Positions 1 through 34,622 of a stretch of DNA of 34,622 nucleotides are shown here, in pieces. Both the position numbers and the translations under genes were made by a program. Source of the DNA: Acidobacteriota bacterium (GTDB lineage: Bacteria; Acidobacteriota; Terriglobia; UBA7540); the NCBI GenBank assembly GCA_031292775.1, contig JARLGN010000623.1, positions 1 through 34,622 of the forward strand, given 5' to 3'. Each line of letters opens with the position of its first letter. Position 1 is the stretch's first letter. The notes beneath the pieces were generated by a model. The model was given only the letters and a program-made list of their open reading frames with translations, was not told the DNA's origin and did no database searches.

Positions 1-1224
1 AACCCTGTCCCAATCATAAAATTCCGCAGCTCTTTGCCGTGCGCCTCGCCCCAAGCGCTCGCACAGGTCATAATCCTTGACGAGAAGATCCAGGGCAGCC
101 GCCGTCTCTCGCACAACTTGCTCAGGCGAGTGGGCCGGAATCTTGATGCCGCATCCTTCCACTGTGTGGAGTCCCGGCCCGCCCAAACCCAAACAAATCA
201 CCGGCCTTCCACATGCCATCGCCTCTATTACCACCAAGCCGCCCCCATCGCGCAGGCTGAGGAACATGAACACATCGCAGTCACGCATGGCGGCCAGCAA
301 TTGTTTCCGGGGCATCCACTTCTCGATACGCGCACGCCCTTCAAGGCCCAGGTCGCCGATCAGTTTTTGAAGAGGTCCGAGTTCGGGGCCATCTCCTACG
401 ATGGTAAATTCAGCGCTGGGGCACTTCCCGGCAAAGGCGCCAAAACCCCGTAGGGCCAAATCAAAGCCTTTGAGCGGAACCAACCGCCCCGCCGACAGGA
501 TGCGGAACTTATCTCCCCTCGTGTGTGGCCGGTCAGGGGCAAGCTCATCAGCGGAAATCCCGTTGACGGACAGCAGCCTCACCTTGTGACGCCACCGCGA
601 TGCAACGCCTTCGACCGCCTCATGATTGCAGGCCATGATGACCTTGGCCCGGGATTGGCCCAACAGGAAAAACGGATCATGGCGGAACATCCATTGGCCA
701 AATGACCGCACATACTCCGCAAACCGCGCGCCCAAAGCAAATTGCCTCAAGAACGGCCGGGGTATTCGATGCGCCCCGCCGCCCGGACCTCTTACGTAAG
801 GTACAGGTAAAAGGGCTCCCACGATGCTGGCCATCCAATCGTTGGTATAGGTCAGATGGTGTACGAGGTCAAACCGAATCTGGCGGTGGAGGCGGCGCGC
901 CGCAAAGTACGCAGCCCACTGCCACAAGTATGCGTAAAGATGAAGGCCGCCCATAAACCCCGAAAACGGGGTCAGCCACCGCGGCAGGCCGACGAAATGA
1001 AACTCCACACCGGGCAACGGCCCTTTGCTGAGTTCTTCCTCAATCGCCGCCCGGTTCTCATCGTAAGTGATCACCCAGAGGTCACACGACCGCCCCAACC
1101 GCCTGACGATGTTCCACGCCATAAAGTCACCGCCCCCGGGAACAGAATGACCTGGGTTCGCCAAACAGGCATAGGCGGAAATCAGGACGCGCGGGCGGTG
1201 CTGGGTTTTGACATTACTTTGCAG
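1..1224 (-). CDS. GT4-family glycosyltransferase, 3' end beyond window
   Basis: The frame reads open from about 1224 to the left edge (about 408 codons), so the C-terminus is missing. It encodes a GT-B fold, GT4-type retaining glycosyltransferase, expected to add a sugar from a nucleotide donor to the lipid-linked repeat unit at the cytoplasmic membrane. Visible motifs are an N-terminal glycine-rich acceptor loop (PGGGDFMAW), the mid-protein ILSAGRLVPLKGFD strand typical of the donor domain, IVGDGPE, and a late EAMACGRPV stretch corresponding to the E-x7-E region. The start is unclear. No ATG lies in frame near the N-terminus. A CTG at 1224 sits 5 nt after a good GGGAGG Shine-Dalgarno, a TTG at 1287 has none, and the ATGs at 1239 and 1214 are in another frame and meet an early stop. 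A small frameshift near the start is therefore possible. It follows the acyltransferase gene by about 31 nt in the same operon. Confidence 0.85.
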   Translation of the reverse strand, partial: MQSNVKTQHRPRVLISAYACLANPGHSVPGGGDFMAWNIVRRLGRSCDLWVITYDENRAAIEEELSKGPLPGVEFHFVGLPRWLTPFSGFMGGLHLYAYLWQWAAYFAARRLHRQIRFDLVHHLTYTNDWMASIVGALLPVPYVRGPGGGAHRIPRPFLRQFALGARFAEYVRSFGQWMFRHDPFFLLGQSRAKVIMACNHEAVEGVASRWRHKVRLLSVNGISADELAPDRPHTRGDKFRILSAGRLVPLKGFDLALRGFGAFAGKCPSAEFTIVGDGPELGPLQKLIGDLGLEGRARIEKWMPRKQLLAAMRDCDVFMFLSLRDGGGLVVIEAMACGRPVICLGLGGPGLHTVEGCGIKIPAHSPEQVVRETAAALDLLVKDYDLCERLGRGARQRAAEFYDWDRV

Positions 1225-1255
1225 GATTGCCTCCCTTTCATGCGGTGAGTCTGAA

Positions 1256-2329
1256 TCAACCCACTTTCTTCGCGATCGACCGCCCAACTTGAATCAGGGG
1301 ATTCTCAATAAGGTGATAAGCCATGACCGATGCGGCCCCGGTGATGGCAATAAATGCCACCACCTTCAGGGGAAGCGGGAGCCACGGCATGTAAGTGAAC
1401 ACCAAGGCCAGGCTTGGAATGTGAAGCAGGTAGATTCCATACGAGTATTTGGCCAGTTGATGTGCTAGGTACCGTAACCAGGGAGACCGGACCTCTGCAA
1501 ACAGGGGAATGGCAAGACCCAGAAGCAGGCAAGTGGCCGCGTTTACTGCCACATTTCGAGGAGTGGTGATGAGCACTCCCCTCATGAATACACACCGCGC
1601 CAGCATAAGACCGAGAATTGCCAGCGGCCATGCGAAAGACGGAAACCTCACGCGCACCTGCCCGAGCAATCGGAATGCGACCATTCCACCAATGAACATC
1701 GGTGGAAATACGGCAGCCTGAAACACCCGAGGCACATTCAAGACAGTGAAAGCAATGGCCAGAACCGTGGCGCCAAACCACATTGCCAGAGGCACTCGCG
1801 CTCGATCATACTTCCTGAGAATCAGAAAGATTGCGGGGAGAAGCAGGTACATCTGTACTTCCCAAGGCAGACTCCAGAGCGGCATCTCAATATTCGGATA
1901 GCGAATGATGTTTTGCACCAATGCCAGATTTGCTAGGATGCCGCGCCAGCCCATCTGCACTATCAGTTTGCCCGGAACGTCTGTTAGTCCCGTCGCCAGC
2001 ACCAGGATGATGCACGCCCAACAAAGAGGATAAATGCGAAAAGCTCGCCGAATGTAGAAATTTAATGTCAGGTTGTTCGACCTCGTCCGCTGCATCGACA
2101 ATAAAAGGACCAATGATGTGTGTACAAAGAAAAAAAGCACGCCGCCCACGCTAAAATTATGGACAGAAGCGGGGTACGGAAACTTGATAGAAAAACGGAA
2201 GAGATGCGAACCCGCCACGGCAAGAACGGCAAAGGCGCGCAACACGTCAAGATTCGGCAGATCCTTGGCCACGGCAAGGGTCCCGTTGGGACCTGGAATC
2301 GCCCTTTCCTCGATCAAATTCTGTTCCAT
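1256..2329 (-). CDS. Acyltransferase-3 family integral membrane protein (OafA/YrhL-like)
   Basis: A 357-aa polytopic membrane protein of the acyltransferase-3 family, whose members transfer acetyl or other acyl groups to sugars of surface polysaccharides. The N-terminal LDVLRAFAVLAVAGSH segment (about residues 28-42) carries the conserved Arg and His of the first transmembrane helix. FYIRRAFRIYPL follows, then SLPWEVQMYLLLP in place of the usual SVEEQFYLIWP, and YSYGIYLLHI and LIENPLI near the C-terminus. The variant central motif and the VGGVLFFFVHTSL segment, instead of an FFxISGFL motif, make it a divergent member. It lies between an FkbM methyltransferase and the truncated glycosyltransferase, and probably decorates the same glycan. 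The acyl group and target sugar cannot be told from sequence. Confidence 0.9.
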   Translation of the reverse strand: MEQNLIEERAIPGPNGTLAVAKDLPNLDVLRAFAVLAVAGSHLFRFSIKFPYPASVHNFSVGGVLFFFVHTSLVLLLSMQRTRSNNLTLNFYIRRAFRIYPLCWACIILVLATGLTDVPGKLIVQMGWRGILANLALVQNIIRYPNIEMPLWSLPWEVQMYLLLPAIFLILRKYDRARVPLAMWFGATVLAIAFTVLNVPRVFQAAVFPPMFIGGMVAFRLLGQVRVRFPSFAWPLAILGLMLARCVFMRGVLITTPRNVAVNAATCLLLGLAIPLFAEVRSPWLRYLAHQLAKYSYGIYLLHIPSLALVFTYMPWLPLPLKVVAFIAITGAASVMAYHLIENPLIQVGRSIAKKVG

Positions 2330-2375
2330 TGCATGGGTGTCAGCCCGTTGTGCTCACCCCAAAACCGGTGAGCAT

Positions 2376-3266
2376 TCATGCTAACGCCGCTCCTCCTTGA
2401 CTCGATCCCTGCACACTACGGTCCCGGTTGGTATTACAATCAGGCCCTTCCCTCTCGGCGATGGCGTAGAATTCGGGAATCCCCTGCCAGCGAAGTGTAT
2501 CAATCTTCGCGAATCCGCACGACGACAAGAACTCCAAAATTTCGTCATCGGTTACTCCCGGCGGAAGCAGCGTGGGATGAATTTCGGCAATAACCGCGCG
2601 GCATTTTGTGTCTGACAGAGTCAGCCGCAATCCAGTCATCACGCCCTTCTCAAATCCCTCCACGTCGATCATCACCACGTCGGGGTTGGGCAACTTCTGC
2701 TCCTCCCGGAAGCGATCACCCCGCACAACGCGGACCGACTGGCTTTTCTCTTGCCCGTTTCGGGATGTGACGAGGCTGGAAAACAGCAAATCATCTCCGG
2801 TGAATAGGCCCGCTTCACCATTGTAGTCAGCCAGGGCCACCCGGAAGGCACGGGCGTTGGTCAGACCGTTCAATTGCAAATTGTCATTAAGGTGCGCGTA
2901 CGTTTCCGCCGCCGGTTCAAACGCGAATACCTGCCCCCCCGCGCCGGTCTTGCGCGCCGCGAACACGCTACAAATGCCAATATTGCTGCCGATATCGTAA
3001 ACCACATCACCGGATCGCAAATTCTTGTCGAGAAACTGAATGACCTCGATTCGCCAATGGCCTGTGGCCGCCTTTCCGACCATGCGCAACTGCTCCGGCG
3101 TCCGAACATGAAACCGGCAATCAAATTCCCCAAGTTTCACCGGCATGATGCCATTCCGAGGGCGTGCCCAGGCATAATAGGCCTTGCGCAGCGCCGAGCG
3201 TAAGCCCAGCGCTCGTACGATGCGGATGACCAGCGGATTATAGGTCAGCTTTTTGAGAACGGTCAT
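2376..3266 (-). CDS. FkbM family SAM-dependent methyltransferase
   Basis: About 296 aa from the preferred ATG at 3266. FkbM proteins are class I SAM-dependent O-methyltransferases; in polysaccharide clusters they are thought to methylate sugar hydroxyls. The SAM-binding loop is VVYDIGSNIGICSVF, followed by VFAFEPAAETY (acidic residue at the end of strand 2) and VVMIDVEGFEKGVMTGL, the FkbM signature. The open frame extends to 3479, but that would overlap the upstream GT2 gene. The ATG at 3266 gives MTVLKKLTYNPLV, which aligns with MSGLKKFIYNPGV of the second FkbM protein at 8429-9262, so the short start is favoured. Only a weak Shine-Dalgarno precedes this ATG; a much stronger one (GGAGGAGGTGATCC) lies about 30 nt upstream without a well-placed start codon. 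Confidence 0.9.
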   Translation of the reverse strand: MTVLKKLTYNPLVIRIVRALGLRSALRKAYYAWARPRNGIMPVKLGEFDCRFHVRTPEQLRMVGKAATGHWRIEVIQFLDKNLRSGDVVYDIGSNIGICSVFAARKTGAGGQVFAFEPAAETYAHLNDNLQLNGLTNARAFRVALADYNGEAGLFTGDDLLFSSLVTSRNGQEKSQSVRVVRGDRFREEQKLPNPDVVMIDVEGFEKGVMTGLRLTLSDTKCRAVIAEIHPTLLPPGVTDDEILEFLSSCGFAKIDTLRWQGIPEFYAIAEREGPDCNTNRDRSVQGSSQGGAALA

Positions 3267-3420
3267 GCGAACCTGAGGCCGTCCAGCTAATCTGGGGATC
3301 ACCTCCTCCCCCAAATTGCGGGCTTGACCTGGCGCCATCCTTCTTTGCTCATCTCCGTCAACCGCCACCGAGGTGAGGGCGATTCCAGCCCCCGGCAGAA
3401 GCAGAGCCGGATCATCGATC

Positions 3421-4350
3421 TTATTCCGTGGCAGAACTGATGGTAAAGTCTCCCTTCGGGAGTCGTCCCAGCAGCCCATCCCGAACTCCTTTTAACTCCC
3501 CCGCAACACACGCCCACTGACCACCGGCCGCGATTTTAGCGATCCGCCACGCTGTGCGCAGGGGAACAAGCAGGACGCAACAGACGAGCTGGACGAAATT
3601 CGCGTGGCGCCGCACGGTCCAGAGATGATTGCGGGTTATCAAATATCGAACTCTTGCGGGCTGCCTGTTCTGCGTGTGGGAAACAGCATGCCAGAGCTTC
3701 GCGGTCGGGCAGAGGATGAGAGAAAAACCTGCGCCTCGGCAACGCAGCGACCAATCGATGTCCTCCACGTACGCAAAATATTCCGGGTCAAATCCCCCGA
3801 CCTTTCGGGCAATCTCCCTCGGCATGAGGATGCAGCAGCCAGACGCGTATTCCGCCTCCCCGCAAGAGTCGAAACTACCATCATCGACCCGATTGTACGC
3901 GATATTAGAGAAGATCCCTGTCCAAAGACTCACGCGCCCGACGGTAAACCACAGCCGCGTAGGATCGCTTTCCCAATAGATCTTGGGAATTACTGCCGCG
4001 CGGCCACCGTGCTCCGTGGCGCACGCAATCATATTTGAAATCATGGCAGGATCGACGCGCGTATCGTTATTCAGCATGAGGATGTAATCTGCGCCGCGGT
4101 CCAGCCCCCATTTGGCTCCCTGGTTCGACGCTGCGGCAAATCCCAGATTACTCGCGTTCCTGAGAATCTCAACATCGGGGAATGCTCCGGCGATCGCTTC
4201 GATTGATCCGTCCGTAGAGCCGTTGTCAACCACCAGGCATTGAATATCGACGCAGTCGGATTGTCGCAGACTCTCAAGGCAACGGCGGGTCACATCTCCG
4301 CCGTTCCAATTCAAGATGACCACTACAATTTTTTTCATGGCTTTACTCAT
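3421..4350 (-). CDS. GT2-family glycosyltransferase (rhamnosyltransferase-like)
   Basis: About 309 aa from ATG 4350. An inverting GT-A fold glycosyltransferase. The N-terminus has VVVILNWNGGD, then CLVVDNGSTDGS (nucleotide-binding Asp), NLGFAAASNQGAK, and LMLNNDTRVDP with a DxD-like metal site. FDPEYFAYVEDIDWSLR holds the acceptor-side ED/E motif typical of WbbL-like rhamnosyltransferases. Since the cluster makes dTDP-rhamnose, rhamnose transfer is a reasonable but unproven guess. The frame could start at a TTG at 4416, but ATG 4350 is preceded by a GGGTG Shine-Dalgarno and directly starts the domain. It follows the GT4 gene closely in the operon, with a gap of about 62 nt. Confidence 0.9.
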   Translation of the reverse strand: MSKAMKKIVVVILNWNGGDVTRRCLESLRQSDCVDIQCLVVDNGSTDGSIEAIAGAFPDVEILRNASNLGFAAASNQGAKWGLDRGADYILMLNNDTRVDPAMISNMIACATEHGGRAAVIPKIYWESDPTRLWFTVGRVSLWTGIFSNIAYNRVDDGSFDSCGEAEYASGCCILMPREIARKVGGFDPEYFAYVEDIDWSLRCRGAGFSLILCPTAKLWHAVSHTQNRQPARVRYLITRNHLWTVRRHANFVQLVCCVLLVPLRTAWRIAKIAAGGQWACVAGELKGVRDGLLGRLPKGDFTISSATE

Positions 4351-4412
4351 TTGGGCGGTGCACCCTGCCCGGCACGCCGAATGGACCGGAAAGCCATACG
4401 AAGGCGCGGGAA

Positions 4413-5636
4413 TCAAGCATTTCTTGTTCTTTTCTCCACGAGTGCGAGCAGTTTGGGTTCAACGTCGTCCACGATTTTCTTCCATGTGTATTTCTCTTCG
4501 ATCCGCCGCCGCGCCGCGCCGGCCATCTGGGCTCGCTTCCTGGGATCGCGAAGCAAATTAATCACCTGGTCACCAAAATCCGTTTCGGAATCGGCTATCA
4601 AGACTTGCTCTCCATCTACGACGTCAATTCCCTGACACCCAATGGGGGTGGCAACGACGGGAACCCCGCTGGCCATTGCCTCCAACACCTTGAGTTTGGT
4701 GCCTTCCCCGAACCGGTACGGCGCCACAGCCACGGCTGCGCGTGCATAGTACGGCCGAGTGTCCTCCACGGTTCCGGTCACATGAATACCTGGGACCTTT
4801 TCCAAGTCCCGGATTTCCTGGTTGGGATTGCTGCCCACAATCCAAAATTCCGCGTCAGGAATTTCCTTTCGAACCGCGGGAAAAACTGTTTGGGCAAACC
4901 ACAACGCCGCCAGTCGATTCCGAAAAACGCCCAATCCTCCACATAGAATTATGGTGTTTGAATCTTTCTGCGCCGTCAGCAGGGACGTGTAAGAATCCGC
5001 ATCGATCCCATTGGGAACGGTCCATAGGCCCACATTGGCCGGAATAAAGCTCCGCGCAAATTCTGTCTCCCGGTCGGAAGCGCAGAGAATGGCAGCGATC
5101 CGCGAGACCAATCTTTTTTGGAACCAAGCAACTTTGAGCACGTTGAGAAGACCAAAGACCCGCATCGCCACATTGCCGCGGCGCATGTATTGGCGCCACA
5201 AAAGGCCTTCCGACTCATGTTCGTCAAACACCACGGGAGTGCTTTTCGCCACTTTGCTGGGGACAGAATCCGCAAGAAAGGCAAAGTTAGCCAGAATCAG
5301 ATCAAAATGCTGATCGGCGAGAATCTCTCGAATAACACGCCGAATCTCATTGCTACCAAACTTCGAGTTGGTATAGGGATATGGCGAAAACAGGGCCCGC
5401 AGACCTGATAACAGAGCGTTTGACCGCTGTGAACTGGCGGGCGGGCGGTAGTACGCCACATGTTTGCAAAGTACCGCTACAGGATTATCAGGTGAAGGAG
5501 TTGGACCTGAGTTGCCTGCCAGCAGATAGATTTCGTGCCCACGACTCGATAGTTCCTTCAGAATCCCAAATATTCGAATCATGTTGCCACCATAAAGTGG
5601 CCAGGGGAAAAAGGGTGAAAGTACAAGAATCCTCAT
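4413..5636 (-). CDS. GT4-family glycosyltransferase
   Basis: 407 aa, GT-B fold. The N-terminal strand MRILVLSPFFPWPLYGGN (residues 1-18) contains the glycine-rich acceptor loop. The C-terminal donor domain shows TIILCGGLGVFRNR, FWIVGSNP, IHVTGTVEDTRPYYA and GEGTKLKVLEAMASGVPVV, which includes the family's conserved glutamate, followed by ATPIGCQGIDV. This is the architecture of glycosyltransferases that extend undecaprenyl-linked oligosaccharides on the cytoplasmic face. The ATG at 5636 has a GGCGGAG Shine-Dalgarno about 5 nt away. Immediately upstream lies a broken copy of the 5' end of a related gene (5646-5796). Donor and linkage are unknown. Confidence 0.9.
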   Translation of the reverse strand: MRILVLSPFFPWPLYGGNMIRIFGILKELSSRGHEIYLLAGNSGPTPSPDNPVAVLCKHVAYYRPPASSQRSNALLSGLRALFSPYPYTNSKFGSNEIRRVIREILADQHFDLILANFAFLADSVPSKVAKSTPVVFDEHESEGLLWRQYMRRGNVAMRVFGLLNVLKVAWFQKRLVSRIAAILCASDRETEFARSFIPANVGLWTVPNGIDADSYTSLLTAQKDSNTIILCGGLGVFRNRLAALWFAQTVFPAVRKEIPDAEFWIVGSNPNQEIRDLEKVPGIHVTGTVEDTRPYYARAAVAVAPYRFGEGTKLKVLEAMASGVPVVATPIGCQGIDVVDGEQVLIADSETDFGDQVINLLRDPRKRAQMAGAARRRIEEKYTWKKIVDDVEPKLLALVEKRTRNA

Positions 5637-5645
5637 TAACTCCGC

Positions 5646-5796
5646 CTAGTGCTCAGGTTTCCAAATCCCAACGCCGGCCAACCGGACAATCTCATGCCCG
5701 CATCTCGCAAGCTCGCGCAGGATGCCATCTATCCGAACCACATTCCCGCACGAAAGCGGCCAGGTGAAGAAGCGGTGAAAGTACAAAGATCCTCAT
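5646..5796 (-). pseudogene. Frameshifted 5'-end relic of a GT4 glycosyltransferase gene
   Basis: This 151-nt stretch begins ATG-AGG and reads MRIFVLSPLL. After one extra base it continues in a second frame as FTWPLSCGNVVRIDGILREL and then CGHEIVRLAG, ending at a TAG at 5646-5648. It matches the first 41 or so residues of the next gene (MRILVLSPFF / PWPLYGGNMIRIFGILKEL / RGHEIYLLAG) at roughly 30 of 41 positions once the shift is allowed for. The rest of the gene is absent, and the intact relative starts only about 10 nt further downstream in the transcript. The moderate identity suggests an old allele or paralogue rather than a fresh duplication. Confidence 0.75.
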
Positions 5797-5843
5797 CATC
5801 CTGGCTACTACCCAGGCCGGAACCTCAGCGCGGATGGACGGCT

Positions 5844-7019
5844 TCACGCTTCGGTTCCCTCCTTCAGAAAATCTTTGACCGCCTGGTGTATCTGGGCCTG
5901 GAAGGATGCCGGAGAAAATCGATTGGCGCTCTGCCGCAGATGTTGGCACAGGTTCTCCTGCTCAGCATTACTTCTCAGAACGGCATCAATCTTATCCACC
6001 GCGTCGGCGTCGTCCTGGAAAACCAGCGCAGGGTGATTGACGATCTCCACCTGCCCTCCTCCCTTGGGCACAAACACGATACACCCGGCGTTCACCATCT
6101 CGCCCACGGCAATTCCAAAGGGTTCATTCTCCCGGCCATGAATCCCATACCGATGGCTGGCCAATAATTTCTTTTTTCCATCGCCTATTGCCCAGCCTTC
6201 CAGGAATACCCAGTCGCGGTTTTGATCGGCGAGACTTTTCACCATCGTCCCATAGGGAGAATCGTCGAGCCCTCCGAGGATGTGCAAGTGGATGTTGTGC
6301 CCTCTTTGCCGGACTCGGGAGAGTATTTCGATAATAGCATCCACCCTCTTTTCGGGGGAGATTCGCCCCAGGCATATAAACCCATTTTCGCGTTCGGAAA
6401 ATGGGACTTGCGGAAAATCATCTTCTACCGGCGGATACAGGGTTTGTGACTCCACCCCGAATTTCTGCCGCATGAGGTTTGCCGACCAGTCGGAATTGGC
6501 CAGTGTCAGGTTCCGTTTCCAACCATCGGCGCTGGCCCCGGAAACCATTGCACATAGGGTCAGGTAGACCCTGCGAATGGGTGACCGACCATACCACCAG
6601 CGGTTCCAACTGCGGACGCCGGGATGAAGGGAAAATCGCCATTCTTCCACAAAGGCAAAATCGGCAATCATTTGGATCCCGCGCCGGCCAAAGTCCATGG
6701 GACCATAACAACTGATCAGGACATCGAATTCCGAAGCGACGCGCCGAACATAACGCTGGAAGAAGCTCCCTTTCAAACCGACAAACTTCGCTGTGCTCCG
6801 CAACCCCATCGGCAGTGGCGCATATTGAATGGAGAAGTCATCCGTAACGAGACTCGTCCCATAATAGGTGTTCAGCCGGGCAAGGTCGATTTTTCCCGTG
6901 GTGATCAGGGTAACATCGTAGTCCTTTTTTAGAGCCTCCAGGGTCCACAGGACTGGCGACTCCGATCCTCCCAAGCCCATTCCGGGGTGCACCACGGCGA
7001 CCCGTGCTTTTTGCGACAT
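5844..7019 (-). CDS. GT4-family glycosyltransferase
   Basis: 391 aa, GT-B fold. VAVVHPGMGLGGSE (about residues 7-20) is the acceptor-side glycine loop. ENGFICLGRISPEKRVDAII begins the donor domain, followed by HILGGLDDS, VFLEGWAIGD, and a C-terminal glutamate-containing segment (ENEPFGIAVGEMVNAGCIV) that matches the E-x7-E region. The ATG at 7019 is preceded by GGAGGAAGGG. It sits between the acyltransferase gene and the frameshifted relic. A second, broken copy of its own first 55 or so codons is present upstream at 8278-8442. Probably a repeat-unit glycosyltransferase; donor unknown. Confidence 0.88.
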   Translation of the reverse strand: MSQKARVAVVHPGMGLGGSESPVLWTLEALKKDYDVTLITTGKIDLARLNTYYGTSLVTDDFSIQYAPLPMGLRSTAKFVGLKGSFFQRYVRRVASEFDVLISCYGPMDFGRRGIQMIADFAFVEEWRFSLHPGVRSWNRWWYGRSPIRRVYLTLCAMVSGASADGWKRNLTLANSDWSANLMRQKFGVESQTLYPPVEDDFPQVPFSERENGFICLGRISPEKRVDAIIEILSRVRQRGHNIHLHILGGLDDSPYGTMVKSLADQNRDWVFLEGWAIGDGKKKLLASHRYGIHGRENEPFGIAVGEMVNAGCIVFVPKGGGQVEIVNHPALVFQDDADAVDKIDAVLRSNAEQENLCQHLRQSANRFSPASFQAQIHQAVKDFLKEGTEA

Positions 7020-7144
7020 TCTCTTATTGCCCTTCCTCCAACTATTACGGGTTCTCTGGAAAGTCCCTTCTCAGGCATTCTGCCAGCACGTGTATGCCGC
7101 TATCTAGATCTGGCCGGATCAGTCCTGAGAAAACGAGCGCTTCT

Positions 7145-8224
7145 CTAGGCGTCAATGGCTTTTACGCCGAGATCTTTATGGCCCAGGCTCGGTGGGGGCG
7201 CGAGCCTATACCCCAATCTTATCATTGGCTTTTCGATAAAGTAGAAACTAAGAGCAGCCACGCCGAAAAGAGCCAGCAATTGCATGGAGGACCAGGGGAG
7301 GAACCTTTCGAACGTGAACAATTGCTGCCAAATATAGAGGCTGTAAGAAAGCCTCCCAATCCAACGAAGTACAGAGAATTCCAACAGGCGCCCAAGCCAG
7401 GTATGCGGATTCAACATCGTCGCGACAATAAGAAATGGCATAAGCATGGACTGAATCGATCTGCCACTTGGGGTATAAGTACGACCGCCCGTGACCAAAA
7501 TAATCACAACAATTACGGCAACAGCCCCCACAGTAAGATATTTCGCGAGCCACTTGGTCAGTTTTGGGGATTCGAGCGCGAGGGCGAAAAGGCATCCAAG
7601 CAGGAGACCATCAAAACAGACTTCTGCGCGCTCCCACTCTCCCTGCCCGAGCGTGGCGCCCCCAATATGATGGAAAGCAATCAAGCGCCAAACCCATATC
7701 CCAAGGATAAGAATCGACGCGGTATACCTCGCACGATATAAACCGAAAAGCACTAAAAGGGCCGGCCAGATCAGGTAAAACTGCTCCTCGACTGATAGGG
7801 TCCAATAATGAACATCGATAACGGTGCCCCCCGCCGGCATATAGTTCCGGAAAAAACAAAGAGCGGAAAGCCAATATTTCAAACTGAATGGCAAAACACC
7901 TGCCAGACCCAAAAAGGCAACGATGAGCAGGTAAGTGGTTGCGGGAGGCAGAATCCGGCAAACTCTCCGCACATAAAAGCGCTTCAGACTAATTCGCCCT
8001 GAGCAATTCGATTCCTCAATCAAGCGTGAGGTGATCAGAAATCCACTGATGGCGAAAAAGAGTTGGACGCCTTTTACACCACTTCCGGTTAGGACCCAAT
8101 AAACCCAATGAGGCATCTGCTTGATTACGCTCGCCGAATAAGCGAAATGGGAAAAAATCACCGCCAGGACCGCGAAAGCCCGCCAGCCATCGAGCGTAGG
8201 AAGATACCCTACTGGTTTCGCCAT
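7145..8224 (-). CDS. Acyltransferase-3 family integral membrane protein
   Basis: 359 aa with many hydrophobic helices and all the landmarks of the family: LDGWRAFAVLAVIFSH (residues 11-26, catalytic-type His26), VQLFFAISGFLITSRLIEE, FYVRRVCRILPP, YWTLSVEEQFYLIWP, RLSYSLYIWQQ and FYFIEKPMIRLGYR. Expected to O-acylate a sugar of the polysaccharide across or within the cytoplasmic membrane. The ATG at 8224 has an AGGGAG Shine-Dalgarno 6-7 nt upstream. The gene lies between a truncated relic of a glycosyltransferase (8278-8442) and an intact relative of that same glycosyltransferase (5844-7019). This suggests it came in as a replacement or insertion. Confidence 0.93.
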   Translation of the reverse strand: MAKPVGYLPTLDGWRAFAVLAVIFSHFAYSASVIKQMPHWVYWVLTGSGVKGVQLFFAISGFLITSRLIEESNCSGRISLKRFYVRRVCRILPPATTYLLIVAFLGLAGVLPFSLKYWLSALCFFRNYMPAGGTVIDVHYWTLSVEEQFYLIWPALLVLFGLYRARYTASILILGIWVWRLIAFHHIGGATLGQGEWERAEVCFDGLLLGCLFALALESPKLTKWLAKYLTVGAVAVIVVIILVTGGRTYTPSGRSIQSMLMPFLIVATMLNPHTWLGRLLEFSVLRWIGRLSYSLYIWQQLFTFERFLPWSSMQLLALFGVAALSFYFIEKPMIRLGYRLAPPPSLGHKDLGVKAIDA

Positions 8225-8277
8225 CGATTTCTCCCTTTAGTCCCTATTTGCGACAGAGGTAGCGAGCCCAGATCTGC

Positions 8278-8442
8278 ATTTGTTCCATAGCAGGCATTCA
8301 GCCGGGCCAAGTCTACTTTGCCCATGGTGATGAGGGTAACGTCCTAGTCCTTTTTCACCGCCTCGATCGTCCACAGGACAAGCAACTTCGAGCCCCCCAA
8401 GCCCATTCCGAGGTGCATGACGGCTATCTTACGCGGCCGCAT
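8278..8442 (-). pseudogene. 5'-end relic of a GT4 glycosyltransferase gene with in-frame stop
   Basis: Starting at an ATG (8440-8442) that overlaps the end of the FkbM gene, the frame reads MRPRKIAVMHLGMGLGGSK, then LLVLWTIEAVKKD, a TAG stop (8344-8346), then DVTLITMGKVDLARLNACYG. It aligns without gaps to residues 6-56 of the intact glycosyltransferase at 5844-7019 (RVAVVHPGMGLGGSE ... VLWTLEALKKDYDVTLITTG ... DLARLNTYYGT), about 36 of 51 positions identical. The TAG replaces a Tyr codon. Similarity ends near 8278 and the acyltransferase gene begins at 8224, so the remaining roughly 330 codons were lost. Confidence 0.85.
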
Positions 8443-9262
8443 GGGTCGAAGGTCTCCTCCGAGCAATCATTTGGATTTCATCTCGGCGCTGCATTTCGCT
8501 GATATCGTCAAAGCCCAGTGCCGCCATGAACTCTGTGATCATCGCCTGGGTCGTGCCCTTGGGCAAAAGGTAAGGATGCACCTCGCACACCACCAACTCA
8601 GTCGCCGGGTTGGAAAGCGTTTCCCGCAAGCCTCGAAGCACCACGTACTCAAAACCCTCCACATCGATTTTGACGACCCGTGGATAGGGAAGCCCGTGGG
8701 TCCTGCGAAAATCGTCCCCGTTCACGATCTCCACAGATTCGACCGACTCGCCTTCTTTGGGGGCGATTTCAGAGGGCATGAGTGAAGCGGCCGGTCTGTC
8801 CACAAAAAGTTGGCCCTTGCTGTTCTCCTCACCCAAGGCAGCCTTAAAGGCAGCGACGTTTTTCAAACTGTTCACGCTGATGTTGCGCTCCAGCATTTCA
8901 AAGTTATGGGTCTCAGGCTCAAAAGCCATCACCTTCCCCTTCTCACCCACAACAAGTGCGGAGAGTATGGTAAAGATCCCGATATTGGCCCCCACATCCA
9001 GAAAAACATCTCCACTGTGGAGACAAGGGAGTACTAATCGCAGGATTTCGTCCTCGAGCATAAGATTGAATTCCACCTGGACGAGTTTCGCCGGATTGGT
9101 GACGCGGAAAGCGGACTTGACCCCGTAAAGGTTGGACCGGTAGATTCCGCCGGATTGTGTCGCCATCTTGTAGTGCAGGCTGCGTAGCAAATCCGTAAGT
9201 TTGAGTGCCCTCAGAACACGTAAGACTCCGGGATTGTAAATGAATTTCTTTAGCCCGCTCAT
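8429..9262 (-). CDS. FkbM family SAM-dependent methyltransferase
   Basis: About 277 aa. The SAM-binding segment is VFLDVGANIGIFTILSA, followed by VMAFEPETHNFEML and the FkbM signature VVKIDVEGFEYVVLRGL. A likely sugar O-methyltransferase. It is a paralogue of the protein at 2376-3266: the two share the N-terminal LKKxxYNPxVxRxxRALxL pattern and similar C-termini. ATG 9262 (MSGLKKF) has GAGAGG 4-5 nt upstream, whereas the upstream in-frame ATG at 9274 lacks a good site. Its stop codon lies inside the start of the glycosyltransferase relic, an overlap typical of a once-coupled gene pair. Confidence 0.9.
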   Translation of the reverse strand: MSGLKKFIYNPGVLRVLRALKLTDLLRSLHYKMATQSGGIYRSNLYGVKSAFRVTNPAKLVQVEFNLMLEDEILRLVLPCLHSGDVFLDVGANIGIFTILSALVVGEKGKVMAFEPETHNFEMLERNISVNSLKNVAAFKAALGEENSKGQLFVDRPAASLMPSEIAPKEGESVESVEIVNGDDFRRTHGLPYPRVVKIDVEGFEYVVLRGLRETLSNPATELVVCEVHPYLLPKGTTQAMITEFMAALGFDDISEMQRRDEIQMIARRRPSTHAAA

Positions 9263-9313
9263 CGAACCTCTCATTCTTATAAGGAAAGGATCCTATTCTT
9301 TTCCTGCCCGTCG

Positions 9314-10546
9314 TCAAACCGACCGGTTAAAGCGCTCTGCCCAGGTCCGGACGTAGTTCTTCACGCCCTGGGGCACAAAGCGGCGCCACGTTGGGGAGGA
9401 CAATTTGGGCAATTGGATCTCCGACAATGGAATAGGCGCGTATGCCGGGGGTTCATGCGCCAAGAGAGCTTGCAAAAGGTCTTCATGATCCCTGACAACC
9501 CGCTCAACCGTGAAGCGATCGCGGATGGTTCGAATTGCCGAGGCGGATAAAGTCTCCAGGCGCTTCCGATCAGCGGCCAGATCCACTATGGATTCGGCGA
9601 ATTCAGAAGTCCTGCCAACCGTGCAGAGGAGTCCGTTGATCCCATGGTCCACAACGTAATCGGTGGTTCCGGCGATTCTGGAAACAATGGGAACACAGCC
9701 ACACGCCATCGTTTCCAACAAAGCCCATGGGACGCCTTCGTAGCGTGAAGGAAGCACGAATAGATGCGCCCGTTGGAGGAGTGGCAACGCCTCCTCCCGG
9801 CGCAAAGTTCCGTGAAAGGTCACTCGGGCGTTGAGATGAGCATGCGCGAATGCATCCACCAGCCGATCCTTGTCGGGCCCATCACCGATAATATCAAAGT
9901 GAAAATCCACCTTCGCGCGGATAAGTCGATTGGCAATTTTGGGAAGCATCATGACCGCTTTGGAAATATCATCCAGCCGGCCCACGTAGACGAGCCGGAG
10001 AAGTCCATTGAAATCCCGGATCGTTCCAGGGGTTAAGGTTTCAACCTCGACCCCACCGGGAATGACCGCGCACTTCCCCGGGGGCACTTTCCAATCCCGA
10101 ACCAAGTCGCGCCGTTCTCGTGGAGTTTCGGCGATAATCCTATCAATTCTGTTGAGATTCGTGGCCGCCAAGGCGTATGTGTGGTGCGTCATGCTCCCGC
10201 AACGGTTAATGATCCTCACCCGGGCTGGCAGGGCAGGTGCGGCGGCGATGGTAAACATCTGCCCCGTACAGAAAACCACGTCGATTTCCCGTTCCACGAC
10301 CCACCGGACAAACGCCGCGGCGTTCTGGTACACGTCGGAAGCGCCAGGCACCAACACCTTTGAGAACTGGTCGGAAAAACCCGGGACGGGTTCGCCCCCC
10401 CCATCAGCGCCAGTGGTAACTGCCGACACCTCCCACCCAGAGCGCCGCAAACCTGCACCCACAACGTTATAGACCGTAGTAACGCCACATAAGAGGGGCG
10501 AAATGCACCATGCGATCTTTCCCTTTATACCTGTGGCTTGAACCAT
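9314..10546 (-). CDS. GT4-family glycosyltransferase
   Basis: 410 aa, GT-B fold. The N-terminal domain contains CISPLLCGVTTVYNVVGAGL. The donor domain has LRLVYVGRLDDISKAV, FDIIGDGPDKDRL and VTFHGTLRREEALPLLQRA, then LPSRYEGVPWALLETMACG followed by CVPIV. This last stretch contains the conserved glutamates contacting the donor nucleotide-sugar. ATG 10546 follows GCCGGGA at about 6 nt. It sits between the zinc-ribbon methyltransferase gene (upstream) and the FkbM gene (downstream, 50 nt). A polysaccharide repeat-unit glycosyltransferase of unknown donor. Confidence 0.92.
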   Translation of the reverse strand: MVQATGIKGKIAWCISPLLCGVTTVYNVVGAGLRRSGWEVSAVTTGADGGGEPVPGFSDQFSKVLVPGASDVYQNAAAFVRWVVEREIDVVFCTGQMFTIAAAPALPARVRIINRCGSMTHHTYALAATNLNRIDRIIAETPRERRDLVRDWKVPPGKCAVIPGGVEVETLTPGTIRDFNGLLRLVYVGRLDDISKAVMMLPKIANRLIRAKVDFHFDIIGDGPDKDRLVDAFAHAHLNARVTFHGTLRREEALPLLQRAHLFVLPSRYEGVPWALLETMACGCVPIVSRIAGTTDYVVDHGINGLLCTVGRTSEFAESIVDLAADRKRLETLSASAIRTIRDRFTVERVVRDHEDLLQALLAHEPPAYAPIPLSEIQLPKLSSPTWRRFVPQGVKNYVRTWAERFNRSV

Positions 10547-10622
10547 AATGATCCCGGCAACCTGCTACTTACCCTTGATATCCTCCAACAACATCCACAG
10601 GACTGACGAACGCTGCGCCCTG

Positions 10623-11603
10623 TCAAGGCTTCTGTCCCCAAGCCACCAGCGAATTGCTAAGAGTACTCCGATAGAATCGATTCTGAGAACTAATGCGGAT
10701 TCCAGCAGATCTGCAAAATCGATGTACCCACAGGATCAACTCTTTCCAAGCCGGTTGGAATTGAAGCCGCCATCGGAAGTGCTCAAACCCTGCCTCACGG
10801 AACATCCACTGTATCGAACTGACCGTAAAGAAAAAAAGGTGCTCGGGCGGGTAAACCCAGTAGTCCATGGTCCCCTGAAGCCGCGCATGGGCAGACGAGT
10901 TGTCACCCGTCATCAAGATACAAAGTCCTCCCCGTGCGAGTAAACTCCGCGCGTGGCGAACGAAACCAAGAGGAGTTTTGAGGTGCTCAATCACCGCCCA
11001 CAAAACTATGGCATCCCACCCCCCTTCATTGAACTTTAAGAAGTCGTGCGAAACGACCGGCACGCCCATTTTCTCTTGTGCACGCCGCGCATTATCTTTG
11101 TCGAGATCGAGGCCGAGAATGTTCTGATACCCCATGTCCGCCAGGAACCTCAAGATTGTCCCATCGCCCGCACCCACATCCAAAACCCGCGCCTTGCGAT
11201 TCCTGCCCAGGATTCGGTCAATACACTCGCTGCTCCTCTTCCAAGAGTCGACCTTGTCTGCACGACAGTAGAGCGGCTCCGTGGAGCCGAGATAATTCGC
11301 CCAGTAACTTGGCCCATAGAATTGTGCGAGGAATTCCGAAGAGGGTTGGGGCCATACGAAACCCAGGCCGCACCGCTGGCATTCGAAAATAGGCCAGCCA
11401 TAAACATTCGCCACAAAGAGAAGGGCCCGGTGCGAGCAAATAAGGCATTTCTCTGGAGGAGCTTGGTCCTTATCAAGAATGAAATCGAGATCAAGGTACA
11501 CATTATCCTGCTCCCTCCGAACTGGCCCCCAGAATTCATGAGGGGGCCGATGCTCATCAGTCGTGGAAGAAGCCGTGATGTACTCGTTACGAAGTCTATT
11601 CAA
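10623..11603 (-). CDS. Class I SAM methyltransferase with N-terminal zinc ribbon
   Basis: 326 aa. A four-cysteine zinc-binding module (C53-x2-C56 and C75-x2-C78, as CLIC...CQRC) precedes a Methyltransf_23-type SAM domain with VLDVGAGDGTILRFL (about residues 140-154), ILGLDLDKDN and WDAIVLWAVIEHLKTPLGF. The Cys-ribbon plus methyltransferase layout is shared with sugar C-methyltransferases and uncharacterised polysaccharide methyltransferases. I do not see enough of the C-methyltransferase C-terminal domain to claim that activity. The start is TTG 11603 with GAGAGGG 6 nt upstream; no suitable ATG lies near the beginning of the domain. Confidence 0.88.
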   Translation of the reverse strand: MNRLRNEYITASSTTDEHRPPHEFWGPVRREQDNVYLDLDFILDKDQAPPEKCLICSHRALLFVANVYGWPIFECQRCGLGFVWPQPSSEFLAQFYGPSYWANYLGSTEPLYCRADKVDSWKRSSECIDRILGRNRKARVLDVGAGDGTILRFLADMGYQNILGLDLDKDNARRAQEKMGVPVVSHDFLKFNEGGWDAIVLWAVIEHLKTPLGFVRHARSLLARGGLCILMTGDNSSAHARLQGTMDYWVYPPEHLFFFTVSSIQWMFREAGFEHFRWRLQFQPAWKELILWVHRFCRSAGIRISSQNRFYRSTLSNSLVAWGQKP

Positions 11604-11687
11604 GTCTTTCCCTCTCGGCCCATGGCAATACCTTACCGGGGGAAGGTGCGTGTATGCCCGCCTGCCATACCGGTACCGGGCCTCAAA

Positions 11688-12602
11688 CTAACGGTGGAGC
11701 TTGACCATGTTTTCAAGGCGTTGCGCGGCGTCATCCTTGCAGCCGCATGGGCGGACAGCAACAAAGTCATGACCAACGGGTTTGGCCATTTTCTCGGTGA
11801 CCCGGTACAATTGCGTGGACCAATACTTCCTAAGGTCGTACGCCAAAAACTCGTATCCCATTCCCGCGAGCACCTTGACAACGGGCTCTGACCAAAAACC
11901 CTCATTCCCCACATGGCATTCGAACAACACGGCACCCGGCCTTACCTCTTGCATCCAATCCCGCATCGATTCGAGAACCACTCCTTCATGGCCTTCCACG
12001 TCGATTTTGACCAGCGACACCCGTTGACATCCCAAAGCCCGGACGTACTCGCCGGCATCCTCCAAGCGGACACGAGTGTTTTCCACGCCAAGCTGCTTGT
12101 CGTCGGAAACGAGGGTCATCGTCCCCAGATTCCCGGCTTCCATAATCGCCATCTCTGCTGACCCGCTTCGATTGGACAAAGCACATTCATGTATTACTGC
12201 CTGACCATAGCCGTTGATCATCATCGACGTTCGAAGAAATTGCGCCAGCACCGGCTGGGGCTCAAACATATGGACTTTGCCTGTTGCTCCCACCTGTTTG
12301 CAGGCGAAGAGGCCAACCACGCCAAAGTTGGCGCCAATATCCAAAACGGTATCACCAGGACGCAACACAGCCTCCACCACACTGGTGATCCTGGGGTCGT
12401 GCTCCCCCCATAGATACATTGCCCGGCCGACATAATCATCCAAGAAAACGATCGCCCGCACACCATAACGAAGTTCGGCGACGGCTACTCCTTTACCACA
12501 CACCCATGCGGCGATTGACGAGTCGGTGATGCGATGGCCGACCTTAACCGTTCTCAGCTTGCGGACAACGCCGGCAAGTGCAGCACGCGCGACTTCCCCC
12601 AT
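11688..12602 (-). CDS. FkbM family SAM-dependent methyltransferase
   Basis: 304 aa and the most divergent of the three FkbM proteins in the cluster. Motifs: TVLDIGANFGVVGLFACKQ (SAM loop), VHMFEPQPVLAQFL, and VSLVKIDVEGHEGVVLESM with the FkbM acid-histidine signature. The N-terminal 85 residues differ from the other two, so it probably acts on a different sugar or position. ATG 12602 is preceded by AAAGGGA at 8 nt. It follows the flippase gene by 64 nt and precedes the zinc-ribbon methyltransferase by 84 nt. Confidence 0.9.
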   Translation of the reverse strand: MGEVARAALAGVVRKLRTVKVGHRITDSSIAAWVCGKGVAVAELRYGVRAIVFLDDYVGRAMYLWGEHDPRITSVVEAVLRPGDTVLDIGANFGVVGLFACKQVGATGKVHMFEPQPVLAQFLRTSMMINGYGQAVIHECALSNRSGSAEMAIMEAGNLGTMTLVSDDKQLGVENTRVRLEDAGEYVRALGCQRVSLVKIDVEGHEGVVLESMRDWMQEVRPGAVLFECHVGNEGFWSEPVVKVLAGMGYEFLAYDLRKYWSTQLYRVTEKMAKPVGHDFVAVRPCGCKDDAAQRLENMVKLHR

Positions 12603-12666
12603 TTCGGATTCCCTTTCCCACGATGCTTCTACCCCAACGGAGGATCAGCATTAGTTGTGGGCAACA

Positions 12667-14178
12667 TTATCTGGCGATTGACACGTCCAAATGTTTCAAT
12701 AGACTGCGAACGTACAGAATGACAACTCCCGTTCCAAGGTAGGCCATAATAACGCTGGCCCAAATCATACCAGAGAGTCCGAACGCCTTGGCCATAACAA
12801 TCTTCAGCACCGCTGCGGCGAGGGCTTGGAGCAGCCCAACCGCCACTTGAAACTTCATTTTGTTAATCCCATTCAAAAAGATGCCCAAGGCACTCGCAAC
12901 TATAATGATGATCTCATATAGCGCCATACCGAACAGCAATCCCCAAGTCGGGTGAACCTGGGGCCCCACCCAAACCCGCACGATTAGTTTTCCAAACGCT
13001 GCCAAACCCAAAACCGCAGGGCCGAAAACCAACACGCTATAGCCGACTGAATGGAAGAAGGTCAACTTCACCCACTTCGAATCACCCCGGGCAAATGCCT
13101 CCCCATAAGCAGGCCAGAGGGGGATGATAAACATATTTGCAACCGAGCCCACCAAAAGAAAAAGCCGTATGGGAACCGAGTATTGGGTCACGGCTTCCGG
13201 ACCGAGGACTTGGGTGATAATGATAAGGTCAAGAGGCAAGGTGAAGGCGCCGCAGATCTGTAGCAGAAAGAACATAAGACCGGTATGCAGGATTTTCCGT
13301 GCGGCGGCGGTATCCCAATAAGCCCACTCCGGCAGGAGCTCCGGGCGGGCAAACCCGAACTCCTGCACCCAATTCCCAAAAACGCCAAGGATTTGTCCTC
13401 CCAGTATGGCGAGAATCAACCAGGGCAGTCCGCCATTCCGGTGCATGACCATTATCAAACAACCTAGCCCCGTCAGGTTGCCAATGATCATCCAGAAATT
13501 CGCCAGATATCCTTCCTGATGCCCCGTCTGAACCCGCTGGACCACATCTAAGGGTATATTTGTCAGGAAGCAAACAAGGAAAACAATGACCGCCGGCCCT
13601 GCCTCGTGGGCGGCGAGAGGGGAAGAGACATTAAACAGTCGCGTCCAGGGGATAAAGGGGTACACACATGCAAATATTCCCAGCAAGAGGGTTGCAACCC
13701 CCAGTAAGACGAAAAATGCACTCGACACATACTTGTGTACGGCCTCGACGTCGTCCCTGCCACGTGCCTCCGCAATGGCATTCAGGAGTCCATTGCCGAT
13801 CCCAAGGTCCGCGAATGTCAGAAAGGCGACGACAGAAGTGACGGACATCCACAAGCCGTAGCGCTCTGTTCCGAGATATCGAATCGTCAGGCGGACGGTA
13901 AGAAGTGAAGTGAATACCGTCACACATCGTGCCATCACGGACGTGATGGTCGTCAGCGCGGCGCGCCGATACCGCTCCCGCGAGCGTCCCTCCTGCGTGG
14001 ATGTATCGAACGGCTTCAACCGCAGCAAGCCCTTCAGGCTGCGGATGCGGCACAGGATTCCCTGCACACTGAATCGTCCCCCGGCGTCCACAGCGGAGGG
14101 AAGCCGTGGATCCGGCGAAGCAACTGCTGACGATTCAGTGGTTTGCAGCGAATTTTTTACTAGGGGATCAAGCGACAT
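12667..14178 (-). CDS. Wzx-type polysaccharide flippase (MOP/MATE-like superfamily)
   Basis: About 503 aa with roughly 12 hydrophobic helices after a polar N-terminal stretch of about 80 residues. The segment VRLTIRYLGTERYGLWMSV and the following FADLGIGNGLLNAIAEARG are hallmarks of polysaccharide_synt flippases, which move the undecaprenyl-linked repeat unit across the cytoplasmic membrane. The ATG at 14178 (MSLDPLVKN) has AAGGAA about 12 nt upstream. The longer frame begins at a TTG at 14253 with no clear ribosome site. A flippase together with the O-antigen-ligase-like gene at 20872-22269 indicates a Wzx/Wzy-type assembly route. Confidence 0.9.
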   Translation of the reverse strand: MSLDPLVKNSLQTTESSAVASPDPRLPSAVDAGGRFSVQGILCRIRSLKGLLRLKPFDTSTQEGRSRERYRRAALTTITSVMARCVTVFTSLLTVRLTIRYLGTERYGLWMSVTSVVAFLTFADLGIGNGLLNAIAEARGRDDVEAVHKYVSSAFFVLLGVATLLLGIFACVYPFIPWTRLFNVSSPLAAHEAGPAVIVFLVCFLTNIPLDVVQRVQTGHQEGYLANFWMIIGNLTGLGCLIMVMHRNGGLPWLILAILGGQILGVFGNWVQEFGFARPELLPEWAYWDTAAARKILHTGLMFFLLQICGAFTLPLDLIIITQVLGPEAVTQYSVPIRLFLLVGSVANMFIIPLWPAYGEAFARGDSKWVKLTFFHSVGYSVLVFGPAVLGLAAFGKLIVRVWVGPQVHPTWGLLFGMALYEIIIIVASALGIFLNGINKMKFQVAVGLLQALAAAVLKIVMAKAFGLSGMIWASVIMAYLGTGVVILYVRSLLKHLDVSIAR

Positions 14179-14535
14179 TATTGAAGGTGATTCCTTAAAA
14201 TCGTCGAAAGTGCTGTTTGGCCGCTCCCACGCGGTGAGTTTGGGAAAGCTCAATGGAATCGGGACGTAGCGTAAATGTACTCCATAGCGGGTTCGTCCGG
14301 GACTCCTTACCTGCCCCCACGCATAACGGCGACTCCTAACCTGTCAATGTCGCACCTTTTGCGCGGCTCATGAAGACAGCAGCAAGGAAGTATATCCGAT
14401 TGAGGCGGTTCCTCAAATTAGATTTCTATGACCCGGAAGACTTATCAATGTTTCGGGCGGGCGGCGATTTGGTTTCGACTATCCCGCAGTTCCGGAAGTG
14501 CGGGAAAGGGTGGTGGATTTCCCCATTGCGAATTG
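14179..14535. other. Intergenic gap inside the polysaccharide operon
   Basis: About 357 nt lie between the stop of the WecG-like gene and the preferred flippase start, the largest gap in the cluster. The part next to 14178 is open in the flippase frame as far as 14253. The rest contains no convincing ORF on either strand; an open plus-strand stretch at 14370-14591 has no recognisable similarity and runs antisense into the WecG-like gene. A short imperfect hairpin (TCCCGCA/TGCGGGA arms, 14482-14505) has no T-tract. This could be where an internal promoter for the variable section lies, but I see no clear -35/-10 pair. Confidence 0.4.
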
Positions 14536-15336
14536 CTACTTTCTCGATCGCATTTTGTGGCACAACACATCGAACCACGCAAGGGCCATAAACTGGGGGC
14601 CGTAGATCAAGGCCCTTCTCCAGACGGTGCGGGGTTCGTGGAGTAGGCGCCAGAACCATTCCAAGCCAGCACGGCTGGCCCAACGCGGCGAGGGGACAAC
14701 TTTTCCACTGTGGAACTTGATGGCCGCCCCCACCGCCACGATTACAGGCACCTTGAGCCGGTCGCGGTGGGCAGCGATCCATCTTTCCTGCTTCGGAAGG
14801 CCCAAGGCTACCCATAGAACATCGGGGTTTGCCTGGTTAATTGTTTCAACAATTTGGGCGTCTTCTTCGGGTGTAAGCTGGCGAAATGGCGGAGAGTAGG
14901 TGCCGATGATCTTTACCCCAGGGTGCTTTTGCCGTAGACGGTCGCTGGCCAACGACAAGGTCTCATCAGTATCGCCGTAGAGGTAATTTGTGAAACCCTT
15001 CTCACGGGACAACTCACAAAACGCCGACATCAAGTCTGCCCCGCGAACCTGATGAGTTTTGCATGACATTTTCTTGGCTGCAATCCGCGCCGCCCAACGC
15101 CCGTCGGGGACCGAAAGGTCCGCAGTTCGAAGAACCGCTCGGAAATCATGATGCTTGTGTGCCTCGAGCGCGCCGTGCGAGCCCGTAACCGCAATCCAAT
15201 GGGGGCGGTCACGATCCCGAATCCATTGTTCCATCAAGCGCACGACGTCCTCGACGCCAATAATGTGAACCGGCGCTCCCAGAACATCAACGCAGGGTGG
15301 CAAATCCACTCGATGAGTCAAGGATTCAACATTCAT
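14536..15336 (-). CDS. WecG/TagA/CpsF family glycosyltransferase (GT26)
   Basis: 266 aa, close to the usual family length. It carries the GT26 landmarks: TGSHGALEAHK (51-61), the catalytic-type Asp in LSVPDGRWAARIAAK (75-88), RGADLM (98-103), YLYGDTDETL and GLPKQERW (179-186). Family members transfer N-acetylmannosaminuronate, N-acetylmannosamine or another sugar to an undecaprenyl-diphospho-sugar as the second assembly step. That fits its position right after the initiating sugar transferase gene. The C-terminal helix-rich tail (RAGLEWFWRLLHEPRTVWRR) is the usual membrane-association segment. Start ATG 15336; the ribosome site is weak. Confidence 0.93.
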   Translation of the reverse strand: MNVESLTHRVDLPPCVDVLGAPVHIIGVEDVVRLMEQWIRDRDRPHWIAVTGSHGALEAHKHHDFRAVLRTADLSVPDGRWAARIAAKKMSCKTHQVRGADLMSAFCELSREKGFTNYLYGDTDETLSLASDRLRQKHPGVKIIGTYSPPFRQLTPEEDAQIVETINQANPDVLWVALGLPKQERWIAAHRDRLKVPVIVAVGAAIKFHSGKVVPSPRWASRAGLEWFWRLLHEPRTVWRRALIYGPQFMALAWFDVLCHKMRSRK

Positions 15337-15387
15337 ATTGAAACCACACCGCTACGATTTATCGGCTAAGAAACCTTTGGGGTTTTT

Positions 15388-16059
15388 CTAACTCCGCGCT
15401 ACTGGGGCCTCGCAGGCATGCTTGGCCACCGGAGCGATTCGTTTCCTCGCGGCGCGTCGTCCGCCGAGCAGACGTGGTAGTTTTGCGGAACGATCTTCCC
15501 ATTTGCCCGTAAACGTCACGAGGAAGGAGACAAAAACCAAGCGAAGGTCCAACCAGAAGGTCTGCTTCTTAATGTAAATGAGGTCGTAACGGAGTTTCTG
15601 GCGCCGCGGCAGTTCACTATGGCCGTAAATTTGAGCGATGCCTGTAAGCCCTGGTGTGACAGCATGCCGGCGGTCGAATCCTGGAATATCGACGCGGAAT
15701 TTCTTTACCAATTCCGACCACTCGGGTCTGGGGCCCACAAAGCTCATATCCCCGCAAAAGATATTCCAAAGCTGAGGCAGTTCGTCCATAGCGGTGGAGC
15801 GCAGAATCCGACCCACGCGCGTGATTCGCGGATCGCGTTCTTTTGCCGTGACTACTCCCCACTTGGCATCTGAGTCTGGCACCATGGAACGGAACTTGAC
15901 GCTTCGGAATTCCTTACAATCCTTCCCCACACGGGGCTGGCCATAAAAAATGGGCCCACCATCCTCGATCTTAATTGCAATTGCAATTGTTGCCCAAAGC
16001 GGCGAGGAAAGGATCAACCCGAACCCGGAGAGCGAAATGTCAAAAAGTCGTTTAAGCAT
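15388..16059 (-). CDS. Initiating undecaprenyl-phosphate sugar-1-phosphate transferase
   Basis: About 223 aa, the short single-domain form of the bacterial sugar transferase (polyisoprenyl-phosphate hexose-1-phosphate transferase) family. It moves a sugar-1-phosphate from a nucleotide donor to undecaprenyl phosphate and starts each repeat unit. Motifs from the ATG at 16059: MLKRLFDISLSGFGLILSSP (membrane-dipping helix), GPIFYGQPRVG, FRSVKFRSM, DELPQLWNI followed by MSFVGPRP, and TPGLTGIAQIYG. A TTG 11 codons upstream (16092) is an alternative start without better support. There is no N-terminal CoA-binding or multi-helix extension as in WbaP or WcaJ. Confidence 0.93.
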   Translation of the reverse strand: MLKRLFDISLSGFGLILSSPLWATIAIAIKIEDGGPIFYGQPRVGKDCKEFRSVKFRSMVPDSDAKWGVVTAKERDPRITRVGRILRSTAMDELPQLWNIFCGDMSFVGPRPEWSELVKKFRVDIPGFDRRHAVTPGLTGIAQIYGHSELPRRQKLRYDLIYIKKQTFWLDLRLVFVSFLVTFTGKWEDRSAKLPRLLGGRRAARKRIAPVAKHACEAPVARS

Positions 16060-16092
16060 CTGGTTAAAAATTGACACCCGTGGCTTGAACAA

Positions 16093-16185
16093 ATCGATGA
16101 GTTGAGCTCGTCAAGAAAGTTAAACAAGTTAAAGAGTTCGCACGCTTAGGCTTTGAATTATCAACTCTTCGACTCTTTCAACTAT
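16093..16185. repeat. AT-rich intergenic stretch with repeated GTTGA/TTCAAC words
   Basis: This gap between the flavoprotein stop and the sugar transferase gene is made largely of short near-repeats such as AAGTTAAACAAGTTAAAGAG on one side and TCAACT...TTTCAACTATTCAAC on the other. The two sides are partly complementary. It looks like low-complexity, slippage-prone spacer rather than a regulatory site. No ORF is present. Confidence 0.45.
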
Positions 16186-17343
16186 TCAACCTCTTCCTAT
16201 ACCACCCGGCAGAGTGAGCAAAGATCGTAATGTCGCCAACAGGGCACGATGGTGCCAATCAAACTTCAACCTGCCATTCAACCTCACAAGCAAGTCAGAC
16301 GCATTTGCTGCGTCGAAAAATCTGTCAATTTGATTGTCGGAGAAGTGACCGGCGAGTTTCCGCGCAAAATAGCCGACAATCAACTCATTGCCAAAAGTTG
16401 ACCGCCAATAACGTTCGAACTCGCCTAGGGTCCGAGTGCTGAAATTCCTGGTTCGAAAAGCGCGACTGACAACATCGGCCACCAGTTCGGCCGATAGCAA
16501 CCCGTAGTAAATGCCTCCGCCGGTGGTTGTTTTAATATGCCCGGCAGCTTCACCCGCGGCAATAACACGGTCGACAACGCATCTACCCACAGCAGCCTGG
16601 GCAATCCCCTTTCGATCGATCTTTAGAGTCGAAATGTCTGTATTTGGTGAAACCCTCTGGACAAGCTTGACGAAGTAAGGGTCGGGGTTGTCCTCAGTCA
16701 TTAACCCCACTCTCCACCGATTGTTACCCAGTGGAATTTCCCAGCCAAAGGCCCCGGGTGCAACGCCCCGACCAACAAATACCCTGGTGGCATTGCCATG
16801 GCCGTTGGGTGGAAGGGACATTTCCGCCTGGACGGCGCGCAAGAATTGCCGCGGATGCGCCAACCCTAGAGAATGATTCAGCGAGCCGTTCACACCGGTG
16901 GTAATAATAGCCACCTGCGCGCGGAGACTCGCAGGCGCCTCTTCCGCAGGACGATATTGAATTTCCACCGAATGCTTTTCAACTGCCAGAGAATTCACCC
17001 AGCATCCGAGTTGAAGTTTTGCCCCGGCATTGACGGCGCGCTGCGCCAGTGATCGATTAAACTCCCCTTTATCAATTACTTGTGCAAGCGGGCCTTCTGT
17101 CCGGTACTCCAGTTTCTTTCCGCCGGGCGAGACCGCCTGGATGCATTTAATTTCTGACAAAATGGGGTCCGTCGGAAGATCAAAGCGAGCAAAAGCCTCG
17201 TCTCCGACGACACCAGAGCAAATTGCCCGATCGCCGATGCGGCTTTGGGCCTCAAAAAGGACGACATCCAGCCCCGCCTGAGCTAGAAGATAAGCGGTGT
17301 GTATGCCTGTGGGCCCTGCCCCAATGACGGCGACGTCTGTCAA
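16186..17343 (-). CDS. Geranylgeranyl-reductase-like FAD-dependent oxidoreductase
   Basis: 385 aa, FAD-binding, COG0644-type. The N-terminal Rossmann motif is AVIGAGPTGIHTAYLLAQAG (5-24) with LFEAQ at the end of the second strand. CSGVVGDEAF (42-51) matches the conserved Cys-containing CxG loop of geranylgeranyl reductases. GAFGWEIPL (198-206) and GEAAGHIKTTTGGGIYYGL (264-282) are the other family hallmarks. Such enzymes saturate isoprenoid double bonds. Here the gene sits between rfbC and the initiating sugar transferase, so reduction of the polyprenyl carrier or a lipid anchor is a speculative role. The start is TTG 17343, 4 nt after a strong AAGGAGG. Confidence 0.88.
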   Translation of the reverse strand: MTDVAVIGAGPTGIHTAYLLAQAGLDVVLFEAQSRIGDRAICSGVVGDEAFARFDLPTDPILSEIKCIQAVSPGGKKLEYRTEGPLAQVIDKGEFNRSLAQRAVNAGAKLQLGCWVNSLAVEKHSVEIQYRPAEEAPASLRAQVAIITTGVNGSLNHSLGLAHPRQFLRAVQAEMSLPPNGHGNATRVFVGRGVAPGAFGWEIPLGNNRWRVGLMTEDNPDPYFVKLVQRVSPNTDISTLKIDRKGIAQAAVGRCVVDRVIAAGEAAGHIKTTTGGGIYYGLLSAELVADVVSRAFRTRNFSTRTLGEFERYWRSTFGNELIVGYFARKLAGHFSDNQIDRFFDAANASDLLVRLNGRLKFDWHHRALLATLRSLLTLPGGIGRG

Positions 17344-17403
17344 TCTGCCTCCTTCTCCAATCCCTTTTCCTTAAACCTTCCTGCGCAGCTCGAAGTGAGC
17401 TGG

Positions 17404-17991
17404 TTACTTTGGCCGCGTCACCCAATCGTAGTTTACGCCCGGATCGTCAAACGGGATTCGCCCCTCGTCTTTGGGGTTATAAGTCCGGTTAGTGGCATAA
17501 ACCAACATCCCGTGGTCCGCCCCCACGATTTTGTAGCCATGGGCAACGCCGGGCGGAATCCGCAACTTCCAAGGGCGCTGAGCGCCAGTGAAGACCGTAT
17601 TCACTCTCCCGCAAGTCGGTGAACTCTCACGAAGATCGCAGAGGATGACTTGGAACATTCCCGTGAGCGGAGCCCAAAGGTCCGTTTGTTCAAAGTGATA
17701 GTGGATAGCTTTGATGACTCCCGGATACGAGATGGTGAACGAAACTTGAATCCGGCTGCCATTTGCCGGATCAAAATCCCTCGCAATCCCCGGGTCCCCA
17801 AAGCGAAAGAGCTCAGCAAACAAACCGCGATCGTCCGGAAGCTGCGTCAGCGGCTCGACTTCGACACCCTCAATCAGTTGTTGTGCTTGTGGATCGCCAA
17901 TAATGCTGCCACAGCCCGGCTGGGAGTGAGGCACGATGACCAAGCGGACGCCATCACGTTCAGCCACCAACTGGGGAGTTGGAACAATCAT
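17404..17991 (-). CDS. rfbC: dTDP-4-dehydrorhamnose 3,5-epimerase family protein
   Basis: 195 aa, cupin fold. Assigned to the third step of dTDP-L-rhamnose synthesis (3,5-epimerisation of dTDP-4-keto-6-deoxyglucose) by family and by its place after rfbA, rfbB and rfbD. Visible: GVIKAIHYHFEQTDLW (where classical RmlC has RGLHFQ), the second active-site His in IPPGVAHGY, and the C-terminal IPFDDPGVNYDW. The conserved Arg and Lys of classical RmlC are replaced (KAIHYH; no GKLVRC), so it belongs to the divergent 'VIKAxHxH' branch. It is also about 40 residues longer at the N-terminus. It overlaps the end of rfbD by 32 nt, with GAGAGGTGAC upstream of ATG 17991. Confidence 0.82.
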   Translation of the reverse strand: MIVPTPQLVAERDGVRLVIVPHSQPGCGSIIGDPQAQQLIEGVEVEPLTQLPDDRGLFAELFRFGDPGIARDFDPANGSRIQVSFTISYPGVIKAIHYHFEQTDLWAPLTGMFQVILCDLRESSPTCGRVNTVFTGAQRPWKLRIPPGVAHGYKIVGADHGMLVYATNRTYNPKDEGRIPFDDPGVNYDWVTRPK

Positions 17992-18901
17992 GCCCTGTCA
18001 CCTCTCGCTGAAGCGGTTTTTCTCCACGATCCGACGCCGGTAGAGCGAACTCCCCCAGGCGTTGGCCCTCCTCGAGATAATGTGCCAAGCCTTCCCTCCA
18101 ATGGGGAAGAACACCCAAATGACTTTCGATCAGGCGATGGTTCTCAAGCACGGAGTTCGCCGGACGCGGGGCCATTCGTCCGGATTCCTGGGTGGAAATC
18201 GGAACCACGCGGACTTGTTCCAATCCCCCCAATTTCAGTATCTCCCGGGCAAACTCAAACCAACTGCAATTCCCTGCCCCCGTCACATGGTAGATTCCAT
18301 AAGCTTGGACTTGCACCATTTGCGCAAGCTTCAACGCCAAGTGATAGGTGTACGTCGGTGAACCCCGCTGGTCACTCACCACTCGAAGCTCATCCCGCTC
18401 CTTGGCAACCTTGAGAATAGTGGCCACAAAATTCTTGCCGCGTGGACCGTACAGCCAGGAAGATCTTACAATAAAGTGCCGCGCCAGCAACGCTTGCACC
18501 TGCTGTTCCGCCTCCCACTTCGTGCGGCCGTAAACGCTAAGGGGATTCGGAGCGTCGTCCTCCCGGTAGGGTCTTGCCAGGGAGCCATCAAAAACATAGT
18601 CCGTACTAACATAGAGCAAAACGGCACCGATTTCGGCACAGGATCGAGCCACATTCCGCGTTCCCCGGGTGTTGACATCCCTGGCTATCTGAGGGTTCGC
18701 TTCACAACCGTCGACATCTGTGTAAGCGGCGAGGTGAAACACAAAGTCCGGCCGCAGATCCCCAAATGCTCGCTGAACCGCGGCTTCCTGGGAAATGTCG
18801 AAGTCCTTGATATCGACTCCCACAACTTCGTGCTCAGTCCCCAGGCACGGCAGCAGCGCAGTCCCCAGCATCCCCCTGGCACCCGTAACGAGAATTCGCA
18901 C
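17960..18901 (-). CDS. rfbD: dTDP-4-dehydrorhamnose reductase
   Basis: 313 aa short-chain dehydrogenase that reduces dTDP-4-keto-L-rhamnose to dTDP-L-rhamnose with NAD(P)H. Motifs: VTGARGMLGTALL (5-17), FHLAAYTDVDGCE, STDYVFDG (99-106), YGRTKWEAE with the catalytic Tyr-Lys pair (Y124, K128), and SSWLYGPRGKNFV. The start is GTG 18901, which overlaps the rfbB stop by one base and has GGAGG about 9 nt upstream, so translation is probably coupled. The last 25 or so residues extend beyond the usual end of the domain. Confidence 0.96.
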   Translation of the reverse strand: MRILVTGARGMLGTALLPCLGTEHEVVGVDIKDFDISQEAAVQRAFGDLRPDFVFHLAAYTDVDGCEANPQIARDVNTRGTRNVARSCAEIGAVLLYVSTDYVFDGSLARPYREDDAPNPLSVYGRTKWEAEQQVQALLARHFIVRSSWLYGPRGKNFVATILKVAKERDELRVVSDQRGSPTYTYHLALKLAQMVQVQAYGIYHVTGAGNCSWFEFAREILKLGGLEQVRVVPISTQESGRMAPRPANSVLENHRLIESHLGVLPHWREGLAHYLEEGQRLGEFALPASDRGEKPLQREVTGHDCSNSPVGG

Positions 18902-19947
18902 TACTTCTTTCCTCCGCGGTTGAGTACTTTCGCCAACGTGGAATCGCGGCGCTCATACTGTTGCCGGTAATACGAGCGATACACGCGAGCCGTCACGCGC
19001 CGAATCCATTCACTGTTGGACAAGTACCAATCAACGGTCTGTTTCAGCCCATCATTCAGCGCTATTTTCGGTGCCCAATTCAATTCTCTACACGCCTTGT
19101 CGCTGTTTAGGGCGTACCGGCGGTCATGACCGGGGCGATCCTGGACGTAGGTCAGCAACGAATCGGGTTTGCCGACAAGTTGCAGGATGCGGCGCGCAAT
19201 CTCAAGATTGGGCCACTCATTCCCGGCACCCAGATTGTAGATCTCTCCATCCCGGCCTTGGTGCAGGGCAGCGTCCAGGCCTGCGCAATGGTCCGTAACG
19301 TGAATCCAGTCTCTCACTTGCAGCCCGTCCCCATACACGGGAATATTCTGCCCCTGGAGAGCACGAGTAACAATGAGGGGGATGAACTTCTCCGGGTATT
19401 GGTAGGGTCCGTAGTTGTTCGTGCATCTAGTGATGATAACCGGAAATCCGTAAGTTCGGAAGTAGGCACGGGCCAGGAGGTCAGCCCCCGTTTTGCTGGC
19501 AGCGTAAGGGCTGTTGGGGGCTAGAAGGCATTCCTCCGTGAATTTTTCACCGGATGGAGCACTTCCATAAACCTCGTCCGTGCTCACCAACACAAAGCGC
19601 TTGACCCCCGCGTGACGGGCGGCGTCCAACAGGCACTGGGTCCCGAGGACGTTAGTTTTGACAAAGGCGGTACTGTCCAAGATGCTCCGGTCGACATGCG
19701 ACTCGGCGGCAAAGTGAACGACCGCATCGACCCCTCGCATGGCTTCTTGCACCTTATGGCGATCGCAAACATCCCCACGCAAAAAGGTGTAACGCCTGTT
19801 CTTTTCCACATCCCGGAGGGTATAGAGGTTTCCAGAGTAGGTAAGCTTGTCCAGATTCCGGATGGAATACCGGGGGTGCCGGGCCAGAATGTAACGAATA
19901 AAGTTCGAACCGATGAAACCTGCTCCCCCTGTAACAATGAGCTTCAT
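18901..19947 (-). CDS. rfbB: dTDP-glucose 4,6-dehydratase
   Basis: 348 aa extended short-chain dehydrogenase that converts dTDP-glucose to dTDP-4-keto-6-deoxyglucose, the second rhamnose step. Motifs: VTGGAGFIGSNFIRY (5-19), LTYSGNLYTL, HFAAESHVDRSI, STDEVYGSA (122-130) with the Asp-Glu pair specific to dehydratases, PYAASKTGADLL with Tyr148 and Lys152, and RDWIHVTDHC. Length and motifs are standard. ATG 19947 has AGAGG 5-6 nt upstream. It lies 67 nt after rfbA in the order rfbA-rfbB-rfbD-rfbC. Confidence 0.97.
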   Translation of the reverse strand: MKLIVTGGAGFIGSNFIRYILARHPRYSIRNLDKLTYSGNLYTLRDVEKNRRYTFLRGDVCDRHKVQEAMRGVDAVVHFAAESHVDRSILDSTAFVKTNVLGTQCLLDAARHAGVKRFVLVSTDEVYGSAPSGEKFTEECLLAPNSPYAASKTGADLLARAYFRTYGFPVIITRCTNNYGPYQYPEKFIPLIVTRALQGQNIPVYGDGLQVRDWIHVTDHCAGLDAALHQGRDGEIYNLGAGNEWPNLEIARRILQLVGKPDSLLTYVQDRPGHDRRYALNSDKACRELNWAPKIALNDGLKQTVDWYLSNSEWIRRVTARVYRSYYRQQYERRDSTLAKVLNRGGKK

Positions 19948-20014
19948 TAAAACCTCTGCTTAATTGGAGACAAACAACAACCCCAGACTCCACGTGGAAT
20001 TGGGCCTTGAATAG

Positions 20015-20740
20015 CTATTTCTGTGCCATGCCTTCTGCCACCAGATTCGTTGCCAAACGCAAAGACTCGAAAGTCCCCGCATCGGTCCACCAGCCATCAA
20101 GAATGCTGTAGGTCAGCGTTCCTTCCTGCAGGTAGGCATTGTTTACATCCGTGATCTCCAACTCTCCCCGGCGGGAAGGCTTGAGCTGATTGGCTTTGTC
20201 AAAGACCGATCCGTCATAGAAGTAAACACCCGTCACGGCAAATTGACTTGCTGGAGCGGAAGGCTTTTCTTCGATGCGAATGAGCCTGTCCCCATCGAAA
20301 ACCGGAACTCCAAACCGCTCGGGGTTAGTAACACTCTTGAGGAGGATGTGGGCGCCACTGGCTTGCTGTTCAAAATTGGCGACGGCCTGCTTGATGCTAC
20401 CCGCCAAGATATTGTCACCTAGAATCACGCAGATTTTCTCGCCCTCGGCAAAGTCCTCGGCCAGTCGAAGGGCATCCGCGATGCCGCCCTCACCCTCTTG
20501 ATAGGCGTAGTTCAACCGCCTCAGTCCGAAGTCCTTCCCATTGGCCAGCAATCGCAAGAAATCACCAGCGTTGCGCCCGCCCGTGACAATGAGAATCTGC
20601 ATAATTCCCGCATTCACCAATGTCCAAATGGGGTAATAAATCATCGGAACGTTGTACACGGGCAGCAGATGCTTGTTAGTGACTTTCGTCAACGGGTACA
20701 GCCGCGAACCTGTTCCCCCCGCAAGAATAACACCTTTCAA
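20015..20740 (-). CDS. rfbA: Glucose-1-phosphate thymidylyltransferase (short form)
   Basis: 241 aa from a TTG start at 20740, which has GGAGGG 7-8 nt upstream and begins exactly at the conserved KGVILAGGTGSRLYPLT nucleotide-binding motif. The longer open frame to 20860 adds about 40 residues of unrelated sequence and starts with another TTG. The enzyme makes dTDP-glucose from dTTP and glucose-1-phosphate. Other motifs: KHLLPVYNVPMIYYPI, VTGGRNAGDF, GEGGIADALRLAEDF, VILGDNI (magnesium-binding Asp) and GVYFYD. It is about 50 residues shorter than enterobacterial RfbA, which suggests the short subfamily. Confidence 0.93.
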   Translation of the reverse strand: MKGVILAGGTGSRLYPLTKVTNKHLLPVYNVPMIYYPIWTLVNAGIMQILIVTGGRNAGDFLRLLANGKDFGLRRLNYAYQEGEGGIADALRLAEDFAEGEKICVILGDNILAGSIKQAVANFEQQASGAHILLKSVTNPERFGVPVFDGDRLIRIEEKPSAPASQFAVTGVYFYDGSVFDKANQLKPSRRGELEITDVNNAYLQEGTLTYSILDGWWTDAGTFESLRLATNLVAEGMAQK

Positions 20741-20871
20741 TTCGCATCCCTCCACGCCGGCGAACACCTCAATGTCGTCCGGGCACTGACCATCTATTAT
20801 CCTGCCACAAAGTTGCACGCATGATGAGTCATAAAAAGATTCCCGAAATGATAAGGTCAAGCGGGGAAACT

Positions 20872-22269
20872 CTAATTTAGAAGTTCACTGCTTTGATCTC
20901 TGCTCGAATCCCAGGCAATCTTCGGGGGATCTTTCTGAGCCGGACCGGAATGCGTGGCAATGGCGAGACACACCACAAACCATGTGGCATTGGCGGGAAC
21001 ACGCAAGTTGAAATCAACAAAACTATGGCAGAACAACCCCACCGCGCCCAGCGTTGCGCCCATTTGAATCCAGCCCCAGCCATGCCGCAAACGTTTCCCC
21101 ATATCGCGAAAAGCCGAACGAATGAAAATCGTGATAGCCGCCAAAATCAGCACGAACCCGGGCAATCCGGTTTCCGCGACTGCCTCCAAAACGTCATCAT
21201 GGGCATGGGCCCAATGGAGGTCCGTAGTAAAACTCAAGTAACTTGGGAAGGCATATTCAAAGCATCCCACGCCGATACCCATCCCGGGATGGCTGCGTAT
21301 GAGGTGGAACGTATCAACCGCCACGCGCCATCGATCACCAAGCTTTGACTGCAGTGATCCGCCGGTTTCAAGAGCGTCCCAGGAACGACCCGTTACGCTC
21401 CCCCTGCTGACCAACCAGGAAAATCCAACGGCGGAAGCCAGCACTACGCCCAGCAGCACGACAAATAAACGCGGGGGCAGGCGGCGCGAGCGGTGTGCCA
21501 CAAGAATCCCTGCCAAAAGCAACCCTTCAATCACCAGGACGATCGAGGCACCTCGGGAGCCACTGATCCAAATGGAGATAATGACAAGACTCACCCCGCT
21601 CCAGAGCAACAATTGCAAGATGATATTCATTGACCGGGAGAGGATATACACAATAGAAATGGGAAGCAGCATTTCCATTAAGCCCGCGTAATTATTGTGA
21701 TTAACGTAAGGTCCAAAAGGTGCGCCCATCACATGATAGGTCCAATATATGACTCGCCAGGGACTCCACAGCATTTGCGCAATACCCAGGAGGCACAAGG
21801 CAACAGCCAGAAGGGTTGTGATCAAGCCAAACCAGTCCAAAGCCCTGCCATTCTCCGGCTGGTTGTTGAGAAGTTGGCCTGCCAGAAAGAAAAAATTGAA
21901 ATTGGTGACAATCTTAACCACTGCTTCGCGCGTCGCCACATGGTCATAACTCAAATTTGTGACCAACTGCACGACCGCGAGGGCAAGAAATGCCAGGAAG
22001 GGCCAATAGAGCGGGGACCAAACAATCTTCAGAACGCCGCGGTGGGCGCAACCCGCCGCCCAAAGAATCAGAGTAAGGACAGACAGTGTCATCAAGGCTG
22101 CCCACGCCCATGGCTGCATTGCGCCGAAAGCCCAAGGGGCTCCACAAATGGTGGCAATAAGAAGAATTCGGGCAAGGGTGTGAAAAACTGATTTCGACAC
22201 TTGGGACCTGTCCTTGGAGGAGGATTCGCCGGAATGAAGCGGGGGGTTTGACGGAAGTGAAATTGTCAC
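20872..22269 (-). CDS. O-antigen ligase/polymerase family membrane protein (Wzy_C)
   Basis: About 465 aa from GTG 22269. A polytopic protein with a Wzy_C signature: WISGSRGASIVLVIEGLLL with the conserved Arg, the large periplasmic loop with LIRSHPGMGIGVGCFEYAFP and then HAHDDVLEAVAETGLPG. Proteins of this type polymerise repeat units or ligate glycans in the periplasm. As no other polymerase is seen, it is the probable Wzy. The GTG overlaps the stop of the upstream TPR gene as GTGA, with GGGGG just before. An open frame continues to 22449 but fully overlaps the upstream gene. The two genes are translationally coupled, so their products probably work together. Confidence 0.88.
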   Translation of the reverse strand: MTISLPSNPPLHSGESSSKDRSQVSKSVFHTLARILLIATICGAPWAFGAMQPWAWAALMTLSVLTLILWAAGCAHRGVLKIVWSPLYWPFLAFLALAVVQLVTNLSYDHVATREAVVKIVTNFNFFFLAGQLLNNQPENGRALDWFGLITTLLAVALCLLGIAQMLWSPWRVIYWTYHVMGAPFGPYVNHNNYAGLMEMLLPISIVYILSRSMNIILQLLLWSGVSLVIISIWISGSRGASIVLVIEGLLLAGILVAHRSRRLPPRLFVVLLGVVLASAVGFSWLVSRGSVTGRSWDALETGGSLQSKLGDRWRVAVDTFHLIRSHPGMGIGVGCFEYAFPSYLSFTTDLHWAHAHDDVLEAVAETGLPGFVLILAAITIFIRSAFRDMGKRLRHGWGWIQMGATLGAVGLFCHSFVDFNLRVPANATWFVVCLAIATHSGPAQKDPPKIAWDSSRDQSSELLN

Positions 22270-23657
22270 TGGACCCCCTGTTGGTTGGCACCGGCTCCGC
22301 GGAGGTCCACCGCTTGAAGAGTAACATCGTCCAGCCAGACTGTCCCGGTTATGTCGCGATTGGACATTTGATCTTGCGGCCTCCAGAAAGAAACTCTCAC
22401 GGCCTGAGTCTGTGGTCGGGTTGTAAACGAAACTCCAACGGGATGCCACGGAGTGGTACCCAGAGTAGGATCACTCGTCTGCGCAGTGCAATCCTGACAA
22501 CCCATCTCCACCACCCGCAACCGCGGCCCACTGCTGGAGGTGAGATAGTTGGATCGAACGTAAGCCGATAATCGATATTGTGTGTTTGGTTTAATGCGAA
22601 CAACTTGACCCACCAAGTCATAACTCGCGTTCCGGCCCACCGCAAAATTTATCTTTAGGCACTTTTGGCCCTTGTAAGCGGAAGGGTCGGAAAAATCAAA
22701 TAGCAAATCCGGGGAACTATCAGTGCGCCAGTCAAATCCGGTGTTCAACGGAACCCCCTCAAAGCTGCCATCGTAGAGGACGTTTGCGTCCTGCGAATTG
22801 GCTCCCGGCGGAATTTCGCCAGCGCGCTGGAGATCATCCCATACCGTACCGGCATTCTGGATCTGATTATGGTCAATAAGAAAGTCCAGGAAGGGTTTCG
22901 CCACTGTCAGGTTGGGGGAACGATCAGGGCCGGCGAGCATCTGCCCCCAAATCCGCATGGCGCTTTCGTAATCAGCCGTGGACACCAAAAACATCAGGAA
23001 AGCAAACCTTGCCGACGCATCTTTTCCGTTGGGGACAACTCCCGTGTAAATCGCTTGCGGATCACGCGTGGCGCGGAGGCACAATCGAAAAGTCGGGTCG
23101 AGATAATCGGAGTCCAGATCCAGAAGTCTGCGGAAGTAGCTGAAAGCTTTCTGCGGATGGTCCGTCAGGAGGTAATGATTTCCAATCGCCCACAGCAATC
23201 CGGGGGTCGAGGGATTCAGGGCGCAGGCACGCTCAAAGGCGTCATCCGAACACGCCGAGTCTCCGGCGAAATCGCAAGCCGACCCCAAATCAGACCAGAA
23301 CTCCCAACGCCGCGGGTTAAGGGCAACTGCCTTCCGTAGGGTCTTTACTGCCTCGGGAAGATTGATGTCCGTTGGATCATAGGCATAAGCCAGTCCCATG
23401 CTATGGAACAAGTCGGGGTTGTCCGGATCATCACGAAGTGCCTTTTGAATGTCGGGAATGGAATGAGAATCAAGCTGTTCTGCGGACCTTGCCGCGCGCC
23501 TGGCTTCATGGGTCAACCAAGCACCGCCGGCAATGATGGGTATCAGGAGCAGAACGACGCGCAGCCAAGGGCGCAAGGACCATTCAAGGATGTGATTGGA
23601 GCTACCCCAGATCGAAGCCCCCGCACCAGTAAGGTCAGGGTTGGGAAGTCGACTCAT
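22266..23657 (-). CDS. Membrane-anchored TPR protein with C-terminal jelly-roll-like domain
   Basis: 463 aa. One transmembrane helix at about residues 33-49 (VVLLLIPIIAGGAWLTH) is followed by TPR-like helical repeats from about 70 to 200 (for example LFHSMGLAYAYDP and PEAVKTLRKAVALNPRRWEF). From about 290 the sequence looks like a carbohydrate-binding jelly roll (LYDGSFEGVPLNTGFDWR, LSAYVRSN, VWLDDVTLQ). It is predicted to face the periplasm or outside and to scaffold or bind the glycan during polymerisation or export. Exact function unknown. It overlaps the polymerase gene start by 4 nt and follows the Wzc gene by about 104 nt. Confidence 0.8.
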   Translation of the reverse strand: MSRLPNPDLTGAGASIWGSSNHILEWSLRPWLRVVLLLIPIIAGGAWLTHEARRAARSAEQLDSHSIPDIQKALRDDPDNPDLFHSMGLAYAYDPTDINLPEAVKTLRKAVALNPRRWEFWSDLGSACDFAGDSACSDDAFERACALNPSTPGLLWAIGNHYLLTDHPQKAFSYFRRLLDLDSDYLDPTFRLCLRATRDPQAIYTGVVPNGKDASARFAFLMFLVSTADYESAMRIWGQMLAGPDRSPNLTVAKPFLDFLIDHNQIQNAGTVWDDLQRAGEIPPGANSQDANVLYDGSFEGVPLNTGFDWRTDSSPDLLFDFSDPSAYKGQKCLKINFAVGRNASYDLVGQVVRIKPNTQYRLSAYVRSNYLTSSSGPRLRVVEMGCQDCTAQTSDPTLGTTPWHPVGVSFTTRPQTQAVRVSFWRPQDQMSNRDITGTVWLDDVTLQAVDLRGAGANQQGVQ

Positions 23658-23761
23658 TTCGTGAATGATCCTAGAAAGTGATGTTTGGCGAACGAGCGGG
23701 AATCCGGTCCAGTCTCAGCCCCGGATGATCCCGCGTTCGTTCCCGTGACAATTCTGAATGC

Positions 23762-26065
23762 TCACGCACTACGGGGTGAATCCTTGGACCTTGAACGGCC
23801 TGCTCCGGAAGAATGCGATGGATTCGACACGGCGACATCATCGTAATAGGACTCGCGGTAGGGTCCGTAATAGGTTCCATAATACGTGTCGAAGCGCATG
23901 TCAACCTTATTGAGCACCATCCCCAGAACCCGGGAACCGGCGTTTTCAAGGATTCGATGAGCCCGGGCAAGGGCCCCCCGCGCCGTCGTCCCACTGGCGA
24001 CCACCAGAATAACCCCGTCCACCATGGCGGAAAGTACCACGGCGTCGGTAACCAGAAGCAACGGAGGCGAGTCAATGACGATCTGGACAAACCGCTTCAT
24101 TAAATCCTTCAGAGTGCCCTCCATCATGTGCGACGAAAGCAATTCCGCAGGATCAGGAGGCCGGGGACCCGCCGGCAGCACCCAGAGATTGGGGACCCGC
24201 TCATACTGAATCAATACATCATCCAACGAATGTGCCCCCGTCAGGTAGCTGCTTAATCCCTTCTCGTTGGAAACTCCCAGCGTCTTGGCAACGGAGGGAC
24301 GGCGCAAGTCCGCATCGAGGATCAAAACCGGGCCTCCCCTTTGGGCGAAGGACATTGCCAGGTTGGAGGCAACAGAAGTTTTCCCTTCACCAGCCTGGGC
24401 ACTGGTAACCAGCAATGTTTGCGGTGGACGGGGAGCGGTGGAGAGCAAAACTGAAGTCCGGAGGCTCCGGAACGACTCTGACAGGGGTGAGGATGGGTGC
24501 TTAAGAACAGCCAAACCCACGCCTGACTGGCCCACCGGGTTTAGGGTACGGCCTCCGGCGACTTGCCTTCGCTTGGACCCGTTGGACTCGGCGGGGATGA
24601 CCGCCAAAGCCGGTGCATTTACGATTCGTTCCGCTTCCTCAGTGGTCCTGACCGAACTATCCAGGGCTTCCTGGACAAATGCCAACGTGATCCCAAGAAT
24701 CAAGCCAACGAGTAAACCCGCAGTGATATTGCGCTTTCGGTTTGGACTGATCGGATGCACGGGGATGGAGGCCGGGTCGATAATCTGAACGTTGGTAACT
24801 TGCAGACTGGCGGCTAGAGTGGCATCTTTCAAGCGCTGCAAAAGGCTCTCATAAAGCTGCTGGTTGATTTCGAATTCCCGCTTCATGATGTTGTGCTCAA
24901 TCATGCGCTGATTGAGTGCGCCGACTTCCGCCTTCTCTCTCGCCAAGGCATCACCCAACAGCTTTTCCCGGCTAAGGGCCGCCAAGTAATCATTGTGAAC
25001 TTTGGCAATAGCCTGCTTGCGTGCATTTTCGATCAGGCCTTGCAATTGCGTCATCTGGTCATGCAGCCGAATGACCTTGGGAAAATTCGGCCCATACTGG
25101 CCAAGGGCATCCTGGTACGACCCCTTGAGGTCGCTGTATCTCTCTTCCAAATGCTGAAGAACTTCGTTCTGCACGATGATTCCAACCTGGGCTTCGTTGG
25201 CTTTCGCCAGCTCATAAAGAGATTGTTTCTGGATCAGGTCGCTCTCGGCAGTCCCGAAGTCCTTGTTGAGCTGCTCCAGCCTCTGATCGTTGATGGTCCC
25301 TTTGTCCCCTCCCGTACTGATGATCAGGTTTTGGCGCTCGTAAGCTACCAAAGCCTCTTGCGATTTCTCCATCTTCGCCTTTAACTCTTGTAACTGCGTC
25401 TCCATCCCGCGTGAAGCCCGGCCGGTAAAATCGATTCGCTCCTGGAAGTTGGATTCAATATAGTTGTTAACCAATTGATTCGCAACATTCGCCGCCAGCT
25501 CCGGATTTCCGCTTTCATAGCTGACGGAAAGAATGCGGCTGTCTTTCAGAGGCTCTACTTTGAGGCCATCCTTAAATTCCGCGATCAATGCCGTTTTGCG
25601 TGCCCCGGCGATCTGCGCCGGCGATTGTCCCGAAGCCTTGGATAAGCTGGAACTCTGGGGCTCCGCACGATCAAGCCCCAGTTGCTCCATCGTTGTCCAT
25701 GACAGGCTGTCGCTCTGCAAAACCTGGATCTGGGTGGTTAGAAATGAGAAGTCCTCCTGGGGAGCCTGGCGGTAAACCTCGCTAAGGGTTTGAAGTTGGG
25801 GGTAGTTGGTCTCCACCTCAATGTTCGCCGTCGCTTTGTAAATAGGTTGCATTTTGAAGGAATAAATCGCCGTCAGCACTGAAACGACAACGGTGGCAGT
25901 GATGATAGTCGCAGCCCGCTTGACGACGATGTGCCAAAACGTGGCGAAAGTGAAATGCGCGTCGTTCCCCTGCGCCGCCTCCAACTCCAGGGTTGTCGGC
26001 ATGTAGCTGTTGATTCTCTGCGAAAGATCTCGCCCGATAGGCGATAAAGACTCGTTGTCAGGCAC
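23762..26065 (-). CDS. wzc: Wzc-type polysaccharide co-polymerase / tyrosine autokinase
   Basis: About 767 aa (GTG 26065; GGGAG 7 nt upstream. A TTG two codons earlier is too close to the site). Inner-membrane chain-length regulator fused to a BY-kinase. Wzz-like N-domain with a transmembrane helix (about 52-70), a long periplasmic coiled-coil region (about 220-410), IDPASIPVHPISPNRKRN before a second helix (about 449-467), then the cytoplasmic kinase: Walker A SAQAGEGKTSVASNLA (557-572), Walker A' VLILDADLRRPS and Walker B IVIDSPPLLL. The C-terminus has a tyrosine cluster (DTYYGTYYGPYRESYYDD), the expected autophosphorylation site. It pairs with the export protein encoded just upstream. Confidence 0.95.
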   Translation of the reverse strand: MPDNESLSPIGRDLSQRINSYMPTTLELEAAQGNDAHFTFATFWHIVVKRAATIITATVVVSVLTAIYSFKMQPIYKATANIEVETNYPQLQTLSEVYRQAPQEDFSFLTTQIQVLQSDSLSWTTMEQLGLDRAEPQSSSLSKASGQSPAQIAGARKTALIAEFKDGLKVEPLKDSRILSVSYESGNPELAANVANQLVNNYIESNFQERIDFTGRASRGMETQLQELKAKMEKSQEALVAYERQNLIISTGGDKGTINDQRLEQLNKDFGTAESDLIQKQSLYELAKANEAQVGIIVQNEVLQHLEERYSDLKGSYQDALGQYGPNFPKVIRLHDQMTQLQGLIENARKQAIAKVHNDYLAALSREKLLGDALAREKAEVGALNQRMIEHNIMKREFEINQQLYESLLQRLKDATLAASLQVTNVQIIDPASIPVHPISPNRKRNITAGLLVGLILGITLAFVQEALDSSVRTTEEAERIVNAPALAVIPAESNGSKRRQVAGGRTLNPVGQSGVGLAVLKHPSSPLSESFRSLRTSVLLSTAPRPPQTLLVTSAQAGEGKTSVASNLAMSFAQRGGPVLILDADLRRPSVAKTLGVSNEKGLSSYLTGAHSLDDVLIQYERVPNLWVLPAGPRPPDPAELLSSHMMEGTLKDLMKRFVQIVIDSPPLLLVTDAVVLSAMVDGVILVVASGTTARGALARAHRILENAGSRVLGMVLNKVDMRFDTYYGTYYGPYRESYYDDVAVSNPSHSSGAGRSRSKDSPRSA

Positions 26066-26126
26066 CGTCAAGCTCCCGTTCAGGAAAATCGAATTTTGCC
26101 GTACCCATTCTCACTCCAGCCGGTCC

Positions 26127-27230
26127 TCAGTGGTAAATGACCAAGCTCGATCCGGTATAGCCCGCTACTTGGAGGGCGGTAGACGCCGTCTGGTGCAGGG
26201 CCTTGATCCGGGTACTTTCAGGCACATAGAGAATATCGTCCGGTATCAATCTTATATCGGCAATCTGCCCTTTCACCATGCTTTTGTAATCCACCGGAAT
26301 TTCATTCCGCTTTTCCTCTGGACCGGCAGGATCGCGACGCAGGATGGCAATTCGTCCTTTTTTGGCAAAGGTCGTCACATCGCCGGCCATGGCCAGGGCT
26401 TTAAGCACCGTAATTTGAGTACGGGTTTCGTTCAGTACGTATCCACCCGGGCGGGTCACAGCCCCCATGACATAAATAAGCTCAGCGCGCTGGACCGTCA
26501 CTCTATCCCCTGGATAAAGGAGGATATTTGTCTTATCATCGCCCGTCTCCACCAGCTTGTGAATGTCCAAAGTAAAGGGCTGCCCCTTGGCGGAGGGATT
26601 CACGCCTCCCGTCTGGACGCTATCGGCAAGGTCGGCGCGTAGGCCAATATCTCCCCGCGTAATGATTGCGTTGTTGCCCGCCTCAGGTGCAAGCCCACCC
26701 GCCTCAACCAGAATATCAAGCAACCGGGTGGGGCCGTAGATCGGATATGATTGCGCTTTCTTAACTTGCCCGGAAACCGTTACCGCATGCTGCCGCGTTT
26801 CTTTAAGTGAAACGGTTACATGCGCGTTATTGAGCATCCCGGCTTCACGAAACTTGGCAGCAATCAGGGCAGAAAGTTGATCCATGGTTTCGCCGGCGGC
26901 GGCAATCGGCTGCTGCAACAAGGGCAGGGTTAGAAATCCATTGGAACTGACTCGATAAGTGCGGGTAACTTCCGGCACGTCCATGACGTAAACATCCAAC
27001 AGGTCTTCCGGGCTCACCGTGTAATCGTTGACCAGAGTCTTGGTCACGGTGGCGGAACCCACGGGCGATGGGGTCTCCTTCGCGGCCACCATCGACGGCG
27101 CGACCGGCGCGGCCTTCACTTCCTGTGCGCGGACCGGGGTAAACCCGGCAAGGAGATAAACCGCCAAGCCCAAACCTGCAACCATCGCGGATCTTCTGAT
27201 TTTCATAATCGCCAGTTGTTTCCTGCCCAT
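26127..27230 (-). CDS. Polysaccharide export outer-membrane protein (Wza/BexD-like, SLBB)
   Basis: About 367 aa from ATG 27230, which has GAGGTGG 5-7 nt upstream. N-terminal signal peptide (hydrophobic MVAGLGLAVYLLAGF, probable cleavage after VRA-Q). No lipobox Cys is present, unlike many Wza proteins. The Poly_export domain starts at YTVSPEDLLDVYVMDVPEV. Two SLBB-type segments follow (VTVSGQVKKAQSYPIYGPTR and IYVMGAVTRPGGYVL). It forms the outer-membrane channel for the polymer together with the Wzc partner. The frame extends to an ATG at 27356 that lacks a ribosome site and lies upstream of a TATAAT box. It is the first gene of the long minus-strand operon. Confidence 0.93.
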   Translation of the reverse strand: MGRKQLAIMKIRRSAMVAGLGLAVYLLAGFTPVRAQEVKAAPVAPSMVAAKETPSPVGSATVTKTLVNDYTVSPEDLLDVYVMDVPEVTRTYRVSSNGFLTLPLLQQPIAAAGETMDQLSALIAAKFREAGMLNNAHVTVSLKETRQHAVTVSGQVKKAQSYPIYGPTRLLDILVEAGGLAPEAGNNAIITRGDIGLRADLADSVQTGGVNPSAKGQPFTLDIHKLVETGDDKTNILLYPGDRVTVQRAELIYVMGAVTRPGGYVLNETRTQITVLKALAMAGDVTTFAKKGRIAILRRDPAGPEEKRNEIPVDYKSMVKGQIADIRLIPDDILYVPESTRIKALHQTASTALQVAGYTGSSLVIYH

Positions 27231-27341
27231 GGATCCCACCTCACTCCACAACATGCAACATGAATTCAAACCATTTTCTTCGATCGCCGCTCGCTTGGCG
27301 GCAGTTTCCAGCGCTCGTTGCCCACCCGATAACCTGCAATC

Positions 27342-27347
27342 ATTATA
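27342..27347 (-). promoter_or_regulatory. Candidate -10 box for the polysaccharide operon
   Basis: A perfect TATAAT occurs on the minus strand about 112 nt before the export-protein ATG, immediately after a tandem GGTGAGATAT repeat. No good -35 hexamer is found 16-18 nt upstream, so an activator or another sigma factor may be needed. If used, the leader would be about 105 nt and the longer frame starting at 27356 could not be fully transcribed. Confidence 0.4.
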
Positions 27348-27356
27348 TCTCACCAT

Positions 27357-28375
27357 ATCTCACCAGACTTGGGCAGTTGACGATTCCGCAGGATACCCAG
27401 TATTTCTCATGGCCAGGAATCCATAGGGGTGAATTTGGGGGCGTTCTCGGTCTCTAAATCGTCCGCTTGGGCTCAAGCCGTCTGTCCTGGGATAGTCTGT
27501 TTATTCGCAGCCTCCGGGGCAATCGCCCTTCAGCAGGAAAGTCGGGATAGGGTAGTCAAGCGACAGGGCACAAAGCTCGTACCACGACGGCGGGTAAAGC
27601 GAGGACAGGCATCTTTTAGCCACTCTGCGACGCGAAAACCCTCGCAATAAAACCTCCCGTAAACCCGGCGGAATCAGGATTCCGCCCTTGCCATCTTCCA
27701 CGGATTGATCGCCGCCATCTTTCGCAGCCTGTTTCAATAATACTTAAGATGACATCGTGTGTTCGCGGGCACTGGCTCTTGCAAACACTCGACCGTAAAT
27801 CCGGCGAGGCTGTACTGCGCTATCGCGCTGGATTCCGGCATGTTGCGCAAACAAATATTGACGAGCAGTAGTATATGTTTGCGCTTCCGGGTTGTCAATA
27901 CCGGGTGGGTTCGTTGTCACGGCAAAGCGGGGTGTCCTAAGGTGCCGCACGCTCAAAGGTGTGGCGGCCCTTCGGCATTGTTCGAATACCTGAAACTCGT
28001 TGGCGAAGACCTGATGGCTGCGGCTTTGTAATCCACTCTGAATGAAACAATTGAGCGGATACAAGCCGCGACCACACATAGGGGCCAGCGGCCCTGGCCC
28101 TCGGCCGAACGGCGTTCGGCCCTACATCGCGCGCCAGATATTTGCTGAAAAAACAGGATTGTACGAACTTGCAAGGCATTGTTAGGTGCGTTTCGCCTTA
28201 CTTTGGGGTTCTCAGCATGACGATGGCAATGTATTTATTAACACCCCAAGGAGGAAAGGCTGCGGAGTAATCCCGCCGGGGCGGGATTACTCCGCACGAT
28301 CCACTGATTGTCAACACAAAGCTCCCCGCACGTGTTCCTCGAAGCGACGAATTTGCCTTTCCGTGACGACAATTC
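27357..28375. other. Gene-poor 1-kb intergenic region with several inverted repeats
   Basis: No ORF here is convincing: the open frames at 27744-28079 and 27937-28179 overlap on the same strand, lack ribosome sites and resemble nothing I recognise. What is visible is structural: a 9-bp stem at 27667-27686 (GGCGGAATC-AG-GATTCCGCC); a spaced 9-bp inverted repeat at 27845-27884 (GCGCAAACA ... TGTTTGCGC, 22 nt apart) resembling an operator; an 8-bp stem at 28103-28121 (GGCCGAAC-GGC-GTTCGGCC); and the long hairpin described separately. The region separates the cytochrome gene from the operon's first gene and is a likely control region. Confidence 0.5.
28261..28296. terminator. Perfect 17-bp stem hairpin, possible terminator of the cytochrome gene
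   Basis: The arms TGCGGAGTAATCCCGCC and GGCGGGATTACTCCGCA are perfectly complementary around a 2-nt centre, 36 nt in all. It lies about 80 nt downstream of the cytochrome gene stop. No run of T follows on the minus strand (the next bases are GCCTTTCC), so it is not a standard intrinsic terminator. It could be a repeat-family palindrome or a transcript-stabilising stem. Confidence 0.5.
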
Positions 28376-29758
28376 CTATAAAGCGCGCAAGAAAGCTACG
28401 AGGTCATCCTTTTCCTGGGCGGCCAGGTGGAGCTGTTGAATAAGGTTGAAGTATTCCACCGTATCCTCAAGGGTGAAGCACCGCCCGTCGTGCAGGTAGG
28501 GTGGGGAGTCCTTGATGCCTCGCAAGGGGAACGTCTTAATGGGACCGTCGGCATCCATCAACATGCCATTCACCATTTCCTGCCTGTAAAACCGCTCCGC
28601 CCTGAGGTTGTGCATGCTGTTATCGGTGTAGTAGGGGGCAGGATGGCAGAAAGCGCACCGGCCCTTTCCGTTAAAGATGGCCTCACCGCGTAGTTCACTT
28701 GGGGTGGCCTTGGTGCGATCGAGTTCGCCGTAAATATCAAGCTTGGGAGCGGGAGGGAAATCCAGGATCTCCATGAATTCCGCCATGGCATGAACCTGGG
28801 AACCCCTTTCCAGAATGTTAACCCCTTTCTTGGCGGCCATGGCGATGTCGCCGTCGAAATAGGCGGCGCGCTGTTCAAATTCGGTAAAGTCCTCCACCGT
28901 TTTAAGGGCACGCTGAGAACCGAAGAGCCGTTGGATGTTCACTCCCCGCAGGGAAGGCGTTTGGATGCGGTGCCTGAATTCCTGGGGTCGGATGTCTCCC
29001 ACCAGATGGTTCGCCGCGTTGGTATGGCCGTTCACATGACAGTCGAAACACGTTACGCCCAGGCTCGGGCGGTCCGTCCGCCGGTCCTCCGTCGCATTGA
29101 ATTGCTGTTGGGGAAACTGGGTCACCAGAAGGCGCAGACCTTCAAGCTGCTTGGGGTTCAAAATCCCATTGAATATCTCATAGTAGTTATCGATGGTAAT
29201 GATGCGTCCTTTAGCCACATCACCAAGGTCGGGCCGGGTGGTGAGGTAAATTGCGGGGGCCGGGTCTGGAATGAATTGTTCAGGCAGATCGAAATCCAAA
29301 TCAAACCGAACCAGCCGGGGCAGTGGTTTCGTGGTCATGTCCGGAAAGAGCATGCCCCCTTCCGCGTGGTCGGCAAACGGTAACGGTTTGTACGGGAAAA
29401 CCCCCTTCTCTTTGATTTGTTCGGGGGACATGTTGTTAAGCTGCTCCCACGTCACGCCTCGGAGGTTGGCTGTCGGTCCCACGGGGATGGGTTTCCCCCC
29501 CGACATGAAAACCTCGCCCCTGGTTCTCTTGGCGAGCACATAACGGGAGCTCAGCATTTCCATGTGCTCTTTGGCTCGCGCGGCTTTTACTGCCATGCGT
29601 GCGGCTTTGATTTGGTCGAAGGAAACATCCTGATTCGTCGGTCCATAGCTGGAGACGACCGTCCCCTGCTGGGCATGAACGAGAACCGTGGCGGCCCCCA
29701 CGACCAACAGAATACAGATCCCAATTAACATCATGGAGTAGGTCTTTTTTCCGCTCAT
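28376..29758 (-). CDS. Di-heme cytochrome c, MauG/cytochrome c peroxidase-like
   Basis: 460 aa from ATG 29758, which follows AAGGAGG at 8 nt (an ATG at 29842 lacks a site). N-terminal signal segment (MMLIGICILLVVGAATVLVHAQQ), so the protein is exported to the periplasm. Two CXXCH heme c motifs: CFDCH (237-241) and CAFCH (368-372). The C-terminal FPLRGIKDSPPYLHDGRCFT followed by TLEDTVEYFN corresponds to the conserved TPSLRNV..PYFHDG..TLEEAV region of the MauG/peroxidase family. A redox role is clear; the substrate is not. It is single, between gene-poor regions, and does not look like part of the polysaccharide operon. Confidence 0.88.
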   Translation of the reverse strand: MSGKKTYSMMLIGICILLVVGAATVLVHAQQGTVVSSYGPTNQDVSFDQIKAARMAVKAARAKEHMEMLSSRYVLAKRTRGEVFMSGGKPIPVGPTANLRGVTWEQLNNMSPEQIKEKGVFPYKPLPFADHAEGGMLFPDMTTKPLPRLVRFDLDFDLPEQFIPDPAPAIYLTTRPDLGDVAKGRIITIDNYYEIFNGILNPKQLEGLRLLVTQFPQQQFNATEDRRTDRPSLGVTCFDCHVNGHTNAANHLVGDIRPQEFRHRIQTPSLRGVNIQRLFGSQRALKTVEDFTEFEQRAAYFDGDIAMAAKKGVNILERGSQVHAMAEFMEILDFPPAPKLDIYGELDRTKATPSELRGEAIFNGKGRCAFCHPAPYYTDNSMHNLRAERFYRQEMVNGMLMDADGPIKTFPLRGIKDSPPYLHDGRCFTLEDTVEYFNLIQQLHLAAQEKDDLVAFLRAL

Positions 29759-30129
29759 TCTGCAGTCCTCCTTGCTCTGCTCTAGTTTGGGCCGACACGC
29801 CGAAACCTGCGTGACGGTCGGCCAAAGAACCGGAATTTCCATTACCGACCTCCGGCCCCACGGCTAACCTACACCTGACCGCCGCGGGATGCAATTGTAC
29901 TTATCGGGTGGCTTCGCGACTCGGGATTAGGGTTTAGGGATTCGGGATTCGGGCACCGGGGTGGGCCTGAACGGTCGCCGACATGCCAATGCCGCAGAGG
30001 GCGCAGGGAAAACAGAGAAGTTGTGGTTTGCAAGGCTTCGCGCCTTTGCGTGTTGGCGTGGCGTCTTCAGTGCGGCGTCTTTGGGCTTTGGGCGCCTCTC
30101 GCGCAGAGGTTGTGGTATGCTCTGCGCAA
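29759..30129. other. Divergent intergenic region with GGGATTCGGG-type direct repeats
   Basis: This stretch lies between the divergently transcribed cytochrome and methylase-relic/HEPN-like genes. It holds an imperfect hairpin near the cytochrome leader (29791-29822, GCCGAC/GTCGGC outer arms), then overlapping near-repeats of GGGATT(C)GGG at 29921-29960, then a segment rich in GCGCAGAGG/CCTTTGCG words at 29990-30115. The same GATTCGGG unit recurs in reverse at about 31607-31632. No ORF is supported, and no clear promoter is visible for either side. Confidence 0.45.
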
Positions 30130-30210
30130 ATGGACGGAAGAAATAAACTCTACTTTGGTAATAACCGGAGTATTCCTCGCGAATACGTCGCGGATGGGGT
30201 GCCCAAATGA
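30130..30210 (+). pseudogene. Possible N-terminal relic of a DNA (adenine) methyltransferase gene
   Basis: A 26-codon ORF, MDGRNKLYFGNNRSIPREYV-ADGVPK. It resembles the start of site-specific DNA methyltransferases of the type III/Mod-like class (pattern N-x-LY[YF]GDN-xx-I-xx-x-V-x-D just before the catalytic DPPF). The first Asp of GDN is Asn here, and the frame ends before any DPPF/Y motif, so no activity is possible. Its TGA overlaps the ATG of the next gene as ATGA. It may be a relic left by a deletion, or a short translated leader for the downstream gene. The family match is from memory of the motif, not a search. Confidence 0.45.
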
Positions 30211-31025
30211 CACCGGATAAGTTGAAGAGGCTCACTTACTCAAAGTATCTTTTCAGACGGGCTAAGTATTTTCAGCAATTAGGAAACGAGTTGTCATCTG
30301 CAGAAGCGGTGCTTGCAGCCCACGATGCGGCTGAAATGTTGATGCGCGTCATTACCGACCATCTGGGTGCCAGTCCAGCAGACAAAATCATGGACTTCTG
30401 GAAGCTTGTCAAAGACAAAACTGGCTCAGAGCCGCCTCATAAAGGGGCAATGGACAGGCTCAATAATCTTCGCGTAGGATTCAAGCACAAAGGTAATCTG
30501 CCCAATTCGAGCGTTGTCGCAGACCTCATGCCTAGCGTGGCGGCCTTCTGCGCGGAAAGTGCGGAGCAGTATCTAGGAGTTGACTATGAGTCAGTGAGCT
30601 TAATCGATCTGATTCCAAATGCAGAGGCGCGTGACAAAGTGAAGGAGGCAGAAAAGGCCAAGGCCGAAAGCAACATTCCCAACGCCTTGCTTGCCCTCGG
30701 TATTGCCTTCGATAAGCTACATGATGAAGCTCGCAAGAGGGACAGCCTTGGCCTGATTCCGCAATTCCATGGCAGGTCTGACGTGGACCAAGCACATATT
30801 AGAGCTGTCCGGCAGGTAATTGACACGGTGAACATAATGATATTGGGCATCCATCCACCGAGGTTGCGTCGCTTTTCGGCGTCCACTCCTATACGTACGT
30901 ACGCGATGTCAGGAGCGATGCAGGTGAGTTGGCCCTATGACCCGGGGCGGCTGGGCTCGGACGACTATGACTTTTGCCATCAGTTTGTCATCGACTTCGC
31001 CTTGCGACTCGCGGGTTCGGGTTGA
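30207..31025 (+). CDS. Hypothetical protein with HEPN-like RxxxxH motif
   Basis: 272 aa, function unknown. The N-terminal 100 residues are helical, with FRRAKYFQQLGNELSSAEAV and AAHDAAEMLMRVITDHLG followed by RLNNLRVGFKHKGNLP. Here R89-VGFK-H94 fits the Rx4-6H motif of HEPN ribonuclease-type domains, which occur in toxins and anti-phage proteins. A second helical stretch (about 145-185, KVKEAEKAKAESNIPNALLA) is followed by a C-terminal part with no recognised motif. GGGGTG lies about 6 nt before ATG 30207, which overlaps the short ORF's stop. Base composition is less GC-rich than the neighbouring 31678 gene, which suggests a separate origin. The HEPN call is tentative. Confidence 0.65.
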   Translation: MTPDKLKRLTYSKYLFRRAKYFQQLGNELSSAEAVLAAHDAAEMLMRVITDHLGASPADKIMDFWKLVKDKTGSEPPHKGAMDRLNNLRVGFKHKGNLPNSSVVADLMPSVAAFCAESAEQYLGVDYESVSLIDLIPNAEARDKVKEAEKAKAESNIPNALLALGIAFDKLHDEARKRDSLGLIPQFHGRSDVDQAHIRAVRQVIDTVNIMILGIHPPRLRRFSASTPIRTYAMSGAMQVSWPYDPGRLGSDDYDFCHQFVIDFALRLAGSG

Positions 31026-31158
31026 GCAAGCGTAGCGCGGCATCTCTCAGTTTCAAATCTTCCTGTTCTAACCTGGTGGCCAACCCACGCAGTCAATGGC
31101 CAGTTACCGCCTCAGTATGATAGCCCCTTCGCAGGCTGCACTCGAAGCCGCGAAGCGG

Positions 31159-31347
31159 CGGCAGATTGTGGCCCATGGCACCAGCCATGGGAATAATGCG
31201 CAAGAAGAGGGACGAGCCCCGGCAGGGGCGGCAGAAATCATGGACTACTCGTTTGCCGAAGACGTTCTTTCGCCCCTGCCGGGGCTCCCACAGCAATTGC
31301 GAGCGCGTCTTTTTCCCACGGCTCTCGCCATGGGCCACATTCTGCCG
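31159..31347. repeat. Nested inverted repeats
   Basis: Outer arms of 21 bp (31159-31179 and 31327-31347, CGGCAGATTGTGGCCCATGGC and its complement with one mismatch) enclose perfect 17-bp inner arms (31214-31230 and 31271-31287, GAGCCCCGGCAGGGGCG). A smaller CCCATGGC/GCCATGGG hairpin lies within the left half. The nested symmetry explains the open frames here on both strands, which I do not regard as genes. It looks like an interspersed palindromic repeat unit. Confidence 0.75.
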
Positions 31348-31543
31348 GCCCTGCCGGGCCTAAGTCCCCACCGCCGGGACAAAGCCACGGCGCCCAGCCT
31401 GCACCCCTATAATATAGCCTCCATGAGAATATTTCAGTTGACAAGCCAGGTAGCCGGTATACACTAGATGCTGAGGCCAGCTCCCGCTGGCGGACCGGCA
31501 AGACCGCGGACCTATACAACGGGTCGGCGCAAACCATAATGAC

Positions 31544-31658
31544 AGGTGTCAGGTATCGGGTATCAGGTGTCAGGGGAAAAGCAGAATCCCGTCCTGTGGC
31601 GCGATGCCCGAATCCCGTGTCCCGAATCCCGCCCCCTGACACCTGGCACCTGACACCT
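31544..31658. repeat. Inverted repeat of AGGTGTCAGG units flanking CCGAATCCCG direct repeats
   Basis: The left block (31544-31576) contains AGGTGTCAGG and TCAGGTGTCAGGGG. The right block (31633-31658) contains the complements CCCCTGACACCTG and CCTGACACCT. Between them lie two copies of CCCGAATCCCG. The whole could fold into a long hairpin ending 20 nt before the start codon of the next gene (ATG 31678), so it may affect that gene's expression. Confidence 0.65.
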
Positions 31659-31677
31659 ACTCTATGGAGGTTCTTAC

Positions 31678-32832
31678 ATGTCGCTCATCAAAAAGCACGC
31701 AATGACCGCAGAGAAACTCGCCGCGAACCGGCGGAACCAGAAGTTTTGCCATGGTCCGGTAACGGACGAGGGGAGAGAGCGCATCCGCGCCGCCCTGCGG
31801 CGTTTTGGTTACAACGCACCGGCGGAGGAGGCGGCGATGCGCGCCCTGGGCGAAGAGCCCGCCGACTTCCAGGAACTGCTGGAAGGGCTCTGGGAGGAAT
31901 GGGATCCCGCAGGCGCCTCGCAGGAGGGCGTGGTGATCTCCCTGGCGCGGGCCCTGTGGCTGATGAATCGCGCCGCCCGCATGCAGGAAGGCTACGCCGT
32001 GCGCCAGGCCACGGAGGTGAGCAGCGGGCGGCAAGACCGGTTGCACGTGCAGATGATGCGGCTGAAGATGACGGAGGAGAGACTACAGCGGGTCGCCCAG
32101 GCGGTGGCCAATGAGCACTACGTCACCACTCCCGAGGACCTGGAGAGGATGAAGAACCTGCACCAGGAGGGCGTGTTGAAGGAGATGGGCGAAATTGCTC
32201 TGGCCCTTTTGTATCAACTTCAGCCGCCGGGCACGGGTGAAGACGGGGTGGACCGAAACGAGCAGCAACGCCGGGTCCTCGTGAGGATCAAGGAGATCTT
32301 TGGTCTGAATTCCGACACTCCGCCCAAGGTGAGAGTACCGCCAGGTTCGAGCCAGCCACAGGACTGCCAGCAGGATGGCGGCTCTACCGAGATGCCGCCA
32401 AGCTCCAGTCCGGCACCGGCCGACCTGCCAACCGCTTCAGGACAGGTTCCGGCTGGCGCTACCCAACCAGCGCGGACGGAGGTGCGATATCCCAGGATCA
32501 CGGCGGAGGAATGGGAGGCACGGGAGCGGCCCCGCCAGCTTCTGGAGAATCTCCTCACGCGGCAGGTGGAGACTTGCAAGGCGCAGCGCAAGGCCATCCT
32601 CAAGGAGTCCGTAAAGGGTCCGTCGCCTTACGAGCGCGCTGCGGAAATCGCTCCCACTCACGCGGACGCGCGCCTGATGCGGCGAATGCAGGATTCCAAC
32701 CTTCGGGAAGCCCGACGGCTTACCAACCTGCTGCTGAAAATTAAACGCTACGAGCGCCAGAGGGAAGCATCAGCGAAAACCGAACCTTTCCAAGATGTAC
32801 CTGAAACAGAAGGAGTTAGCCTTTTAGAGTAA
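31678..32832 (+). CDS. Uncharacterised protein of a family common in Acidobacteriota
   Basis: 384 aa, function unknown. The N-terminal AMTAEKLAANRRNQKFCHGP followed by VTDEGRERIRAA matches a widespread pattern (KLAANRxNAxxSTGPxTxEGKxxxRxNA). Next comes ALGEEPADFQELLEGL, then a mostly helical middle and a Pro/Ser-rich linker (about 225-265) before a basic helical C-terminus. GGAGG stands 7 nt before ATG 31678. GC content is high compared with both flanks. The last 12 or so codons (FQDVPETEGVS) are repeated in degenerate form twice downstream. The family link to Acidobacteriota is from general familiarity. It is flanked by repeats, which suggests a mobile or often-duplicated locus. Confidence 0.75.
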   Translation: MSLIKKHAMTAEKLAANRRNQKFCHGPVTDEGRERIRAALRRFGYNAPAEEAAMRALGEEPADFQELLEGLWEEWDPAGASQEGVVISLARALWLMNRAARMQEGYAVRQATEVSSGRQDRLHVQMMRLKMTEERLQRVAQAVANEHYVTTPEDLERMKNLHQEGVLKEMGEIALALLYQLQPPGTGEDGVDRNEQQRRVLVRIKEIFGLNSDTPPKVRVPPGSSQPQDCQQDGGSTEMPPSSSPAPADLPTASGQVPAGATQPARTEVRYPRITAEEWEARERPRQLLENLLTRQVETCKAQRKAILKESVKGPSPYERAAEIAPTHADARLMRRMQDSNLREARRLTNLLLKIKRYERQREASAKTEPFQDVPETEGVSLLE

Positions 32833-33180
32833 AAATGTCATAAGGCTTTATTCCATTAGAACTAAACCACTTAGCTCGAAACACGGGATCCGGAGAGAAG
32901 AAATGGGTACGGCTTTCCAAGATGTGCTAGAAACAAAAGGGGTTAGCGATGATTAACGGAAACCGCACGAAAATGTATATTATTGAAACTAATATAGTTG
33001 GTCAATTTCATGGTGGGCAGAACCGTGAAAAAAAAGGGGCAAAAAACGGGGTCAATTATCGCTAAGTTATTGAAAACACATATAGAAAAAATGTCAACTT
33101 TTCGCCTTTCCATGATATTTATGAAAACAAACGAGTTAAGCCACGCTTTCCAAGATGTTGATGAAAAGAAAGGAGATTGC
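32786..33180 (+). repeat. Three copies of a 35-bp direct repeat derived from the 3' end of the 31678 gene
   Basis: The unit begins CTTTCCAAGATGT, continues through a GAAA-A-AAGG core and ends in GTTAGC or ATTGC. Copies are at 32786-32820 (inside the gene's last codons), 32913-32947 and 33146-33180. Copies 1 and 2 agree at about 30 of 35 positions, and copy 3 is more diverged. The translated tails are FQDVPETEGVS, FQDVLETKGVSDD and FQDVDEKKGD. The surrounding 32833-33130 stretch is AT-rich and has no supported gene. Confidence 0.75.
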
Positions 33181-33334
33181 TGTTGGGCACGAGATCGGAG
33201 AGAATTGATCATTGGTGCAGGCGGCAAAGGCAACACAGAGCCGGAATTCTCACCACGGGTTTGGAAGGGCGAGGCTTCACAGTCTGCGGAAAAACCATGG
33301 CTATTGCACGCCCTGAAAGGGCATAAGTTAATAG

Positions 33335-33613
33335 CCGGGGGCAATGCCCCATAAGCGCTAAGATCATCCTTGATCTCTCTCGGCAAATCCATGATAAGCG
33401 ATTTAGAATGAATGCAAAGCAGGGATTTCACCACAGAGGCCACAGAGATCACGGAGAGCAGGTGGAGAAAACCTGTGCTTCAACAAACAAGGAACCGCCA
33501 TCCCCGCCCGTTAAGGCAGAAGCGCTTTCCTCTGTGGTCTCTGTGCGCTCCGTGGTGAATCTCTTATTTGAGGGTCAGTTGTTATCTTTGCGCTTATGGG
33601 GCAACGCCCCCGG
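33335..33613. repeat. Nested inverted repeat element with 'cacagag' inner arms
   Basis: Outer arms: CCGGGGGCAATGCCCCATAA (33335-33354, extending to 33358) pairs with GCGCTTATGGGGCAACGCCC (33590-33609, extending to 33613), 24 bp with two mismatches. Inner arms: TTTCACCACAGAGGCCACAG (33427-33446 and onward to 33460) pairs with the CTCTGTGGTCTCTGTGCGC block (about 33525-33565). The inner 'ccacagag' type is a repeat seen in many environmental bacterial genomes. The open frame across it (FHHRGHRDHGE...) is a repeat artefact, not a gene. Confidence 0.7.
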
Positions 33614-33633
33614 AATTCGTAACGTTCAATTCC

Positions 33634-33793
33634 CGACCCCGAAGGGGTCGCATTACTCCAATGCCGGATGCGCGAAACCTGAGTGGGACCTGAGTGATTC
33701 CAACATGGAATCGACCCTTTCAGGGTCGGACCTGTCGATGGCACGTCTTCCGGGGGCGTTGCCCCCGGCTACTCAATCAATCCCCTGCGGGGA
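33634..33793. repeat. Cluster of four short GC-rich hairpins
   Basis: Four tight stem-loops in 160 nt: CGACCCCGAAGGGGTCG (33634-33650), CGACCCTTTCAGGGTCG (33712-33728), CCGGGGGCGTTGCCCCCGG (33750-33768) and TCCCCTGCGGGGA (33781-33793). A related GCCCTGAAAGGGC lies at 33310-33322. The third shares its stem with the outer arms of the neighbouring nested repeat. They resemble REP-like palindromes. None is followed by a T-run. Confidence 0.65.
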
Positions 33794-33884
33794 TTCAAGG
33801 ATCGGCACAGCGGGCGGGACGCGCTACGTCTGAGGGAATCCAGGCTTCCACTCTTGTGTCGCGCACCAACAGAGGCCGCATAGC

Positions 33885-33913
33885 TTGACACGCAAGTCCA
33901 GTCAAACTAGTAT
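33885..33913 (+). promoter_or_regulatory. Sigma70-type promoter for the nucleotide-sugar dehydrogenase gene
   Basis: A consensus TTGACA (33885-33890), a 17-nt spacer and TAGTAT (33908-33913, 4 of 6 matches to TATAAT). The -10 ends only 13 nt before the ATG at 33927, so the predicted transcript would have a leader of about 6-7 nt. Confidence 0.65.
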
Positions 33914-33926
33914 CAGGACTTACACT

Positions 33927-34622
33927 ATGACCGATAATGCCAACGTAGTTAAGCCAGATTTAGGCGAGGCCACGATCACGGTGCTGGGGCTAGGCCATAT
34001 CGGGCTTCCCACGGCGCTGGGATTGGCCGAATTGGGGCACCACGTGATCGGCGCGGACGACGACGCCAGCAAGGTGGAGCGCATCCGGTCGGGGGATCCA
34101 ATCTTTTATGAGCCCGGCCTTGCCGACTTGTTGGCGAAGCACCTGCAAAGCGGCAGGTTTCAGCCCGTCAACGAGGTGGATTCCGCCGTTCAATCGGGCA
34201 CCATCATCTTCATCTGCGTCGGCACCCCGCAAAAAGCCAACGGCCAGGCCGACCTCGCCCAAGTGGAAGCGGTGGCGCGGGTGGTGGCGCGCAATCTGAA
34301 TGGCTACAAACTCATCGTGGAAAAGAGCACGGTTCCGGCGATAACCGCGCAGTGGCTGAAGCGAACCATTGTGCGCTATAACCTCGGAAAGCCGCCGGTG
34401 GCGGAGGGCGAGAGCAAGTCCGGCCAGCCTACCCCGGCGCCCCCGGATTTTGATGTTGCCTCCAATCCTGAATTTCTCCGGGAGGGCAAGGCGCTGGAGG
34501 ATTTCTTCCGGCCTGACCGCATTGTTTGCGGAGTGGAGTCCGAGCGGGCGCGCCGGATCTTGACAAGCCTTTATAGCCCCCTACAACGGCCGATAGTGGT
34601 TACCGACATCAGCACGGCCGAA
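33927..34622 (+). CDS. UDP-glucose/GDP-mannose dehydrogenase family protein, 3' end beyond window
   Basis: The first 232 codons are present; the frame is open to the right edge. An NAD-dependent enzyme of the family that oxidises the C6 alcohol of a UDP- or GDP-sugar to a uronic acid. Motifs: ITVLGLGHIGLPTALGLAE (NAD-binding GxGxxG), FYEPGLADLL, IIFICVGTPQ, VEKSTVP, and SNPEFLREGKALEDFFRPDR, which is most like UDP-glucose 6-dehydrogenase. The catalytic Cys and sugar-binding half lie outside the window. There is a 10-15 residue Pro/Gly-rich insertion before DFDVASNPEF. ATG 33927 follows a weak AGGA. It may supply a uronic acid to the polysaccharide, or start a second cluster. Confidence 0.92.
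   Translation, partial: MTDNANVVKPDLGEATITVLGLGHIGLPTALGLAELGHHVIGADDDASKVERIRSGDPIFYEPGLADLLAKHLQSGRFQPVNEVDSAVQSGTIIFICVGTPQKANGQADLAQVEAVARVVARNLNGYKLIVEKSTVPAITAQWLKRTIVRYNLGKPPVAEGESKSGQPTPAPPDFDVASNPEFLREGKALEDFFRPDRIVCGVESERARRILTSLYSPLQRPIVVTDISTAE

Follow-up and report, generated by a model that had tools for sequence, protein, structure and literature searches.

A frameshifted glycosyltransferase stub in front of its intact relative in an acidobacterial exopolysaccharide cluster, a possible trace of gene replacement

Remnants of displaced genes have been described in the O-antigen clusters of Salmonella, where one wzy gene has given rise to different remnants through serial deletions (PMC3715488). 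In pneumococci, the excerpted text of PMC5111408 reports that cps loci retain the first 153-174 nt of aliD. Our search of the literature on exopolysaccharide clusters of Acidobacteria returned nothing relevant. Here we describe two truncated glycosyltransferase genes, relic B and relic A, in such a cluster, with emphasis on relic B, which directly precedes an intact relative, gene B.

The window, that is, the whole stretch of DNA analysed, is a complete contig of 34.6 kb from a MAG of 5.48 Mb (657 contigs, 86% complete, 4.45% contamination). It carries an exopolysaccharide cluster of an uncultured acidobacterium (Terriglobia, Acidobacteriota), whose genes lie on the minus strand and encode a polysaccharide export protein, Wzz/tyrosine-kinase-type, TPR, Wzy/ligase-type and WecG-type proteins, a sugar transferase, a flippase-type protein, several glycosyltransferases, FkbM methyltransferases and acyltransferases. 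Judging from ORF translations, the region at 17-21 kb would hold deoxysugar (rml-type) genes. Elsewhere in the window, positions 28376-29842 encode a 488-aa protein that has no Pfam match at E 1e-3 despite two CxxCH heme-binding-type motifs (CFDCH and CAFCH). Both Pfam matches of gene B (Table 1) exceed the curated cut-off and correspond to the GT-B fold domains of GT4 families, which places its product in GT4; the relatives of gene B that bear names in GTDB are 'Terriglobia bacterium' MAGs. The overlap between gene B and the following GT2 gene leaves no space in which a displaced B could have kept a 3' relic; no 3' relics of displaced genes were found, and the spacers gave no match.

Table 1. 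Coordinates of the features in the window and of the stubs found in the surveyed loci
Feature	Position	Strand	Evidence or context
GT2 glycosyltransferase gene	3421..4416	-	shares 4 nt with the end of gene B
Gene B, intact GT4 glycosyltransferase, 407 aa	4413..5636	-	PF13692 (E 5.3e-29), PF13439 (E 3.9e-8)
Junction: non-homologous relic tail, TAG and 9 nt	5637..5672	-	sequence
Relic B, frameshifted GT4 5' stub, ~41 codons	5673..5796	-	one inserted base; similarity to gene B
Gene A, intact GT4-type glycosyltransferase, 391 aa	5844..7019	-	PF00534 (E 8e-15)
Acyltransferase gene (PF01757), between relic A and gene A	7145..8224	-	profile match
Relic A, ~55-codon 5' stub (gene A family) with one in-frame TAG	8278..8442	-	alignment
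FkbM methyltransferase gene (PF05050), 3' end overlapping relic A	8429..9274	-	profile match
5' stub in G002, 79 codons, in-frame stop	G002:C122, L099 15318-15082		12 nt before a same-strand intact GT4 gene (54% aa)
5' repeat in G006, 53 nt, 52/53 identical	G006:C632, L146 ~11091-10951		upstream of a GT2-like gene, one gene between
5' stub in G012, 26 codons			apparently not of a glycosyltransferase gene; 1.9 kb from its relative
Short 5' repeat in G008	L069		downstream
3' stub in G015, diverged, Wzy-like gene	G015:C511, L038 1247-1456		intact gene 34 nt upstream
3' stub in G008	L037		downstream
3' stub in G055	L128		downstream
3' stub in G001	L043		upstream
3' stub in G030, weak	L183		upstream

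Relic B starts with an ATG at 5796-5794, reads MRIFVLSPLL... in its first frame and, after a single-base insertion, continues as WPLSCGNVVRIDGILRELARCGHEIVRLAG in a second frame that ends with a TAG at 5648-5646. Alignment to gene B bears out the initial annotation, according to which two frames joined by one extra base reproduce about the first 41 residues of the next gene. The nucleotide similarity between them is far above chance, with an alignment score of 63 against 30 for the best of 500 shuffles. In a search of the whole genome relic B matched only its own place and gene B (E 6.5e-8, 76% over 78 nt), with no third copy of the sequence, and a blastx search with a fixed search space gave E 3e-7, reversed spacers giving no match. 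The similarity stops after about 41 codons, near position 5673; since the homology itself ends there, a sequencing error whose correction would restore one long frame is ruled out. The adjacency first described also stands, except that 9 nt rather than 10 separate the stop from the intact ATG at 5636, and a purine-rich stretch is present there. With significant similarity to a gene, truncation and frame damage, relic B is a pseudogene stub, and we propose that it has no function of its own and that gene B does the work. That it was retained as a leader coupling the translation of gene A to that of gene B is hardly credible. It does lie between two cistrons and has kept its ATG start, but gene B has its own purine-rich stretch immediately 5', and the relic is absent from all five B-carrying relatives (G001, G003, G004, G008 and G015), where B starts behind other spacers.

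Over 123 aligned sites, relic B matches gene B at 85 and the orthologue in G001, the closest genome (a sister species), at 91, while gene B matches that orthologue at 84. Relic B and gene B thus differ at 38 of the 123 sites (31%) and gene B and G001 B at 39; the identity of relic B is 69% to gene B and 74% to the G001 orthologue. The search match to the latter (73.6% over 129 nt, E 6e-16) is likewise stronger than that to gene B. Of the differences between relic B and gene B, 12, 5 and 21 fall at first, second and third codon positions, respectively (p 0.006 relative to a uniform distribution). As a fresh copy decaying neutrally would show no preference for third positions, this excess (21/38) indicates that most of the divergence of relic B predates its inactivation. 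Relic B is thus not a recent duplicate of gene B, the divergence having been gathered mostly under coding constraint.

The third-position bias would also be compatible with a long coexistence of two working genes, if B had been duplicated, or a second B acquired alongside, and the upstream copy had later been lost down to its 5' stub. The head-to-tail, directly abutting arrangement fits such old tandem paralogues, and an AU test on maximum-likelihood trees of the 123-nt relic rejected none of seven placements, including the one in which relic B and gene B are sisters. We nevertheless consider this history unlikely, though deserving of real weight. Gene B has single-copy orthologues (54-60% aa) in five genomes, and two close B copies were found in no genome of the family; moreover, relic B is slightly nearer to the single B of G001 than to the neighbouring gene B, and a step in similarity located at relic B, described below, is not predicted by tandem paralogy. 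Among discordant sites, 20 favour the pairing of relic B with G001 against 14, a difference that is not significant, and the position of gene B outside or inside the genus clade receives a tree support of only 51%. Over its first ~23 nt, relic B resembles gene B more closely than it does G001 (post-hoc p 0.012); a mosaic relic, gene B-like over these 23 nt and G001-like in the remainder, was considered as a crossover trace on this post-hoc value and set aside.

The step becomes apparent when the window is compared with G001. The nucleotide identity is 71% for the flippase gene, 74% for the acyltransferase gene and 78% for gene A, stays at the value given above for relic B, and falls to 61% for both gene B and the GT2 gene. 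Outside the cluster, the MurA region has 74.6% identity to G001, and the genome-typical level is 74-78%. At the protein level the identities are 80% (gene A), 76% (acyltransferase), 60% (gene B) and 57% (GT2). In a sister clade (G003, G004 and G008), A and B are conserved about equally (76% and 81% aa, respectively), so B does not simply evolve fast. On sequence grounds, the simplest reading would be that gene A belongs with relic B and that gene B came from elsewhere; a search for a donor genome of gene B found none. In G001, A is followed directly by B with no relic between them, and the A-B spacers of the window and G001 show no clear alignment outside the genes. Another GT4 gene of the window, at 1-1287, has 60-61% aa identity to G003/G008 versus 52% to G001, unlike gene A, and the cluster is a mosaic throughout. 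The abrupt change in similarity, in a MAG of the fragmentation, completeness and contamination given above, could also have been created by an assembly that joined two organisms at relic B. This is very improbable, as the two relics carry independent lesions (a frameshift and an in-frame stop, respectively) that would not be expected from a chimera, and the G+C content is alike on the two sides of relic B (54.8 and 53.0%).

The second relic named in the initial annotation, relic A, is indeed an N-terminal stub upstream of its relative, gene A, which it matches at 78% of nucleotides over 149 nt, a stronger match than that of relic B. It does not adjoin that relative, however, as a whole acyltransferase gene separates the two. 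Its differences from gene A at codon positions 1/2/3 number 9/6/18 (p 0.03). The FkbM gene lies upstream, its stop overlapping the ATG of relic A, and an equivalent overlap of an FkbM stop with the start of an intact glycosyltransferase gene is found in G015 (L041 4248-4261), where the FkbM C-terminus at the junction reads STHVAA* as compared with STHAAA* in the window. The overlap in the window is thus a retained ancestral junction.

The two relics bracket a single two-gene module (the acyltransferase gene and gene A) and could stem from one event instead of two replacements. A cassette made of the acyltransferase gene, A and the 5' end of B would have come from a G001-like donor into a host with the order FkbM - A - B, so that relic A would be the host remnant and relic B the truncated donor end. 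The retained FkbM junction of relic A agrees with this, as does the fact that the acyltransferase gene, A and relic B are G001-like and the flanks (FkbM on one side, B and GT2 on the other) are not. We find this single event rather unlikely, because an identity of 74-78% to G001 is genome-typical and makes the segment look as native as imported, and because the counterpart of the acyltransferase gene in G001 lies elsewhere in the cluster and does not adjoin A.

The explanation that we favour, with modest confidence somewhat above the even mark, is that relic B would be the stub of the lineage's own glycosyltransferase gene, displaced by a diverged homologue. It is preferred because relic B diverged as coding sequence, resembles the G001 orthologue at least as well as it resembles gene B, and lies at the similarity step. 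The absence of the relic from the five relatives and of two-copy genomes from the family was counted in its favour, as was the ancestral FkbM junction kept by relic A. Counted against it were the AU test, which rejected no placement, the 20 versus 14 sites, the first ~23 nt, the 51% support and the missing donor. We infer a horizontal origin of gene B, together with the order of events and the way in which the DNA was joined. The resident B orthologue would originally have stood behind gene A, an order still present in G001. The diverged gene B, apparently with the following GT2 gene, would then have arrived by horizontal exchange, the incoming DNA being joined to the resident copy just 3' of its codon ~41. 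What remained of the resident gene may have disappeared in that event or through a later deletion, and the stub would have gained its frameshift.

The initial annotation had gone further and suggested a repeated mode of gene replacement with crossovers near gene starts. Replacement remains the best reading, but its repeated mode finds no support, as none of the five B-carrying relatives shares the relic. We surveyed 172 loci (2.08 Mb with 987 spacers) from the genus, the family and the class, most of them surrounding glycosyltransferase genes, and compared every spacer with the genes of its own locus; reversed spacers gave no match in the first 112 loci. Matches of ~30% identity in long spacers were excluded by judgement as genes that had escaped the simple ORF caller or were cut at locus ends. 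Few stubs were found. Besides the relics of the window, G002, G006 and G012 each have a clear 5' stub that lies upstream of its intact relative (Table 1), and the G002 stub is the only other abutting one with the anatomy of relic B in the 172 loci, alongside which the survey yielded a handful of 3' stubs as well as recent partial duplications. The near-identity of the G006 repeat points to a recent partial duplication rather than to an old replacement scar; the gene between this repeat and the intact GT2-like gene looks like a putative GDP-mannose dehydratase gene. In all, 5'-end stubs lie upstream in five of six cases and 3'-end stubs downstream in three of four to five. These directions tend towards the expectation from insertion or replacement within a resident gene, in small numbers with recent partial duplications mixed in. 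We regard it as improbable that exchange preferentially joins near gene starts, with 5' stubs accumulating upstream of the incoming intact homologue and 3' stubs on its downstream side.

Within the survey, the G002 stub, from another species of the genus, resembles relic B in being truncated and placed directly before an intact same-strand GT4 gene, with an in-frame stop. It differs in deriving from another GT4 gene, for which the remaining genomes of the genus offer no close match. The G006 repeat is comparable to relic A, being a glycosyltransferase-like 5' end upstream with one gene between, but unlike relic A it is recent. As for the described systems, the wzy remnants of Salmonella share with relic B that a displaced surface-sugar gene persists at its site as a shortened remnant without function, the shortening being lineage-specific; the wzy that replaced it is found elsewhere in the Salmonella genome, whereas relic B is abutted by its homologue (PMC3715488). 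The aliD fragment differs from relic B in that aliD is not a glycosyltransferase gene, and the excerpted text mentions no abutting intact relative (PMC5111408).

Relic B is thus most likely a fresh example, from the Acidobacteriota, of a kind of scar already known from bacterial surface-sugar clusters. Such stubs would record both the earlier gene content of a surface-polysaccharide cluster and the site at which incoming DNA was joined. While a single case alters no general view, they may help to reconstruct how these clusters are reshuffled in an uncultured group (Terriglobia, Acidobacteriota).
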